Below are positions 1-64,000 of a stretch of 64,000 nucleotides of DNA, piece by piece. The position numbers and the translations under genes are program-made. A model generated the notes under the pieces. It made no database searches. It saw only the letters and a list, made by a program, of their open reading frames with translations, and was not told the origin of the DNA. The number at the start of each line of letters is the position of its first letter. The first letter of the stretch is position 1. This DNA comes from Hyphomicrobiales bacterium. GTDB taxonomy: Bacteria; Pseudomonadota; Alphaproteobacteria; Rhizobiales; Xanthobacteraceae. The stretch spans positions 62,001 to 126,000 of the forward strand of contig JACPOA010000031.1 of NCBI GenBank assembly GCA_016185205.1. The letters are read 5' to 3'.

Positions 1-808
1 TTGAGAGCAAATGGCCACCATCGACCGGAAGAACACTTCCGGTCATAAAAGCACCCCCCGCTCCTGCTAACAGCATTAAAGGCTCGATCAAATCTTCCAT
101 CCTCACCAATCGGCGCATCGGAATCCTTCGAATCATCGCTTGGCCCTTTTCAGACGCGAAGAACTCACGATTTAACTCTGTCTCGACGTATCCCGGTGCT
201 AATGCATTTACTCGAATCCCGTGCCGCGCCCATTCCAGCGCTAACTGTTTTGTCATTTGAATGAGAGCTGCCTTGGTCGTGCCATAGGCCGTGACTTGTC
301 CGCCCTGCCGTATTCCCAGAATGGAGGCAATGTTTACGATCGAGCCGGCAATCTTCTGCGCTACCATGTGTTTTGCAGCCTCCCGCGCAACGAGCCAAGG
401 ACCACGAAGATTCGTACATAGAATGTTGTCAAAACTTTCCGCTGTCTGTTCCAGGGTCCCGCTCATTTCTGCTATGCCCGCGTTATTGATCAAAACTGTT
501 GGGACACCGCAGCGTGTGATAATTTCCTCGAACGCATGCTCCACCATTTCGGTCCGCCTGACATCTATTTCCACGGAATATGCTCTTCCCCCTGAATTAG
601 CAATATTATCAGCCAATTCTTTGAGCCCAGATTGCGAACGCGCAGCTAGAACTACATGAGCGCCCTCGCGAGCAAGGACTTTGGCAAAGAACTGGCCCAA
701 TCCGCGCGACGCTCCAGTCACCACAGCGACTTGACCAATTAGTCGCTGTCGTTTTGGTCCCTGGAACTCTGCAAACGCTGCGAGTTCCGAATCGCCGAAT
801 TCAATCAT
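1..808 (-). CDS. SDR family NAD(P)-dependent oxidoreductase, 3' end cut by window edge
   Basis: Reading leftward from an ATG at 808, an open frame runs off the window after about 269 codons, so the C-terminus is missing. It has the classical short-chain dehydrogenase layout: cofactor-binding TGASRGLG at residues 31-38, NNAG in the middle, the catalytic tyrosine and lysine as YGTTK at 175-179, and an APGYVETEL stretch after the active site. An AGGAG-type ribosome site lies a few bases upstream of the ATG. Such enzymes reduce or oxidise carbonyl/hydroxyl groups with NAD(P)H; the substrate cannot be told. Base composition is lower in GC than the core genes further right, in line with an accessory region. 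Confidence 0.88.
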   Translation of the reverse strand, partial: MIEFGDSELAAFAEFQGPKRQRLIGQVAVVTGASRGLGQFFAKVLAREGAHVVLAARSQSGLKELADNIANSGGRAYSVEIDVRRTEMVEHAFEEIITRCGVPTVLINNAGIAEMSGTLEQTAESFDNILCTNLRGPWLVAREAAKHMVAQKIAGSIVNIASILGIRQGGQVTAYGTTKAALIQMTKQLALEWARHGIRVNALAPGYVETELNREFFASEKGQAMIRRIPMRRLVRMEDLIEPLMLLAGAGGAFMTGSVLPVDGGHLLS

Positions 809-906
809 TGAAACTCTCCTATTCATTTCATTGGCAACGAGCATGTATGAGCAGTTGACTTGAGCGAGCGGCACCATCGCCCATGGCTTAAAGGTTTTAA
901 TTTGTG

Positions 907-978
907 GAACGGCCCCGCTATCGCGGCATCACTGTGCCAAAGTGTGGTTGTTGCGACAACCACATAAAAGGGCCGTTC
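907..978. repeat. Nested inverted repeats in a gene-free stretch
   Basis: An outer 9-bp inverted repeat (GAACGGCCC at 907-915 and its complement at 970-978) encloses a perfect 9-bp hairpin (TGTGGTTGT at 943-951, loop TGCG, complement at 956-964). No T-run follows, so it is not a typical terminator; it may be a mobile-element end or a regulatory site. The rest of the 809-1196 gap between the SDR gene and the IS remnant shows no credible gene. Confidence 0.5.
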
Positions 979-1215
979 TATGTAGCACAGTAGATGCCGA
1001 CCGGTGCGAGATGCATCAAGCAGACAATGAACCTACGGAACGAAATTCCGAAGCGAGAAAGGCCGTCTGGCACCGAGGCGGATGAACGGGCAAAATTGAA
1101 TCTTGTCGTCGATGCCTCTAAGGCGATATGGCGCTGAGACGAGGGGTTGGCGATTGAGCGGCCAAGATTGGGATTACACAGCCCGTGCTGCAGCGTTAGA
1201 GTCTGTCCGGGAACA

Positions 1216-1596
1216 TCAGGCCGGATTGCAGAGTTTTCGGAGCATGAGGCGGATTGATGCGAGGCGCAAGAACGCGAGTGCCTTGCGGTTGAGGTTCTCC
1301 CAGTCCTTGGCGAGCCGTCGGCAGCGGTTGAGCCAGGCAAAGGTGCGCTCGACGAGCCAGCGCTTGGGCAGCACCACAAATCCTTTGGCCTGATCGGAGC
1401 GCTTGATGATCTTGGTTTGGAGGTGAGGCAGGATTTTCGTCAACCCCTTCTGGAATTGTGGCCCCTGATAACCGGCGTCGGCGAACAGTATCTTCAAGAA
1501 TGGATACATCCCGAACAGCGTCGCGAACAACAGGATGCCGCCGTCGCGATCCTGGATATCGGCGGGATGAACGATGGCGTGCAGCAACAGGCCCAT
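1216..1596 (-). pseudogene. IS5-family transposase, C-terminal half
   Basis: The frame starts abruptly at MGLLLHAIVHPADIQDRDGG and runs through LFADAGYQG to VERTFAWLNRCRRLAKDWE and the terminal LRKLCNPA, the second half of the DDE domain of IS5/IS427 transposases, with the second Asp (FADAGY) and the catalytic Glu region (ERTFAW). The first half is missing directly upstream and lies instead on the other strand at 1598-1942. The frame is otherwise undamaged, so the break looks recent. Confidence 0.9.
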
Positions 1597-1597
1597 C

Positions 1598-1942
1598 CGC
1601 CGCGGTCCTCACCGTATGCTTACGGAAGTGATGAACGGGGACATGTATGTCTTGAGCACGGGATGTCAGTGGCGGACGATTCCGAAGGACTTGCCGCACA
1701 AGAGCACGGTACACGATTATCTCGATTTATGGAGTTGGGACGGTACGCTCGATCGCATCCATCACGCGCTTTATGTAGCGTGCCGCGAGCACTGCGAGCG
1801 AGAGGTCAGCCCGACCGCCGCCATCATCGATAGCCAGAGCGTGAAGAGCACCGAAAAAGGGGGGGCCTGGATTGATCCGCATGGCTATGATGCGGGCAAG
1901 AAGATCAAGGGCAAGAAGCGCCATATTCTCGTAGACACGATG
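1598..1942 (+). pseudogene. IS5-family transposase, N-terminal half, inverted in place
   Basis: The plus strand encodes MNGDMYVLSTGCQWRTIP, then TVHDYLDLW, IIDSQSVKSTEKGGAWIDPHG and GKKIKGKKRHILVDTM, which precede the GLLLHAIVHP segment in intact IS5/IS427 transposases. The match ends at the ATG at 1940-1942, exactly the codon with which the minus-strand half begins at 1596, after which six unrelated bases lead to a stop at 1948. Joining the two halves at that ATG restores an uninterrupted transposase, so this 345-bp block has been flipped. The first about 30 residues of the family are absent. Confidence 0.88.
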
Positions 1943-2153
1943 AAATAGTACCCCGAGCGGTACAACACGGAGTTCTTGGTCCCCATCTAGGTACCTAGAC
2001 TCTATTGCAGATTTCCGCTCAGTCGTTTCTCTCCATTATTGGACCGACTTTAGTGTATGAGCCCGACGGACGATAATTCTGAGTTATGTTGTGTTCGCTT
2101 AGTTATCCGTTGGCAGAGAAGCCCGCCGGATCGCATGGCATCATGAACGTTGA

Positions 2154-3821
2154 TCAGCTTTCTAATGCGCGACGTGTACGCTGAGATGTCATCGACGTGC
2201 GCTTCGCGACCAGCGTCGTCGATCGCTTTTCAAGGCCGCTTTTTTTATTCTGTTCGAGTGATGCTCGTCTTGCCTCAATTGCTGCTTGCAACCGCGGGTC
2301 GGCCTTCGCCTTTTCGTAATATGGGAGTACGGCGGCAAGCCAAAGGACGAGTCCTTCTGCCTTGAAAACCACTCGGTCTGCGCCAGAGTAAACCCCTTGT
2401 GTAACAGCGGCAACCTGCTCCGACATCTTGTCGGTACCGGTAACTTTGTGATCGAGCAACGCGGAAGCATATGAGCCTAGGCCAATATTCTCGAAGAAGG
2501 TCGTCAGCGACCTGCGCAGATCATGGGGGCCTATACGATTGGGTAAGCCGACCATTTGAAGCAGATTCGGCCAACCGGGTTTGCGCCCGGCCAGAGAATC
2601 GAGAGCGTGATTGAGCGCGGAAGGCGTGATTGACCTGTCGTACCGTCGAATACCGTCACTGTTGTTGGAATTGGCGTATGATCGAAGCAGGTAGATGTTA
2701 CGAGCTTGAGGAAATGCCCAATTTGTATCGATATCAGTAAGAGCCTTCGCATTTTTCGCGACGCGTTCGAGAACAGCAATTGCGACGGGCGGAATACTTA
2801 GTTTAGTTTCGCGCTTGCCTTTAACATTGTCGGCAATCCAGGTGAAAACCCGCCAGCCTTCACGCTCAGGCACCGGATCATCCTTCCATTGGTCAGACCT
2901 GAGAGATTCCATACCGACAAGCGCGGCACTTCTTTGCACAATCAGCCAGACGAGCTGAAGCGCGCCAAAAACCGCATCATTCGAACGGTCTTCTAGTGCA
3001 CGAACGCCCTCTAGGAGGGAAATCAGCATGCCGGCCTGCGCCGGTGTTAAAAAACGTTGACTTCGATCCTGAGGTTTATATTCGTGGGCAAGCGCAAGCC
3101 ACCACGGATAGGTCGGATCGAGCCCAGTCATACGTCGCCGAAATTTTGCGCCCCATTTCAATACCCGTTTTGATAGGTCTGTGAACTTTGCACCTGCTGA
3201 TTCCCCGCCTCCGCTGGCATCAATTTTATCGCGAACTTCCTCGATATTTTCGAAGCGCAGCTCTTTGACAGAACGGGTCATTAATGGAGCGGCTTCTAGC
3301 CTATCACGTAACCGATCTTTGATTTCTCTCAGCGAGGACGGAGATAATTTATTCTTAGTGATGCCGTCTTTCGTCACCGTACGTGCCATAAATTGGTCAA
3401 TCGTGGTCCCAAAGGTCCAAAACCCCATTGCGGTCGCTTCCGCATGGTCTTGCGCTACCTCAGTCTCCGTCTCGTTCAGTTTTTCCTTCCATGCTGCAAT
3501 CACGACATCTGGATCGAGCGCTTTTTTGATCGCTTTGATCACAGCCTCGGCGAGCAATTTAACAGCAGAAATTTTAATTTCCCCAATAAGCGACAGCTTC
3601 CGTTTCTTAATGCCGTTTGGTCCACGGGATTGGACGTAGAAAGCTGCTTCCCCTGCTCTCACCCGAACAGATAGGCCTCGCGGGTTGTCAATCGCGAATT
3701 GGCGATCCTCGCCGGCATCGCGCGCGCGACGCACCTCGGCCAGTAGTCCTTGCGTCAAAGCAAATCGACGACGGTTTGCGTTGCCTAGGCTCCCATTCGG
3801 AACCGATGCCAGTGTGACCAC
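2154..3821 (-). CDS. Tyrosine-type site-specific recombinase (integrase)
   Basis: A 555-residue protein with the C-terminal catalytic signature of phage/island integrases: Arg in IVQRSAAL (about R297), a beta-hairpin Lys region (KGKRETKLSI, 335-343), HDLRRS (H433, R436), LLDHK (H458) and the nucleophile in QGVYSG (Y478). The N-terminal 130 residues resemble the arm-binding region of P4-type integrases (GLSVRVRAGEAAFYVQ). It is longer than the usual 400 or so residues, with a basic C-terminal tail after the tyrosine. It probably moved part of the surrounding accessory DNA. No att duplication could be paired with it in the window. A stretch without genes (1949-2153) follows its 3' end. Confidence 0.88.
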   Translation of the reverse strand: MVTLASVPNGSLGNANRRRFALTQGLLAEVRRARDAGEDRQFAIDNPRGLSVRVRAGEAAFYVQSRGPNGIKKRKLSLIGEIKISAVKLLAEAVIKAIKKALDPDVVIAAWKEKLNETETEVAQDHAEATAMGFWTFGTTIDQFMARTVTKDGITKNKLSPSSLREIKDRLRDRLEAAPLMTRSVKELRFENIEEVRDKIDASGGGESAGAKFTDLSKRVLKWGAKFRRRMTGLDPTYPWWLALAHEYKPQDRSQRFLTPAQAGMLISLLEGVRALEDRSNDAVFGALQLVWLIVQRSAALVGMESLRSDQWKDDPVPEREGWRVFTWIADNVKGKRETKLSIPPVAIAVLERVAKNAKALTDIDTNWAFPQARNIYLLRSYANSNNSDGIRRYDRSITPSALNHALDSLAGRKPGWPNLLQMVGLPNRIGPHDLRRSLTTFFENIGLGSYASALLDHKVTGTDKMSEQVAAVTQGVYSGADRVVFKAEGLVLWLAAVLPYYEKAKADPRLQAAIEARRASLEQNKKSGLEKRSTTLVAKRTSMTSQRTRRALES

Positions 3822-3834
3822 TGTCGTTATCCTT

Positions 3835-3853
3835 AGGTATGATTCGTTGCTTT
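3835..3853 (+). promoter_or_regulatory. 19-bp direct repeat, copy 1, with promoter-like TATGAT
   Basis: AGGTATGATTCGTTGCTTT occurs here and, identically, at 4914-4932. Both copies lie upstream of a rightward gene (3956 and 4957). The TATGAT at 3838-3843 resembles a -10 box, though the -35 here (TGACCA at 17-bp spacing) is poor. This copy also lies just upstream of the leftward integrase gene, so it could serve as a shared operator. Confidence 0.5.
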
Positions 3854-3955
3854 CTCACTGTTTCGTACCTCTAATTGTGGATCATTTCAACTCCAGATCT
3901 TGCGGCGCATGCTGCGACGACTTAACAAAGTTAACCTCATCAGATTGCGCCGCCC

Positions 3956-4717
3956 ATGCCGAATGACCGAAATGTAAGGCCCTGGGTTCTCGAGGCGCGC
4001 GTCATGCGGGACCAGGTCGCCAAACTACAACATGGCAATCGCGAACTAGGTCTGCAGAAGATCACCGGTAAAAATCGGAACCCGCAAACTTTGCGCCGGG
4101 CGATTAGCGCACTTGAATTTTTGGAGCGGCTCTCCAAGGAAGCGCGATACTCATCAGCGCTCAAATTGGAAGCTTACCCTGTTGCCGCGATTGAGTATCT
4201 CTCGAGGTGGTACAAGCGTGATGCATCTGGCGCATTGCGGGCTGCGGACAAATTGCTACGCGGTGACTATGATGTAAAAAGCTTGCAAACGGCGGAAAGC
4301 AATTCAAGGAAAAACATATTTGAGGGCGCAGGAAAAGCACTCGAAACTGACTATAGACTTAAAGTGTCGGAAAAAATTGCGGAAATAGTGCGCACGGCAG
4401 CTGGACCGTCATTAGAGAGTTTCAAGAGCAATGAACTTGGCGACCCCGCGGCAATTCCGGACTTCGCATATAGGAATGCGCAGGGCATATTTGTCGTCGG
4501 AGTTTTAATCTGCGGTCCCTATCGCGATCCGGACCTCTATCGTCGTCGGGCGTTTGAATGGGTTTCAAAGGCTTACACGCTTCTGAACCTTTTTGAGCTT
4601 ATATTTTTGGTGCTTCCTGACAACGCCAACCTTCATTTATTCAAGAATTTGGTGCGTCAACTAAATATCGGTGAGCATAGGCTTCGCATCGTCAAAATTA
4701 ATTCGTCGCAAAAATAA
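3956..4717 (+). CDS. Hypothetical protein
   Basis: A 253-residue protein of no family I recognise. It is rich in basic residues in the first half, then has AIPDFAYRN followed by a beta-type stretch (GIFVVGVLICG) and a hydrophobic region LLNLFELIFLVLPDN near the C-terminus. The PDF...FVVGVLI arrangement is vaguely nuclease-like, but no complete active site is seen. It stands alone between the divergently read integrase and the DUF3987 gene and has a copy of the 19-bp repeat about 100 bases upstream. GC is clearly lower than in core genes, suggesting acquired DNA. Confidence 0.7.
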   Translation: MPNDRNVRPWVLEARVMRDQVAKLQHGNRELGLQKITGKNRNPQTLRRAISALEFLERLSKEARYSSALKLEAYPVAAIEYLSRWYKRDASGALRAADKLLRGDYDVKSLQTAESNSRKNIFEGAGKALETDYRLKVSEKIAEIVRTAAGPSLESFKSNELGDPAAIPDFAYRNAQGIFVVGVLICGPYRDPDLYRRRAFEWVSKAYTLLNLFELIFLVLPDNANLHLFKNLVRQLNIGEHRLRIVKINSSQK

Positions 4718-4893
4718 TCTCTGACGATTCTTTCTATCCGGTTTGGTCCGTAATCTAGGACTTCCGTTCCTTTATGCGCGGGTCTATCACCGTGAGAGCC
4801 AGAATGCGTAGGTCCCGAGTTTAGCCACAGGTTCAGCCACTTTAGAACGCGCTCTGGAGATTAACTTTTCCCAAGATTGAGATCTCGCCGAGC

Positions 4894-4932
4894 TTGTAAA
4901 GTTATTACTAAAAAGGTATGATTCGTTGCTTT
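4894..4932 (+). promoter_or_regulatory. Promoter with second copy of the 19-bp repeat
   Basis: TTGTAA at 4894-4899 and TATGAT at 4917-4922 are separated by 17 bp, a good sigma-70 type promoter for the gene starting at 4957. The -10 box lies in the repeat copy 4914-4932, identical to 3835-3853. The rest of the 4718-4956 gap shows nothing else. Confidence 0.6.
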
Positions 4933-4956
4933 ATCCAGCCCAGATAGGAGATCGCG

Positions 4957-6669
4957 ATGATCCAAGCAGATGATGTTCCGAAGATGCCGTCGGCCGAAAC
5001 CGAGACAGATGCGCCCCCGATGAACGCCGGCATTGACCATTCTAGCAAGGTTGCGGAGGCAACCCCCGGCGAGGCGGCAGCGAACACGGCGCCGGATCTA
5101 ACGAACGAACCGGCACAGAAGGTTAACACTGCGAAGCCGCACGCCAAGACTGGCCAAGATACGAAGCGTGCGCCCACCCAGCAACGGCCTAAGACTAAGT
5201 CGGACAAGCACCGTAACACCGCTCAAACTGCCGCCGGAGTCACAACGCCGGACGAGACAAGTAACCTCGCTGGGCGTCTGCTGGCACGCTTCGAACTTCC
5301 GAAAGCTACCCTCGATCGCGGACTGGTGCCCCCCGAACTCTTAGGAGCGCTCGATGCCGCGGGCCTCGGATCCCCCGACGTCTTGCCGTCGGCTACTTTC
5401 ATGGCGCTGGCGGCGATTATCGCCGTCGCCGGGCCCCACGTGTCATTTCCAGCTGACGATAAACTGAAGGAAATACTGCCGGCCAAAGGCCTTTCGTTGC
5501 GTGTCGTCGCCCTAACAGAGGAGCGCCGGTCGTCAGTTGTTCCCGCCGCGCTCCTGGCCGGCCTCTACGGCGCAGAGAATGCCGCGATCGACGCCTACCT
5601 AATCGCTGTCGAGGGCAGCGCCGCCCAGCGGCGTGCATCCACCAAACTTCGCGCTTTGCACGAGCAAGCCACGCAGGCGGCGGCTGCACTTGGCATCAAA
5701 CCGCCGCCACCATTCGCCGAAGATGCGCCGATCCACGGACTAGCTCGCCCGCGCATCGTTTTGGCCCACGGTGCTCACAGTGCCATCATTGAGGCCGCCG
5801 CCGGCGGCACCGGCACGCTGGTGATCGACGACCGGTGGATGAAGTCCATGAGTAACGTAGGCAATAACTTCGATGAGGCGACCGATGCATTGCTCACCGC
5901 TTTAAGTCTCGGCCACCAAATCCCGGTCCCCGATCCGGATGGCCGAAACACGATGCGGGCACTGCCGGCAAGCGTGATTGGACAATTGACCGCGGCGGAA
6001 TGCGCGACGCTGCACAAGGCGGGTCGAGACCAGTTCGCCGGTACGATATTCGTGAGGGCGGCGACGGCGCCGGTCAACGCTGACAGCTCCGGTCTCATCA
6101 CGCTGATGCGCCGCGTGCATGGCATGGCCGACGTCCCCGTCGCGTTGAAACTCTCTGAGAAAGCGCGGCATAGGCTGGCGCCGGCGGCCGGCAACTGGGC
6201 CTCACTCGCCGCCGCCGCTTTGCCGCCGCTGTCTGACGTTCTGGCCGGGTTGCCTGACTTGGCGCGGCGTCTCGCGGCTGCATTGCATATCGTCGCCGGG
6301 GCCGGTAGTGACGGTAAAATGACGGCCGAGATCCCGCTTTCCACCGTTAAACAGGCTGCGACGATCGTGGACACTTTCGTTGCCCCCGTCGCTCAGGCTC
6401 TGCTCGGGTCGCTAAGCACGGCGGAGACCGAACGCGACGCACGACGCATGGTGAGATACCTGAGGGAACACACAAGCCGGACCAATCGTGAAATTGAGCG
6501 CCGGCCATGGATGCGGGCTTGGCAGAAGTCCATGCCCATAACGCGATTCGACGCCGCACTAGCGCTCCTCCAGCAAGCAAAGCTGTTGACCCCGCTCGAT
6601 AAGGTCGAGGGCAAAGTGAGCGGCGGCCAACGGTTCGAAGTGGCCGCCGCCGTCCACGACGCAGCCTGA
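4957..6669 (+). CDS. DUF3987 family protein, replication-associated in mobile elements
   Basis: A 570-residue protein. Residues 1-95 are a low-complexity, Ala/Thr/Pro/Lys-rich leader; the rest resembles the DUF3987 family found beside primases and helicases of phages, plasmids and islands. Family-like features are the P-loop-lacking core with TLVIDDRWMKSM and the helical C-terminal part LPDLARRLAAALHIVAG...IPLSTVKQAATIVDTFV, followed by a possible winged helix (ALALLQQAKLLTP). AGGAG lies 9 bases before the ATG. Next to a MobV-like relaxase, it fits the replication/transfer module of a mobilisable element. Direct enzymatic activity is not established for the family. Confidence 0.65.
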   Translation: MIQADDVPKMPSAETETDAPPMNAGIDHSSKVAEATPGEAAANTAPDLTNEPAQKVNTAKPHAKTGQDTKRAPTQQRPKTKSDKHRNTAQTAAGVTTPDETSNLAGRLLARFELPKATLDRGLVPPELLGALDAAGLGSPDVLPSATFMALAAIIAVAGPHVSFPADDKLKEILPAKGLSLRVVALTEERRSSVVPAALLAGLYGAENAAIDAYLIAVEGSAAQRRASTKLRALHEQATQAAAALGIKPPPPFAEDAPIHGLARPRIVLAHGAHSAIIEAAAGGTGTLVIDDRWMKSMSNVGNNFDEATDALLTALSLGHQIPVPDPDGRNTMRALPASVIGQLTAAECATLHKAGRDQFAGTIFVRAATAPVNADSSGLITLMRRVHGMADVPVALKLSEKARHRLAPAAGNWASLAAAALPPLSDVLAGLPDLARRLAAALHIVAGAGSDGKMTAEIPLSTVKQAATIVDTFVAPVAQALLGSLSTAETERDARRMVRYLREHTSRTNREIERRPWMRAWQKSMPITRFDAALALLQQAKLLTPLDKVEGKVSGGQRFEVAAAVHDAA

Positions 6670-6898
6670 CACTGTCAACGCCCCTGGCCCCGAGCCCGTG
6701 GGCAACATCGCAAAGGGGGTCGCTGACAATCGGCCCCTTCTCGTTTCGGTGCCGAGCTTTATGATTTTGCCAATGCGCGCTTGAGCTTAATTTCGTCCGC
6801 TGGGCAGTTCTCCGCTCAAGCGCCTAATTGCAATGGACGACGATGGATCTGGGTTATGAGCTAAATTGTTTAATCCATCGCGGCTGAAACGAAATTGA

Positions 6899-6922
6899 AC
6901 ATCTAGTTAACCGACTAGATGT
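6899..6922. repeat. Inverted repeat upstream of relaxase gene, candidate oriT
   Basis: ACATCTAGT (6899-6907) and its exact complement (6914-6922) flank a 6-base TAACCG spacer, 75 bases before the MobV-like gene. MobV relaxases of known plasmids act at an inverted repeat just upstream of mob, so this is a plausible nic region; it may equally be an operator. Nothing else is seen in the 328-base gap 6670-6997. Confidence 0.4.
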
Positions 6923-6997
6923 CTGCGGCCACGAAAAAGATGCCTATTTGGACTTGCAGCTTCGTCGGCGATTATCCGGCCAAACCGGAGATCGACC

Positions 6998-8005
6998 ATG
7001 AAGAAAAACGCGTTCAATCACTATGAGGTTTACGGCCGCCGAGGCGCCCACAAGCGCCACTCCACGGCGAGGCGCCCTTCCCTATTCGACATCCGCTCGG
7101 AGCTGATGCGCGCCCCGGGTGGATGCCAACATATTCCGAATCCCGTACCGCCGCACATTCTGGCCGGATTGCACCCAGACGTAGTGATCGAACAAGCTTT
7201 GACGCTAGCGGCGCAGGCGGTCGGCATTCGAATCGATACGCCGATCCTGTTGGCAGGTGTGATGACCTGGCCGGTCCTGCGCGAGGTGATCAAGGATAGC
7301 GAGGTGGAACGCCAGAAATATCTGGCATGGCGCGGGGATGCTGTTGCGTGGGCGCAGCGACTGTGGGGCGAACAGTTGAAATGCGTCGCCGAACACGTCG
7401 ATGAAGGACGGTTGCATTTACACTACTGGGTACTGCCCCCGCTTCGGCCGGACCGGCATCTGTCTATTTCCGACGTTGATTTTAGCCGGCGTGCGGCCAA
7501 GGCCGTCAAAGATGCCGGCGGCAACGGCCGCCAGCAACGGGCCGCAAGCGATCAGGCGATGAGGGAGTTCCAGGACAACTACTCGAGAGAGGTCGGATCC
7601 ATGCACGGCCTGGCGCGGCTCGGACCGCAGCGTCTGCGGCTAACGCGGCAGGAATGGAAAGATCAGGAGGCCGAACGCAAGAGGATCGCCGAAGCTTGGC
7701 GCACTCTCTATAGCAATCATGCCGAACTACAATCGGCCGCCAATGCGTGCGTGGCCAAACGGGTTGCCGAAGCACGAGCAGCCGCAGAAGCCACCGTAAA
7801 TGCTGCCACGAAAGCTGCCGACGAACGCGTCGCAATGATCAAAAGCAAGGGTGTTAATTTGATCGGCCAGTGGAAAACCCACACAGCGACTTTGAATAGC
7901 GCAATCAAGAACCATAAGGCCGTGATTGCCGAACAGGACGAGCGGCTCCAAGAGTTGGAGGCCGTGCTACGCGAACATGGATTGCTGATGGCACCAGCCA
8001 GGTAG
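6998..8005 (+). CDS. MobV/Pre-like plasmid recombination (relaxase) protein
   Basis: A 335-residue protein. Residues about 130-145 contain AEHVDEGRLHLHYWVLP, matching the His-rich metal-binding motif of Pre/Mob relaxases (normally E-DE-xPH-H). It is followed, as in that family, by a helix pair with LSISDVDFSRR and QDNYSREVGSMHGLARLG, then a basic segment (LRLTRQEWKDQE). The C-terminal 120 residues are an Ala-rich coiled coil. The N-terminus is divergent and no clear nicking Tyr motif is obvious. The upstream inverted repeat and the DUF3987 neighbour suggest mobilisation of the island by a helper conjugation system. GGAG precedes the ATG. Confidence 0.6.
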   Translation: MKKNAFNHYEVYGRRGAHKRHSTARRPSLFDIRSELMRAPGGCQHIPNPVPPHILAGLHPDVVIEQALTLAAQAVGIRIDTPILLAGVMTWPVLREVIKDSEVERQKYLAWRGDAVAWAQRLWGEQLKCVAEHVDEGRLHLHYWVLPPLRPDRHLSISDVDFSRRAAKAVKDAGGNGRQQRAASDQAMREFQDNYSREVGSMHGLARLGPQRLRLTRQEWKDQEAERKRIAEAWRTLYSNHAELQSAANACVAKRVAEARAAAEATVNAATKAADERVAMIKSKGVNLIGQWKTHTATLNSAIKNHKAVIAEQDERLQELEAVLREHGLLMAPAR

Positions 8006-8088
8006 GTGAACAACGGACATTTAACAAAACTACTGGTCGCCATGGTGGAGATTGGGGCTTGGGCTTCAACGATCGCTCTCGATTATGA

Positions 8089-9024
8089 TCATGCCGCCGC
8101 ACAGAACCGCTCGAAACGGAGTGCAAGCCGATCTCGATCTGGCTGATCCTTGACGCGGCTTGGCAGGTGGATGGACCCGCCATTCAATCGCTTCAGGGCC
8201 TCAAGCATCGGGCCGTCGTTCTGACCGAGTAACCGCGCCGATACATGTAGACGATAGTCTGGGTCGATGCCGATCAGATGGGCGTCGAATGCCGCATGAT
8301 GGATTTTCGAGAGCGGAATTCCGTTCGGAATCACCGGCTGGCCCAATTTCTCATCTTTGTCCGCGATGATATGTGCTGCGTCCAGCAAGAGAGATTCGGG
8401 TAAACCGGACAATGCGTAGCGACCATTGTAGGCCGTGATAACTGCTTCGCGGAATGATGCCTGGTGAAGCCTCTGTTTGACCGCACGCAACGCGTAGCGC
8501 CGTTCGAGCACCGACTCGGGCGGCGCTAAAGTTTCTTGATCGGGCATACCAAATGCAATGCGCGCCTTTAACGCTTTGCCGTCCCATCCGAAGATGAAAG
8601 TTGGCAACATGGCCTTGTAGCGGCCTGGCGCGATGCCGAGAAAATAGATGATCGGTATCCGGTTCTCATATGCTTCGCGAAGCCATCGGTTGTCGGCCGC
8701 GTCCGGATTTTGTCCCATGAAGGCGTAGTCAACGGTTTCGTCGCCTTCGAAAATTTGACGATGCACCTCGCGCTGGTCGTCATACCAAACTCTGCCACCG
8801 GGTTCAGGAAACACGGTCTTGATCGACAGCAGGAACTTCATTTGCTGCGGCTTGAAGATTCCGCACTGTGGATTGATGAGCGGAACGCGCTCACCGCCGA
8901 AAATAAAGCCAGGCTTTAGCTCGGTCGCCGTTAGATGATCGTGAACTTCGGCTAGCTGGCGGACGTGCTCGAATGCGGCCATTCGGATGAGCGTGTCAAA
9001 ATCTTGATCGCTCATCGCCGCCAC
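8089..9024 (-). CDS. HNH endonuclease, restriction-like
   Basis: A 311-residue protein. The C-terminal part has an HNH_2-type nuclease core: YNGRYALSGLP, LLDAAHI, then NGIPLSKIHHAAFD and DYRLHVS, the usual order in stand-alone HNH restriction-like enzymes. The N-terminal half (GFIFGGERVPLINPQCGIFKP...VWYDD...AFMGQNP) looks like the sensor region of modification-dependent or restriction-like HNH proteins, but I cannot name the domain. A GTG at 9024 with AGGGA 7 bases upstream is the better start; ATG at 9015 is possible. It follows an XRE gene by 61 bases in the same direction. No methyltransferase is nearby, so it may target modified or foreign DNA. Confidence 0.8.
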   Translation of the reverse strand: MAAMSDQDFDTLIRMAAFEHVRQLAEVHDHLTATELKPGFIFGGERVPLINPQCGIFKPQQMKFLLSIKTVFPEPGGRVWYDDQREVHRQIFEGDETVDYAFMGQNPDAADNRWLREAYENRIPIIYFLGIAPGRYKAMLPTFIFGWDGKALKARIAFGMPDQETLAPPESVLERRYALRAVKQRLHQASFREAVITAYNGRYALSGLPESLLLDAAHIIADKDEKLGQPVIPNGIPLSKIHHAAFDAHLIGIDPDYRLHVSARLLGQNDGPMLEALKRLNGGSIHLPSRVKDQPDRDRLALRFERFCAAA

Positions 9025-9085
9025 CGGTTTGTCCCTTAATATTTTGCTCGTTGTGCCAGTTTACGGTGCCACATGGGTGTCGGAA

Positions 9086-9352
9086 TTATTTTTTCGTTCG
9101 TGGGCTAGTCGCGCGCGCCGCTTCAGTACGACGAGCGCAAATTCCCAGACCTGTCCGCCCGTCGAACAAAAACTCTATACCCAAGCTTTCCAGTGCGTGC
9201 TGAAGGTCTCGTAGGGTGCGATCGTGAGGCACACGATTCCCCGCCTCGAAGTGCGCGATCGTTCTTGCCGACACTTTTGAGACCTCCGCCAAGTCTTCTT
9301 GGGAAAGGCCGAGCCAAGCGCGAGCAGAGCGGCACTGGTTTTCGTTAATCAT
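9086..9352 (-). CDS. XRE-family HTH transcriptional regulator
   Basis: An 88-residue protein with one Cro/CI-type helix-turn-helix over residues 8-62 (ARAWLGLSQEDLAEVSKVSARTIAHFEAGNRVP), a short strand (LGIEFLFDG) and a basic tail. It resembles the small controller proteins of restriction and toxin modules. It is the first gene of a leftward pair with the HNH nuclease. A perfect 16-bp palindrome in the divergent intergenic region, 15 bases upstream of its ATG, is its likely operator, so it probably regulates itself, the nuclease and perhaps the rightward cluster. Confidence 0.85.
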   Translation of the reverse strand: MINENQCRSARAWLGLSQEDLAEVSKVSARTIAHFEAGNRVPHDRTLRDLQHALESLGIEFLFDGRTGLGICARRTEAARATSPRTKK

Positions 9353-9366
9353 AATTGTGCGTTTTT

Positions 9367-9382
9367 ACCGCACATGTGCGGT
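9367..9382. promoter_or_regulatory. Perfect palindrome, likely XRE operator
   Basis: ACCGCACATGTGCGGT is a perfect 16-bp palindrome midway between the divergent XRE gene (start 9352) and the nuclease-like gene (start 9439). Further TTGTGCG-like half-sites lie on either side. Size and placement are typical of operators for small XRE dimers. Confidence 0.65.
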
Positions 9383-9438
9383 GTTGTGCTATGGTCTGGC
9401 TTGGACGGGATAACCACCGGCCGAGGAGGCCAAACCCA

Positions 9439-10305
9439 ATGAAGAAGTACCCTGAATTGAATGACGTTTCCCCGGCGGCGCTGATGCGCGCCGCCCAGAA
9501 TTCGGTTGCCGGCGCACTGGCCGGCGACTTCCCTACCGACCCGCTCATCGGGCTGGAGCTGTCGCGCGCCATCTCCTGCATCGGGAGCGTGGTGAAGCGG
9601 CACGGCAGGCTCATCGAGATGGGCATCGCTGGCGCGCTGATCGCGAGTGATCGTTTCATCGTGGTGCCCAATGCCGAGTTGCCGTTGACCAAGGGCGCCG
9701 CGCAGTTGCTCGACGCCAAGAACTCCGACGAAAACCTGTCCAAGATCAAGCTCTCGGTTGATTCGGAAGCCGACGGCATCGTGACTGTCGACTTGGTCGT
9801 TGTCGACCCCGAGGCGGGCTGGGCCGGAGCCTACGAGATCAAGCGCGGGAACGGGGTCACCGAACACGGCAAGCGGCGCCCCATCGTGCGCAAGCTGAAG
9901 GCTGCCCGTCTGGTGCTGGCCTCGTACGTCCGCCAACTCGGATATGGGCATGTCGAGACTGTCACCAGCGCGGTGATCGACTACTGCGGCGCTTCGGGTT
10001 TCGACCCGAATTTCACGCTTACGCGCGACCAACTCGATGCGCATTTCGGCGTGCCGGTGGTGGCCACGGTCGACGCCGTCACCGCCGCCGCCCGCAGCGC
10101 GCTGGAGGCCGAACTGCCGGCCCTGTTCGGGCCGGTCTTTGACCGCATGACGCTGCCGAACCACGAAGCGGCGGCGGTGCCGACAGCGGCCATCACCGTC
10201 CCGGCCGAAGAGGCGCCGAAGCACGCGGCCGTCTTGCGGACGCTGGCAGCACCGCCGACCGGCCCCGGCAAGCGGTCCGCTCGGGATCCCCAAACCCGGC
10301 ATTAG
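9439..10305 (+). CDS. PD-(D/E)XK-like hypothetical protein
   Basis: The ATG at 9439 is chosen because it has GAGGAGG-like sequence upstream and begins MKKYPELNDVSP; the frame is open further left but overlaps the operator. The 288-residue product contains GIVTVDLVVVD followed by AGAYEIKRG, the D...E-x-K spacing of PD-(D/E)XK nucleases, then LKAARLVLASYVRQLGY. The C-terminus is Ala/Pro-rich and disordered. I recognise no named family. It is the first gene of a rightward cluster with phosphoesterase, protease and exonuclease genes, which supports a DNA-processing role, but catalysis is inferred only. Confidence 0.7.
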   Translation: MKKYPELNDVSPAALMRAAQNSVAGALAGDFPTDPLIGLELSRAISCIGSVVKRHGRLIEMGIAGALIASDRFIVVPNAELPLTKGAAQLLDAKNSDENLSKIKLSVDSEADGIVTVDLVVVDPEAGWAGAYEIKRGNGVTEHGKRRPIVRKLKAARLVLASYVRQLGYGHVETVTSAVIDYCGASGFDPNFTLTRDQLDAHFGVPVVATVDAVTAAARSALEAELPALFGPVFDRMTLPNHEAAAVPTAAITVPAEEAPKHAAVLRTLAAPPTGPGKRSARDPQTRH

Positions 10306-10411
10306 GCCGGCGCGGCAACCGAAACACCAGACGGACGGCGCCACGGCGCCGTTCTCGTCCCCCTTCCCCCGCCTTCCAAAACATCTCGCTCTAGACAGTG
10401 GAGTTTGTGTC

Positions 10412-10909
10412 GTGTCTTCCAACCGTCTCAGTCGCATGGCCGCTCCGGCCGCCCCGCAACCGCCTCTGCCAGGCCGGACGGCTGCCGAAGTGGACCCTTC
10501 CTCCTCGCCGGCCGACGGCGGTCACAGTGTGCCACCGCTGCAGTGGTGGCGGCGCCTGCCGGCGCCTGCCTTCACCGGCGTGCATGTGGCCACCATCCGC
10601 AGAGCCATTGCCGGCATCAGCATCATCAACGAGCCGTGCTGGCCAACGGCCGTGAAAGGCAATCCGGTGGCGGCGGTCGGCGTGGCTCTGCGGGCAATTA
10701 AGCGCCGCCGCATACCCAGCCCTGGCTTCGATCTCGTGATGTCGGCGCTGTTGCGGTGCGCGATCGAAGGCAGCACCACCGCTGCTCTGGTCCTTGTATA
10801 CGCGGTCGGCCGCATGGCCGCCAAAGATCCTGGCTGCGCGACGGTTGCCGCATCGTGGCACACCACCACGGTCCCGCCGCAGGCCCGTCGTGCATCGAAG
10901 GGCGCATGA
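10412..10909 (+). CDS. Hypothetical protein
   Basis: A GTG at 10412 starts a 165-residue frame ending one base before the phosphoesterase ATG, which supports translation. The first 50 residues are Pro/Ala-rich; the middle (ATIRRAIAGISIINEPCWPTAVKGNPVAAVG...VMSALLRCAIEGSTTAALVLVYAVGRMA) has alternating hydrophobic helices that could be a small helical bundle. No family recognised. GC-rich frames overlap it in other phases, so the call rests on position and codon periodicity. Confidence 0.55.
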   Translation: MSSNRLSRMAAPAAPQPPLPGRTAAEVDPSSSPADGGHSVPPLQWWRRLPAPAFTGVHVATIRRAIAGISIINEPCWPTAVKGNPVAAVGVALRAIKRRRIPSPGFDLVMSALLRCAIEGSTTAALVLVYAVGRMAAKDPGCATVAASWHTTTVPPQARRASKGA

Positions 10910-10910
10910 G

Positions 10911-11672
10911 ATGCGGCTCCAAATCTTTTCTGATCTGCATGGCGACGTGAGGCCGCCCAAACACATCGAGGTCGCCCCTGGCGTCGATGCCGTGGTGGTG
11001 GCCGGCGATACCTGCGAAGGCGCCGAACGTGGCTTCGAGCGTCTGCGCCAGATTGTGCCGATGCAGTTGCCGATCGTGATGGTGATGGGCAACCACGAAT
11101 ATTACCGCCGCCACGTCGGCAGCGAATTGGCCGCGGCGCGTCGTGCCGCGCCGCTCTACGGCATCCATCTGCTTGAAGACGACGTCGTCACGCTCGCTAA
11201 CGTGAAGTTCGTCGGATGCTCACTTTGGACCGACTATGCGGTTTTTGGTGATACGAACGTGCCGCGCGCCATGCGCGCGGCGTCTGATGGTCTCAACGAC
11301 CATCGCAAGATCACCTGGGCCAAGCAGCCCTGGCAACGCTTCCGGCCGCAGGAGGCTTTGCTGTTGCATAGGCAGTCGCGCGCTTTCATCAATGCAGCGC
11401 TGACGGAGCCGTTCACTTCGGTCGTGTTGACCCACCATGCACCGCATCCCGGCTCGCTCCACCCGCGCTACCAGAACGACGTTCTGTCCGCGGCCTACGT
11501 CTCCGACCTGACGGCGGTGATCCAAGCCGGTAAGCCGGACCTGTGGGTTCACGGTCACGTCCATGCGTCGTTCGATTACCACGTTGGAGGAACGCACATC
11601 GTCTGTAATCCGCACGGCTACGGCGCCGAGAACCCCCAGTTCGATCCGGCGCTCGTGGTTGAGGTGGGCTGA
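10911..11672 (+). CDS. Calcineurin-like metallophosphoesterase
   Basis: The ATG at 10911 gives MRLQIFSDLHGD, the proper start of the fold. All metal-binding motifs are present in order in the 253-residue protein: D-x-H (SDLHGD), GDT (VVVAGDTCEG), GNHE (MVMGNHEYY), LTHHAPH and the GHxH box (VHGHVHASFD). Relatives hydrolyse phosphodiesters or phosphomonoesters in nucleotides, nucleic acids or proteins. The start lies one base after the preceding stop and the stop overlaps the next ATG, so the three genes are translationally coupled. Coupling to an unfoldase-protease and an exonuclease makes a nucleic-acid or nucleotide substrate plausible, not proven. Confidence 0.92.
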   Translation: MRLQIFSDLHGDVRPPKHIEVAPGVDAVVVAGDTCEGAERGFERLRQIVPMQLPIVMVMGNHEYYRRHVGSELAAARRAAPLYGIHLLEDDVVTLANVKFVGCSLWTDYAVFGDTNVPRAMRAASDGLNDHRKITWAKQPWQRFRPQEALLLHRQSRAFINAALTEPFTSVVLTHHAPHPGSLHPRYQNDVLSAAYVSDLTAVIQAGKPDLWVHGHVHASFDYHVGGTHIVCNPHGYGAENPQFDPALVVEVG

Positions 11673-13915
11673 TGTCTGCGGTCCATGTGCGCATGCTTGC
11701 CGCCTCTGCACGGCCGCTCGCCGAGGTACTGATCGACGCCCTACGTGCCGGCAACACCGCGCGTCTGAAGCGTCAGACAAGCTCGTCGCGCAGCACTCGT
11801 GATGACGATCAACTCCACTTGCGGCTCGACGACGAGCTTGATGTCGTGGGAGATGATACCGATGCATTTCAGGTCCTGCGGCCCGACGAGGTCGCGGCAG
11901 CGGTGTTACTCGGGCGGGCACTCGACCACCACCGCGACATGCTGGCCAAGCTGCAGAATTCTGACACTATCGCGATCATCGAGGTGCCCGGAAACGAATT
12001 TGTCGACCTCATCGCTCGGCTGATCAGGCTCCAGGTGGTTGGAACCGACGCACGCGTCATCGATGACGACGCCTTGCCGAAGGACGGCACGCTTGCTGCC
12101 CCGCGCACGGTGGTGATTTTCAAGAGGAAGGACGAGGGTAAGGCCAAGAAGTCGGCAAGCGACAATGCCGAATTTGCCGCCGCGGTGCAGTGGCGCAGCG
12201 CCATCATCGGCATCGCCACGGACTCCGACCGTTTGCTGCCACCCAATCTGGTGCGCCTAGCCGACTGCAGGATTGTTGTGCCGCCATTCGATGGATCAGC
12301 CGTGGCTGCGGTGATCGAGGCGATAACCGGCCGGCACCCCGGCCCGGTTGACGATGAGCTTGCCCGCCGCGCCACTCTGGAAAACCTGATGATCGCAGTC
12401 CGCGCCGATTTCGGCGCCGAGCGTTCGTTGGCACGGCTCACACATCTGCTCGACCATAAAGCCGCCAATGCAGAGCCGGCACCTCGGCTCTCTGAGCTTC
12501 ATGGCCTAGGAGAGGCGAAAGACTGGGGCCTTGCACTGGCACGCGACCTTAAGGATTACGCCGCTGGACGCCTGCCATGGGCTTCCGTCGACAAGGGCGC
12601 CCTTCTTACGAGCGCCCCTGGGCGCGGAAAAACATTTTTTGCGCGTGCTTTGGCGCGCGAGGCGAATGCTTTGGCGAGCGAGGCAAAAATTCACTTTGTC
12701 GCGACCAGTTACGGACAATGGCAAGCCTACCGCGAGGGCCATCTCGGTCATGTGACACAGGCGATCCGAAACGTTTTCGCGGAAGCACAGAAGAATAGTC
12801 CGGCGATCCTGTTTATTGACGAGATCGACACCATTCCAGCCCGCGGTAGCGGCAAGTGGAATGATGATTGGTGGACCAGCATTACCAACACGCTGCTCGA
12901 ATGCCTGGACGGCTTTGAACGGCGCGAAGGCGTGGTCGTGATTGCGGCGTGTAATGATCCCTCGCGGCTCGATCCGGCGCTGGTGCGCGCTGGCCGCCTC
13001 GACCGTCGCATCCACATTCCGCTTCCCGATATTCCCGGGTTGATCGGGATTTTCCGCACCTATCTCGGCAGCGACCTGGAAAGCGCCGATCTGCGCGCGG
13101 CCGCTCTCGCCGCCCGTGGCCACACCGGCGCTGATATCGAGCGTTGGATCCGCGATGGGCGGCGCAAGGCTCGCGTCGCTAGTCGCCCCCTAACCTTCCA
13201 GGACCTGCTCGAAGCCGTACGCGACGGCGAGCCCGAATGGCCGGCCGAGGTCCGTCGCCGGGTTGCCTATCACGAGGCCGCACATACTCTCGCCATGGTG
13301 GCGGTCGGAATTGCAGAACCGAAGTCGCTTTCGATCGGCGGCAATGGCGGTCTCGCCGAAAGCGGCCCCGGCGAGATGCGCTCGCTCACCCGTGCTCACC
13401 TCGAAAAATATCTCGTCGTCCTGTTGGCGGGTCGAGCGAGCGAGCAACTCATCTTCGGAGAAGCAACCGCCGGCGCCGGCGGCTCCGAGGACAGCGACCT
13501 CAGCCGCGCCACGAAACTCGCAACCCAGATCGAGACCGCATATGGGCTGGGGTCTTATGGATTGATCTGCGTCGGCGGAGAGACAACGCGCGACCTGCTG
13601 CTGTTCGAGCATCTCCGCAACGCGGTCAACAGCTCGCTCGAACGTGCCCATGCCGCCGCGCTTGAACTTCTTTCAACCAACCGCAGCACGCTCAATGCCC
13701 TGGCTGACGCCCTGTTTGCTGGCGGTTATCTCGACCGCGGTGAAATCGAGGCGATCCTGGCGCGGACGCCGCTGCACACGAAAGAAAAGACGGGAGCGCC
13801 GGCGACCTCCATTCAACAGCCCGACACCGAGCCCGGCAAGCCGGAGATCGTCCCCGCGACGGCACCCGACAGCGCTATCCCGGCATCCGAGGTGGCGGGC
13901 CTCCCCTCGTCGTGA
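11672..13915 (+). CDS. FtsH-like AAA+ ATPase with M41 zinc protease domain, no membrane segment
   Basis: A 747-residue protein. Residues 1-270 are a variable N-terminal region without the transmembrane helices of true FtsH. The AAA+ module has Walker A APGRGKT (315-321), Walker B ILFIDE (379-384) and the second region of homology DPALVRAGRLDR (434-445). The M41 peptidase follows with the zinc motif HEAAH (534-538) and a downstream acidic ligand region SEDSDLSRATKLA. The C-terminus is Pro/Thr-rich. Its ATG overlaps the stop of the phosphoesterase. True FtsH is a membrane quality-control protease; this soluble version in an accessory operon is more likely a regulator or effector that unfolds and degrades specific proteins. 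Confidence 0.9.
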   Translation: MSAVHVRMLAASARPLAEVLIDALRAGNTARLKRQTSSSRSTRDDDQLHLRLDDELDVVGDDTDAFQVLRPDEVAAAVLLGRALDHHRDMLAKLQNSDTIAIIEVPGNEFVDLIARLIRLQVVGTDARVIDDDALPKDGTLAAPRTVVIFKRKDEGKAKKSASDNAEFAAAVQWRSAIIGIATDSDRLLPPNLVRLADCRIVVPPFDGSAVAAVIEAITGRHPGPVDDELARRATLENLMIAVRADFGAERSLARLTHLLDHKAANAEPAPRLSELHGLGEAKDWGLALARDLKDYAAGRLPWASVDKGALLTSAPGRGKTFFARALAREANALASEAKIHFVATSYGQWQAYREGHLGHVTQAIRNVFAEAQKNSPAILFIDEIDTIPARGSGKWNDDWWTSITNTLLECLDGFERREGVVVIAACNDPSRLDPALVRAGRLDRRIHIPLPDIPGLIGIFRTYLGSDLESADLRAAALAARGHTGADIERWIRDGRRKARVASRPLTFQDLLEAVRDGEPEWPAEVRRRVAYHEAAHTLAMVAVGIAEPKSLSIGGNGGLAESGPGEMRSLTRAHLEKYLVVLLAGRASEQLIFGEATAGAGGSEDSDLSRATKLATQIETAYGLGSYGLICVGGETTRDLLLFEHLRNAVNSSLERAHAAALELLSTNRSTLNALADALFAGGYLDRGEIEAILARTPLHTKEKTGAPATSIQQPDTEPGKPEIVPATAPDSAIPASEVAGLPSS

Positions 13916-13989
13916 GGCCGGGGCTAGCAGTCTGCAATTCTGGTGAGCACTAACTTTCTGAAATAATCGACCAAAGATCGGGCTGAGTA

Positions 13990-15378
13990 ATGGCATATAT
14001 TTTCTACGATGTTGAAACGACGGGGACGCGTACTGCATTCGACCAGATCCTCCAGTTCGCCGCCATCAAAACCGATGACGACTTGAACGTCGTCGAAACC
14101 TTCAACATCCGCTGCCGGCTGTTGCCCTATGTCGTGCCCGCCCCGGGAGCGCTGCTAGTCACCGGCACCACGATTGCCGACATTACCACCTGCCCGGTGT
14201 CGCATTTCGAGATGATGCGCCAGGTGCATGCCAAGATGCATCATTGGAGCCAGGGCGGCGCCATCTTTATCGGTTGGAACAGCATTCGTTTCGACGAAAA
14301 ACTGTTGCGACAGGCGTATTATCAAACGCTACTGCCGGTGTATCAAACCAATACCGCTGGCAATGGACGTGCCGACATGATGCGGATGGCGCGGGTCGTG
14401 ACCGCCTGCGCGCCGAATGTCATCAGCGTCCCTCTTCAGGCCGATGGCAAGCGCACCTTCAAGCTCAGTTTGGTCGCGGCGGCCAACAACGTCGCCCTTA
14501 ACAACGCCCACGATGCCTTGGCGGACACCGGTGCTACGCTTGGCGTTGCTCGTCTAATTAAACAACGCGCGCCTGCGCTATGGGACGCCTTGATCTTGAA
14601 CGCCCGCAAGTCTGGCGTCTTGAAGCTGTTTCAAGATAATAACCCGGTCTTGCTGCTGAGCGAGCACTTCTCCAACGTGCCGTCCAACCATGTCGTGACG
14701 GTGATTGCCAGAAATCTCGACAACCAGAATGAGTGGGCGGCATGCGATCTGCAATTCGATCCGGCTCGTTATCTCGACGCCAGCGACGACGATCTCCGCG
14801 CGGCGATCGATGGCCCCCTCCAGGTGATCCGCCGCGTGTCGGTCAACTCGCAGCCCGGGCTTTTGCCCATTAATTTTGCTCCGGAGGATGTTCAAGGCGG
14901 GCGGCTCTCGATGGAAATGTACCAAGCCCGAACAAAAACGATTCGTGAGCATGCAACGTTCCGGAAACGTATCTCGCACCTGCTCGCCGGGCGATTTACG
15001 GATCGCGCCGAATCCATCCATATCGAAGAACAACTCTACTGCGGCTTTCCGTCCAATTCCGATCAAACCCACATGAATTCGTTTCAGCGGCACGATTGGG
15101 ATAATCGCATTGGCGTCATCAAGGACATCGAGGATAGGCGTTATCGGCAGTTCGGACGCCGGATCATCGCGTCCGAACGGCCGGACTTGCTGACTGCCGA
15201 ACAGCGCCTACGGTGGAAGTCGTGGTGTCGAAGTCGCCTTCTGTGTAACGAAGACGTGCCGTGGATGACCGTTTCGTCTGCGCTTGAGGAAATCAGTCGC
15301 CTGGAAGAAGATGCCGATCCAGACCGCCGATATCAATTGTCAGAATTAGAGTGCTTCATCAAAAGAATGGAGCATTAG
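13990..15378 (+). CDS. Exodeoxyribonuclease I-like DEDDh 3'-5' exonuclease
   Basis: A 462-residue protein that follows the order of E. coli ExoI (SbcB): FYDVETTGTRTAFDQILQFA at the start (catalytic D and E), GWNSIRFDE around residue 100 and NAHDALADTGAT (H and D) near 175, giving the DEDDh set. The rest matches the SH3-like and helical C-terminal parts in outline (PINFAPEDVQGG, EEQLYCGFPS). ExoI degrades single-stranded DNA 3' to 5'. It lies 74 bases after the AAA+/M41 gene in the same direction. An accessory ExoI copy in an alphaproteobacterium is uncommon enough to suggest a mobile-element or defence role. Confidence 0.88.
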   Translation: MAYIFYDVETTGTRTAFDQILQFAAIKTDDDLNVVETFNIRCRLLPYVVPAPGALLVTGTTIADITTCPVSHFEMMRQVHAKMHHWSQGGAIFIGWNSIRFDEKLLRQAYYQTLLPVYQTNTAGNGRADMMRMARVVTACAPNVISVPLQADGKRTFKLSLVAAANNVALNNAHDALADTGATLGVARLIKQRAPALWDALILNARKSGVLKLFQDNNPVLLLSEHFSNVPSNHVVTVIARNLDNQNEWAACDLQFDPARYLDASDDDLRAAIDGPLQVIRRVSVNSQPGLLPINFAPEDVQGGRLSMEMYQARTKTIREHATFRKRISHLLAGRFTDRAESIHIEEQLYCGFPSNSDQTHMNSFQRHDWDNRIGVIKDIEDRRYRQFGRRIIASERPDLLTAEQRLRWKSWCRSRLLCNEDVPWMTVSSALEEISRLEEDADPDRRYQLSELECFIKRMEH

Positions 15379-15486
15379 CTCCGGTCCCTCAGCGCACCGG
15401 TGAAAACGGCGGTGGCGACCGAAATGCGGGCATCGCAGAAGATCCGGCGAGCGAACTGTAAACGCAAAATAGCCGAGGAGTGGACC

Positions 15487-15684
15487 GTGAGCGTTGACGA
15501 AAGGGCGAAGCGTGAAGAGTGCGTGCGCGCTGCCATCGCCTCCGCAAGAATCGAAGGGCGGGAGCCATCCCCGTTCACTCTAGCCCTCTTGGAGAGGTAT
15601 GTGACCGGCGAAATGACTATAGACGAGGCCATGAAAGATGTGTTGAGGGAATATGGACTGCCGGCGGCGTCGACGGGCGAATGA
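15487..15684 (+). CDS. VbhA-like antitoxin
   Basis: A GTG at 15487 with GAGGAG about 7 bases upstream gives a 65-residue protein; the frame is open to 15400 but without a good ribosome site. It has the VbhA pattern: KREECVRAAIASARIEG, then PSPFTLALLERYVTGEMTIDEAMKDVLREYG. VbhA-type proteins inhibit Fic-domain AMP-transferases through an S/T-x-x-x-E-G motif, here ASARIEG. No Fic gene lies in the window, so this is an orphan or a solitary domain protein used for another purpose. Last intact gene of the rightward cluster. Confidence 0.7.
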   Translation: MSVDERAKREECVRAAIASARIEGREPSPFTLALLERYVTGEMTIDEAMKDVLREYGLPAASTGE

Positions 15685-15709
15685 GAACCTGAAAGGGAGA
15701 AAGCCCAGC

Positions 15710-15859
15710 ATGAACACCGTGGTCGGCATCATCGCCATCATCACCGGCGGCCTCTGCGTCGGAGCTTGATCCGTCAACGCTCGCTAGGCGGAAATCTACC
15801 AGCGCGACGTCGACATCAATTGCCGTGCAATCACCGCGCTCGAAAGGTTTTCCGTTTGA
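15710..15859 (+). pseudogene. Small membrane-protein gene with two in-frame stops
   Basis: An ATG with GGGAG upstream opens MNTVVGIIAIITGGLCVGA, stops at TGA (15767-15769), continues SVNAR, stops at TAG (15785-15787) and runs on as AEIYQRDVDINCRAITALE to a TGA at 15857. Reading the stops as the single-base mutants of TGG and CAG would restore a 49-residue protein with one N-terminal membrane helix. The coding-like tail after both stops argues for a decayed gene; a 19-residue hydrophobic peptide is the alternative. The remaining bases up to 15996 show no convincing gene. Confidence 0.4.
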
Positions 15860-15996
15860 TGAACATCGCAGAAGCTCCATTATGGAATTTTTCCGCAACT
15901 GAGGCCCGCAAGAGGTGGGACCGCGACACGTGTAGTTCGCATCGAGGACCGCGAGCGTCGGCGACGAAAGTTAGGTGCGATGCCAGAAAAGGCGCG

Positions 15997-17019
15997 TCAT
16001 CGCCACCCAAGCCCCGTCGCGACATGCTTCAAGATCGCCTCGATCACATGCGCGTTGTAGTCGACGCCGAGCTGATTGGGCACGGTCAGCAGCAGCGTGT
16101 CCGCTTCCGCAATCGCCTCGTCCTTCGCAAGCTGCTCGATCAGCACGTCCGGCTCGGCGGCGTAGCTGCGGCCGAAGATGGCGCGCTCTTTTTCGCTGAG
16201 CAATCCGATCTGGTCGCCCTCCTCGCCGCCGCGCCCGAAATACATGCGGTCGCGCTCGTCGACCAGCGCGAAGATGCTGCGGCTGACCGACACCCGCGGC
16301 GTGCGCGCGTGCCCGGCCGCCGTCCACGCCGCACGATAAATCCGGATCTGCTCCGCCTGCTGGACGTGGAACGGCTTGCCGCTCTCGTCGATCTTGAGCG
16401 TCGAGCTTTGCAGGTTCATGCCGAGCTTGGCCGCCCATTCCGCGGTGGCGTTGGTGCCGGCGCCCCACCAGATGCGCTCGCGTAGGCCCGCCGAATACGG
16501 CTCGAGGCGCAGCAGGCCCGGCGGATTCGAAAACATCGGCCGCGGGTTGGGCTTGGCGAAGCCCTCGCCGCGCAGCACCTCCAGGAAGACCTCGGCGTGG
16601 CGCCGCGCCATGTCGGCATCGGTCATCCCCTCCGGCGGGGCGTAGCCGAAGTGGCGCCAGCCATCGATCACCTGCTCGGGCGAGCCGCGGCTGATGCCGA
16701 GCTGCAGGCGTCCGCCGCTGATGATGTCGGCGGCGCCGGCGTCCTCCGCCATGTAGAGCGGGTTCTCGTAGCGCATGTCGATGACCGCAGTGCCGATCTC
16801 GATCCGCTTGGTCTTGGCGCCGACCGCCGCCAGCAGCGGAAACGGCGAGCCGAGCTGGCGGGCGAAGTGATGGACGCGGAAGTAGGCCCCGTCCGCGCCG
16901 AGCGCCTCGGCCGCGACGGCGAGCTCGATCGATTGCAGCAGGGCGTCCGACGCCGACCGCGTCTGCGACTGCGGCGATGGGGTCCAATGGCCGAAGGAGA
17001 GGAAGCCGATGTGTTTCAT
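15997..17019 (-). CDS. LLM-class flavin-dependent oxidoreductase (luciferase-like)
   Basis: The ATG at 17019 gives MKHIGFLSFGHW, the normal start; the frame is open a little further upstream. The 340-residue protein has luciferase-like features: AAEALGADGAYFRVHHFARQ near residue 40, RIEIGTAVIDMRYENPLYMAEDAGAADIISGGRLQLGISRGSP in the TIM barrel, and an ERIWWGAGTNATAEWAAKLGMNL FMN-phosphate region. Such enzymes use FMNH2 and O2 to oxidise varied small molecules; the substrate is unknown. GC content is higher than in its accessory neighbours. It is read in the same direction as the SPARTA operon, 70 bases downstream of it, but has no evident functional link. Confidence 0.9.
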   Translation of the reverse strand: MKHIGFLSFGHWTPSPQSQTRSASDALLQSIELAVAAEALGADGAYFRVHHFARQLGSPFPLLAAVGAKTKRIEIGTAVIDMRYENPLYMAEDAGAADIISGGRLQLGISRGSPEQVIDGWRHFGYAPPEGMTDADMARRHAEVFLEVLRGEGFAKPNPRPMFSNPPGLLRLEPYSAGLRERIWWGAGTNATAEWAAKLGMNLQSSTLKIDESGKPFHVQQAEQIRIYRAAWTAAGHARTPRVSVSRSIFALVDERDRMYFGRGGEEGDQIGLLSEKERAIFGRSYAAEPDVLIEQLAKDEAIAEADTLLLTVPNQLGVDYNAHVIEAILKHVATGLGWR

Positions 17020-17089
17020 GGGGGTGTATATGGGGGTTAGGCGTGCAGACCGCCTTGGCACGCTACCTCAAGTTAGAGTGACGGTAGAG

Positions 17090-18640
17090 TCAGACGTAAA
17101 ATTTGAAAGGCTGGCGTTCTGCGCCTTTGGCCGATCCCATAACGAGAACTTCTCCAACCATTTTTGCAAACCGTACCGTCACTGGCAGACCATCATTAAA
17201 GTTGCACGAATTGTAGTTGATTTTGGTGAGGCCCATGATGTCTTCGAGCACGCGCTGCATTGGCGGCATCGCCTGCTTGCTTCGCAGAAGCGTAATGAAT
17301 AGCGGATTGGGCGTTTCCGGCCCTATGTATGTGTCAAGCTGCGGCACATATCCGGTTGTCCAAATATTTGCATTTCGATCATCGAGGATAAGTGCGGTCC
17401 CGCGCAAGACCGGATAGTCCCCGTCACGGAATAGTTTGTTCTCGCCATGTGTGTTCTTGATGCGAACACCAACGACGTTGGTGTCGGTTGGAGCAGCTTC
17501 CTCAAAGGCTTTCCATTCGTCGTCTCGGAACGAGGTCTGGCCGTGGATAAACAACTCCTTCGGAGGCTCTTTGTGTTTTTCGGCATATGTCGCGAGCACC
17601 TTTTCGAGCAAGGCCTTCGCTGCCGGCGGCTGCAGATGGTACTCATAGTCGCCCGTGCGCCAAGGACCGTTCGCCCCGCGAAAAACGACACCGTCGCCTT
17701 CGTTTAGAAACATTTGGGCCGCGCAGCACGCGTGGCCATTCGGGTCATTTGGCAGGTTCTTGTAAACAAGGCCGATGTAACAGACGCCAGGCCGAACCTC
17801 ATGCAACCTCCATGGCGGCGCTGGTTGCGTCTTGTAGTAGAGGCCGGTCGTCAAATTCCACGCGACAGTCGCGGCATCTTGCGTGCGACGGATCGGGAAC
17901 CCCGCGGAGTTTTTAAATGCTTCCGGGTTGAGCGTCGTTTCGCGCAAGACTTGCGTTGGCGCGATTGTAAGGCATGCCGCTTTAACCTGGCGATGGAAGT
18001 CGGGCACGTCCTCGAAGATACCTTCTGGCTCTTGATCGACGATGCCCTGCAGTAGCGGAATATCGGTTGGTCTCTTCTGCTTCTTGCCGAAGTCTCCCCT
18101 AACCAACGGGAGGCCGGTACGTTTTGCCTTGGGCGTGCACCGCTCGTAGACGATCTCCGGCACGACCAAAATCCAGACGTCGATCGCCCGCTCTTCATTC
18201 TGGATGTGCCGCCGGATGCGATCGGTATAAAGGTGAACGACTTTTGCAACTGACTCGTGCTGATTGACCGTGCGCGAGGCCTCATCGATAGCCTTGTATT
18301 CAAGTGTGCAGGTGACGAGTTCGTTCTCATTCACGGTGATCCCGAACGCCTCCTCCAACCCAGGAAAATTGGCGAGGTGCAGCCGATCCTGCTTTTCGCC
18401 TCTCTTCGGCGGAGGCACCTCAACGCGTTTTTTGATCTGGGCTAGCCAGCTTCTAAACAACTTGGCGCCGTCAACTGTGGCAACTACGCCAACGCGAATT
18501 GCAATCGAACGCTTCGCTTTCTCGTGCGGCCCGTAAAGAAAGAGACCATCTTTGGGATGCGCGGTCGTCTGGCCAGAGCCGAATTCTAACCTCGGCTCTT
18601 GGAGGTGCAGAACTTGCAAAGTACGTTCAGGAAACTTCAT
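17090..18640 (-). CDS. Short prokaryotic Argonaute (SPARTA MID-PIWI subunit)
   Basis: A 516-residue protein with the size and layout of short pAgos, which have only MID and PIWI domains. Residues about 140-275 form the MID part ([14 protein letters not shown]...[11 protein letters not shown]) and about 280-516 the PIWI part ([20 protein letters not shown], then [15 protein letters not shown] and [26 protein letters not shown]). The catalytic Asp positions of slicing Argonautes are replaced (IGLVYK, HGQTSF), so it should bind a guide and target without cutting. It ends hydrophobically at PFKFYV, as Argonautes do, the C-terminus reaching into the MID pocket. Its ATG overlaps the TIR-APAZ stop by four bases, as in known SPARTA operons. 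Confidence 0.87.
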
Positions 18641-20037
18641 GCGGCTTCCCCCTCAGGCTCGGGCTCGGGTTCCGGCCGACCGAGGGTCGAGTCATCCACC
18701 TCCTCGTCCTCGTCGGAAAGCACGTTGGGTAAGGGTGTACTAACAGGCGATGTAAACAGCAGAGGTGCCGCGTCGAGAAGAAGATTCGCGGTCGGCCCCA
18801 GCTTCAACTCGACAAAAGCGGATTCGCCCGCCAAGAGTTCAAGGAATGCCATGGTGCGGCCATGCCATTGCTTATTTCGCCAGCCCTTGCACATCGACCG
18901 TCGTAGCCGATGCTGCTTCTTTGCTTCGTCATACGGATCGCCCGCATCCTCGCCTTTGGGCGGTGCAAACAGAACGCGCGATTTCAGCTTGAAGTGGTGA
19001 AACGGCCAGAAAGCTGGAATCCCGCTGACGCCAAACTGCCAGACGTGGCCTTTGGCTTCGTTGCGAAGCATCGAAGATCGGCGGTCGCCCTGACGGCCCC
19101 ACGGAATTTTCTGGCCGATCTTTAGGAGCTTTTCGCCGACGTGAAAGCCCGATTCTTTCGAGTAGACGTATTCGAATAGGCCACGGGCGCGGCAGTATTG
19201 ATGCCACGCCTTGCGGTACATCGCATTCACGATGTTAGACGCGTCTTTTCCGCGCAGGTTTAGTTGCGGTGCTCCCTCTTCGAGAAATTTCAGCAATTCG
19301 AATGTGTGGGTCACCTTGAAGCGTCCGGTTGCGATAAGCGCTTCGTTGACCTCCTCAACAGTCGCAAAGCAGAAAAATCCGTGTTCGCGCGGTGTCGCGG
19401 GAAATGGCAGATCGCGGCAGGCGGTCGCCATCGCGCCGCTATCCATCGCACCGTTCGGTTCAAAATAATGCAGCTCGTCGGGGCACTCGGCAACACGCAT
19501 CCAGTTTGACGTGAGCCGCTCGGGCTCATTCATCAGCGGGATCGCGCCCCTTCGCCGAAACGCCTCCCAATTCGGATTTATTTTTACCCTTGACGGATCG
19601 CCCTTCACTTTTTGCCGCGCGAGGGTGTCGAGCAGCTTGGCCAGCCCTTCCGCCCAACCGCGCACGAAGTCGACATATTGCACTTCACCGATACCCAGAA
19701 TCTTTTTGTATGGTTTGAGGCGCAACGGAATTACAAACTTCGGGTCGGGAATTTCCTTTGCCAAATCGAGCGCAATGCCGATCTCTTCCTGCACGTTATC
19801 CCGCGCAAGAGTTTCGTCAGAACAACACAACAGCATCTTGACGGCACGGTTTTGGAGCGTGCCCGTGATCTCTTTTCGCCACCGCGTGCCCGCTTGTAGG
19901 GTGACAATATCCGCGAAGACTTCGTAACCGGCGGCCTCCAACCGAGGCGCGAGCCAAAGCGTAAATTCGTCATCGCCCGGCGTTGCCTTGCTGATGAACA
20001 AAACGGAACGCGCAGTTGGTTCGGTAATACCGGTCAT
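18637..20037 (-). CDS. TIR-APAZ protein (SPARTA NADase subunit)
   Basis: The ATG at 20037 ([20 protein letters not shown]) is preferred over a TTG 21 bases upstream, giving 466 residues. Residues about 10-120 are a TIR domain: [24 protein letters not shown], the WRKE motif with probable catalytic Glu (E56) and [12 protein letters not shown]. Residues about 170-430 fit the APAZ region that pairs with short Argonaute in place of PAZ/N. The last 27 residues are strongly acidic with a PEPEPEPE repeat; in characterised SPARTA an acidic tail lies in the nucleic-acid channel and keeps the complex inactive. On guide-target binding, SPARTA complexes oligomerise and hydrolyse NAD(P)+, killing the invaded cell. 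Confidence 0.87.
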
Positions 20038-20128
20038 ATTTCGCTGATGGATGGCCAAGGGGGAACGGCGCGCAAATGGCGCTCCGAATCACCCCCATCG
20101 TAGCGTGAAGCCGAGAATGCTTCGAATC

Positions 20129-20160
20129 TGGTTGCGGGAGTTGGATTTGAACCAACGACC
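20129..20160 (-). pseudogene. tRNA-fMet 3' fragment (32 nt), possible att remnant
   Basis: Read on the minus strand, this is the T arm (GTTGG-TTCAAAT-CCAAC), the 3' acceptor strand TCCCGCA and an encoded ACCA of initiator tRNA; the unpaired A72 opposite C1 in the complete gene is diagnostic of fMet. Nothing of the anticodon or D arm follows at 20161. Such 3' fragments are left when an element integrates in a tRNA gene. It lies at the border between accessory and core DNA. Confidence 0.75.
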
Positions 20161-20170
20161 CCCAGCGCGG

Positions 20171-20270
20171 GTGGGTTAGCGCCGAAGGCGCGTAACCCAC
20201 CGGCCGAGTGGCAAGCTGCGAATCCTATGGTGGATTACGGCGCTACGCGCATTGCCTGTGGCGCCGTAAT
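20171..20270. repeat. REP-like pair of imperfect palindromes
   Basis: GTGGGTTA (20171-20178) pairs with TAACCCAC (20193-20200), and ATTACGGCGC (20234-20243) pairs with GCGCCGTAAT (20261-20270). Repeats of this type (GTGGGTTA...TAACCCAC) are common between genes in Bradyrhizobium-like and other genomes. The second palindrome reaches the broken 3' end of the cyanase remnant. Confidence 0.55.
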
Positions 20271-20436
20271 ATTTGAACGGCAGGAATTTGCCCGACATGG
20301 TGATCTTGACCCGGTCGCCCTTCGGATCGGGCAGCCGCTCCATGACCATGTCGAAATCGATCGCCGACATGATGCCGTCGCCGAATTCCTCCTCGATCAG
20401 CGCCTTCCAGGCCGGCCCGTTGACCATCATCAGCTC
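20248..20436 (-). pseudogene. cynS: Cyanate hydratase (cyanase) C-terminal remnant
   Basis: About 63 codons match the catalytic C-terminal domain of cyanase: [40 protein letters not shown] and [17 protein letters not shown]. Active-site Arg and Glu positions are present, but the N-terminal helical domain (about 85 residues) and the terminal PEYG-type end are missing, replaced by unrelated sequence and the REP-like palindrome. The fragment cannot form the decamer needed for cyanate breakdown. It shows deletion or insertion at this junction. Confidence 0.85.
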
Positions 20437-20565
20437 TAACCGAAGGCACGGTCGATCCAGCACCGCTGCGTCTACGCTTGTAGCCCCGTGTAGCCCCAGA
20501 GGCGTAATTCGCGAACAATGTGAGATTCGCTCGGGCTACAAATCGTAAATTCTCATTTGATTACA

Positions 20566-20642
20566 TGGCGGTCCCGAGAGGAGTCGAACCTCCGACCTTC
20601 GGTTTAGGAAACCGCTGCTCTATCCTGCTGAGCTACGGGACC
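20566..20642 (-). tRNA. tRNA-Arg (anticodon CCT)
   Basis: The minus strand folds as a cloverleaf: acceptor GGTCCCG paired with CGGGACC, D stem GCTC/GAGC, anticodon loop TTCCTAA with CCT at positions 34-36, T arm GGAGG-TTCGACT-CCTCT, and an encoded CCA at 20568-20566. It reads AGG codons. tRNA-Arg(CCT) genes are frequent island targets, but this copy is intact and no second copy of its 3' end is seen. Confidence 0.95.
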
Positions 20643-20688
20643 GTGCGGCTGCGATTTAGCATAGGGCCGCGCGCGATGCACCCCGCCG

Positions 20689-21678
20689 CTATTGCGGCTT
20701 GATGCCCGACAGCGCCACCACGTCCTTCCACATCGCCCGCTCCCTGGCGGCATAGGCGATCGCCTCTTCCGGCGTCGAGGACATGCTGCGCGCGCCGACC
20801 ACCTGGAAGCGCTTCTGCAGTTCCGGATCGGCCGCTATCTTCTTCATGGCGGCGGACAGCTTATCGATGATCGGGCGCGGCGTGCCGGCCGGGAAGACAT
20901 AGGCCGCCCAGGAGGTGACGACGAAATCCTGCAAGCCCGCCTCCGCCATGGTGGGCACGTCCGGCATTGTAGGCCAGCGCTTGGCCGAGGTGACCGCCAG
21001 CGCGCGCATCTTGCCGGACTCGATGGTGGAGATATAGGAGGTGAGGTTATCGAGCGCGAAATTCACGTCGCCCGCCAGCATGGCGGGGATGGTATACGAT
21101 GCGCCGCGGAACGGCACGTGGACGGCGTCGAGGCCGGTGCGCTTGGCAAACAGCACGCCGGACAGATGCGGCGAGGTGCCGACGCCGGGACTGCCGAAGC
21201 TGATCTTGCCCTTCTGCTTCGCCCAGGAGAGAAATTCCGCCATGGTCTTGGCCGGCACGTGATCGGTGGCGACGACGAAGACATTGGGCAATTCCCAGGT
21301 CAGCGAGGCCGGGATCATGTCGCGTTCCGGATCGTACGGCATCTTGCTGTAGAGGAACTGGTTGATCGCGAAATGGCCGATGGTGGCCGCGCCGATGGTG
21401 TAGCCGTCGGGGGGGCTGCCGGTGACGGCGGCGATGCCGATATTGCCGCCGGCGCCGGGCCGGTTCTCGATCACGAAGGGCTGCCCGAATATGTCCTTGA
21501 GACGCTCGGCCAGGATGCGCGACAGCACGTCGGTCGAACCGCCGGCCGGATAGGGGATGATGATCTTCACCGTATGGTCTGGCCAGGCGCCCTGCCCGCG
21601 CGCAGCCGTCGCAATGAAGATGCTCGCAGCCGCCGCGGACTGCAGGAACGCTCGGCGACTAGATGACAGGCGCTGCAT
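20689..21678 (-). CDS. Bug-family tripartite tricarboxylate transporter substrate-binding protein
   Basis: A 329-residue periplasmic protein. The N-terminus SSRRAFLQSAAAASIFIATAARG is a twin-arginine-like or long Sec signal. The mature part has the Bug/TctC hallmarks: VKIIIPYPAGGSTDVLSRILAERL, VIENRPGAGGNIG, then PYDPERD and VPTMAEAGL. These proteins capture carboxylates or similar solutes in the periplasm; without a TctAB gene nearby, the membrane partner and ligand are unknown. Such orphan Bug proteins are abundant in this bacterial group. Confidence 0.93.
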   Translation of the reverse strand: MQRLSSSRRAFLQSAAAASIFIATAARGQGAWPDHTVKIIIPYPAGGSTDVLSRILAERLKDIFGQPFVIENRPGAGGNIGIAAVTGSPPDGYTIGAATIGHFAINQFLYSKMPYDPERDMIPASLTWELPNVFVVATDHVPAKTMAEFLSWAKQKGKISFGSPGVGTSPHLSGVLFAKRTGLDAVHVPFRGASYTIPAMLAGDVNFALDNLTSYISTIESGKMRALAVTSAKRWPTMPDVPTMAEAGLQDFVVTSWAAYVFPAGTPRPIIDKLSAAMKKIAADPELQKRFQVVGARSMSSTPEEAIAYAARERAMWKDVVALSGIKPQ

Positions 21679-21756
21679 CGATGCTCTCCCCGCTGGTCGT
21701 AATGACCATTATGATTGTCCAGGCATTCTAGCTAATTCCGGCAATCGACCGCCATC

Positions 21757-22521
21757 ATGAAACGACGCCCGCGCCGCAATCTTGCAATCGTCGCGGCCAC
21801 CGCCGCCGCCCTGCTTAGGTGCGATGCGGTAGCGCAGGAGCGCTGCCAGCTGGCCCCCCTTGGAACCGTCAACGTCGCCGCCGTGCGCGACGGCCGCACG
21901 CTGATGCTGGATGACGGCCGCGAATTGCGGCTGGCCGCCATCGAAGCCGGCGCTGACGGCCGCGGCGCCTTGCAGTCCCTTATTGCCGGGCGTCCGCTGC
22001 GGCTCGCGCGGCTGGGCGCCGAGACCGACCGCTATGGCCGGCTGGTCGCCTTCGCCTTTGCGGGCGAGGCCGAGCAATCCCTGCAAGCTGCCCTGCTCGA
22101 GCAAGGCCAGGCGCGGGTGTCGGCGCGGATCGGCGCCAAGGCCTGCGCCGACGCGCTGTTAACCACGGAACGAGCGGCGCGAGCGGCCGGGCGCGGACTC
22201 TGGGCCGATCCCAATTTCGCCCCTTTGCAGGCCGAAAATCTCACCCGGTTACGGGCGGAAAAGGGTCATTTCGCGCTGGTCGAAGGCAAGGTCTTGTCGG
22301 TGCGCGAAAGCGGGGCCACTATATATGTCAACTTCGGGCGGCGCTGGACGCGCGATTTCACCGTCACCATTCTTAAACGCCAGCAGCGCACATTTGCCGC
22401 GGCCGGCCTCGAGCCGAAACGGCTGGAAGGCCGCCGCATCCGGGTGCGCGGCTGGATCGAACAGCGCGGCGGCCCGATCGTCGCCGCCGAAGCGCCCGAG
22501 CAGATCGAAGTGATCGATTAG
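21757..22521 (+). CDS. Thermonuclease-like (SNase) family exported protein
   Basis: A 254-residue protein with an N-terminal signal (RRNLAIVAATAAALL). Residues 35-160 follow the staphylococcal-nuclease OB fold: VAAVRDGRTLMLDDGRELRLAAIEA, RLGAETDRYGRLVAFAF, LLEQGQARVSA, ERAARAAGRGLWAD. The catalytic Arg-Glu-Arg set is only partly recognisable, so activity is uncertain. The C-terminal 90 residues hold a second OB-like part (EGKVLSVRESGATIYVNFG...DFTVTIL). It is followed two bases later by the M48 lipoprotein gene, suggesting an operon of envelope proteins. Confidence 0.82.
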   Translation: MKRRPRRNLAIVAATAAALLRCDAVAQERCQLAPLGTVNVAAVRDGRTLMLDDGRELRLAAIEAGADGRGALQSLIAGRPLRLARLGAETDRYGRLVAFAFAGEAEQSLQAALLEQGQARVSARIGAKACADALLTTERAARAAGRGLWADPNFAPLQAENLTRLRAEKGHFALVEGKVLSVRESGATIYVNFGRRWTRDFTVTILKRQQRTFAAAGLEPKRLEGRRIRVRGWIEQRGGPIVAAEAPEQIEVID

Positions 22522-22523
22522 AG

Positions 22524-23984
22524 ATGGGTGCGACACGAACAGCGGCGACCAAAGCGGGCGGCCTCGCGGCCGCGCTCGCATTGCTGCTGGCCGCCTGCAC
22601 CAGTTCGCCGGACGTGCATCAAGTCTCGCTGCCAGTGCCGCAAGCCGCCTCCGAGACCGAACGGCTGCCGGCGACCAAACGCGAGCATGCGCGCATCCTC
22701 GCCTCCTATGGCGGCGCCTACGACAATGCGCGCCTGCAGGCGATGATCGAGCAGACCGTGGACCGCCTGGTGGCGGCGTCGGAACGGCCGGATCTCAAAT
22801 ACCAGGTGACCATCCTCAATTCGCCGGCGATCAACGCCTTCGCGCTGCCGAACGGGCAGCTCTACATCACACGCGGACTGGTGGCGCTCGGCAACGACAA
22901 GGCCGAGCTCGCCTCGGTGCTCGCGCATGAGATGGGCCACGTGATCGCGCGCCACGCCGCCATCCGCGAGGAACAGGCCAAGCAGGCCGCCATCATCAGC
23001 CACGTGGTTAACGACGTGCTCAGCGATCCGCAGATGGGCGCGCTGGCGCTCGCCAAGTCGAAGCTGACGCTGGCGAGCTTCTCGCGCGCGCAAGAGTTCG
23101 AGGCCGACGGCATCGGCGTCGGCATTTCCGCGCGCGCCGGCTTCGATCCGTTCGGCGCCTCGCGCTTCCTCACCGGCATGCAGCGCAACGCCGACATCAG
23201 GGCCACCGGCGGCAATATCGATCCGCGCGCGGCCGACTTTTTATCCAGCCATCCGGCGACGCCCGAGCGCGTGAAGAACGCGCTCGCCAATGCCCGCCAG
23301 TTCAGCGGACCCGGCTCCGGCGAGCGCGACCGCGCCGAATATCTCAGCGCGCTCGACGGCGTGGTCTATGGCGAGGATCCGAACGAGGGTTTCGTGCGCG
23401 GCCGCCGCTTCCTGCATCCCAAGCTCGCCTTCACCTTCATGGCGCCGCCGAACTTCACGCTCGACAACACCGCGCAGGCGGTGCTCGGCCTCAAGGACGG
23501 CGGCGGCGAGGCGCTGCGCCTCGACGTGGTGAGCGTGCCGGCCGAGCAGTCGCTACCCGAATACCTGAAATCGGGCTGGATGGAAAATGTCGATGCGGCC
23601 AGCGTCGAGGAGACCACCATCAACGGTTTCCCGGCGGCGACCGCGACCGCCAGCGGCGAGAGCTGGTCGTTCCGGCTCTATGCCGTGCGCTTCGGCAGCG
23701 ACGTCTATCGCTTCATCTTCGCGGCCAAGAGCAAGACCGCGCAAGTCGATCGCTCATTCCGCGAGTCGGTGTCGACGTTCCGCCGCATGAGCCTGAAGGA
23801 AAGCGAGCAGGTCCGCCCGCTGCGCATCAAGATCGTCACGGTCGGCGCCCACGACACGGTGGAAAAGCTCGCGCGGCACATGGCGACCGCCGATCACGCG
23901 CTCGACCGCTTCCGCGTGCTCAACGGCCTGTCCGCCGGCGACAAGCTCAAGCCGGGCGAGAAGGTGAAGTTGGTGGTGGAGTAG
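22524..23984 (+). CDS. M48-family metalloprotease lipoprotein
   Basis: A 486-residue protein with a lipobox LAAC at residues 22-25, so it should be acylated and held at the membrane facing the periplasm. The M48 zinc protease domain has HEMGH (135-139) and the third ligand region SRAQEFEAD (188-195). The C-terminal part ends in a LysM-like segment (VEKLARHMATADHALDRFRVLNGLSAGDKLKPGEKVKLV). It resembles BepA/LoiP-type proteases that check assembly of outer-membrane proteins. Its ATG lies two bases after the preceding stop. Confidence 0.9.
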   Translation: MGATRTAATKAGGLAAALALLLAACTSSPDVHQVSLPVPQAASETERLPATKREHARILASYGGAYDNARLQAMIEQTVDRLVAASERPDLKYQVTILNSPAINAFALPNGQLYITRGLVALGNDKAELASVLAHEMGHVIARHAAIREEQAKQAAIISHVVNDVLSDPQMGALALAKSKLTLASFSRAQEFEADGIGVGISARAGFDPFGASRFLTGMQRNADIRATGGNIDPRAADFLSSHPATPERVKNALANARQFSGPGSGERDRAEYLSALDGVVYGEDPNEGFVRGRRFLHPKLAFTFMAPPNFTLDNTAQAVLGLKDGGGEALRLDVVSVPAEQSLPEYLKSGWMENVDAASVEETTINGFPAATATASGESWSFRLYAVRFGSDVYRFIFAAKSKTAQVDRSFRESVSTFRRMSLKESEQVRPLRIKIVTVGAHDTVEKLARHMATADHALDRFRVLNGLSAGDKLKPGEKVKLVVE

Positions 23985-24020
23985 TTCTGCTGTCATTCCG
24001 GGACACCGCGAAGCGGTGGA

Positions 24021-24063
24021 CCCGGAATCCAGAGCCACTCAGTATGCATCTCTGGATTCCGGG
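24021..24063. repeat. Hairpin repeat between convergent genes
   Basis: CCCGGAATCCAGAG (24021-24034) and its exact complement (24050-24063) flank a 15-base loop, with further GC-rich imperfect palindromes on both sides up to about 24095. It lies between two convergent genes and may act as a bidirectional transcription block. The wording (CATTCCGGG, TCTGGATTCCGGG) is a common intergenic repeat in this bacterial group. Confidence 0.6.
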
Positions 24064-24099
24064 TTCGCGCCTGCGGCGCGCCCCGGAAGGACGGTGTAC

Positions 24100-25062
24100 T
24101 CAGCTCTCCCCCGCCTCGCAATTGAGCGTGAACTCGCGCGGCACGTCCGGGCCCCAGAGATAGAACGAATCCTCCGGTCTGTGGTCGGCCGCCGGCCAGC
24201 GTTGGTCCTTCGGGATGTAATCGATATCGCAGGAATATTCCGAATAGCTGCCCCAGGGATCGCGCACATAGTGGAAATAGTTGGAGCCGAGCACGTGGCG
24301 CCCGAGGCCCCAGCCCTTGCTGTAGCCCTTGTCGGCCATGCGCATGGCGCCCAGCCCAATGTCGTCGATGCTGGCGACGTCCCAGCTGCAATGATGGAAA
24401 CCGGGCGCGGAGGATTTCACCAGCGCCAGCATGTGATGGTCGCTGCCGTGAATGCCGTGCATGAAGGCAATTTGATCGGAGGCGCGGTCGGACAGCCGCA
24501 GGCCGAGCGTGCGCTCGTAGAATTTCATCGAGCCCTCGACGTCGCTGGTGAAGATCAGCACATGCGACAGCCGGCGCGGCCGCACCGGTGGCGCCTTGAC
24601 GCGCAAGGTGGCGCCGGCGACGCCACCGGCAGACGAAATCCACTGGCTGGCGGATTTGCCGCCGGGCGAGACTTTGGGGCCGACCTTCACCTCGATCGGC
24701 ACGCCTTCGGGATTACGGAACCAGAAGCCGTTGCTCGCAAAGCCGGGCGGCGGATCGATCAGGGTGACGCCGGCGCCTTCGATGCGCGCCTTCAGCCGCG
24801 GCAGATCGTCGGCATAGCAGCCGAACGACAGATGATGCAGCGCCTTGCTCTTGCCCTCCACCACCGAACCCCAGCGGTGTTCATGACCGAAGGTCTTGAT
24901 CGCCAGCGTGTTGCCGTCGCGCGCCACGTCGAGACCGAAATTGCCGTAGAACTCTTGCGCGACATTGACGTCGGGCACTGCCAGCACGAATTGATCGAGC
25001 GAATGCACGCCCAGCGCATCGACTTCTTTGGTTGGCGCGACGTAACCCAGAATGGCGGTCAT
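24100..25062 (-). CDS. VOC family protein, extradiol dioxygenase-like
   Basis: A 320-residue protein with two vicinal-oxygen-chelate modules. The first begins LDQFVLAVPDVNVAQEFYGNFGLDV and has LHHLSFGC; the second begins LSHVLIFTSDVEGSMKFYERTLGLRL and has FHHCSWDV and a GRHVLGSNYFHYVRDPWGSYSEYS end with the metal-ligand Glu. This is the layout of catechol 2,3-dioxygenase-type ring-cleavage enzymes, with Fe(II) bound in the second module. The actual substrate is not evident, and no degradation operon surrounds it. Confidence 0.88.
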   Translation of the reverse strand: MTAILGYVAPTKEVDALGVHSLDQFVLAVPDVNVAQEFYGNFGLDVARDGNTLAIKTFGHEHRWGSVVEGKSKALHHLSFGCYADDLPRLKARIEGAGVTLIDPPPGFASNGFWFRNPEGVPIEVKVGPKVSPGGKSASQWISSAGGVAGATLRVKAPPVRPRRLSHVLIFTSDVEGSMKFYERTLGLRLSDRASDQIAFMHGIHGSDHHMLALVKSSAPGFHHCSWDVASIDDIGLGAMRMADKGYSKGWGLGRHVLGSNYFHYVRDPWGSYSEYSCDIDYIPKDQRWPAADHRPEDSFYLWGPDVPREFTLNCEAGES

Positions 25063-25190
25063 CGTTTGCTGCCTTGCACCTCGATGGGATGACGAGCCCG
25101 CATTGTAATCCGCCGGGCGATCGGAGCAACCGGCGGCAGGCGGGCCATGCCATCAGCCTGGGCAGGCAGAAATTCGGCCATTGAGATCGA

Positions 25191-27011
25191 CTATCGAGGC
25201 GCCTCCTGAGCCTGGCCCGTGAGCAGCGGCGTGATGCGGCGCACGGTGACGCGCCGGTTCGCCCTTTCCGGAGCTTGGGTTGGGATTTTCAAATACTGCT
25301 CGCCATAGCCTTGCGTCGTGAGGTTCTCCGCCGGCACATTGAATTGCTGGGTCAGCGCGATGGCGACCGACTCGGCGCGACGATCCGACAACGACAGATT
25401 GTCTTCGACGCTACCGATCGCGTCGGTGTGGCCTTCGATCAGGAACACTTCGCGCGGATTGCGCTCGATCACTCGGTTGAGGCCCTCGGCAATGGCCGCC
25501 AGCCGTTCGACCTGATCGGGGGTCAGCTCCCAAGATCCCGTATCGAACGTCACTGTGTTGAGGTCGATGCGCGGCATGCGGTCGCGCAGCGGCGCGGTAT
25601 AGCGTATCTCATCGAGCGAATAGGCACGCTCGATGCGATCGATCGGTTCTGCGATCAGCGTCTCGTAGATAATTTCCGGGCTCGCCCGCTCGTATTCCAC
25701 GATATAGCGCTCGCGCGGCATGCGGATGACGGGCGGCGCCAGGTTCACGAAGAACCCGCCAAAGCCGCTGCCGCGACGGAAGCCGGCGCCGTGCGGGCGG
25801 TTGTCGATGATGATGATCTCGCGACCGTCGGGCATGATGCGCGAGCGCCGCAGCAGGAAACCGTTCTCGTCGACGACGGTCACCACGCGACCACCGTCCG
25901 GCCGCACCACGATGGTGACATTGTCGCGGCCGCGCCGTTCATGGCGCACGTCGCGCGCGCCATAACGGAAGCGGTCGACCTCGCTGTGCCGGATGACGGT
26001 CTGACCGCCCTCGCGAATGATAGTGCGGTCCGGCTCGCGGATGATCGTGCGCGTGCCTTCGGTGGTTTGCCGGCGTTCGCCGCGTAACTGGTCCATCCGC
26101 CGCAGTGGCTGTCCTTGCGCCGATTGCGGGGTGAGGCCTGCGCCGGCCGCGGCCGGTGCGATCGGCTGCGCCTGCTGTGGCGTCGGCGCCGGCACGCCGG
26201 AGCGCTGCAGCGGTGCTTGCTGCATGTTGGGCGCGACACCTGCGGGCGGCGCGGCGGCCGCTGGTGCGGCGGGTGGTGCGACTTGCGGCGCGGTCTGCGC
26301 AGCCGGCGGGGCCGGTGCCTGGGTGGCGGGTGGCGGCGTGACCGGACGGGCTGAATCCGCCGGCGGCTGGGTTTGCGCAGCAGGCGGAGTAACCGGCCGA
26401 ACCGGGGCGGTCGATGGCTGCCCTTGCGCGGCCGGCGGCGCAGCTTGCGGCGCGCTCTGTGCAGCCGGTGGCGCCGGCGGACGCACTGGCGTCTGCGTGG
26501 CTGGCGGCGCGCTCTGTGCAGCCGGCGGGGCCGGCGGACGCGCGGGTGTCTGCGTGGCTGGCGGCGGCGTCACCGGACGGGGTGAACCCGCCGGCGGTTG
26601 GGTCTGCGCGGCAGGCGGAGTAACCGGCCGAACCGGAGCCGGCTGGGCAGCCGGCGGCGCGGCCGGTCGTGCAGGAGCCGTGGATGGTTGTTGTGGAGCC
26701 GGAGGTGCCGCGCGCGGAGCGGTCTGCGCGGGTGGCGCCGGCGCTTGAGCAGCAGGCGGCGCCGGCGGGCGCGCGGGTGGCGGTACTGCCGCCGGCGGAG
26801 CGGGCTGCGGTGCTGCCGCTGGCGGCGTCGCCGGCCTCTTGGGCGCTTCCGGCTTCTTCTCGGGTTCCGCCTGCGCAAACTGCATCACCGATGCAAGCGT
26901 GGCCTTATCCTGGGCGAGAACGCCGCCGGCGATGCCGGCCTCGGCCGCCTGGATCGACACGACACCGGAAAGAACGGTGCCAGCCATGAGGAACCGATGA
27001 AATGCATTCAT
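25191..27011 (-). CDS. OmpA-family protein with long Pro/Ala-rich segment
   Basis: A 606-residue exported protein. A signal peptide (about 1-35) is followed by a low-complexity stretch of PPAA, PPAP and PAAQ repeats to about residue 285 and a region with repeated TIIREPDRTIIREGGQTVIR. The C-terminal OmpA domain (about 470-595) has the peptidoglycan-binding pattern EGHTDAIGSVEDNLSLSDRRAESV and ERANRRVTVRRI. It probably links the outer membrane or periplasm to peptidoglycan; the proline region may span the periplasm. ATG 27011 has AGGA nine bases upstream. The 281 bases upstream to 27292 hold no gene. Confidence 0.88.
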   Translation of the reverse strand: MNAFHRFLMAGTVLSGVVSIQAAEAGIAGGVLAQDKATLASVMQFAQAEPEKKPEAPKRPATPPAAAPQPAPPAAVPPPARPPAPPAAQAPAPPAQTAPRAAPPAPQQPSTAPARPAAPPAAQPAPVRPVTPPAAQTQPPAGSPRPVTPPPATQTPARPPAPPAAQSAPPATQTPVRPPAPPAAQSAPQAAPPAAQGQPSTAPVRPVTPPAAQTQPPADSARPVTPPPATQAPAPPAAQTAPQVAPPAAPAAAAPPAGVAPNMQQAPLQRSGVPAPTPQQAQPIAPAAAGAGLTPQSAQGQPLRRMDQLRGERRQTTEGTRTIIREPDRTIIREGGQTVIRHSEVDRFRYGARDVRHERRGRDNVTIVVRPDGGRVVTVVDENGFLLRRSRIMPDGREIIIIDNRPHGAGFRRGSGFGGFFVNLAPPVIRMPRERYIVEYERASPEIIYETLIAEPIDRIERAYSLDEIRYTAPLRDRMPRIDLNTVTFDTGSWELTPDQVERLAAIAEGLNRVIERNPREVFLIEGHTDAIGSVEDNLSLSDRRAESVAIALTQQFNVPAENLTTQGYGEQYLKIPTQAPERANRRVTVRRITPLLTGQAQEAPR

Positions 27012-27305
27012 TTGATTTTATCCTGTCTGGGATTGTCGCAACGTCTCGCAGCCACATGACCGCCACAGCGTTCCGCTGCTGGCCGCGCCTTGACGAATGT
27101 TCCAGCCAAGGTTTGGTTCCATCGTCGTTGGCCTTACGTCAACTGAGAGGGCGCCGGCAATCATGCGGCCACCTTGTATGCCATCCGATATGAAGGAGGA
27201 TTGAGGCCAGTCGTTAGGTGCCGTTCAGCTAGATGATATTGTGGTAATATTCTGGCGCCTGTCGACGTGAACCGTTGATCCACGATCGCACGCTAGGCGC
27301 ACAAG

Positions 27306-27340
27306 AAAAAAAGCCCGGCATCGCTGCCGGGCTTTGTTTT
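27306..27340 (-). terminator. Rho-independent terminator of the CarD gene
   Basis: A 10-bp perfect stem (27310-27319 with 27326-27335; GCCCGGC core) with a six-base loop is followed on the minus strand by seven Ts (27312-27306). It lies 29 bases past the CarD stop. On the plus strand a TGTTTT run also follows, so it may work both ways. Confidence 0.85.
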
Positions 27341-27368
27341 ATTCGTGAGTACCGCGGTCGGCTGCCTT

Positions 27369-27950
27369 TCAGGCCGCCTCTTCCTCGGCGGCCGGTTCCG
27401 CCTCCACTTCGTCGGCGGGCTTCGGCCCACGCCTAGGGCCCTTGGCGAGCGCCGCCTCGATCTCCTTGATCGCCTCGGTCTCGGTGACCTTCTGCACCGC
27501 CGCGATCTCGCGCGACAGCCGGTCGAGGGCGGCTTCGTAAAGCTGCCGCTCGGAATAGGACTGCTCCGGCTGGGTGTCCGACCGGTACAGGTCGCGCACC
27601 ACCTCGGCGATGGCAACGATGTCGCCGGAATTGATCTTGGCTTCGTATTCCTGCGCCCGGCGCGACCACATGGTGCGCTTGATGCGCGCGCGGCCCTTGA
27701 GCGTCTCGAGCGCGCGCTTGACCAGCGGGGCTTCCGCCAGCTTGCGCATGCCGACCGACACGATCTTGGCGGTCGGAACCCGCAGCGTCATCTTGTCCTT
27801 GATGAAATTGATGACGAACAGCTCGAGCTTGGCGCCGGCGATCTCCTGCTCCTCGATGGCCAGAATCTGGCCGACCCCGTGGGCCGGATAGACGATGAAT
27901 TCGTTGGTCTTGAAGCCTTGTCGCTGGGTCGTCTTCTTATTGCTGGGCAT
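27369..27950 (-). CDS. CarD-family transcriptional regulator
   Basis: The ATG at 27950 (MPSNKKTTQRQGFKTNEFIVYPAHGVGQI) is chosen because AAGGAG lies 11 bases upstream and it matches the family start; the frame is open to 28130 with a basic leader. The 193-residue product has the RNA polymerase-interacting Tudor-like domain (EFIVYPAHGVGQILAIEEQEI) and the helical DNA-binding domain (MWSRRAQEYEAKINSGDIVAIAEVVRDLYR), with an acidic Ala/Glu C-terminus. CarD proteins stabilise open promoter complexes, notably at rRNA promoters. A strong terminator follows. Confidence 0.92.
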   Translation of the reverse strand: MPSNKKTTQRQGFKTNEFIVYPAHGVGQILAIEEQEIAGAKLELFVINFIKDKMTLRVPTAKIVSVGMRKLAEAPLVKRALETLKGRARIKRTMWSRRAQEYEAKINSGDIVAIAEVVRDLYRSDTQPEQSYSERQLYEAALDRLSREIAAVQKVTETEAIKEIEAALAKGPRRGPKPADEVEAEPAAEEEAA

Positions 27951-28409
27951 TACAGGCAAAACTCCTTCACCGGCGCCTTTACGGCTGCCGGCAATCTTGG
28001 CTGCGGGTGCCCCTGCGCGGACGGTGCTGCGCGAGGCATGAGAGGTCCGCCGCGCTTCGGCAGACTTTTTTGGCCTCCGGCTCATGCCGGTGGAACCTTT
28101 CTTCGTTTTATGACGCGGTTTTCCTGCCACTGCTCACGCGTGGATTACACGCCCTCTTCTCAAGACCCTTGGGACAAGCCGCGAAAAATAAGGCTCCCAA
28201 GCGGGGGAGCGCATCCGTGGCGGCGTTTTTCATCTTCATCGGATTTACTACATATAGCACATTTTTGGCCAAAATCAAAGCCTTATGACGCCGCAAAACA
28301 GCAATTCCAACGCAACAGCTCTGCGATTTTTCGCCGGATTCGGTTAACGAGCGTTTCTTCATCGCCCGGGACGGCCTTGGCCGGCCGCCAAACCCGTCCA
28401 AACGCGGGG

Positions 28410-28748
28410 TCAGTCGCCGGTTCCCGGCTTGGGAGAGAAGAATTTCTTGAATTTGTCCGGTACGCCTTCCCATTGCTTGGAATCGGCCGGCGGTTCCCGT
28501 TTCACCGTGATATTCGGCCAGCTCTTGGCGTATTCGGCGTTCAATTCCAGCCACTTCTCGAGGCCGGGCTCGGTATCCGGCTTGATCGCCTCGACCGGGC
28601 ATTCCGGCTCGCAGACGCCGCAATCGATGCATTCGTCCGGATGGATCACCAGCATATTTTCGCCTTCGTAGAAGCAGTCCACCGGACAAACCTCCACGCA
28701 GTCCATGAGTTTGCACTTGATGCAGCTTTCGTTGACGACGTAGGTCAT
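28410..28748 (-). CDS. fdxA: Seven-iron ferredoxin FdxA
   Basis: The ATG at 28748 gives the standard [13 protein letters not shown] start of a 112-residue ferredoxin. The N-terminal cysteines ([17 protein letters not shown]) and [15 protein letters not shown] bind one [3Fe-4S] and one [4Fe-4S] cluster as in the Azotobacter FdI/FdxA family. The C-terminal extension ([22 protein letters not shown]) is usual in alphaproteobacteria. It serves as a low-potential electron carrier. The S4-domain gene lies upstream in the same direction, a neighbour pair common in this order. Confidence 0.95.
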
Positions 28749-28835
28749 CCAAGGCTCCGGACTCAAAGTTCGACAGCGCTGCCTAACGCACCGATAAATA
28801 GGCTGCAACCGGTCTCGGCGCCATGGCGCGCCACT

Positions 28836-29141
28836 CTATCGGTAAGTTTTGGCCGGTGGCAGGGCCTGTTCGCCTGAATTCGTAGCCAAATCGCGGTAGA
28901 GCGCGCGGGCGGCGGCCGCGTTGCCGCGCTTTTCGCAGAAACCCTCGACCCGCACCACCTTGACCGAGCGGTCGAGCGCCAGCGTCACCACGTCGCCGAG
29001 CGCGACCTTGTGGCTGGCGGCAGTGATTCGCCTGCCATTGAGCCGAATACCAGCCTCAACCAGGGCTGCCGCCGCGCTCCGTGTACGCACCAGCCGGGCA
29101 TGCCAGAGCCATTTGTCGATGCGCTGGCGATCCCCCGCCAT
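28836..29141 (-). CDS. S4-domain RNA-binding protein (HslR-like)
   Basis: A 101-residue protein that is almost all S4 domain: QRIDKWLWHARLVRTRSAAAALVEAGIRLNGRRI, then HKVALGDVVTLAL. This matches Hsp15/HslR, which binds 50S subunits carrying a stalled peptidyl-tRNA. The C-terminus is short. It starts 26 bases after the SUV3-like helicase stop in the same direction, so the two are probably cotranscribed and may both deal with RNA. Confidence 0.9.
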   Translation of the reverse strand: MAGDRQRIDKWLWHARLVRTRSAAAALVEAGIRLNGRRITAASHKVALGDVVTLALDRSVKVVRVEGFCEKRGNAAAARALYRDLATNSGEQALPPAKTYR

Positions 29142-29167
29142 GGGGGCAGCCAGTTTTGCGCCGCCGC

Positions 29168-32100
29168 TCAGGGCCGGTCCTTCTGCTCAAGCTGCGCCTT
29201 CAGCGCGGCCAGCTTGGCGAAGGGCGAATTGGGATCCGGCTCCTTGCTGCTGCGGCCACCGCCACCGAAGGGCTTGGCGTAATACTGCTCGCGCTCGGCG
29301 CGCTCCACCTGGCTGCCTTTGTCGCGACGCGGCCGGTCGCCGCGCGGCGGTGCACTGCCGCCATGAGTACCTTGGCGCTCGTTGCGCTGGCCAAAGGTCT
29401 TGGCTTGCCGCTCCATACGCTGCTGGCGCTCGTGGCGTTCTTGGCGCTGTTGGCGGTCGGGGCCATCCTTGCGCGGACCGCGCAGCGGCGCGGCGGTGTC
29501 CGCACTTGCCGGAGCCGATACAGCCTCGGCCGGTGCGGCTACTGCTGCATCGCCAGTCGCCGCGACCGGTGCCGGCGCCTGCTGCAAGCGTTGCGGACGG
29601 CGCGGACGATGCGGACGCTTCTCGGTTCGCCCGCCCGGCCGCCAGACCTCGATCATGGCGGGCTCGGCGGCGGCAGGCTTGCTCTCGGCCTCGGCGGCCG
29701 CCGGCTCGGCAGCGCCCGCTTCGGCAACCGGCGCCTCGGCCGTTGCCGATGGGGCTGCAGCCGGCGGTTCGGGCGCTGCCATTTCGAGAGGCGCCGGTTC
29801 GGACGGTGCCAACTCAGCCGGCACCGGCTCGATTGTCAGCGGCGGGATCAAATCCGTTTCAGGCAGCAAGGATAGCGACGAAGTCACTTCGGCCGGTGCC
29901 CCCGCTTCGGGAACCGGCGCAACCTCGGTTACCGGCGTCTCGGCCGGCTCCGCCGGTTTGGCCTCGGGCGGTTTAGCTCTGCGGTCCATGCGATAGCCGA
30001 GCGAGCGCAGGATCGAAGCGAAATCCTCGCCCGAGGCGCCGGTGAGCGAGGTCATCGCACCGGTGACGGTGAAGCCGCGACCGTCGAACGCGCCATCCGG
30101 CTTCGGCGTCTGCACACCCTCGCGCCAGGACAGCGCCGGGCGGATCAGATCGGCCAGCCGCTCCAGAATATCGACGCGCACCGCGCGCTCGCCGCACACG
30201 CGATAGCCGGCGGTACGGTAGAGCGGCTTCGGCGTCTCCTTGTCGAGCGGGATCGAGGTGCGCCCGCTGGCGGCGAGATGCAGCAGGTCGTCGACGCCCT
30301 TGGCGTCCGGCGCCTCGTGCTTGAGCGCCCACAATTGCGTGGCCAGCGCGCGCGGCGAAGGCTTGAGCAGGATCGGCAGATAGATGTGATAGGCGCCGAA
30401 GCGCACGCCGTATTTGCGCAGCGTGGCGCGCGCCGGCTGGTCGAGGCCCTTGACCTCTTCCGCCACTTTCTGCCGCTCCAGCACGCCAAGCGCCTCGACC
30501 AGCTGGAACGCCACGCCGCGCGCCATGCCGGTGACGTCATCGGCGGCGGTGAGCGAGAACAGCGGCGCCAGCAGCTTCTCGATATGCGTCTTCAGCCACA
30601 GATCGAGCCTGGTCTGCACCAGCTCGCGCGCCGGTCCGGTCAAATGCTCGTCGGCGACGACGCGCACGCGCGGGCGCAGCACGTCGTCGCCCGGGATCAG
30701 CTTGCCGACCATGTCGCCGGTCCAGCGCAAGGCGCCGTCGTTCGCCAGCACGATCTGATCGTTGGAAGCCTGCGACAGCTTGGTCGCGCGCGTCTCGATC
30801 TCGCCGGCCAGCGCCTTCTGCGCGGCGGCATTGAGCGCCTTGGCTTCCGAGCCGGCCGCCGCCGAGGCGTCGGGCGCGAACATGAAGCCGTCGAGCCGGC
30901 CGATCACATGGCCTTCGACCGTCACTTCGCCGGACTTTCCGATTTCGGTTTCCAACATCGTGTTCTCTCGCAGCCGCCGCATCAATACGCTGGTGCGGCG
31001 GTCCACGAAACGCTCGGCCAGGCGTTCGTGCAACGCATCGGACAGCTTGTCTTCGACCGCGCGGGCAACCCCCTGCCAATGCTCCGGATCGGCGAGCCAG
31101 TCCGGGCGATTGGCAACGAAAGTCCAGGTTCTGACATGCGCGATCCGGTTGGAGAGAGTGTCGATGCCGCCGTCGGTTCGGTCGGCTTGCGCCACTTGTT
31201 GAGCAAACCAATCGGTGGGGATGTTACCCTCTCGCATCAAGAATCCATAGAGGGTCACGACCAATTCGGCATGCGTGGCCGGCGCGATCTTGCGATAGTC
31301 GGGGACCTGGCAGGCGTCCCACAAGCGCTCGACCGCGGCCCGGTTGCGCGCCAGCACGCGCACATCCTCGTCGCGCCCGGCGTGCTCCAGGACCAGAATG
31401 TCCTCCGCCGTCGGCGCGCGCGTCAGGCCGTCCTCATGCGGCGCCATCGCCAGCGAGGCCTGCAAGGCGCCGACCGAGGAAAAATCGAGATCGGTGTTGC
31501 GCCATTGCAGCAGGCGGATCGGCTCGAAGGTATGGCTCTCCAGGGCCTGCACCAATTCCGGCTCGAACGGGTCGCAGCGCCCGGTGGTGCCGAAGGTGCC
31601 GTCGCGCGTGGCCCTGCCGGCGCGGCCGGCGATCTGGGCGAGCTCGGCCGGGTTGAGCTTGCGGAACTGGTAGCCGTCGAATTTGCGATCGGAGGCGAAG
31701 GCGACGTGATCGACGTCGAGATTGAGCCCCATGCCGATCGCGTCGGTCGCCACCAGATAGTCGACGTCGCCGGACTGATAGAGCGCGACCTGCGCATTGC
31801 GGGTGCGCGGTGAGAGCGCGCCCAGCACCACCGCCGCGCCGCCGCGCTGGCGGCGGATCAACTCGGCGATGGCGTAGACTTCTTCCACCGAGAACGCCAC
31901 GATGGCCGAGCGCGACGGCAGGCGCGTCAACTTTTTCTCGCCGGCGTAAGTGAGCATCGACAGCCGCGGCCGGCTGACGATGTGCGCGCCCGGCAGCAGC
32001 TTCTCCACCATCGGCCGCACCGTGGCGGCGCCCAGCACCAGCGTCTCCTCGCGCGCCCGCATATTGAGCATGCGGTCGGTGAACACATGGCCGCGCTCGA

Positions 32101-32443
32101 AATCGGCGCCGAGCTGGACCTCGTCGATCGCCAGGAACGCCACGTCGAGGTCGCGCGGCATGGCTTCGACGGTGGATACCCAGAAGCGCGGATTCGGCGG
32201 CTTGATCTTCTCTTCGCCGGTGATCAGCGCCACCGCGCCCGCGCCGACGCGATCGACAACCTTGTTGTAGACCTCGCGCGCGAGCAGGCGCAGCGGCAGC
32301 CCGATCATGCCGCTGGAATGCGCCAGCATCCGCTCAATCGCGAGGTGCGTCTTGCCGGTATTGGTGGGCCCGAGCACCGCCGTGACGCCGGCGCCGCGGG
32401 CACGCGATGTTCGATTTGGCTGCGGTGAAAAAGAAATGGCCAT
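29168..32443 (-). CDS. SUV3-like DEAD/DExH RNA helicase
   Basis: The ATG at 32443 (MAISFSPQPNRT) is preferred over a GTG at 32506; about 1091 residues. Motif I is GPTNTGKTH, motif II is LAIDEVQLG, and motifs V/VI are ATDAIGMGLNLDVDH and QIAGRAGRATRDG, the pattern of the mitochondrial SUV3 family and its alphaproteobacterial relatives. A helical C-terminal region follows (RKYGVRFGAYHIYLPILLKP, as in SUV3). The last 240 residues are Pro/Ala/Glu-rich and then Arg/Gln-rich (DRQQRQERHERQQR), probably disordered and RNA-binding. A role in RNA turnover is inferred from the family. Confidence 0.9.
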   Translation of the reverse strand: MAISFSPQPNRTSRARGAGVTAVLGPTNTGKTHLAIERMLAHSSGMIGLPLRLLAREVYNKVVDRVGAGAVALITGEEKIKPPNPRFWVSTVEAMPRDLDVAFLAIDEVQLGADFERGHVFTDRMLNMRAREETLVLGAATVRPMVEKLLPGAHIVSRPRLSMLTYAGEKKLTRLPSRSAIVAFSVEEVYAIAELIRRQRGGAAVVLGALSPRTRNAQVALYQSGDVDYLVATDAIGMGLNLDVDHVAFASDRKFDGYQFRKLNPAELAQIAGRAGRATRDGTFGTTGRCDPFEPELVQALESHTFEPIRLLQWRNTDLDFSSVGALQASLAMAPHEDGLTRAPTAEDILVLEHAGRDEDVRVLARNRAAVERLWDACQVPDYRKIAPATHAELVVTLYGFLMREGNIPTDWFAQQVAQADRTDGGIDTLSNRIAHVRTWTFVANRPDWLADPEHWQGVARAVEDKLSDALHERLAERFVDRRTSVLMRRLRENTMLETEIGKSGEVTVEGHVIGRLDGFMFAPDASAAAGSEAKALNAAAQKALAGEIETRATKLSQASNDQIVLANDGALRWTGDMVGKLIPGDDVLRPRVRVVADEHLTGPARELVQTRLDLWLKTHIEKLLAPLFSLTAADDVTGMARGVAFQLVEALGVLERQKVAEEVKGLDQPARATLRKYGVRFGAYHIYLPILLKPSPRALATQLWALKHEAPDAKGVDDLLHLAASGRTSIPLDKETPKPLYRTAGYRVCGERAVRVDILERLADLIRPALSWREGVQTPKPDGAFDGRGFTVTGAMTSLTGASGEDFASILRSLGYRMDRRAKPPEAKPAEPAETPVTEVAPVPEAGAPAEVTSSLSLLPETDLIPPLTIEPVPAELAPSEPAPLEMAAPEPPAAAPSATAEAPVAEAGAAEPAAAEAESKPAAAEPAMIEVWRPGGRTEKRPHRPRRPQRLQQAPAPVAATGDAAVAAPAEAVSAPASADTAAPLRGPRKDGPDRQQRQERHERQQRMERQAKTFGQRNERQGTHGGSAPPRGDRPRRDKGSQVERAEREQYYAKPFGGGGRSSKEPDPNSPFAKLAALKAQLEQKDRP

Positions 32444-32749
32444 TACGCGTCCAAACTGGCGGCAAGCGGCGCGAAACGCGGCCTTGCCGGGGGCTTCCTG
32501 TATCACAATGCGACGGCGAGCAAGTCCGCGGTTAAGCCTTAGAACGAGTCTGGAACGAAACGCGCCCGAATCGCTGACTCGCGGCCTGTATGAGTTCGTT
32601 CACGGCGATATCTGGCAACGCGGCCGCCTTCTTCCACAAGATCGAGTAGCCTAGGCAGATTTTGCCGCCCGTACGGTGGGCGCAAACGTTAATGACGCTC
32701 AGAGTCGGCTTCGCGGCGAGAGTCAAGACCGCTTTTCGTCATCGTTGCG

Positions 32750-33685
32750 TCACTGCGTCTTCGCGCCATTGGCGGAGGCCCGCGTCGGGGTGGCGACCGA
32801 CACGAATTCATCGGCTTCGAGCACGGCCTGGCCAATCGGCGTCGGTCCCTGCACGCGGTACGGCACCAGCACGCGCGTTCCCGCGATTGGCGCCAACCAG
32901 ATCTCGATGTCGCGCAGCTTGGCGATGTACTTGATCGCCGTGCGCGACGGGATGTAGCCGGCGACCGGCGTGAAATACACCGCGCAGACCAGCACCGGAC
33001 CGGCATAGCCCTTGTCGGCCTTGACCTTGTCCATGCGCTTGAACGCCAGTTGCAGGTCGTAGCGCAGGCGCCCGTCGAAGATCGACAGCGCCTGCTTGCA
33101 GGAATCCGGCGACATCAGATCGCCGCTGCCAGGCACGCGCAGCAGCGAGGCGGTCATCGGATCGAGCACATCGCGCCGATGCGCCTCGGTGAGCGGCACC
33201 CGCTCCGGCGCATTATCCTGCGGCGGATCGACCGTAAAATCCTTGACATTGCCGTTGGTAATCGTGATGCGGACCTCGTCGGTCTTCTTGCTGGCGACAA
33301 TGGTGGAGGCATAGATCGACGACACCGGCCGGCCGGCTTGCAGCGTGCCGCGGGTGGCGGTGGTGCCCTGCCCGCCGGTGAAGGCATGCAACAGACCGGT
33401 GGTGGTGCCGCTCGCCGACGCCGCGTATTGCGTGTCGTTGACATCGACCAGCCAGCTGCCCTTGCCGACCGGAATGCCGGCCAGCGAGGCGGTATAGCGC
33501 GCCTCCAGCTTGCCCTGCGCCAAGGCCGGGCTCGACGCCGCGCCCGCGGCCAAGGCCAGCAGCGCGCATCCCAGAACTTGTCGTAACAAGACTTGTTGTA
33601 ACGAGATTTGCCGCAACGCCAGCACGAAGCTCCATCCTCCCGCGCGCCGGCACCGGCGGATCGTGCGTGTCCGGACGACAGTCAT
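32750..33685 (-). CDS. DUF3108 domain-containing exported protein
   Basis: A 311-residue protein with an N-terminal basic region and a hydrophobic segment (LGCALLALAAGAASSPALAQG) that reads as a signal peptide; an internal start nearer the segment is possible. The mature part (LEARYTASLAGIPVGKGSWLVDV, AYIPSRTAIKYIAKLRDIEIWLAPIAG) fits DUF3108, a beta-rich periplasmic family of unknown function. It is read leftward, divergently from rpmB, and is a usual neighbour of rpmB in this order. Confidence 0.85.
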   Translation of the reverse strand: MTVVRTRTIRRCRRAGGWSFVLALRQISLQQVLLRQVLGCALLALAAGAASSPALAQGKLEARYTASLAGIPVGKGSWLVDVNDTQYAASASGTTTGLLHAFTGGQGTTATRGTLQAGRPVSSIYASTIVASKKTDEVRITITNGNVKDFTVDPPQDNAPERVPLTEAHRRDVLDPMTASLLRVPGSGDLMSPDSCKQALSIFDGRLRYDLQLAFKRMDKVKADKGYAGPVLVCAVYFTPVAGYIPSRTAIKYIAKLRDIEIWLAPIAGTRVLVPYRVQGPTPIGQAVLEADEFVSVATPTRASANGAKTQ

Positions 33686-33865
33686 ATCACCTCACCAACA
33701 GTGCAACTGGGCACGTAACGGCTCCCCGACCGGCAGGGCGAATGAGACAGCCATAAAGGCTCGTCGACGGTACGCCAATCTGGTCGGCGTCGAATAAGTC
33801 AAATCTGTGATAGCCCAAGCTTTGAGCGGTGCCGAAGTGGCTAAAATCCGGGCCGAATCCTCGGC

Positions 33866-33894
33866 TTGACGCCCCTAGCCCCCCTGTCTATACG
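33866..33894 (+). promoter_or_regulatory. Promoter of rpmB
   Basis: TTGACG (33866-33871) and TATACG (33889-33894) are spaced by 17 bp, a good housekeeping-type promoter about 75 bases before the L28 start. The rest of the 283-base gap upstream shows no gene. Confidence 0.6.
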
Positions 33895-33968
33895 TCCGAC
33901 CTTCCTACCATAGCGGTAGATGACCGGACCGACGCTGTTTTTGCGCCGGCGCTTTCGAGGAATGAGCC

Positions 33969-34283
33969 ATGTCCTGGCGTTGCGATCTGACCGGCAAGAA
34001 GGCCCTGGTCGGCCACAAAGTGAGCCACTCCAATATCAAGACCAAGCGGCGGTTCCTGCCGAACCTGCGCAATGTGACGCTGATCTCCGACGCGCTCGGC
34101 CGCAAGGTGCGGGTGCGGGTGTCGGCCATTGCGCTCAGGACGGTCGATCATCGCGGCGGGCTCGACGCCTTCCTGCTCAAGGCCAAGGACGCCGAACTGG
34201 CGCCCAAAATGCTCGTGCTCAAACGCGCGATCGCCAAGAAGAAAGCCAAGGCTGCGCCGGAACCGGCGGCGGCGGCGGGCTAA
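33969..34283 (+). CDS. rpmB: 50S ribosomal protein L28
   Basis: A 104-residue protein starting [28 protein letters not shown] with the L28 pattern [41 protein letters not shown]. The C-terminus is Lys/Ala-rich. GAGG lies upstream of the ATG. It is a structural protein of the large subunit. It is transcribed alone from the promoter described upstream and followed by a palindromic repeat. Confidence 0.97.
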
Positions 34284-34310
34284 ATAAGATTCCCAATCGC
34301 AAAATTTAAT

Positions 34311-34360
34311 CCGTCACCCTGAGGTGCTCGGCCGACAGGCCGAGCCTCGAAGGGCGACGG
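34311..34360. repeat. REP-type palindrome after rpmB
   Basis: CCGTCACCCTGAGGTGCTCG pairs imperfectly with CGAGCCTCGAAGGGCGACGG around a GCCGACAGGC centre. The same wording (CCTGAGGTGC, CCTTCGAGGCTCG) recurs at 39.66-39.81 kb. It may end rpmB transcription. Confidence 0.65.
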
Positions 34361-34387
34361 ATTACGTTTATTCACGCCGCGTAAAAC

Positions 34388-35419
34388 TCACTCCCCCACC
34401 AGCGTGAACTGCAGCAGCAAATTGCGCTGGATGACGGAAAAATTGTCGTCGGACACCAGCGTGAGGACGGTTTCGCCGCGGGCGTTGCGATGCACTGCGA
34501 TGCCTTCCATGTTGTCGATCTGGTAGGCGAGATCGGCCACGATCAGCGGCGCCCCATCGACCAGCGCGCCGGCCTTGATGCCGGCAAGCGGCACGCGGCG
34601 GATGCGCATGGCGACACCGCGCGCCGGCGAAAAGCGGCGCTCCAGCAGCAGCAGGTCTCCGGGCGGTAGAACCGTACAATCGGTGACGTCAAAATCGTCG
34701 CTGCGCTTGACGCTGAAGCGCTCGACCCGGTCGCCATCGATCAGGAATGAGCGATGGTTGCCGGCGGCATCGAGGCTTTCCTCGGCGACCACGATGAGCT
34801 TGCCGGCGAGCGGAGCGCCCTTCGGCGGGGCCGCCAGGCATTCCAGGCTCTTGTTTTTCGTAAAAGTCTTAAAATCGGGCGGCACCGCAATCGGCCCGCC
34901 GCGCGCCTTGAGGCCGTCGCGGCGGACGTCGAAGCGCACGATCTGCTCGACGCGCTCGATGCCGATATAGAGCTTGCCGTCGCGCTTGGTGAGCGATTCC
35001 ACGTCGTGCCAGCCGCGCGCGGCCAGCGGCTTGCCGTCGGCCCCCAGGATCGGCGCCATCTCGGCGTCGGCGACGCCGACCGGCTTGCCCTCGTCATAGA
35101 CGATGCGGCCGCGCAGCCAGGAGCCGTTATCGGTGACGGCGAGGAAATGGCTGCCGTCGGGCTCGACGTGGATGCCGGAAATGCCGCCGAAGGCTTTGTC
35201 ATTCGAGGTGAGCGCGAGCCCGCCGCGGAATTCGAGCAGGCCGAAGCGCGTCTGCGCCGGATCGCGATTGTCGAAGGCGGCGATCGGCGTCGCCTGAATG
35301 GCGATGCGCGTCGGCGCCGGGCTATAGCGCAGCGCCTCGGCCAGCGCGAACGAGCCAGCGACAAGAGCCGCGGCAAACAGCGCACCGCAGGCGAGCAAAC
35401 GACGACGATTGAATATCAA
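34388..35419 (-). CDS. Esterase-like activity of phytase family protein
   Basis: A 343-residue exported protein starting at a TTG that overlaps the CobT stop. The N-terminus ([25 protein letters not shown]) is a signal or anchor. The mature part is a beta-propeller type sequence: [75 protein letters not shown]. This matches the phytase-like esterase family (DUF-type) that often sits in alphaproteobacterial envelopes; the substrate is unknown. Overlap with cobT suggests cotranscription, though the two functions are not clearly linked. Confidence 0.87.
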
Positions 35420-37311
35420 GCGACGCGCCTCCGCGTACGGGGGGCCGGCCGTTCGATCGCGGCATGTTCCTCGAACAGCTCGGCGAGCTTCTCGGTCATG
35501 GCGCCGCCGAGCTCCTCGGCGTCGACGATGGTGACGGCGCGGCGATAATAGCGCGTGACATCATGGCCGATGCCGATGGCAATCAGCTCCACAGGCGAGC
35601 GGGTTTCGATGTCCTCGATCACCCAGCGCAGATGGCGTTCGAGATAATTGCCGGCATTGACCGAGAGCGTGGAATCGTCGACCGGCGCGCCGTCGGAGAT
35701 CATCATCAGGATCTTGCGCTGCTCGGTGCGCGCCAATAATCGCTTATGCGCCCAGTCGAGCGCCTCGCCGTCGATGTTCTCCTTGAGCAGCCCCTCGCGC
35801 ATCATCAGTCCCAGATTCTTGCGCGAGCGCCGCCAGGGCGCGTCGGCCGCCTTGTAGATGATGTGGCGCAGGTCGTTGAGCCGGCCGGGATTGGCCGGCT
35901 TGCCGGCGGTGAGCCAGTGCTCGCGCGACTGCCCGCCCTTCCAGGCGCGGGTGGTGAAGCCGAGAATCTCGACCTTGACGCCGCAGCGCTCGAGCGTGCG
36001 CGCCAGGATGTCGGCGCAGGTGGCGGCCACCGTGATTGGGCGCCCGCGCATGGAGCCGGAATTGTCGAGCAGCAGCGTCACCACGGTGTCGCGGAACTCG
36101 GTGTCTTTCTCGGCCTTGAACGAGAGCGCGTGCATTGGATCGATGACGATGCGGGTCAGCCGCGCCGGATCGAGCAGGCCCTCCTCCAGGTCGAATTCCC
36201 AGGAGCGGTTCTGCTGCGCCATCAGGCGCCGTTGCAGGCGGTTGGCCAGCCGCGCCACCACGCCCTGCAGATGCGAGAGCTGCTTGTCGAGATAGCTGCG
36301 CAGGCGATCGAGCTCTTCCGGCTCGCACAGATCCTCGGCCGCCACCGTCTCGTCGAACTTCGCCGTGAAGGCGCGATAGTCGGGGCCGCGCGGCTCGTTG
36401 GCGCCGAAATGGCGGGGCCGCTGCGGCTCGCCCGGGGTTTCGGCGTCGGTCATGTCGCTGTCGTCGGCCATGTCGGCAGTGGGCGCGTCGACGGCCTCGG
36501 TGGCGGCATCGGGCATGTCCTCGGCGGACACCTGCGTATCCTCCATGCTCGTGCTCTGCATGTCGTCCGAGTCGGCGGCTTCGCCGTCCTCGCCGGATTC
36601 CTGCTTGCGGCGCTCGTCCTCGCCCTCCTCGTCTTCCTCCTCGGAATCGCGGCTGCGGTCCTCGCCCATTTCGAGCGCGTCGAGCAAATCATGGACCGCA
36701 TCGCCAAATTGCCGCTGGTTCTCCAGCAGGCTTTCCAACCGGTCGAGTTTCCGCCCGGCGCGGTCCTCGATCAGCGGGCGCCAGAGGTCGACCAGCTTCT
36801 TGGCCGCCTGCGGCGGCGCCAGCCCGGTCAGGCGCTCACGCACCATCAATGCCAGCGCGTCCTCGATCGGCGCGTCGGCGCGATCGGTGATCTCGTCGAA
36901 TTTGCCGCGGCGGAAACGCTCGTCCAGCATGGCGGTGAGATTCTGCGCGACGCCGTCCATGCGCCGCGCGCCGATCGCCTCGACGCGCGCCTGCTCGACC
37001 GCCTCGAACACCGCGCGCGCCTGCTGGCCTTGCGGCTGCAAGCGGCGGTGGATCGCCGTATCGTGGCAAGCAATCCGCAGAGCAATCGAGTCGGCATTGC
37101 CGCGCACGATCGCGGCCTCGGCCTTGGTGAGTTTGCGCGGCGGCTCCGGCAGTCGCACTTTGCCGCCCATCAGGCCGGGACGTTCCGCCGCGAAATTGAC
37201 TTCCAGGTCGGGCTTGCGCGCGAGCGCGCGCAGGCAGCCGGTAACCGCCCGCTTGAACGGCTCGGTCGGCGACTCCTTCGACGACGGCTTGCTTTTGATG
37301 TTGGAGGCCAT
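35416..37311 (-). CDS. cobT: Cobaltochelatase subunit CobT
   Basis: A 631-residue protein with CobT N-terminal signature ([30 protein letters not shown]), a highly acidic linker (about 213-295) and a C-terminal von Willebrand A domain whose MIDAS motif is DNSGS (416-420). With CobS (AAA+) and CobN it inserts cobalt into hydrogenobyrinic acid diamide in aerobic cobalamin synthesis. cobS lies 40 bases upstream. CobN is not in the window, as is usual for this arrangement in Hyphomicrobiales. Confidence 0.96.
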
Positions 37312-37351
37312 GGCTTTTCTCGCTCTCCCCGCGAGCGGGGAGAGCTCAACT

Positions 37352-38353
37352 TCACGACAGCGCCACGTTGACCGAACTCTCCGGCAATTCGACGCCGAAG
37401 CAGCGCTGATAGAACTCGGCCACGATCGGCCGCTCCAGCTCGTCGCACTTGTTGAGGAAGGTGAGCCGGAAGGCGAAGCCGATATCGTTGAAGATCTCGG
37501 AATTCTCCGCCCAGGTGATCACCGTGCGCGGGCTCATCACGGTCGAGATGTCGCCGTTCATGAAGCCGTTGCGCGTCAGGTCGGCGACCCGCACCATCTT
37601 GTTGACGATGTCGCGGCCCTGCTCGTTGCGATAGTGCCTGGCCTTGGCCAGCACGATCTCGACCTCGTTGTCGTGCGGCAGGTAGTTGAGCGTGGTGACG
37701 ATCGACCAGCGATCCATCTGCGCCTGATTGATCTGCTGGGTGCCGTGATAGAGCCCGGAAGTGTCGCCCAGCCCGATGGTGTTGGCGGTGGCGAACAGCC
37801 TAAATGCAGGGTGCGGCTTGATCACGCGACTCTGGTCGAGCAGCGTGAGACGGCCCGAGGATTCCAGCACGCGCTGGATCACAAACATCACGTCCGGGCG
37901 GCCGGCGTCGTATTCGTCGAAGCAGAGCGCGACATTGTGCTGATAGGCCCAGGGCAGAATGCCGTCGCGGAACTCGGTCACCTGATGACCGTCCTTGATG
38001 ACGATGGCATCCTTGCCGATCAGGTCGATGCGGCTGATGTGGCTGTCGAGGTTGACGCGCACCATGGGCCAATTGAGCCGCGCCGCCACCTGCTCGATAT
38101 GGGTCGACTTGCCGGTGCCGTGATAGCCGGTGACGATCACGCGGCGGTTCTTGGCAAAGCCGGCCAGGATGGCGAGCGTGGTCGGGCGGTCGAAGCGGTA
38201 ATCGGGGTCGATGTCGGGCACGTGCTCGTTGGCCTGCGAATAGGCCGGCACTTCAATATCGCTGTCGATCCCGAACTGTTGCCGGATCGACACCTTCATG
38301 TCGGGCAAGTTTTCGTAAGATTTGCCGGCAACTTCTGCTACTGCGGCGGTCAT
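37352..38353 (-). CDS. cobS: Cobaltochelatase subunit CobS
   Basis: A 333-residue AAA+ protein with Walker [10 protein letters not shown] (76-84), Walker [17 protein letters not shown] and sensor region [20 protein letters not shown]. The start [30 protein letters not shown] is typical. It forms the hexameric ATPase ring that, with CobT, drives cobalt insertion by CobN. First gene of the cobS-cobT pair. Confidence 0.97.
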
Positions 38354-38561
38354 TGATCCTCCGTGGCTGCGGGACTTCCCGAAGCCCGTGATGCGGTCCG
38401 ACTCGATAACGGTCCGGCTGATAGGGCGGCAACTTAGCAGACCGAAAGCCGGTAAAAAACCCAGCCTCGGCGAATAACACCCTCAATTGAATCAATAACA
38501 TAGGTATAGTTGAGGCCGTGCGAAAGGCGGGGCTGGGTTGCTTGGCGCAGACTTTTGGGGG

Positions 38562-39161
38562 TCAGCCGAAGCCGGCCGATTTCAGGTAGTTGTACGACTG
38601 GATGACCTCGACCAGCCGATCCTCGGTGGAGCGATCCCCGCCATTGGCGTCGGGATGAAACTGCTTCACCAGTTCCTTGAAGCGGATCTTCACCTGTTGC
38701 GGGGTGGCGCCGACATCGAGCCCGAGCCGATCGAGCGCCTTGCGTTCGGCGTTGCGGATCTGACGCTTTTCCGTCTGCTGTTTCTGCTCGTTACGCATAC
38801 CCTCGCCGAACAGCCCGAACGGGTCGTCGCGGGTGCCGAAAGCGCTCAGGTCGGGCTTAATGTTCCGCTTGCCGGTTCCCATTTTCCAGGTCGGGCGATG
38901 ACCGGTAATGGCATCCTTCTGGAACGCCATGACCGCGGCGTCGCTCATGCCGCTGAAAAAATTGTACGACTGATTGTATTCGCGCACATGTTTGATGCAG
39001 AAATTCCAATATTCCTTTTCGGTATTGCGTCCCTTAGGCGCCTTATTGGTCGCTTTCTCCTTGCAGCCATGCCATTGGCAAGCCGGTCCGGATGGCTTGG
39101 GCCGGCGATCCTTGTCCGGTTTCACGCGGATTCGATCGAAAAGGGGCGAGTCGGATTTCAT
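38562..39161 (-). CDS. DnaJ-domain protein
   Basis: A 199-residue protein whose last 60 residues are a J domain (RKALDRLGLDVGATPQQVKIRFKELVKQFHPDANGG) with the HPD motif that stimulates Hsp70 ATPase. The first 140 residues are a family-specific part with CQWHGCKEKATNKAPKG and WNFCIKHVREYNQSYNFFSGM, whose Cys/His residues might bind zinc. This form is widespread in alphaproteobacteria beside cobS and bolA; its client is unknown. Confidence 0.93.
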   Translation of the reverse strand: MKSDSPLFDRIRVKPDKDRRPKPSGPACQWHGCKEKATNKAPKGRNTEKEYWNFCIKHVREYNQSYNFFSGMSDAAVMAFQKDAITGHRPTWKMGTGKRNIKPDLSAFGTRDDPFGLFGEGMRNEQKQQTEKRQIRNAERKALDRLGLDVGATPQQVKIRFKELVKQFHPDANGGDRSTEDRLVEVIQSYNYLKSAGFG

Positions 39162-39280
39162 GACCGGTTATTATGCGCTTTTGCCAATGGTACCTTCAAG
39201 ACTTGACAGTGGTGCATTACCCTTGATTCCGCCGCAAAGCGGCCATTGACCCGCAGGCTGCCCTTTCCTAAGTGGGCAGC

Positions 39281-39553
39281 ATGCGCACCGCTGATCTTAT
39301 GACACAGAAGTTGACCGAGGCTTTCGCGCCGCAAAGCGTCAAGGTCGAGGACGAATCCATCAAACACGAGGGCCATGCCGGGTCGCGGCCGGGCGGGCAA
39401 ACTCATTACCGTGTTTATATCGTGTCGCAGGCCTTCAAAGGAAAGACCCGGCTGGAGCGCCATCGCATGATCAACGATATACTTTCGGCCGAACTGGCGG
39501 GCGGTATCCACGCGCTCGCCATCCACGCCACGGCGCCGGGTGAGGGGGGCTAG
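39281..39553 (+). CDS. BolA-family protein
   Basis: An ATG at 39281 (MRTADLMTQKLTEAF) begins a 90-residue BolA protein; a GTG nine bases upstream is possible. The fold is recognisable from VKVEDESIKHEGHAG, HYRVYIVSQAFKGKTRLERHRMINDIL and HALAIHATAP. BolA proteins pair with monothiol glutaredoxins in iron-sulfur trafficking and may regulate transcription. It diverges from the DnaJ-domain gene, the usual neighbour. Confidence 0.93.
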   Translation: MRTADLMTQKLTEAFAPQSVKVEDESIKHEGHAGSRPGGQTHYRVYIVSQAFKGKTRLERHRMINDILSAELAGGIHALAIHATAPGEGG

Positions 39554-39556
39554 CTG

Positions 39557-39751
39557 ATGACCAAATCAGCGGACAGAATTCTCCAGGGCTTGCGTGAAGC
39601 CGTTGCGCATACGCGCGGCGAGAAGGTGCCCGGATTGAAGACCCACCTGTGCAAACCTCGATCCGTCATCCTGAGGTGCGAGCCAACGGGTCCGCGCGAA
39701 GCGCGGCCCGATGGTAAACTCCGCGAGCCTCGAAGGATGATCGGGCACTGA
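39557..39751 (+). pseudogene. Gene fragment truncated by a palindromic repeat
   Basis: The frame begins MTKSADRILQGLREAVAHTRGEKVPGLKTHLCK, which looks like the start of a small antitoxin or HTH-type regulator (ILxGLREAxAHxRGE is common there). From about 39660 the sequence becomes the REP-type repeat, so the rest of the frame is not protein-like. Probably a gene cut short when the repeat arrived. It starts four bases after the bolA stop. Confidence 0.4.
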
Positions 39752-39812
39752 CTCGGGCCGTCGCCCTTCGAGGCTCGCCGCTTCGCGGCGAGCACCTCAG
39801 GGTGACGGGACA
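39661..39812. repeat. REP-type repeat pair
   Basis: Two palindromic units share wording with the repeat after rpmB: CCGTCATCCTGAGGTGCGAG with GCCTCGAAGGATGA, and CGTCGCCCTTCGAGGCTCG with CGAGCACCTCAGGGTGACG. They lie between bolA and the leftward CNNM gene and could terminate both. Confidence 0.65.
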
Positions 39813-39847
39813 TAAGCAGAGCCCGCTTCAAGCCAAAGGAACAAGCC

Positions 39848-41173
39848 TCACCCCACCTTCGCCGCGGCTTTTCGCATCAGCGGCTGGATGCGCAGCGCAG
39901 TGATGCGATTGCGCGAGCGGCGCAGCACGCGGAAGCGGAAGCCGTGGAAGGTGAAGCTCTGCCCGACTTCCGGGATCGAGCGCGCCTCGTGGATGACCAG
40001 GCCGGCAATGGTGGTCGCCTCCTCGTCCGGCAAATTCCAACCCATGACGCGGTTGAGGTCGCGGATCGACACCGCGCCGTCGACATTGACCGATCCGTCC
40101 GGCTGCTTGCGCACGCCCGGCATGGCGACGTCATGCTCGTCGGTGATGTCGCCGACGATCTCTTCGAGGATGTCTTCCAGCGTCACCAGGCCCTCGACCT
40201 CGCCATATTCGTCCACCACCAGCGCGAACGGCGTCTTGCGGCGGCGGAAGGCCTTGAGCTGCTCCGATACCGGCCGCGTTTCGGGCACAAACCAGGGCGG
40301 CGCCATCAGCGACGTGACGTCGACCTTGGACGCATCGCCATCGACCGCGTGCAGCGCACGCAGCAGATCCTTCACGTGCAGGATGCCGACAATGTTCTCC
40401 GGATTGCCGCGCCAGAGCGGGAGCCGGGTGACCGGCGAGGCGATCACCGCGTTGACCACGTCCTCGGGCTTATCGTCGGCGTTCAGCGTGATCATGTTGG
40501 TGCGGTGGACCATCACGTCGGAGACTTCGAGCTCGCCGAAGCGGAAAACGTTCTGGATATATTCGGCTTGGCCCTCCTCGATACTCCCATGCTCGGCCGA
40601 CTCTTCGACCAACCCCTCGATCTCGACATCGGTCAGGATGTCCTGTGTCGAGTGCTCCTTGACGCCGAGCATCCGCAGGATCGAGCGCGACGCCGCATTG
40701 AGCAGCCAGTTCAACGGGTAGAAGACAAGGAAGGAGACGTGGAGCGGATAGGCGATCCATTGCGAAACCGGCACCGGCTCCCGGATCGCCAACGTCTTCG
40801 GCACCTGCTCGCCGATGACGATATGCAGCGAGGAGAACACCAGGAAACCGACCAGGAACGAGGTAAAATGCAAGGCCTGCTCCGGCATGCCGAGCGGGAT
40901 CAGGACCGGCTCCAGCAATGCGGAAACGGTCGGTTCGCCGACCCAGCCGAGGCCGAGCGAGGCCATGGTGATACCAAGTTGGCAGCACGCCAGATACGCT
41001 TCGATGTTGCCCATCATCTGCTGCAACAGGCGGGCGCCGAAGCGATTCTCCTCCGCCATGGCGTCGATGCGGAAGCCCCGGCTCTTCACGAGCGCGAACT
41101 CCGCGGCAACGTAAAATGCATTGGCGGCAAGCAGGAATATGGCAAGCAGCAGATTGACGATGGTGTCGATCAT
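39848..41173 (-). CDS. CNNM/CorC-type hemolysin-family transporter
   Basis: A 441-residue membrane protein with the DUF21/CNNM domain (about 1-190: several hydrophobic segments, with ACCQLGITMASLGLGWVGEP and GEQVPKTLAIREP), two CBS domains (about 200-335: VMVHRTNMITLNADD, LALVVDEYGEVEGLVTLEDILEEIVGDI) and a C-terminal CorC_HlyC domain. Relatives export Mg2+ or other divalent cations. Its start overlaps the aroB stop by four bases, the last of three coupled genes aroK-aroB-CNNM, an order conserved in this bacterial order. Confidence 0.93.
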   Translation of the reverse strand: MIDTIVNLLLAIFLLAANAFYVAAEFALVKSRGFRIDAMAEENRFGARLLQQMMGNIEAYLACCQLGITMASLGLGWVGEPTVSALLEPVLIPLGMPEQALHFTSFLVGFLVFSSLHIVIGEQVPKTLAIREPVPVSQWIAYPLHVSFLVFYPLNWLLNAASRSILRMLGVKEHSTQDILTDVEIEGLVEESAEHGSIEEGQAEYIQNVFRFGELEVSDVMVHRTNMITLNADDKPEDVVNAVIASPVTRLPLWRGNPENIVGILHVKDLLRALHAVDGDASKVDVTSLMAPPWFVPETRPVSEQLKAFRRRKTPFALVVDEYGEVEGLVTLEDILEEIVGDITDEHDVAMPGVRKQPDGSVNVDGAVSIRDLNRVMGWNLPDEEATTIAGLVIHEARSIPEVGQSFTFHGFRFRVLRRSRNRITALRIQPLMRKAAAKVG

Positions 41174-42312
41174 TGCTGCGCTAGTTTGTCAGCCAGAAAC
41201 GCGCGCACTTGCGCCGCATCGACGTCGTTTTCGACAAAGGCTTGCCCGATGCCGCGCACCAGGATGAAGGTGAGCCGGCCGCGCTTCACTTTCTTGTCTT
41301 GTGCGATCAAATCCATCAAGGCGTCGACGCCCGGCACGCCGCCGGGCACGTCCTTGATGTGGGTCGGCAGGCCGACCGCCGCAAGGTGAGCGTGCGCGCG
41401 CGCGGCGTCGGCGGCCGAAATCAGCCCGCGCCGAGCGGAGAATTCGAACGCCAGCGCCGTGCCCAAGGCCACCGCCTCGCCATGCAACAGCCGGCTGGAA
41501 AAGCCGCAACCCGCCTCCAGCGCGTGACCGAAGGTGTGGCCGAGATTGAGCAGCGCGCGCTCGCCGGTCTCGCGCTCGTCGCGCGCGACGATGCCGGCCT
41601 TGCCGCGGCAGCAGACCGCGATGGCGTGTTCGCGCCCGGGACCGCCGGCGAAGATGTCGCGCCAGTTGGCCTCCAGCCAAGTGAAGAACGCGGCGTCGCC
41701 CAACAGCCCGAATTTGGCCATCTCGGCATAGCCGGCGCGGAAGTCGCGCTCGGGCAGCGTGTCGAGCAGCGCGGTGTCGGCGATCACCAAAACAGGTTGA
41801 TGAAAAGCGCCGATCAGATTCTTGCCCTGGCGGGAATTGATGCCGGTCTTGCCGCCGACCGAGCTGTCGACCTGCGCCAGCAGCGTCGTCGGCACCTGCA
41901 CGAAGTCGAGCCCGCGCCGCACGCTGGCCGCGGCAAAGCCGGCGAGGTCGCCGATCACGCCGCCGCCGAGCGTCACCACGAGATCGCCGCGCTCGATGCG
42001 CGCCGCCACGATCGCCTCACAGACGGTCTCAAAACTCGCGTAGCTCTTGGAGCCCTCGCCCGGCGGCACCACGATCGCCGAACTCGCGATGCCGGCGGAT
42101 TTGAGCGCGGCCTCGGTAGCCGCGAGATGATGCTTGGCAACCGTCGCGTCGGCAACGATTGCGCACTTGGCGCCGGGGCGTAAGCCGCCGATGCGGCTGC
42201 CGAGCGAGGCCAGCTGGCCGCGGCCGATGACGATGTCGTAGGCGCGCGTGCCCAGCGCGACCGGCACCATGATCGGCTCGGCAAGCGGCCCTTGTCGCAG
42301 CGGCGCGGTCAT
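41170..42312 (-). CDS. aroB: 3-dehydroquinate synthase
   Basis: A 380-residue enzyme converting DAHP to 3-dehydroquinate, step 2 of the shikimate pathway, with NAD+ and a divalent metal. Clear motifs: VVTLGGGVIGDLAGFAAA, QVPTTLLAQVDSSVGGKTGIN, GYAEMAKFGLLGD and LLNLGHTFGHALEA with the metal-binding His and Glu. It overlaps aroK by four bases upstream and the CNNM gene downstream. Confidence 0.97.
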   Translation of the reverse strand: MTAPLRQGPLAEPIMVPVALGTRAYDIVIGRGQLASLGSRIGGLRPGAKCAIVADATVAKHHLAATEAALKSAGIASSAIVVPPGEGSKSYASFETVCEAIVAARIERGDLVVTLGGGVIGDLAGFAAASVRRGLDFVQVPTTLLAQVDSSVGGKTGINSRQGKNLIGAFHQPVLVIADTALLDTLPERDFRAGYAEMAKFGLLGDAAFFTWLEANWRDIFAGGPGREHAIAVCCRGKAGIVARDERETGERALLNLGHTFGHALEAGCGFSSRLLHGEAVALGTALAFEFSARRGLISAADAARAHAHLAAVGLPTHIKDVPGGVPGVDALMDLIAQDKKVKRGRLTFILVRGIGQAFVENDVDAAQVRAFLADKLAQQ

Positions 42313-42899
42313 GGCTGCTGCTCCGCCGCGGCTGCGAGCTTGAGATGCCTGGCCAGCGCGCCGACGATCTCGTCGACGATGGTGTCGTGCGGCTCGTCGC
42401 GCGACTGCACGACGATGACGGACTGCGCGTAGAACGGCTCGCGCAGCGGCATCAGCTCCTTGAGCTTGTCGACCAGCGGCCGGTCGCTGCGCCGCTTGGT
42501 GCGTTTTATCAGCACGTCGACATCGGCGTTCAGCCAGACCGAGATGCCTTTTTCGCGGATCAGATCGCGGGTGTGCGCGTCCATGAGCGAGCCGCCGCCG
42601 GTCGCCAGCACGCTCGGACCGCTGTCGAGCAGCCGCGCGATCACGCGCGCTTCGCCGGCGCGGAAATAGGGTTCGCCGTGCTCGGCAAAAATCTCCGCGA
42701 TGGTCATGCCGGCCGCGTCTTCGATCTCGTTGTCGGCGTCGACGAACGGGATGGCGAGCCGGGCGGCGAGCCGGCGCCCGATCGACGACTTGCCGGCGCC
42801 CATCATGCCGACCAGCACGACGGAACGGGTGCCAAGCGCGCGCACGATGGCCGGTTCCAGGCCGTTTTCCGCTGGCTTTTGAAGGGCGCTGTTAACCAT
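42309..42899 (-). CDS. aroK: Shikimate kinase
   Basis: A 196-residue P-loop kinase phosphorylating shikimate with ATP. Walker A is GMMGAGKSSIGRRLA, followed by FVDADNEIE (substrate Asp), the EPYFRAGEARVI segment, VLATGGGSLMD and the lid Arg region RTKRRSDRPLV. First gene of the aroK-aroB-CNNM operon. Confidence 0.96.
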   Translation of the reverse strand: MVNSALQKPAENGLEPAIVRALGTRSVVLVGMMGAGKSSIGRRLAARLAIPFVDADNEIEDAAGMTIAEIFAEHGEPYFRAGEARVIARLLDSGPSVLATGGGSLMDAHTRDLIREKGISVWLNADVDVLIKRTKRRSDRPLVDKLKELMPLREPFYAQSVIVVQSRDEPHDTIVDEIVGALARHLKLAAAAEQQP

Positions 42900-43045
42900 G
42901 TTAGCATTCCAATCGACACTACGGTTCCATATACCAGAATCGCCGCCACCGCGATGGCGGCTCTTGTCAGCGGTTAAGGAACGTGGTCGTAGTCGCGTGA
43001 ATTGCCCCCCGAGCCAAGACCGCGCCCGGTTGCCGGATTTCGATC

Positions 43046-43198
43046 ATGCCGAGCCTGTTCAGATTTCTCGTGTTCATGGGCCTGCTTGGCGGGATTGGCT
43101 ATGTCACGGTGTTCTCGCTCGCCACCTTCGTGAAATACCCGCAGCGCGAGATCACCGTGACCATCCCGCCCGACAAGTTCCTCAAGCACCAGCGTTGA
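43046..43198 (+). CDS. Small conserved membrane protein upstream of xerD
   Basis: A 50-residue frame, MPSLFRFLVFMGLLGGIGYV followed by TVFSLATFVKYPQREITVT and PPDKFLKHQR, ends seven bases before the xerD ATG. It has one N-terminal membrane helix and a charged C-terminus. The sequence is protein-like throughout and I believe a similar small protein precedes xerD in other Hyphomicrobiales. Function unknown; proximity to a cell-division-linked recombinase is the only clue. Confidence 0.7.
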   Translation: MPSLFRFLVFMGLLGGIGYVTVFSLATFVKYPQREITVTIPPDKFLKHQR

Positions 43199-43205
43199 GG
43201 CGGCG

Positions 43206-44168
43206 ATGGCTCGCCGGCCATCAAAAACTGACGACGCGCTGGTCGAACTGTTCCTCGACATGCAGGCGGCCGAACGCGGTGCCGGCAAGAATACGCTGGA
43301 TGCCTATCGCAACGATCTCGCCGATCTGGCCGCGCATCTGCGCGCCGCCGGCCGCGGCATTGCCAATGCGTCGACCGACGATCTGCGCGGATTTCTAGGC
43401 TCCCTGGCCGAGCGCGGCTTCAAGACCTCGTCGCTGGCGCGCCGGCTGTCGGCGCTGCGCCAGTTCTATCGCTTCCTATACGCGGAAGGAAAGCGCACCG
43501 ACGATCCGGCGGCGGTGCTGGAAGGGCCCAAGCGCGCACGCACGCTGCCGAAGATTCTTTCCATCGCCGAAGTCGATGACTTGCTGGCGCGCGCGCGCGC
43601 CAACGCAGAGAATGAGAAGCTTCCGCCTGCGCAACGCTTGCGTTCGGCGCGGCTGCTGTGCCTCTTGGAAGTGGTCTACGCCACTGGCCTGCGCGTCTCC
43701 GAGCTGGTGGCGCTGCCGGCAACCGCCGCGCGGCGCGATCAGAAAATGCTGGTGGTGCGCGGCAAGGGCGGCAAGGAACGGCTGGTGCCGCTTAACCAGG
43801 CGGCCAAGCGCGCCATGGCCGAGTATCTCAACCTGCGCGCCGACGCCGGGCAAGAAACGTCAAAAAACCGCGCGCCATCGAAATGGCTGTTCCCGTCGTT
43901 CGGCGAACAAGGCCATCTCAGCCGCCAGCATTTCGCCCGCGACCTGAAGGGCCTCGGGTCAGCCGCCGGCATCGCGCCGGAGCGCCTCTCCCCGCATGTG
44001 CTGCGGCATGCTTTCGCCAGTCATTTGCTGCATAACGGCGCCGATCTGCGCGTGGTGCAGACTTTGCTCGGCCACGCCGATATCTCGACCACCCAGATCT
44101 ACACCCATGTGCTGGAGGAACGCCTGAAGGCGCTGGTGCGCGACCTGCATCCGCTGGCGGATGGCTGA
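43206..44168 (+). CDS. xerD: Tyrosine recombinase XerD
   Basis: A 320-residue recombinase. The N-terminal core-binding domain has [17 protein letters not shown]; catalytic residues are Arg in [10 protein letters not shown], Lys in [35 protein letters not shown] and Tyr in QIYTHV. With XerC it resolves chromosome dimers at dif under FtsK control. The chromosomal setting (accA nearby) and the size support XerD rather than a phage integrase. A small membrane-protein gene lies seven bases upstream. Confidence 0.94.
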
Positions 44169-44239
44169 AAAAGCCCCGCTCCGCCTCTAGCCGTTACCAC
44201 GATGATGCAAAAAGTTGGGATTTTTGATAGATTACCGCC

Positions 44240-44536
44240 ATGAAGAGCGATGAAGTCATTTCCATCCTTCGGCAGCACGAGGCCACCTTACGGGAGCGCG
44301 GCGTGACACATGCTGCCCTGTTTGGATCGGTGGCGCGCGGCGATGCGCGGCCGGACAGTGATATCGATATCATGATCGAATTGGCGCCCGATGCCGGTCT
44401 CGATATTTTCAAATATGTCGGCCTTAAGATGTATATTGAAGGCTTATTTCCAGGTTCCGTCGACGTCGTCGATCGCGACGCGTTGAAGCCGCTGCTGCGC
44501 GCTCCGACCGCGAATGACGCTATTTATGCCTTCTAA
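44240..44536 (+). CDS. MNT-type nucleotidyltransferase (antitoxin MntA-like)
   Basis: A 98-residue minimal nucleotidyltransferase with HAALFGSVARGDARPDSDID, the GSx10DxD metal-binding motif. In HEPN/MNT modules this protein neutralises the HEPN toxin, in some cases by adding AMP units to it. The stop overlaps the start of the HEPN gene. The pair stands between xerD and accA, so it is a small insertion in core DNA. Confidence 0.9.
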   Translation: MKSDEVISILRQHEATLRERGVTHAALFGSVARGDARPDSDIDIMIELAPDAGLDIFKYVGLKMYIEGLFPGSVDVVDRDALKPLLRAPTANDAIYAF

Positions 44537-44879
44537 TTCACCCGAACTTGCGCTAACCGATATTGCCGCCAATATCGCGCTGGCCCAAAACTTCGTTCGC
44601 GATTTTTCCTTTGACGAGTTTCAAGCTGACAGGCGGACAGTCTATGCCGTTATTCGATGCCTCGAAATCATTTCCGAGGCGTCGCGCCGGCTGCCGCCCG
44701 ATCTAAGGAGCCGCCACCCAGACATCGAGTGGAACGAAATTGCTGCTGCGGGAAGCGTCTATCGCCATGCTTACCAACTGGTCCGAGACGATGCTGTTTG
44801 GAAAACGGTTCACCACAATCTCGAGCCATTGCTTGCAATGGTCGAGCGGGAACTGCGGCGGTTAAAGAGCAGTTCATAG
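44526..44879 (+). CDS. HEPN-domain (DUF86, HepT-like) protein
   Basis: The ATG at 44526, overlapping the MNT stop, is preferred over an earlier one at 44514; 117 residues. It is an all-helical DUF86 protein (LTDIAANIALAQNF, YAVIRCLEIISEASRRLP). The usual RNase motif Rx4-6H is altered: the segment reads AAGSVYRHAY, with Gly where the catalytic Arg normally sits and RHAY kept. HepT-type partners are RNase toxins; this variant may be weakened or may use the shifted Arg. Confidence 0.85.
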   Translation: MPSNSPELALTDIAANIALAQNFVRDFSFDEFQADRRTVYAVIRCLEIISEASRRLPPDLRSRHPDIEWNEIAAAGSVYRHAYQLVRDDAVWKTVHHNLEPLLAMVERELRRLKSSS

Positions 44880-44968
44880 CAAGTTTGCCGCTTTCTTGAC
44901 TTATTGGCCGCCGAAGGGGCAGTTTCGCCGCTCATTCCTTGTTTCATCGCGACTTTCGCCGGAACCCC

Positions 44969-45937
44969 ATGCGCAGCTATCTCGATTTCGAAAAGCCGGT
45001 GGCCGAACTGGAGGCCAAGGTCGAGGAACTGCGCGCGCTGAGCGATAGCGGCGAAGCGGTCTCGGTCGGCGACGAGATCGGCCGGCTCGAGGGCAAGGCC
45101 GCGCTCGCGCTCAAGGAACTCTATGCCGATCTGACGCCCTGGCAGAAGGCGCAGGTCGCGCGCCATCCGCAGCGGCCGCATTGCCTCGATACCATCGCCG
45201 GCCTGATCGCCAATTTCATTCCGCTCGCCGGCGACCGCAAATTCGGCGACGACCCGGCCATCGTCGGCGGCTTCGGCCGCTTCCGCGGCGACAGCGTCTG
45301 CGTCATCGGCCACGAGAAGGGCTCCGACACCGAGAGCCGGCTCAAGCATAATTTCGGCATGGCGCGGCCGGAGGGCTACCGCAAGGCGGTGCGCCTGATG
45401 GAGATGGCCGACCGCTTCGGCATTCCGCTGATCACGCTGGTCGACACCGCCGGCGCCTATCCCGGCATCGGCGCCGAAGAGCGCGGCCAGGCCGAAGCGA
45501 TCGCGCGCTCGACCGACGTCTGTTTGGGACTGGGCGTGCCGAGCGTGACGGTGATCCTGGGCGAAGGCGGCTCCGGCGGCGCCATCGCGCTCGCCACCGC
45601 CAACCGCGTGCTGATGCTGGAGCACGCCATCTATTCCGTGATCTCGCCGGAAGGCGCCGCCTCGATCCTGTGGCGCGACACGTCGAAGGCACAGGAAGCC
45701 GCCACCAACATGAAGATCACGGCGCAGGACATGGTGCGCTTCGGCGTCATCGACACCGTGGTGACGGAACCGACCGGCGGCGCTCATCGCGATCCGCAGG
45801 CCGCCATCGCCGCCATCGGCGAGGCCGTCGGCAATGCGCTGGCCGAACTCAAGCCGCTCGACCGCGAAACCGTGCGCCGGCAGCGGCGCGAGAAGTTCCT
45901 GGCCATGGGGCGGAGCATGGGAAGGTTGGCGGGGTAG
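44969..45937 (+). CDS. accA: Acetyl-CoA carboxylase carboxyltransferase subunit alpha
   Basis: The ATG at 44969 gives [22 protein letters not shown], the normal start; 322 residues. Family signatures are [66 protein letters not shown] and [12 protein letters not shown]. With AccD it transfers carboxylate from carboxybiotin to acetyl-CoA, the first step of fatty-acid synthesis. Confidence 0.97.
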
Positions 45938-46528
45938 GAGTTACACACTTCGGTAAAAGCAGTGTCTTCCGAATTTGGAGAACACATGACCGACCGGTTT
46001 TTTCGTCTACTCCATCTGCGGGCGCCCACTGTTGAGCGCTTGCCAGAATGGTTTCAATATTGAGGGTGCCGATTTAGAAAAGGCGTTTGGATATAGCCTA
46101 GAATATTCGGTTGATGACGTGAAAAACAATGGCGTTAATCTAATCAGCGCTCGGGAGATATTAAGCATCGACACTCTGTTTCAAAAAGCTAGTTACGATA
46201 AAGCTACTTCGGTTCCGCAGTCCGTACGAGTGCTGGCGCGCGCCCGCGCCCTATCCCTCGCCCGCAAGGGGAGGGTGGTCGGCGAAGCCGACCGGGTGGG
46301 GTTTGCTCTCAGGTTCGCCGCAGCCCGCCCCCACCCGCCGCTCGCAAGTGCTCGCGGCCGCCCTTCCCCTTCGGGGGAGGGATAAGAAAGGAGCCCACCG
46401 GCATGGTTTACCTTTGCTTTACCATACACTTACCGGCCGCCGCGGGACGGCTCGTTTGCCTTGCGGATGCCACATCTTATGGATAACGATGTGTCAATGA
46501 GGGCCCGCCGCTTCGGGGAGTACTGCGT
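45938..46528. other. Intergenic region with low-GC fragment and palindromic repeat
   Basis: From about 45970 to 46215 the DNA is markedly lower in GC than its surroundings. A rightward frame (46032-46385, TTG start) encodes FNIEGADLEKAFGYSLEYSV and similar text but has no ribosome site and runs into a GC-rich palindromic repeat at about 46240-46385, so it is at best a gene remnant. A short frame from 45986 (MTDRFFRLLHL) ends after 25 codons in a different phase, which would fit a frameshifted gene. No family recognised. Confidence 0.4.
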
Positions 46529-48112
46529 TTGAAACGACCCTATTTGCGCGCGCTGCTGGCAAGCGCGGCTGTGGCCGCTGCGATTGCCCTTGCCGGCTGC
46601 AACCCCAGCGACATTCCGACCAATGGCCGCGCGCAGGCTCCGCTGTCCGAAAAGATGCTCTCCCTGATCGCGGAGAAGCAGATGGACAAGGAGTCGCCTA
46701 TCCTCGCCCGCATCTTCAAGGAAGAGGCGGAGCTGGAGGTGTGGAAGAAGGACCGCGACGGCAATTTCACGCTGCTCAAGACCTACCCGATCTGCCGCTG
46801 GTCGGGCGATCTCGGTCCCAAGAAAAAGGAAGGCGACCGCCAGGCGCCGGAGGGCTTCTACACCATCACGCCCGGACAGATGAATCCGGCCTCCAATTAC
46901 TACCTCGCCTTCAACACCGGCTTTCCCAACAGCTATGACCGCGCCATGGGCTACACCGGCTCCGAGCTGATGGTGCATGGCGACTGCTCCTCGCGCGGCT
47001 GCTACGCCATGACCGACGAACAGATTCAGGAAATCTACGCGCTGGCGCGCGAGTCGTTCTTCGGCGGGCAGACGGCGTTCCAGCTGCAGGCCTTTCCGTT
47101 CCGCATGACCGCGCTGAACATGGCCAAGCATCGCAACAATCCGAACTTCGCGTTCTGGAAGATGCTCAAGGAAGGCCACGACCATTTCGAAGCCACCAGG
47201 CAGGAGCCGAAGGTCGCGGTCTGCGAGAAGCGCTACGTGTTCGATGCGGCTCAGCCGGAAAATGCCTCGAAGCCGTTCAAGTTCGATGCCAAGGGCAAGT
47301 GCCCGGTCTACCGGCTCGATCCGTCGGTCGCCGAGGCGGTGCTCGACAAGCGGCGCAGCGAACAATTCCAGATGGCTGAATACACCGCCCGCAACATCGC
47401 CACTGCGCCGCCGCGCAACGGGCTCGACGGCGGCATGAACCCGGTATTCGCGAGCAAGCTCGCCTCGCATAACGCATTCGACAATGACGGCCGCAGCTAT
47501 CAGCTCGCCGGCAATAGCGTGGCGCCCGGCGCGCTGCCGCGTACCCCCGCGCCGCCGGCCACCCGTGCCGACGAGGCGCGCCAAGCCCAGCAGCCGAGCG
47601 CGCCGGTGGCGCTGGCGAGCGTGCCGATGCCGCAGTCGGCGCCGCAGCCGAAGGAAGGCGTTGCTCCGCCCGAGCAGCCGAAGTCGATCGCCGGATTGCT
47701 CGGCAATCTGTTCAGCGGGCCGCAAGCGGAAGCCAAGCCGGCCGCGCCAGCGGCAGCCGAGAACACGCAAGTCGCCTTGCGCGGCAGCAATACCGAGCTG
47801 GCGGCGAAACCCAAACGCCTCGGCGTTGTGCGCGCCGCCGCCGCTGCGACCGTCAGCACGCCGAAGCCGCGCGAGGCCGCGCCGGCCAAGCCGAAGGCGG
47901 TGGCCGACAAACCTTCCGAACCCGCCGCCAAGAAAACCGAAACGCCGCGCGTGACGCAGCAAGCCGAGAAGCCAGACGCGCCGCGCGCGCCCGAGCGCGA
48001 ACTGCGCACCGCGTTCTCGGCCCCGCCGGCCGGCAGCAGCGGCCTGCTCACAGGCGCCCAGCCGGTGGTCCCGGCCGGTTCGTTCGACAGCCGCTTCTCT
48101 GGATTCCGCTGA
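46529..48112 (+). CDS. YafK-type L,D-transpeptidase lipoprotein with Pro/Ala-rich tail
   Basis: A TTG start with GGGGAG eight bases upstream gives 527 residues. A lipobox (IALAGC, Cys about 24) predicts membrane anchoring. The catalytic domain (about 60-270) has the signature LMVHGDCSSRGCYAM, with His and the nucleophilic Cys of L,D-transpeptidases. Family members cross-link peptidoglycan or detach lipoprotein from it. The last 220 residues are low complexity, Pro/Ala/Lys-rich (KPAAPAAAENTQ, PAKPKAVADK), possibly spanning the periplasm. Confidence 0.87.
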   Translation: MKRPYLRALLASAAVAAAIALAGCNPSDIPTNGRAQAPLSEKMLSLIAEKQMDKESPILARIFKEEAELEVWKKDRDGNFTLLKTYPICRWSGDLGPKKKEGDRQAPEGFYTITPGQMNPASNYYLAFNTGFPNSYDRAMGYTGSELMVHGDCSSRGCYAMTDEQIQEIYALARESFFGGQTAFQLQAFPFRMTALNMAKHRNNPNFAFWKMLKEGHDHFEATRQEPKVAVCEKRYVFDAAQPENASKPFKFDAKGKCPVYRLDPSVAEAVLDKRRSEQFQMAEYTARNIATAPPRNGLDGGMNPVFASKLASHNAFDNDGRSYQLAGNSVAPGALPRTPAPPATRADEARQAQQPSAPVALASVPMPQSAPQPKEGVAPPEQPKSIAGLLGNLFSGPQAEAKPAAPAAAENTQVALRGSNTELAAKPKRLGVVRAAAAATVSTPKPREAAPAKPKAVADKPSEPAAKKTETPRVTQQAEKPDAPRAPERELRTAFSAPPAGSSGLLTGAQPVVPAGSFDSRFSGFR

Positions 48113-48129
48113 CGGCACCGTCCTCGAGC

Positions 48130-48396
48130 ATGGACTGCTTCGTCTACGTCCTCGGAACGCTCGCCAAAAATCGCCATCTGACCTATGTCGGCTGGACCAA
48201 TGACGTCACCCGGCGTCTGGCCCAGCACAATGCCGGCAAGGGCGCGCGCACGACGCGCGGACGCGTCTGGGTGCTGCTGCATTCGGAATGGTTTGCGACC
48301 CGCCGCGAAGCCATGAGCCGCGAATGGCACCTCAAGCGCGACCGCAAGTTCAGAAAAAAACTGGCGCAAGGGCTGACACGCGGGCGCGCGCGATGA
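48130..48396 (+). CDS. GIY-YIG nuclease-family protein (UPF0213-like)
   Basis: An 88-residue protein consisting of a single GIY-YIG domain: FVYVLGTLAKNRHLTYVGWTNDVTRRLAQHNAGKG, then HSEWFATRREAMSREWHLKR with the Glu of the active site. The first Gly-Ile-Tyr is FVYV and the second is YVGW, as in the UPF0213 group. These small proteins may act in DNA repair or as lone nucleases. Its reading frame lies 17 bases after the L,D-transpeptidase stop. Confidence 0.88.
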   Translation: MDCFVYVLGTLAKNRHLTYVGWTNDVTRRLAQHNAGKGARTTRGRVWVLLHSEWFATRREAMSREWHLKRDRKFRKKLAQGLTRGRAR

Positions 48397-48481
48397 GCAT
48401 CTTCAGCGAGCCGAACAGCGACATCGTGGATTTCGATGCCGATCTTGCGGCCTTACGTTCCTGCGCGCGCCGCAGCGACAG

Positions 48482-48602
48482 CATCATGGACCCTTGGTCG
48501 AACTGGTCGAGCTTCTGTTTCCGAACGAGGCCTCCCGCCGCACGCTGTTCTGGACCACACCGCGCCGCTTGTTCGGCTTCGGCGAGAAAGGCGCCGGCTA
48601 AG
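48482..48602 (+). pseudogene. Amidohydrolase C-terminal remnant
   Basis: In one plus-strand phase the sequence [39 protein letters not shown] ends in a stop at 48600-48602. This is the usual end of amidohydrolase-2 family enzymes (DGxLVxLVxxxxPNEAxRxxxLxxxPxRLFGF). Nothing of the TIM-barrel precedes it; the sequence upstream changes phase and character. It abuts the secA stop on the other strand. Likely a leftover of a deleted gene. Confidence 0.6.
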
Positions 48603-51393
48603 CAAACCGCCCGTGGCAGTGCTTGTATTTCTTGCCGGAGCCGCAGGGACACGGCTCGTTGCGGCCGACCTTGCCCCAGCTGGTGGGGTCGTTCGCATTG
48701 CGCTCGGCTTGCGCGCCATTGCCGTTGCCGGCGAACGCCGGCGCCAGGGCCGGCGCCATCTCGTCCTCGCCGGTCGCCGGATCCACCTTGTGCGCTTCCA
48801 TGTAGGGCAGCTTGCTGGCCTCCTCGGCCGGCGGCTGCTGCACGATTTCCACGCGCATGAGCTGGCCGGTCACCGCCTCGCGCAGATGCACCATCATCGC
48901 CTCGAACAGGCTGAAGGCCTCCGCCTTGTATTCGTTGAGCGGATCGCGCTGGCCGTAGCCGCGCAGGCCAACCACCTGGCGCAGGTGCTCGAGCATGACC
49001 AGATGGTCGCGCCAGAGATGGTCGAGCGTCTGCAGCAGGATCGACTTCTCGACATAGCGCATGACCTCGGGGGTCCATTTGGCCACCTTGCCCGCCATGT
49101 GCTCGTCGGCGCGCCGCTCGATGCGTTCGCGCATTTCCTCGTCGGCGATGCCTTCTTCCTTGGCCCACTCCTTGACCGGCAGTTCGAGCGCGAGCACCTC
49201 GCGCAACGCCTGGTCCAAGCCGTTCACGTCCCACTGCTCGGCATAGGCATTGGGCGGGATATGCTTGGCGACCAGCTCGTCGATCACCGAATGGCGCATG
49301 CCGGCGACGGTTTCGTCGACCGCCTCGTCGCGCATCAGTTCGAGCCGTTCCTCGAAGATCACCTTGCGCTGGTCGTTCATCACGTTGTCGAACTTGAGCA
49401 GGTTCTTGCGGATGTCGAAGTTGCGCGCCTCGACCTTCTGCTGCGCTTTTTCCAGCGCCTTGTTGATCCAGGGATGAACGATGGCCTCGTTCTCCTTCAA
49501 GCCCAGCTTCTGCAACATGCCGTCGAGCTTGTCGGAGCCGAAGATGCGCATGAGATCGTCTTCGAGCGACAGGAAGAACTTGGAATGACCGGGATCACCC
49601 TGGCGGCCGGAGCGGCCGCGCAACTGGTTGTCGATGCGGCGGCTCTCGTGCCGCTCGGTGCCGAGCACAAAGAGCCCGCCGGCGGCCAGCGCCTTGTCCT
49701 TCAGCCGCGCGACCTGCTTGCGGATCTCGTCGGCCTGCGGGCTTTTCTCGCGCGCGCGCGGATCGTCGAAGCCGGCGATCTCCTGGCGGATACGCATGTC
49801 GGCATTGCCGCCGAGCTGGATGTCGGTGCCGCGGCCGGCCATGTTGGTAGCGATGGTGACGGCGCCCGGCACGCCGGCCTGCGAGACGATGAAGGCCTCC
49901 TGCTCGTGGTAACGGGCATTGAGGATGGCAAACACCTTGGTCTTGGTGGCGCCGTCATCGCCGGAATAGAGCGCGGCGAAGGCATTGGGATCGGTGAAGT
50001 CGTGCGACTCCCAGCCGGCCTGGCGCAGCATATCGGCGAGCTGTTCGGACTTCTCGATCGACGTTGTGCCGACCAGCACCGGCTGGCCGCGCAATTTACA
50101 ATCCTCGATCAAGGTGATGATCGAGCGGTATTTCTCCTTGGTCGTGCGATAGACCTCGTCGTCGTCGTCGATGCGCACCAACGGCATGTTGGTCGGCACT
50201 TCCAGCACTTCGAGATTGTAGATGTCCATGAACTCGTCGGCTTCGGTGAGCGCCGTGCCGGTCATGCCCGAGAGCTTCTCATACATGCGGAAGTAATTCT
50301 GGAAGGTGATCGAGGCCAGCGTCTGGTTTTCCGGCTGGATCGGCTGATGCTCCTTGGCCTCGAGCGCCTGGTGCAGCCCTTCCGAATAGCGCCGGCCCGG
50401 CATCATGCGGCCGGTGAACTCGTCGATGATCACCACCTCGCCGTTGCGCACGATATAGTCCTTGTCGCGCTGGAACAGCTTGTGCGCGCGCAGGGCCTGG
50501 TTGACGTGATGCACGACCGAGACGTTCTCGACGTCGTACAGCGACTCGCCCTTGAGCTCGTCGGCCGCGCGCAGCCGTTGCTCGAGCTTTTCCATGCCGG
50601 CTTCGGTCAGCGTCACCGTGCGCTGCTTCTCGTCGACCTCGTAGTCGGTCTTGTCGAGCGCCGGGATGTAGCTGTCGATGGTGTTGTAGAATTCGGAGCG
50701 GTCGTCAAGCGGACCGGAAATGATCAGCGGCGTGCGCGCCTCGTCGACCAGGATCGAGTCGACTTCGTCGACGATGCCGTAGATGTGTCCGCGCTGGACC
50801 ATGTCCTCCAGCCGGTACTTCATGTTGTCGCGCAGATAGTCGAAGCCGAGTTCGTTGTTGGTGCCGTAGGTGACGTCGCAGTCGTAAGCCTTCTTGCGCT
50901 GCTCGTCGTCCAGGCCGTGCACGATTGTGCCGACGGTGAGCCCGAGGAAGCCGTAGATCTGCCCCATCCATTCGGCGTCGCGCTTGGCGAGGTAGTCGTT
51001 GACCGTGACCACGTGCACGCCGCGGCCCGACAGCGCGTTGAGATAGACCGCGAGCGTGGCGACCAGGGTCTTGCCTTCGCCGGTCTTCATCTCGGCGATT
51101 TTGCCCTCGTGCAAGATCATGCCGCCGATCAGCTGCACGTCGAAGTGCCGCTGGCCGAGCGTGCGCTTGGCCGCCTCGCGGCAGGTGGCGAAGGCGGGCA
51201 CCAGGATGTCGTCGAGCGCGGTGCCGTCGGCGATCTGCTTCTTGAACTCGGCGGTGCGCGCCTTGAGCGCGTCGTCGGAGAGCGCCTCGATCTCTTTTTC
51301 CAGCGCGTTGATGGCAGCGACGCGCGGCTGATAGCTGCGGATCCGCCTTTCATTGGCGGAGCCAAACAGCTTGCGGGCGACGGCGCCGATCAT
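48598..51393 (-). CDS. secA: Preprotein translocase ATPase SecA
   Basis: A 931-residue motor of the Sec pathway. Seen in order: [21 protein letters not shown] start, Walker [48 protein letters not shown], the preprotein cross-linking domain, [13 protein letters not shown] in the second nucleotide-binding fold, a [10 protein letters not shown] motif, and a C-terminal zinc-binding [16 protein letters not shown] that contacts SecB and lipids. ATG at 51393 has GGAGCTTCC upstream. Confidence 0.98.
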
Positions 51394-51599
51394 ACGGGAA
51401 GCTCCTTAACGATGCCGGGGCGCTTCTACCACGCCGCCGCGGCCGGTTGTTGCTTCCGGCGCTCCGGAAATACGGCACTTTTCGGGCAAATTCGATGCGC
51501 ATAAGCGCAACCAGCCATGATTATCGATCAGATAGGAGGGGGTCGGTTTAATGTCAATTGGCGGCTTGCCGCGGGATGAAAAGGGCTGATTCTTGCCTG

Positions 51600-51646
51600 C
51601 GCATGATCTTATCCGAAAACCGGTACCTACTTTTCGGGATTATGCG
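51600..51646. repeat. Palindromic intergenic repeat between secA and the PPIase gene
   Basis: CGCATGATCTTATCCGAAAA and TTTTCGGGATTATGCG form an imperfect palindrome around CCGGTACC. Nearly the same unit is widespread between genes of Rhizobiales. The remaining 372-base gap 51394-51765 between the divergent genes holds no credible gene. Confidence 0.6.
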
Positions 51647-51765
51647 CCATCACGCGGTCGTTAAGTCTTTCCGACCGGTCCGCCATTGCAAAGCCCAGGT
51701 TGTTGGGCGACAAGTCCGCCGCAATTCGCACGTTTGCCGATCATTCCCTTGCCAAGGACAGCGTC

Positions 51766-52665
51766 ATGACGACCATCGCCTTTCTTGCCCGCCGGGCCGG
51801 TATCCTTGCCGCGCTGGTGCTGTTGGCGGCGCCGAGCGGACCGCTGTTCGCCCAGGACGCCGCCAAGGACCCGGTGGTGGCCAAGGTCAACGGCATCGAG
51901 ATCCGCCAGAGCGACCTCGCCATCGCCGAAGAGGAGGCCGGCCAGCTTCCGGCGATGTCGCCGGAGGCCAAGCAGGACTACCTGGTGCAGATCTCGGCCG
52001 ACCTGATCCTGGTGGCGAAGGAAGCCGAGGCCAAGAAATTCGGCGATACGGCCTCCTTCAAGCGCAAGATGGAATTCAACCGCAGGAAGCTGCTGATGGA
52101 AGGGCTGCTGCAATCGGTCGCCAAGGACGCGCTCACCGACGCCGCCATGCACAAGGTCTATGACGAAGCCATCAAGCAGGTCGGCGACGAGAAGGAAGTG
52201 CACGCCCGCCATATCCTGATTCGCGCCGCCGCCGGCGACGAGAAGGCCGGCAAGGAGGCCGAGGACAAGATCAAGGCGGTGATCGAGCGCCTGAAGAAGG
52301 GCGAGGACTTCGTCAAGGTCGCCAACGAACTGACCGAAGATCCCTCCGGCAAGGCCAATGGCGGCGACCTCGATTATTTCAGCAAGGAGCAGATGGTGCC
52401 GGAATTCTCCGATACCGCCTTCAAGCTGGAGAAGGGCCAGATTTCCGAGCCGGTGAAGACCCAGTTCGGCTGGCACGTGCTCAAGGTCGAGGACAAGCGC
52501 GCCAAAGCGCCGCCGAAGTTCGAAGATATCAAGCCGCAGATCGAGCGCTATGTGGTGGGCAAGGCGCAGTCCGAAATGGTCATCAAGCTGCGCGCCGAGG
52601 CCAAGATCGAACGCCTCGATAAGCCGGCGGCACCGGCGGCATCTGCCGCGCCGGCGAAGAAGTAA
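51766..52665 (+). CDS. Parvulin-type peptidyl-prolyl isomerase, periplasmic
   Basis: The ATG at 51766, with AAGGA eight bases upstream, gives 299 residues beginning MTTIAFLARRAGILAALVLLAAPSGPLFA, a signal peptide. A SurA/PrsA-like helical part (VVAKVNGIEIRQSDLAIAEEEAG) precedes the rotamase domain: VHARHILIRA, FVKVANELTEDPSGKANGGDLDYFSKEQMVPEFSDTAF and VKTQFGWHVLKVEDKR. It should assist folding of exported proteins, which suits its place divergent from secA. The C-terminus is Ala/Pro/Lys-rich. Confidence 0.94.
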   Translation: MTTIAFLARRAGILAALVLLAAPSGPLFAQDAAKDPVVAKVNGIEIRQSDLAIAEEEAGQLPAMSPEAKQDYLVQISADLILVAKEAEAKKFGDTASFKRKMEFNRRKLLMEGLLQSVAKDALTDAAMHKVYDEAIKQVGDEKEVHARHILIRAAAGDEKAGKEAEDKIKAVIERLKKGEDFVKVANELTEDPSGKANGGDLDYFSKEQMVPEFSDTAFKLEKGQISEPVKTQFGWHVLKVEDKRAKAPPKFEDIKPQIERYVVGKAQSEMVIKLRAEAKIERLDKPAAPAASAAPAKK

Positions 52666-52695
52666 GACCGATCGCACTCATCAAATGAATTCGTC

Positions 52696-52754
52696 ATGGC
52701 CGGCACTCGGGTCCGGCCTTCGGCCGGCCCGAGCACAGGCCTTGTGCCGGCCAT
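52696..52754. repeat. Nested palindrome between PPIase gene and argJ
   Basis: ATGGCCGGCAC (52696-52706) and its exact complement (52744-52754) enclose a second GC-rich hairpin (CTCGGGTCCGGCC with GGCCGGCCCGAG). It follows the PPIase gene by about 30 bases and may end its transcript, although no T-run is present. Confidence 0.65.
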
Positions 52755-52800
52755 TTCGCTTAGGTAGGCACTTCACAGCCTAATCAATCGGGCTCAGCAA

Positions 52801-54036
52801 ATGTCCACCTCGGTTTCCCCTCTCGCCCCAACTAACGTCCCTGAATTGCCGGCGATCGCCGGCGTGCGGCTGGCCACGGCGCAAGCCGGCATCCGCTATG
52901 CCGGCCGCACCGACGTGCTGCTGGCGCTGTTTACGGCCGGCACCAGCGTGGCCGGCGTGTTCACCAAATCGAAATGCCCGTCGGCGCCGGTCGAGTGGTG
53001 CCGCGCGCATCTCAAACCCGGAAAAGCCCGCGCGCTGGTGGTCAATTCCGGCAATGCCAATGCCTTCACCGGCAAGAGCGGACGGGCGGCGACCAAACTC
53101 ACCGCCGAGATCGCCGCCAAGGCGGCAGGCTGCAAGCCGTCCGAGATTTTCCTTGCCTCCACCGGCGTGATCGGCGAGCCGCTCGACGCGACAAAGTTCA
53201 CGCCGGTGATGCAGGGTCTTAGCGACCGCGCGCGGCCCAGCGATTTCCTCGCCGCGGCACGCGCGATCATGACCACCGATACGTTTCCCAAGGTGGCGAC
53301 CGCGAGCGCGAAAATCGGCAAGAGCAAGGTCACCATCAACGGCATCGCCAAGGGCGCCGGCATGATCGCGCCGGATATGGCAACGATGCTCTCGTTCGTC
53401 TTCACCGACGCCGCGATTTCCGCGCCCGCGCTGCAGACGCTGCTCAGGGAGGGCGTCACCGACACCTTCAATGCGGTGACCATCGACGGCGACACCTCCA
53501 CCTCCGACACGTTGATGATGTTCGCCACCGGCCAGGCGTCCGACTGCCCGCGCATCGCCCGCGCCGGCGACCCGCGCCTCAAGGCCTTCAAGAAGGCGCT
53601 GCAACAGGTGCTCGCCAATCTGGCCGAACAGGTCGCGCGCGACGGCGAAGGCGCGCGCAAGCTGGTCGAGATCGTGGTGGAAGGCGCGGTGTCGAAGGCC
53701 TCGGCCCGGCGCATCGCGCTGTCGATCGCCAATTCGCCGCTGGTCAAGACGGCAATCGCCGGCGAGGACGCCAATTGGGGCCGCGTGGTGATGGCGGTGG
53801 GCAAGGCCGGCGAGCCGGCCGAGCGCGACCGGCTGTCGATCTGGTTCGGCGGCATCCGCGTCGCGCACAAGGGCGCGCGCGATCCCGGCTATGACGAGGC
53901 GGCGGTGAGCGTGCAGATGAAAAAGCCGGAAATCTACCTGAAGGTCGCGCTCGGCCTGGGCAAAGGCCGCGACCGCGTGCTGACCTGCGACCTGACCAAG
54001 GACTACGTCGCCATCAACGGCGACTATCGCTCGTAA
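52801..54036 (+). CDS. argJ: Bifunctional ornithine acetyltransferase/N-acetylglutamate synthase
   Basis: A 411-residue enzyme of arginine synthesis that recycles the acetyl group between N-acetylornithine and glutamate. The self-cleavage site with the nucleophilic Thr is in [14 protein letters not shown]; other signatures are [26 protein letters not shown] and a C-terminal [17 protein letters not shown]. The protein cleaves itself into two chains. The mutT-like gene lies about 100 bases downstream in the same direction. Confidence 0.97.
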
Positions 54037-54132
54037 ACCTTTCGTTTACCGTGGCGGCAGCAGAGCCTTCCGATATCGCGCTATTGAAGGCCTCTTAACC
54101 AAGACCTGCCAATCTTCGAGGCTCGTAGGGCT

Positions 54133-54537
54133 GTGAGCGCCAAAATCGTCCTTGTTGCCGCCTGCGCCCTCGTCGATGCCGACGGCCGTGTGCTCATCGC
54201 GCAGCGCCCGCAAGGCAAGGCGATGGCGGGCTTGTGGGAATTCCCCGGCGGCAAGGTCGAGGACGGCGAGCGGCCGGAACGGAGCTTGATCAGGGAGCTG
54301 AAGGAGGAACTGGGAATCGCCGTCAGCGAGGCCTGCCTCGCGCCGCTCACTTTCGCCAGCCACAGCTATCCGGACTTTCATCTCCTGATGCCGCTCTATG
54401 TCTGCCGGCGCTGGGAGGGAACGGTCACCGCACTGGAAGGACAGCGGCTCGCCTGGGTAAAACCGAACCGGCTGCGCGACTACGAGATGCCCCCGGCGGA
54501 CGTTCCGCTGATCGCGCACCTGATGGCGCTGCTCTAG
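54133..54537 (+). CDS. mutT: (Deoxy)nucleoside triphosphate pyrophosphohydrolase, MutT-like Nudix
   Basis: A 134-residue Nudix hydrolase starting at GTG (MSAKIVLVAACALVDADGRVLIAQRP). The Nudix box is GGKVEDGERPERSLIRELKEELGI, with all metal-binding glutamates. WEFPGGK and VTALEGQRLAWVKPNRLRDYEMPPAD are typical of MutT, which removes 8-oxo-dGTP to prevent mutation. It follows argJ, a common pairing in this group. Confidence 0.93.
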   Translation: MSAKIVLVAACALVDADGRVLIAQRPQGKAMAGLWEFPGGKVEDGERPERSLIRELKEELGIAVSEACLAPLTFASHSYPDFHLLMPLYVCRRWEGTVTALEGQRLAWVKPNRLRDYEMPPADVPLIAHLMALL

Positions 54538-54576
54538 ATCACGAAGCCGGAAACGCTCGAACACGTCGGATACGCC

Positions 54577-54768
54577 ATGCGAAGCTTCATTACGAGATGC
54601 CGCCTTCACCGCTGCCAGCGCTCTTTCGCGCAGGATAAAAGCGGCGCGACGGCGATCGAATACGCGCTCATCGCGTCCGGTGTCAGCGTTGCCATCGTCG
54701 GGGCGCTGACGATGCTCGGCACGCAGATCATGGTGGTCTTCTACGACAAGCTGAACAACTTGTTCTGA
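54577..54768 (+). CDS. Flp-family type IVb pilin
   Basis: A 63-residue protein with the Flp pilin pattern: a short basic leader, DKSGATAIEYALIASGVSVAIVGALTML and a short hydrophilic tail. Cleavage would occur before the ATAIEYALI helix, with the conserved Glu at position 5. Flp pilins build adhesive pili through a Tad secretion system; no tad genes are in the window, so this is an orphan copy depending on machinery elsewhere. Confidence 0.92.
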   Translation: MRSFITRCRLHRCQRSFAQDKSGATAIEYALIASGVSVAIVGALTMLGTQIMVVFYDKLNNLF

Positions 54769-54783
54769 GCCGCGCGCGGGCAA

Positions 54784-55683
54784 TCACTCCCCGGCTTTCT
54801 CTCCCGTCGATATTTCCTTGGCGCCGAGCGCATCGGCCAGACGCTGCGCGGCCGAACCGGGCTTGAGCGGCTTCTGCTGGCTCTCGTGCGGCGCCCAGCC
54901 CAGCAGCCAGACGATCTCGAAACTCGCGCGCACGCGGCCGTCGGCATCGGCGAAACGGCGCGCATAGATTTCCGTCACCCTGGCCAAGGTCGCGCGCTTG
55001 AGCGGCGTGCGCCGCCGCTCGCTCAACACGTTGGTCGCGCCCATGCGGCGCAGATCGCGCATCAGCGCCAGCGCCGAATCGTAGCGCACGGTGAGCCGAT
55101 CGCTATCGACCACCGGCAAGGCCAGCCCCGCGCGCTGCAGCAGCGCGCCGAGCGCGCGCACATCGGCGAACGGCGCCACGCGCGGCGAAACCCCGCCCTC
55201 GATCTCGCTTTCGGCCTCGGCGAAGGCTTCGCGCAATTCGTTGAGACTGTCGCCGCCGATCAGTGCCGCCAGCAGCAGGCCGTCGGCTTTGAGCGCGCGG
55301 CGGATCTGGATCAGCGTGCCCGGCAGGTCATTGACGAATTGCAGCGCCAGCGCCGACACGACGAGATCGAGCGCGCCGTCGGCAAACGGCAAGGCCTCTT
55401 CGTCAGCGGCGACGCGAAGCGATGAGGTATCGAGCCGTGTCGCCGCGGGCTCGGCGGCGACAATGGTTGCGATCTTGCCGCTCGCGGCCAGCACGCGACG
55501 CACCGCATCGGTCGGCGTGCCGAGATCGACGGCGCGCTCGAACTGGCGCAGCACGGCCGACAGCCGCTCGCCCAGCTCGGCGGCAACCCGGTCGAGCAGG
55601 AAGGTTTCCGGCCCAAGCGCCCGCGCCCGCTGCTGGCGGGCGCGCAGCAGCTTTCGGTCGAAGATGGTGGGGCTCGCTGACAT
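54784..55683 (-). CDS. SAM-dependent methyltransferase, BioC/NDUFAF5-like
   Basis: A 299-residue protein starting MSASPTIFDRKLLRARQQRAR, the characteristic beginning of alphaproteobacterial relatives of mitochondrial NDUFAF5. The SAM fold is degenerate at motif I but has LPFADGALDLVVSALALQFVNDLPGTLIQIRRALKADGLLLAALIGG and DSLNELREAFAEAE. NDUFAF5 hydroxylates an arginine of a complex I subunit; bacterial members may act in complex I or biotin-related modification. It diverges from the ComF gene. Confidence 0.9.
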   Translation of the reverse strand: MSASPTIFDRKLLRARQQRARALGPETFLLDRVAAELGERLSAVLRQFERAVDLGTPTDAVRRVLAASGKIATIVAAEPAATRLDTSSLRVAADEEALPFADGALDLVVSALALQFVNDLPGTLIQIRRALKADGLLLAALIGGDSLNELREAFAEAESEIEGGVSPRVAPFADVRALGALLQRAGLALPVVDSDRLTVRYDSALALMRDLRRMGATNVLSERRRTPLKRATLARVTEIYARRFADADGRVRASFEIVWLLGWAPHESQQKPLKPGSAAQRLADALGAKEISTGEKAGE

Positions 55684-55699
55684 CTGCTACCTTTGCAGC

Positions 55700-56503
55700 A
55701 TGAACGAGCTCGTGTCGGCAAGCCAGAATGAGGCGCCCGCGCGCCTCGCGAGATTTCGCGGGGCCTTAAGCGCCGCGCTGCGGCTAGCGCGCGACGTGGC
55801 CTTGCCGCCGCTGTGCCCGTCCTGCCGCGAGCCGCTCGGCGATGGCGTCGGCCTGTGCGCCACCTGCTGGTCGAAACTGTCGCTGATCGAACCGCCCTAC
55901 TGTGCGCGGCTCGGCATTCCGTTCACCTACGATCCCGGCCCCGGCCTGCTGTCGATGGAGGCGATCGCCGCGCCGCCGGCCTATGACCGCGCGCGCGCCG
56001 CGGTGCGCTATGACGACGTCGCGCGCGCTTTGGTGCTCGCCTTCAAATTCGGCGACCGGCTCGACCTGGCGCCGATGATGGGGCGCTGGATGGCGCGCGC
56101 CGGGCGCGAGCTGCTGGCCGATGCCGACGCGCTGTTGCCGGTGCCGCTGCACTGGCGAAGGCTGTGGGCGCGCCGCTTCAATCAGGCGGCGGCGCTGGCG
56201 GGCGCGATTTCGAACATTGCAGGCGTGCCGGTACTGCATGGCGGCATCAAGCGCGTACGCGCCACGCCGCAGCAGGTCGGCCTTTCAAAGGCCGAACGGG
56301 CCGACAATGTGCAGGGCGCCTTCCGCGTGCCGGCCGAGGAAAAGGCCCTGATTGCCGGCAAACGGCTGGTGCTGATCGATGACGTGCTCACATCGGGGGC
56401 AACCGTCGATACCTGCGCCCGCGCGCTTCTGCGGGCCGGCTGCACCCATGTCGACGTGCTGGTGTTCGCCCGGGTTGTCGCACCGCTACGCACTCCCATA
56501 TAA
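55700..56503 (+). CDS. ComF-family phosphoribosyltransferase-like protein
   Basis: The ATG at 55700 (MNELVSASQNE) begins 267 residues. A zinc-finger-like part has CPSCREP and CATCWSKL. The phosphoribosyltransferase core has ALLPVPLHWRRLWARRFNQAAALA and the PRPP loop LVLIDDVLTSGATVDTCARAL. ComF proteins help in uptake or processing of single-stranded DNA in competent bacteria, and in others are conserved with unknown role. It is followed by grxC, then the nitrilase and DUF1178 genes, all in the same direction. Confidence 0.93.
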   Translation: MNELVSASQNEAPARLARFRGALSAALRLARDVALPPLCPSCREPLGDGVGLCATCWSKLSLIEPPYCARLGIPFTYDPGPGLLSMEAIAAPPAYDRARAAVRYDDVARALVLAFKFGDRLDLAPMMGRWMARAGRELLADADALLPVPLHWRRLWARRFNQAAALAGAISNIAGVPVLHGGIKRVRATPQQVGLSKAERADNVQGAFRVPAEEKALIAGKRLVLIDDVLTSGATVDTCARALLRAGCTHVDVLVFARVVAPLRTPI

Positions 56504-56532
56504 GTGCGGCCGGAAACCGAGCCGAAAGCCCC

Positions 56533-56805
56533 ATGCCGCCCGTCGAAATCTACACTACCCGCTACTGCCCCTATTGCCATGCCGCTAAGGCTTTGTTGAC
56601 CCGCAAAGGCGTAGCCTTCATGGAGATCGACCTGAGCAACCAGCAGAATCGGCGCGACGAAATGATCGAGCGGGCGCAAGGCCGCACGACCGTGCCACAG
56701 ATTTTCATCGGCGACCTCCATGTCGGCGGCAGCGACGACCTGCACGCGCTCGAAGACGACGGCATGCTCGATGCGCTGCTCGCGGGGCAAGGGCAGCCGG
56801 CATGA
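56533..56805 (+). CDS. grxC: Glutaredoxin 3
   Basis: A 90-residue dithiol glutaredoxin with active site CPYC (residues 12-15), cis-Pro in TTVPQIFIGD and GGSDDLHALED for glutathione binding. It reduces disulfides with glutathione. The stop overlaps the start of the next gene (ATGA), so the two are coupled. Confidence 0.96.
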   Translation: MPPVEIYTTRYCPYCHAAKALLTRKGVAFMEIDLSNQQNRRDEMIERAQGRTTVPQIFIGDLHVGGSDDLHALEDDGMLDALLAGQGQPA

Positions 56806-57677
56806 ACGCCAACACTTTCAAGGCCGCGATGATCCAGATGCGTTCGGGGCTGGCGCCCGCCGCCAATCTCGACGCCGCGGTGCGCATGATCGGCGAGGCG
56901 AAATCCGCCGGCGCCGATTACGTGCAGACGCCGGAAATGACCAACATCATGGAGCTCAAGCGCGAGCGGCTGTTCGCCACCATCGTGGAGGAAGCCGCCG
57001 ACACCTCGCTCGCCACCTTGCGCGAGCTCGCGCGCAAGCTCGCGATTTTCATTCACATCGGTTCGCTGGCAATCAAGCTCGCGCCCGAGAAGGCCGCCAA
57101 CCGCTCGTTCCTGATCGCGCCTTCGGGCGACATCGCCGCCCGCTACGACAAGATCCACATGTTCGACGTCGATCTGGCGGGCGGCGAGAGCTATCGAGAA
57201 TCGCGCAACTACCGGCCGGGCGAGCAGGCGGTGCTCTCCGATTTGCCCTGGGGCCGGCTCGGCCTGACGGTCTGCTACGACCTGCGGTTTCCCGCGCTCT
57301 ACCGTGCGCTGGCGGAGGCCGGCGCTACCATGCTGGCGATCCCGTCGGCCTTCACCCAGCAGACCGGCGAGGCGCATTGGCATCTCCTGGTTCGAGCACG
57401 CGCGGTCGAGAATGGCTGCTTCGTGTTCGCCGCCGCGCAAGGCGGCAAGCACGAGAACGGCCGCGAGACTTACGGCCATTCACTGATCGTCGATCCCTGG
57501 GGCCGCATCCTGGCGGAAGGCGGCAGCGAGCCGGGCGTGGTGATGGCCGAGGTCGATCTGGCTGAAGTCGCCAAGGCGCGCGCGCGCATCCCCTCGCTGC
57601 AGCACGGCCGCCGCTTCGAGATCGTCGAGCCGATGGCGGAGCCGGCGCACTTGCACATCGTGCGGGGGGTCGAATGA
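56802..57677 (+). CDS. Carbon-nitrogen hydrolase, Nit1-type deaminated glutathione amidase-like
   Basis: A 291-residue member of the nitrilase superfamily with Glu in QTPEMTN, Lys in YDKIHMFDVDL and the nucleophile in LTVCYDLRFP. VDLAGGESYRESRNYRPGEQ and HWHLLVRARAVENGCFVFAAAQGG are typical of the Nit1/NitFhit group, which repairs deaminated glutathione. Coupling to glutaredoxin supports a glutathione link. Its stop overlaps the next start. Confidence 0.94.
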   Translation: MNANTFKAAMIQMRSGLAPAANLDAAVRMIGEAKSAGADYVQTPEMTNIMELKRERLFATIVEEAADTSLATLRELARKLAIFIHIGSLAIKLAPEKAANRSFLIAPSGDIAARYDKIHMFDVDLAGGESYRESRNYRPGEQAVLSDLPWGRLGLTVCYDLRFPALYRALAEAGATMLAIPSAFTQQTGEAHWHLLVRARAVENGCFVFAAAQGGKHENGRETYGHSLIVDPWGRILAEGGSEPGVVMAEVDLAEVAKARARIPSLQHGRRFEIVEPMAEPAHLHIVRGVE

Positions 57678-58153
57678 TCCGCTACGCGCTCATTTGCGAG
57701 AACGGCCACGGTTTCGAAAGCTGGTTCCAGGATTCGGCGGCCTACGACAAGCAGGCCAAGCGCAAGCTGATCGGCTGCCCACTCTGCGGCTCGAGCCAGG
57801 TCGACAAAGCGATCATGGCGCCGCGGCTTGCGTCGTCGTCAAAGAAGCGCACAGCGCCGCCTGAGGCTGCCGTGCCGCCTGTGGTCGAGCCGGCGCCCGA
57901 AAAAGCGCCGGTGGCGATGATCTCGCCGCAGGAGCAGGAATTCCGCGCCAAGTTGAAGGAGCTGCGCGCGCACCTCACCAAGAATGCCGACGATGTCGGG
58001 CAGAAATTCCCCGAACAAGCGCGCAAGATGCATTATGGCGAGATCGAGCACCGCTCGATTTATGGCGTGGCCTCGCCCGAGGACGCCAAGGACCTGGCCG
58101 AGGAAGGCATCGAATTCCACCCGCTGCCGATCTTGCCGGATGAACGCAATTGA
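57674..58153 (+). CDS. DUF1178 family protein
   Basis: A 159-residue protein with MIRYALICENGHGFESWFQDSAAYDKQ at the start, a Cys pair in IGCPLCGSSQVDKAIMAPRL and a family C-terminus with YGVASPEDAKDLAEEGIEFHPLPILP. A zinc ribbon may be formed by CENGH and CPLC. The function is unknown; it is the last gene of the comF-grxC-nit-DUF1178 run, an arrangement widespread in alphaproteobacteria. Confidence 0.95.
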   Translation: MIRYALICENGHGFESWFQDSAAYDKQAKRKLIGCPLCGSSQVDKAIMAPRLASSSKKRTAPPEAAVPPVVEPAPEKAPVAMISPQEQEFRAKLKELRAHLTKNADDVGQKFPEQARKMHYGEIEHRSIYGVASPEDAKDLAEEGIEFHPLPILPDERN

Positions 58154-58158
58154 AGAGC

Positions 58159-58212
58159 GAATAGTGAGTAGCGAATAGGCAATCGCTGCTCGTTATTCGC
58201 TACTCCCTATTC
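58159..58212. repeat. Long inverted repeat between convergent genes
   Basis: GAATAGTGAGTAGCGAATA (58159-58177) pairs 18 of 19 with 58194-58212 around a 16-base loop; further TATTCGC copies lie beside it. It is AT-rich against a GC-rich background and sits between the convergent DUF1178 and EamA genes, so it may terminate both. Such repeats are scattered through genomes. Confidence 0.7.
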
Positions 58213-58226
58213 GCTATTCGCCGGCT

Positions 58227-59111
58227 TCAATACGCCCACACCAAGAGCGCGACGCCCACGACCACCAGTACGATACCGGCGGCCTCGCGCTGGCTGGTCG
58301 GCTGCTTGAACACGAAGTGCGTCACCGCTTGCGCGAACAGCACCTCGACCAGCGCCAGCGTGCGCACATTCGCGGCCGTGGTGATGGCAAAGCCGAGGAA
58401 CCAGAATTCCGAGGCGAAGGCGCCCATGAAGCCGGCGAACATCGAGGGCTTCCAGGCGCGTGCAATGGCGCGCAGCACCTGCGGATCGTGCAGTGCGAGA
58501 TAGAGCGACAATGACGCCGCCTGGATCACCAGGCCGACCGTGACGGTGAAGGTCGCCGCCAGCACAAAACTCGGATGCCCGAGCGACAGGATGGCGCCGC
58601 GATAGCCGATCGCCGACAGCGCGAACAGCGCGCCGGACAGCAGACCGATGGCGGTCGATCGCGCGGTGCTGACTTGGCCGGCGCCGGGCTTGAGCGAGAT
58701 CGCGATCACGCCGGCGGTCGCGATCAGGATCGCGGTGGCGGATAGCGGCGTGATGCTGTCGCCGAGGAAGATCAGGCCGAACAGCGCGACCGATACCGGC
58801 TCGGTCTTGATATAGGCGTAGGCGACGACGAAGGAGCGCTCGCCCATCACCGAGAGCATGGTGGCGGTGGCGGCGATCTGGGTGAAGGCGCCGGCGAGCA
58901 CCCAGGGCCAGAACGCCAGCGGCGTGGCCGGCAAGGCCTCGCCGGTCGCGCTCATGACGCCGGCGAGAAAAATCAGCGCGAACGGAAAGCCGAACAGGAA
59001 GCGCACATGGGTGGCGCCGACGGTGCCGAGGCGCGCGGTCAGCTCGCGCTGCATGGCGTTGCGCGCGGTCTGCGCCGCGGCGGCGATCAGCGTGAAGACG
59101 GCCCAGAGCAT
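58227..59111 (-). CDS. EamA/DMT-superfamily transporter
   Basis: A 294-residue inner-membrane protein with about ten hydrophobic segments in two EamA repeats (ARLGTVGATHVRFLFGFPFALIFLAG; GLLSGALFALSAIGYRGAILSLGHPSFVLAATF) and family motifs AYAYIKTEPVSVALFGLIFLGD and NVRTLALVEVLFAQAVTHF. It probably exports a metabolite; the substrate cannot be told. Confidence 0.92.
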   Translation of the reverse strand: MLWAVFTLIAAAAQTARNAMQRELTARLGTVGATHVRFLFGFPFALIFLAGVMSATGEALPATPLAFWPWVLAGAFTQIAATATMLSVMGERSFVVAYAYIKTEPVSVALFGLIFLGDSITPLSATAILIATAGVIAISLKPGAGQVSTARSTAIGLLSGALFALSAIGYRGAILSLGHPSFVLAATFTVTVGLVIQAASLSLYLALHDPQVLRAIARAWKPSMFAGFMGAFASEFWFLGFAITTAANVRTLALVEVLFAQAVTHFVFKQPTSQREAAGIVLVVVGVALLVWAY

Positions 59112-59134
59112 GGATTGTGGCTAATGCCGCCCGT

Positions 59135-59491
59135 TCATGCCGCGGCGATGAGGATTTCGGCGGCTGCGGGGAATTCGGTGACCGCGCCCTTCTCGTTGTC
59201 GACCAGCAGGAACAGGTCGAAATAGCGGATGGTGGGCGCTGCCCCGGTGCGTTTGATCACCGACTGCCGCCAGGCTTCGTCATGCGCTTTCTGCGCCGCT
59301 TCAACCGACGGCCAAATATAGACGCCGGCGCCGGTCTTGCCAGTTTCTTTGCCGTTCAGCTCGAGCAGGAAATGCTTGCGCAGCAGTTCCTTGTTGGCGC
59401 GCCATTTCGGCACCACGTGCTTGGCATCCTCGGCCACCTGCGCGCGGCTCCAGCCCTTCGGCGAATTGAATTCGACCAGTTCGAGGATCAT
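59135..59491 (-). CDS. YdhR/ABM-like putative monooxygenase family protein
   Basis: The ATG at 59491 ([19 protein letters not shown]) gives 118 residues; the longer frame upstream is noise over ubiG. It resembles small ferredoxin-like-fold proteins such as Ydh[64 protein letters not shown]. The function in this group is unproven. It overlaps the ubiG stop by four bases, so it is coupled to ubiquinone synthesis genes. Confidence 0.82.
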
Positions 59492-60255
59492 GCGCGCTTC
59501 CCCTGTTTTTCCCGCTCGGCCACCAGCATGTAGTTGACGTCCATGTCGGACGACAATTGCCAGCGGTCGGCGAATAGATTGTAGATCACGCCGCGTTCGC
59601 CGATCACCTGCAGGCCGGCATTTTCGAACGCGGTCTCCAGTTCGGTCGGCGTGACGAACTTGTCCCACTGGTGGGTGCCGCGCGGCAGCCAGCGCAGCAC
59701 ATATTCGGCGCCGACAATCGCCAGCGCAAAACTTTTCAACGTGCGGTTCAAGGTCGCCGCGATCATCAGCCCGCCCGGCTTGACCATCGAGGCGCAGGTC
59801 GCCACGAAGGCCTCGACGTCGACGACATGCTCGACCACCTCCATCGCCAGCACCACGTCGAAACGTTCATGACCGGCGGCCAGGTCCTCGGCGGTGGTGG
59901 CGCGGTAGTCGATTGCGACGCCGCTCTCAACGGCATGCGCGCCAGCCACGGCGATGTTCTCCTCGGAGGGATCGGCGCCGACCATCTGCGCTCCCAGCCG
60001 CGCCAAGGGTTCCGACAAGATGCCGCCGCCGCAGCCGATATCGAGCATGCGCAGGCCCTTCAGGCAGTCGAGCTTCTTGGGGTCGCGGGCAAAGCGCTCG
60101 GAGGCCTGGTCGCGGATATAGCCGAGCCGCACCGGATTGAACTTATGCAGCGACGCCATCGGGCCGCGCGGATCCCACCAGTCGGCGCCCAGGCGCGAAA
60201 ACTGCGCCACTTCAGCGGTATCGATGCTGGTTGCGCGGACTTTCTTGCTCGCCAT
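59488..60255 (-). CDS. ubiG: Ubiquinone biosynthesis O-methyltransferase UbiG
   Basis: The ATG at 60255 ([20 protein letters not shown]) begins 255 residues; a GTG three codons upstream is possible. SAM-binding motif is [19 protein letters not shown]; family marks are [24 protein letters not shown] and [18 protein letters not shown]. It carries out both O-methylations in ubiquinone synthesis. It diverges from lysC, the usual arrangement in Bradyrhizobium-like genomes. Confidence 0.97.
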
Positions 60256-60405
60256 TCGGACCACCTCTAAACACCGCCGTCGGCACGAGTTGCAGACGTG
60301 CCACCCCGCCGGTATGTATACGCGCCTTTTCGGGCCGGCGCTGGGGGCCTCATAAGCCTCACGCCGGCCGCTTATTAACGCCTTTCAGCGCCTCCGGGAA
60401 CGTCA

Positions 60406-61659
60406 ATGGCTCGCCTGGTCATGAAATTCGGCGGAACGTCGGTCGCCGATCTCGACCGCATCCGCAATGTGGCGCGCCACGTCAAGCGCGAGGTCGACGC
60501 CGGCTACGACGTGGCCGTCGTGGTCTCGGCCATGTCGGGCGTGACCAATCAGCTCGTGGCCTGGTGCCGGGACGCGGCCGCGCTGCACGACGCGCGCGAA
60601 TACGACGCCGTGGTGGCGACCGGCGAGCAGGTCACCGCCGGGCTGCTGGCTATCGTGCTGGAAGGCATGGGCGTCAATGCCCGCTCCTGGCAGGGCTGGC
60701 AATTGCCGATCCTGACCGACAACGCGCACGCCTCCGCCCGCATCCTGGACGTGAACGGCGCCGAGCTGATCAAGCGCTTCGAGGAGCGCAAGCAGGTCGC
60801 GGTGATCGCCGGCTTCCAGGGCATCCACAAGGAGACCGGCCGCATCACCACGCTCGGCCGCGGCGGCTCGGACACTTCGGCGGTGGCGATCGCCGCCGCC
60901 ATCAAGGCCGAGCGCTGCGACATCTACACCGACGTCGACGGCGTCTACACCACCGATCCGCGCGTGGTGCCGAAGGCGCACCGCATGGACAAGATCGCGT
61001 TCGAGGAGATGCTCGAGCTTGCTTCCCTCGGCGCCAAGGTGATGCAGGTGCGCTCGGTCGAACTCGGCATGGTGCAGAATGTGCGCATCTTCGTGCGCTC
61101 CAGCTTCGTCAAGCCGGAGGATATCAATCCGCGAGCCAACTTCCTCGGCACGCTTATCTGCGACGAGAGTGAGATCATGGAACAGCAAGTCGTCACCGGC
61201 ATCGCTTTCTCCAAGGACGAGGCACAGATCTCGATCCGCCGCGTCGAGGACAAGCCCGGGGTTGCCGCCGCGATCTTCGGCCCGCTCGCCGACGCCAGCA
61301 TCAATGTCGACATGATCGTGCAGAACGTCTCGGCCGACGGGGCCACCACCGACCTCACCTTCACGGTGCCTTCGGCCGATTACGAGCGTGCCCGGGTCAC
61401 CATCGAAAAAGCCAAGGGGACCATCGGTTTCGAGCGGCTGGACGGCGCCACCGACGTCGCCAAGGTCTCGGTCATCGGCATCGGCATGCGCAGCCATGCC
61501 GGCGTGGCGGCCATGGCGTTCAAGGCGCTGTCCGAGAAGAAGATCAATATCCGGGCCATCACCACCTCTGAGATCAAATTCTCGGTGCTGATCGACGCCG
61601 CCTATACCGAACTGGCGGTGCGCACCCTGCATACGCTGTACGGGCTGGATAAGGCCTAG
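60406..61659 (+). CDS. lysC: Aspartate kinase
   Basis: A 417-residue enzyme phosphorylating aspartate at the entry to lysine, methionine and threonine synthesis. The catalytic domain starts MARLVMKFGGTSVADLDRI and has TLGRGGSDTSAVAIAAA and DIYTDVDGVYTTDPRVV. Two ACT domains follow (ISIRRVEDKPGVAAAIFGPLA; VSVIGIGMRSHAGVAAMAFKAL) and give end-product inhibition. It lies upstream of ptsP in the same direction. Confidence 0.97.
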   Translation: MARLVMKFGGTSVADLDRIRNVARHVKREVDAGYDVAVVVSAMSGVTNQLVAWCRDAAALHDAREYDAVVATGEQVTAGLLAIVLEGMGVNARSWQGWQLPILTDNAHASARILDVNGAELIKRFEERKQVAVIAGFQGIHKETGRITTLGRGGSDTSAVAIAAAIKAERCDIYTDVDGVYTTDPRVVPKAHRMDKIAFEEMLELASLGAKVMQVRSVELGMVQNVRIFVRSSFVKPEDINPRANFLGTLICDESEIMEQQVVTGIAFSKDEAQISIRRVEDKPGVAAAIFGPLADASINVDMIVQNVSADGATTDLTFTVPSADYERARVTIEKAKGTIGFERLDGATDVAKVSVIGIGMRSHAGVAAMAFKALSEKKINIRAITTSEIKFSVLIDAAYTELAVRTLHTLYGLDKA

Positions 61660-61817
61660 CTGCGCCTCTGCCCGCATGCGGGAAGAGGGAAGATGGCTTG
61701 CCCCTTGCATGGCCCATTGGCTATAGCCTGAGCGGAAGACGGTCGCGGTCGTTCGAGTCGCGCGGTCGCACTTCGTACATGTTTGGGCCGTAAACGACGG
61801 CTTTAAAGGACCTGACA

Positions 61818-64000
61818 ATGCGTGGCGCGCTTGGCGGTCCGCGCGTGCTGTTGCGCCGGCTTCGCGAGGTGATGGCGGAGCCGGTCAGCGCGCAGGAACG
61901 CCTCGACAAGGTGGTCGTGCTGATCGCCGCCAACATGGTGGCGGAGGTTTGCTCTGTCTACGTCTTGCGCGTGGACGGAACCCTCGAGCTATACGCCACC
62001 GAGGGCTTGAAGCGCGAGGCGGTGCACGAGACCGTGCTGAAGGCCGACGAAGGCCTGGTCGGCCTGGTGGCCAGCGAAGCCAATCCGGTCAACCTGTCGG
62101 ACGCGCAGAACCACCCGGCCTTCTCGTTCCGCCCGGAAACCGGCGAAGAAATCTATCATTCGTTCCTCGGCGTGCCGGTGCTGCGCGCCGGCAATACGCT
62201 CGGCGTGCTGGTGGTGCAGAACCGCGCCCGCCGCACCTATACCGAAGAGGAAGAAGAAGCGCTGCAGACCACGGCGATGGTGCTCGCCGAGATGATCGCG
62301 TCCGGCGAGCTGTCCGCGCTCGCCCGTCCCGGCGCCGAGCCGGTCGCCCGCCATGCCATGCATATGGCCGGCGCCTCGCTGTCGGACGGCATCGCGCTCG
62401 GCCACGTCGTGCTGCACGAACCGCGCGTCGTCATCACCAATGTAATCGCCGACGACGTGCCGCGCGAGCTCAAGCGTCTGGATGCCGCGATCACCACCTT
62501 GCGCGTGGATCTCGACCGCATGGTGGAGCACCGCGACGTGGCCGACGGCGGCGAGCACCGCGACGTGCTCGAAGCCTATCGCATGTTCTCTTACGACCAG
62601 GGCTGGCTGCACAAAATCAGCGAGGCGGTGTCCACGGGCCTGACCGCGGAAGCCGGCGTCGAGCGCGTGCAGTCCGATACCCGCGCGCGCATGTTGCGCG
62701 CCTCCGATCCCTATCTGCGCGACCGCCTGCACGATCTCGACGACCTCGCCAACCGGCTGATGCGGGTGCTGATGGGGCAGGATCACGCCCCGACCAAGGA
62801 ACAGCTGCCGGAAAACGCCATCGTGGTGGCGCGCTCCATGGGCCCGGCGGCGCTGCTCGACTACGACCGAAAGAGACTGCGCGGCCTGGTGCTGGAGGAA
62901 GGCGGGCCAACCTCGCATGTCTCGATCGTGGCGCGCGCGCTCGGCATTCCGACGGTCGGCGAAATCGTCAATGCCACCGGCCTGGTCGAGCCCGGCGATG
63001 CCATCATCGTCGACGGCTCGACCGGCCATATTCACATGCGTCCGCCGCAGGATATCCAAGCGGCCTATGGCGAGCGGGTAAAGCTGCGCGCCCGCCGCCA
63101 GGCGCAATACCGCGCGCTGCGCGAGCGCCCTTGCGTGACCAAGGACGGCGAGAAGATTGCGCTGATGATCAATGCGGGCCTCACCATCGACCTGCCGCAT
63201 ATCGCGGAAACCGGCGCCGCCGGCATTGGCCTGTTCCGCACCGAATTGCAGTTCATGGTGGCGCCCACGCTGCCGCGCACCGGCGAACAATCGACGCTCT
63301 ATCGCACGGTGCTCGACGCCGCCGGCAAGAAACCGGTGACCTTCCGCACCCTCGATATCGGCGGCGACAAGGTGCTGCCCTATATGCGCAATTTCGAGGA
63401 GGAGAATCCGGCGCTGGGCTGGCGCGCGATCCGGCTCGGGCTCGACCGTCCCGGCCTGCTGCGCAGCCAGGTGCGCGCGCTGCTGCGAGCCGCCGGGGGG
63501 CGCGAATTGCGCGTGATGTTCCCGATGATCGCCACGGTGGAGGAATTCGACCGCGCCAAGGCGCTGGTCGAGGTCGAGCTCACCCATCTGCGCCGGCACG
63601 GCCATATGCTGCCCGAGCGGGTGCAGATCGGCACCATGCTGGAGGTGCCCTCGCTGCTGTTCCAGCTTGATGAGCTGCTGGATCGCGTGGATTTCCTCTC
63701 GGTCGGCTCCAACGATCTGATGCAATTCCTTTATGCCGCCGATCGCGGCAATGCCCGCGTGTCGGATCGCTTCGATCCGCTGTCGGCGCCAGTGCTGCGC
63801 GCGCTCAAGGACATCGCCGACAAGGCGCGCAAGCACGGCAAGCCGGTGGCGCTATGCGGCGAACTGGCCTCGCAGCCGATCGGCGCGCTGGCGCTTGCCA
63901 TTATTGGCTATCGCTCGCTGTCGCTGTCGCCGTCAGCGGTCGGTCCGGTCAAGGCGATGCTGCTCGAACTCGATTGCAAGAAGGGCGCGGCCGCCATCCT
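61818..64000 (+). CDS. ptsP: Phosphoenolpyruvate-protein phosphotransferase PtsP (EI-Ntr), 3' end cut by window edge
   Basis: From an ATG with AAAGGA eight bases upstream the frame is open to the window end, about 727 codons of a protein usually near 755. An N-terminal GAF domain (about 20-170: VCSVYVLRVDGTLELYATEGL, LGVPVLRAGNTLGVLVVQNR) precedes the EI domain. The phosphorylated His is in EGGPTSHVSIVARALGIP (about H367). The PEP-binding barrel follows (GLFRTELQFMVA, TFRTLDIGGDKVLPYM, VGSNDLMQFLYAADRGN, VALCGELAS). PtsP starts the nitrogen phosphotransferase cascade (EI-Ntr, NPr, EIIA-Ntr) that links nitrogen state, often sensed by GAF binding of glutamine, to metabolism and potassium transport. 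Confidence 0.96.
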   Translation, partial: MRGALGGPRVLLRRLREVMAEPVSAQERLDKVVVLIAANMVAEVCSVYVLRVDGTLELYATEGLKREAVHETVLKADEGLVGLVASEANPVNLSDAQNHPAFSFRPETGEEIYHSFLGVPVLRAGNTLGVLVVQNRARRTYTEEEEEALQTTAMVLAEMIASGELSALARPGAEPVARHAMHMAGASLSDGIALGHVVLHEPRVVITNVIADDVPRELKRLDAAITTLRVDLDRMVEHRDVADGGEHRDVLEAYRMFSYDQGWLHKISEAVSTGLTAEAGVERVQSDTRARMLRASDPYLRDRLHDLDDLANRLMRVLMGQDHAPTKEQLPENAIVVARSMGPAALLDYDRKRLRGLVLEEGGPTSHVSIVARALGIPTVGEIVNATGLVEPGDAIIVDGSTGHIHMRPPQDIQAAYGERVKLRARRQAQYRALRERPCVTKDGEKIALMINAGLTIDLPHIAETGAAGIGLFRTELQFMVAPTLPRTGEQSTLYRTVLDAAGKKPVTFRTLDIGGDKVLPYMRNFEEENPALGWRAIRLGLDRPGLLRSQVRALLRAAGGRELRVMFPMIATVEEFDRAKALVEVELTHLRRHGHMLPERVQIGTMLEVPSLLFQLDELLDRVDFLSVGSNDLMQFLYAADRGNARVSDRFDPLSAPVLRALKDIADKARKHGKPVALCGELASQPIGALALAIIGYRSLSLSPSAVGPVKAMLLELDCKKGAAAI

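Follow-up and report, generated by a model that had tools for sequence, protein, structure and literature searches.

Does the two-gene locus described here encode an intact SPARTA system (short Argonaute plus TIR-APAZ) acting as an NADase, and how does it relate to sister systems that carry an additional Mrr nuclease domain? We analyzed a 64,000-nucleotide stretch of DNA from a Hyphomicrobiales bacterium (hereafter the window; positions 62001-126000 of a 302-kb contig in a 4.38-Mb draft genome). The preliminary description had proposed a TIR-APAZ gene followed by a short pAgo gene with an ATGA overlap, and this layout is indeed present on the minus strand (Table 1), the Ago start being coupled to the TIR-APAZ stop. 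Both frames, of 466 and 516 aa, are open and full length, as had also been stated. Compared with four Mrr-less relatives (L034, L096, L023 and L028), the two genes display 0.20-0.31 nonsynonymous differences per site against 0.73-0.84 synonymous ones, the latter near saturation, suggesting that both are constrained. Ago relatives are encoded at 49 loci in named genomes, and all 49 carry TIR-APAZ, whole or partial, immediately upstream of Ago; given this conserved order and the PADLOC and PDB scores reported below, a chance resemblance is excluded. Judging from the sequence comparisons that follow, we regard the operon, with a probability of about 0.8, as a plain TIR-APAZ SPARTA of the NADase type that is intact.

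Table 1. Features of the operon and of its upstream flank (positions in the window, unless residues are indicated)
Feature	Location	Strand	Remarks
Short pAgo gene (MID-PIWI)	17090..18640	-	516 aa + stop; PIWI without catalytic tetrad
ATGA overlap, TIR-APAZ stop/Ago start	18637..18640	-	4 bases
TIR-APAZ gene	18637..20037	-	466 aa + stop; ATG at 20037
TIR-APAZ domains	residues: TIR ~10-140, linker, APAZ to ~430, acidic tail from ~443		Approximate limits, from the MapSPARTA alignment and the predicted model
Glu85 codon, aligned to MapSPARTA catalytic Glu77	19783..19785	-	Coordinate computed from residue 85 and gene start 20037
WRKE, residues 53-56, start of helix alpha-B	19870..19881	-	Coordinate computed from residue numbers
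Alternative upstream start, in-frame TTG at 20058	20038..20058	-	Would give 473 aa
tRNA-like piece	20129..20160	-	~90 bases before the operon
Cyanate lyase gene fragment	20179..20463	-	C-terminal domain only
tRNA-Arg(CCT)	20566..20642	-	In 10 of 14 homologous stretches from same-genus genomes

In the TIR-APAZ protein, a Pfam search recognized TIR_2 (E 2.6e-19, residues 14-136) and returned no match for APAZ. The PADLOC TIR-APAZ model PDLC02400 matched residues 5-460 (TIR-PNTD1-PNTD2) with 683 bits; the alignment begins only at model position 181 of 639, because the model contains an extra N-terminal part of the Mrr type. SPARTA chains came first in a PDB sequence search (best E 7.7e-43, over residues 8-448 of 466). 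They also occupied the top 35 places among the best 50 rows listed by Foldseek for the predicted model of the protein (mean pLDDT 82, pTM 0.63). Full-length SPARTA matches reached TM-scores of only ~0.4-0.5, a probable effect of a different placement of the TIR and APAZ lobes, and 8jr8_B (252 residues) aligned over 272 columns with a TM-score of 0.83 by the target's own length. The C-terminal tail is acidic and contains STLGRPE; a TLGRP-like motif recurs in 38 of the 50 proteins aligned, that of the window among them. In the resting state of solved SPARTA, target DNA is blocked by a C-terminal APAZ helix (available portion of PMC11156904).

The short Argonaute was matched by the PADLOC model pAgo_I (PDLC02378; 693 bits, residues 8-516) and, in the PDB sequence search, by SPARTA chains (8j8h_A and 8ifk_B) over residues 9-516 of 516, with a best E of 1.1e-108. 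Pfam gave nothing above its cut-off for this protein, and no PIWI match. Among the three domains named in the preliminary description, TIR was thus recovered by Pfam, but APAZ and PIWI were not; PADLOC recovered both TIR-APAZ and pAgo_I, and the APAZ and PIWI assignments rest on the PADLOC models together with the matches to PDB sequences and folds. The proposed SPARTA identity is well supported by these results, as is the lack of slicing residues: the positions of the DEDX tetrad are occupied by V292, Y334, Q368 and K493. The pocket for the guide 5′-phosphate is kept (reference Y148, H207, K211 and N468 correspond to Y165, H216, K220 and N477), and the C-terminal residue is V516 for I507. Several backbone-contact positions are changed, e.g., R72 to L89 and K395 to N401.

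The window shares its domain order, inactive PIWI, 5′-phosphate pocket, catalytic Glu on alpha-C and post-APAZ tail with MapSPARTA and Crt-SPARTA (S2A; PDB 8fex, 8ffi, 8spo, 8isy and 8u7b) and with BabAgo SPARTA (8qlo). However, its TIR-APAZ protein is only 22-26% identical to solved SPARTA, in full-length matches, and differs by W53-R54 for F45-W46, by R52/E118 for D44/R114 and by the STLGRPE motif of its tail. SPARDA, SPARHA and SPARSA likewise place an APAZ effector beside a slicer-inactive short pAgo, but their effectors are DREN, HNH and SIR2 rather than TIR, and their Foldseek matches are far weaker. In the window, APAZ is preceded by TIR only, with no SIR2, DREN or HNH domain.

For residue comparisons, we used 8fex (MapSPARTA, titled Maribacter polysiphoniae in Foldseek) as the reference chain. 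In Crt SPARTA, the catalytic Glu77 sits on alpha-C (available portion of PMC11156904); E77A is the catalytic mutant, and F45, W46, T11 and Y105 are NAD-site residues (partial text of PMC10474274). The catalytic Glu is retained in the window, where Glu85, within NVQEEI (residues 81-86), aligns with Glu77 of MapSPARTA, and Thr19 aligns with Thr11. The preliminary description had instead taken WRKE as the catalytic motif. This was the wrong stretch: its Glu56 pairs with Asn48 of MapSPARTA and is not the catalytic Glu, and the corresponding column varies among 41 relatives (E 27, Q 7, L 2, I 2, D 2, V 1). The correspondence between Tyr105 and Tyr110 of the window is alignment-dependent, being found by phmmer and not by MAFFT.

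Several neighboring positions depart from the reference. W53 aligns with F45, one residue before the W46 position, and the latter is occupied by Arg54, an Arg shared by all 41 aligned relatives. The D44 position is Arg52 (R in 40 relatives, K in one), the R114 position Glu118 (D 31, E 8 and G 2 in 41 relatives) and the N116 position Gln120. As a guess from the alignment, Arg52 and Glu118 might form a swapped salt bridge at the TIR-TIR interface. In Crt SPARTA, changing Trp46 to alanine removed nearly all NADase activity, and changing R114 to Glu and N116 to Ala abolished activity completely (available portion of PMC11156904). Arg54 at the W46 position and Glu118/Gln120 at R114/N116 are features that may speak against an NADase-type SPARTA.

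In most named relatives, an additional Mrr nuclease domain is present at the N terminus. In many of them, TIR-APAZ has at least 170 extra residues N-terminal to TIR, and Pfam Mrr_cat was found on this extension in three sequences, two over the curated cut-off and one at 20.3 versus 21 bits. The Mrr-TIR-APAZ architecture is already in print: in the accessible parts of the sources, several TIR-APAZ proteins are described with an N-terminal PD-(D/E)XK domain whose catalytic residues are conserved (PMC2743648), and S2A is listed as "(Mrr-)TIR-APAZ" (PMC12205087). These alphaproteobacterial pairs of Mrr-TIR-APAZ and short pAgo (accessible parts of PMC12205087 and PMC2743648; PADLOC PDLC02416, "REase-TIR") are close kin of the window. 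Their Mrr_cat domain shows the D..QxK motif, and their TIR is devoid of the catalytic Glu. In the window, by contrast, Glu85 is retained and TIR begins ~10 residues past the ATG, with no N-terminal Mrr_cat domain. The D..QxK motif was found by pattern in 41 of 49 Mrr-linked rows and, with Ala for Gly before Asp, in four more; it is not readable in the four others (L044, L050 and L111/L112, the last two being parts of the same place).

The presence of Mrr and the identity of the residue at the Glu column are associated in the proteins compared. An initial set comprised 41 open TIR-APAZ proteins (eight of the 49 were left out: L004, L006, L029, L040, L042, L047, L049 and L050); in it, the column holds E in 10/10 proteins without the extension, and Glu is absent from 30/30 with it (D 24, N 4, V 2). 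The last protein, from L044, has D and lacks the full extension; a Mrr remnant is readable behind an interruption. The set was then widened to 72 TIR domains; it contains some near-identical rows and also interrupted loci with an open TIR. Left out were L004, L040, L042, L047 and L105, in which the locus was cut or interrupted or TIR was incompletely matched, and L110 and L112, each the second part of a place that was already represented. Rows were called Mrr-linked when an open upstream frame matched one Mrr extension by phmmer (E <= 1e-3), and L044 was counted among them. Glu is kept in all 26 Mrr-less domains, as in the window, and replaced in all 46 Mrr-linked ones (D 37, N 4, V 3, L 2).

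The possibility that TIR simply drifts was addressed by comparing 15 Mrr-less proteins (window included) with 35 distinct open Mrr-linked ones. Conservation in 14 or more of the 15 was seen at 124 columns. Five of these (T19, M68, E85, F114 and Q120) are absent from all 35 Mrr-linked proteins. Each of the five falls within TIR, and T19 and E85 belong to the NAD site; the window keeps four and has L114 in place of F. A further measure gives the same picture: of 13 columns kept by less than one-quarter of the 35, 10 are in TIR and three in APAZ (275, 332 and 375). Since 61 of the 124 conserved columns are outside TIR and the losses fall mostly within it, the change is concentrated in TIR, including the NAD site. 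Asp at the Glu site can retain residual activity, so that the D class alone is no proof of loss. Yet other members have N, V or L at this column, and Thr19 was lost in parallel, which makes loss of the NAD site in the Mrr branch likely. In the literature searched, we found no report of a loss of the TIR catalytic Glu in this branch; a mention is possible in Koopal et al. 2022, reportedly the study cited for the characterization of SPARTA.

In a maximum-likelihood tree of 70 Ago rows, obtained in a single tree search, the 41 Mrr-linked rows and one cut locus make up a single clade (100/99). Closest to this clade among the Mrr-less rows are the window and L034, from a Devosia MAG; the fork joining both to the Mrr clade has a support of 97/83, and L034 stands nearer (93/73). 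The L034 Ago frame stops at ~464 residues, so that of these two lineages only the window is full length. As the Mrr branch is one clade, we rejected the idea that Mrr gain and Glu replacement became associated through many independent events; the tree points to one joint change followed by later drift, with D, and N, V and L in sub-branches.

These sequence comparisons lead us to favor, with reasonable but not high confidence, a single effector swap from NADase to nuclease, in which Mrr would have been gained, TIR would now be a pseudoenzyme still assembling the complex, and target recognition would fire the nuclease. The identity of the putative Mrr nuclease rests on the Pfam Mrr_cat matches and the D..QxK motif. 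A profile search of the PDB found no relatives of the Mrr part at E <= 0.01, its matches starting at position 165 or later, and a search with a single Mrr sequence returned only two chance-level rows. The predicted model of Mrr-TIR-APAZ is weak (mean pLDDT 71, pTM 0.41); the best 50 rows listed for it by Foldseek are SPARTA or other APAZ complexes or TIR domains, with no stand-alone nuclease.

Could the window itself already be on the way to such a change? A SPARTA with a weak or dead NADase, acting solely by target binding or through another partner, would represent a step toward the Mrr-fused branch. It would account for the Arg at the Trp46 position and the Glu at the Arg114 position, and it would fit with a sister branch in which both NAD-site residues, Glu and Thr, are gone, with the departure of the window at one of the five Mrr-lost columns (L114) and with its long end branch (0.5 changes per column, in a tree for which the program warns on long rows). 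However, Glu85 and Thr19 are present in 15/15 Mrr-less near relatives, window included, and each is missing from all 35 distinct Mrr-linked proteins. Such a retention is hard to explain without catalysis, and we regard a weak or dead NADase as unlikely.

The window could also descend from a Mrr-TIR-APAZ member that shed its nuclease domain. In identity, the window lies about as near to one side as to the other, its Ago being 66-70% identical to that of Mrr-linked loci (30 loci with single matches, whose TIR-APAZ is 45-56% identical) and 71% to that of the Mrr-less L034, and fragments, a cyanase piece and a tRNA-like piece, lie upstream of the operon. Yet tblastn with one Mrr extension revealed no Mrr remnant in the 960 bases upstream nor in the whole window, in contrast with L044, where one is still readable. 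Moreover, the window agrees with the Mrr-less proteins at T19, M68, E85 and Q120 and falls outside the Mrr clade of the Ago tree (100/99), making this scenario very improbable.

The plain NADase-type operon probably reached this genome by horizontal transfer, as inferred from its composition, its rarity and the broken synteny around it. Its G+C content is 0.55-0.57, versus 0.64-0.68 rightward and 0.69 in a luciferase-like gene leftward. In 35 other genomes of the same genus, weak Ago matches were found in three (26 to 49% identical). TIR-APAZ matches (E <= 1e-20) were detected in 15 of 397 genomes of the order and in three of 398 genomes sampled across the phylum, the window's genome being included in both counts. 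Thirty plasmid records match, of which 26 are predicted to be conjugative, suggesting that relatives travel, partly on plasmids. Thirteen of the 30 were retrieved; the plasmid records examined label the Mrr-fused members by their TIR domain only. One scan of viral contigs, and the phage records, gave no match to the peptide patterns.

We compared the flank with 14 stretches surrounding the orthologues of the neighboring transporter gene in same-genus genomes. A nuclease gene adjoins the transporter gene in 12 of them, and none contains SPARTA genes, several contigs ending soon past the tRNA-Arg. The DNA of L081 is alignable up to ~20468 of the window and no further; the break lies ~100 bases beyond the tRNA-Arg, just before the cyanate lyase fragment and the tRNA-like piece. 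The latter may correspond to a tRNA 3′ half (T arm, acceptor and CCA), with a possible resemblance to initiator tRNA-Met. Neither ARAGORN nor Rfam calls a tRNA there. With up to 1 mismatch allowed over 25 bases, the piece occurs only once in the genome, and a looser pattern adds a single other site, whose T arm differs. Integration of a mobile element at the tRNA-Arg was considered and rejected, the 3′ end of this tRNA being repeated nowhere else in the window. No integrase was found by a Pfam scan among the 10 proteins of 6998-21678. That the operon is a decaying, unexpressed copy, as the gene fragments on one flank and the interruption of several related loci might suggest, is most improbable in view of its full-length frames, coupled start and strong synonymous/nonsynonymous contrast.

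By analogy with solved and tested SPARTA relatives, an NADase-type operon of this kind would work as follows. The TIR-APAZ protein and the short Ago would form a heterodimer, in which the Argonaute would hold a 5′-phosphorylated RNA guide. Pairing of the guide with invading single-stranded DNA would displace the APAZ tail and the sensor loop, and four heterodimers would then assemble, allowing the TIR domains to pair up. Glu85 and neighboring residues would hydrolyze NAD(P)+, and the resulting loss of NAD(P)+ would kill or stall the cell, conferring protection by abortive infection.

The operon itself belongs to a known system type and is ordinary as a system. It adds one intact, divergent SPARTA, probably of the NADase type, with no close copy in the 35 other genomes of its genus. 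Its value lies in its position as an outgroup, the NADase-side neighbor of a branch whose effector has apparently changed. Comparison with the Mrr-fused sisters raises the question of whether an immune sensor can switch its output, from draining NAD to cutting nucleic acid, when a new effector is added and the previous one retired but its domain kept as a scaffold. If this is true, the published SPARTA mechanisms would not be transferable to the Mrr-fused members, and the full-length operon of the window, standing beside the Mrr clade, would make the effector swap directly testable.

Among the relatives of the operon (loci L002-L050 and L096-L125), the state of the catalytic glutamate in the TIR domain (Glu85 in the window, aligned with Glu77 of MapSPARTA) follows the presence or absence of an upstream Mrr part, scored as an open frame with a phmmer match to one Mrr extension (E <= 1e-3). 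The residue is substituted in all 46 Mrr-linked TIR domains, whereas the Mrr-less ones retain it without exception (26/26). In the tree, the Mrr-linked rows are held by a single clade.

At two TIR interface positions, R52 and E118 of the window TIR-APAZ carry charges opposite to those of D44 and R114 in MapSPARTA. The alignment of near relatives shows a basic residue at the R52 position in 41/41 and an acidic one at the E118 position in 39/41, and, judged from sequence, this reversal may represent a swapped salt bridge.

Some relatives are damaged or partial. Of the 49 loci from named genomes, 9 have an interruption or an internal deletion in the frame of TIR-APAZ or of Ago, seven of these 9 being Mrr-linked (L006, L029, L042, L043, L046, L049 and L050); at the other two, L004 and L047, the Mrr part was not found, L004 being additionally cut by the contig. 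Moreover, the Mrr domain of L044, which we counted as Mrr-linked, is only a remnant, and the Mrr-less L034 has a short Ago frame.

Features around the operon in the window
Feature	Position	Remark
HNH endonuclease gene	8089-9024	within stretch of lower G+C
Metallophosphoesterase gene, then directly AAA + peptidase M41 gene (FtsH-like)	10794-13915	weak IetA matches
Exonuclease I-like (SbcB) gene	13990-15378	PADLOC RTasSbcB, 364 bits
Small gene with VbhA antitoxin domain	15400-15684	
tRNA-3'-half-like piece	20129-20160	just before operon
Cyanate lyase C-terminal fragment	20179-20463	just before operon

The tRNA-like piece presumably resembles initiator tRNA-Met, and the genome contains two more cyanate lyase matches at other places, both within open frames. 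Among 43 genomes of the genus, the SbcB-like gene was found in 3: the genome of the window itself and two others, where the identity is 35-38%. The adjacent metallophosphoesterase and FtsH-like genes possibly constitute a further defence pair.
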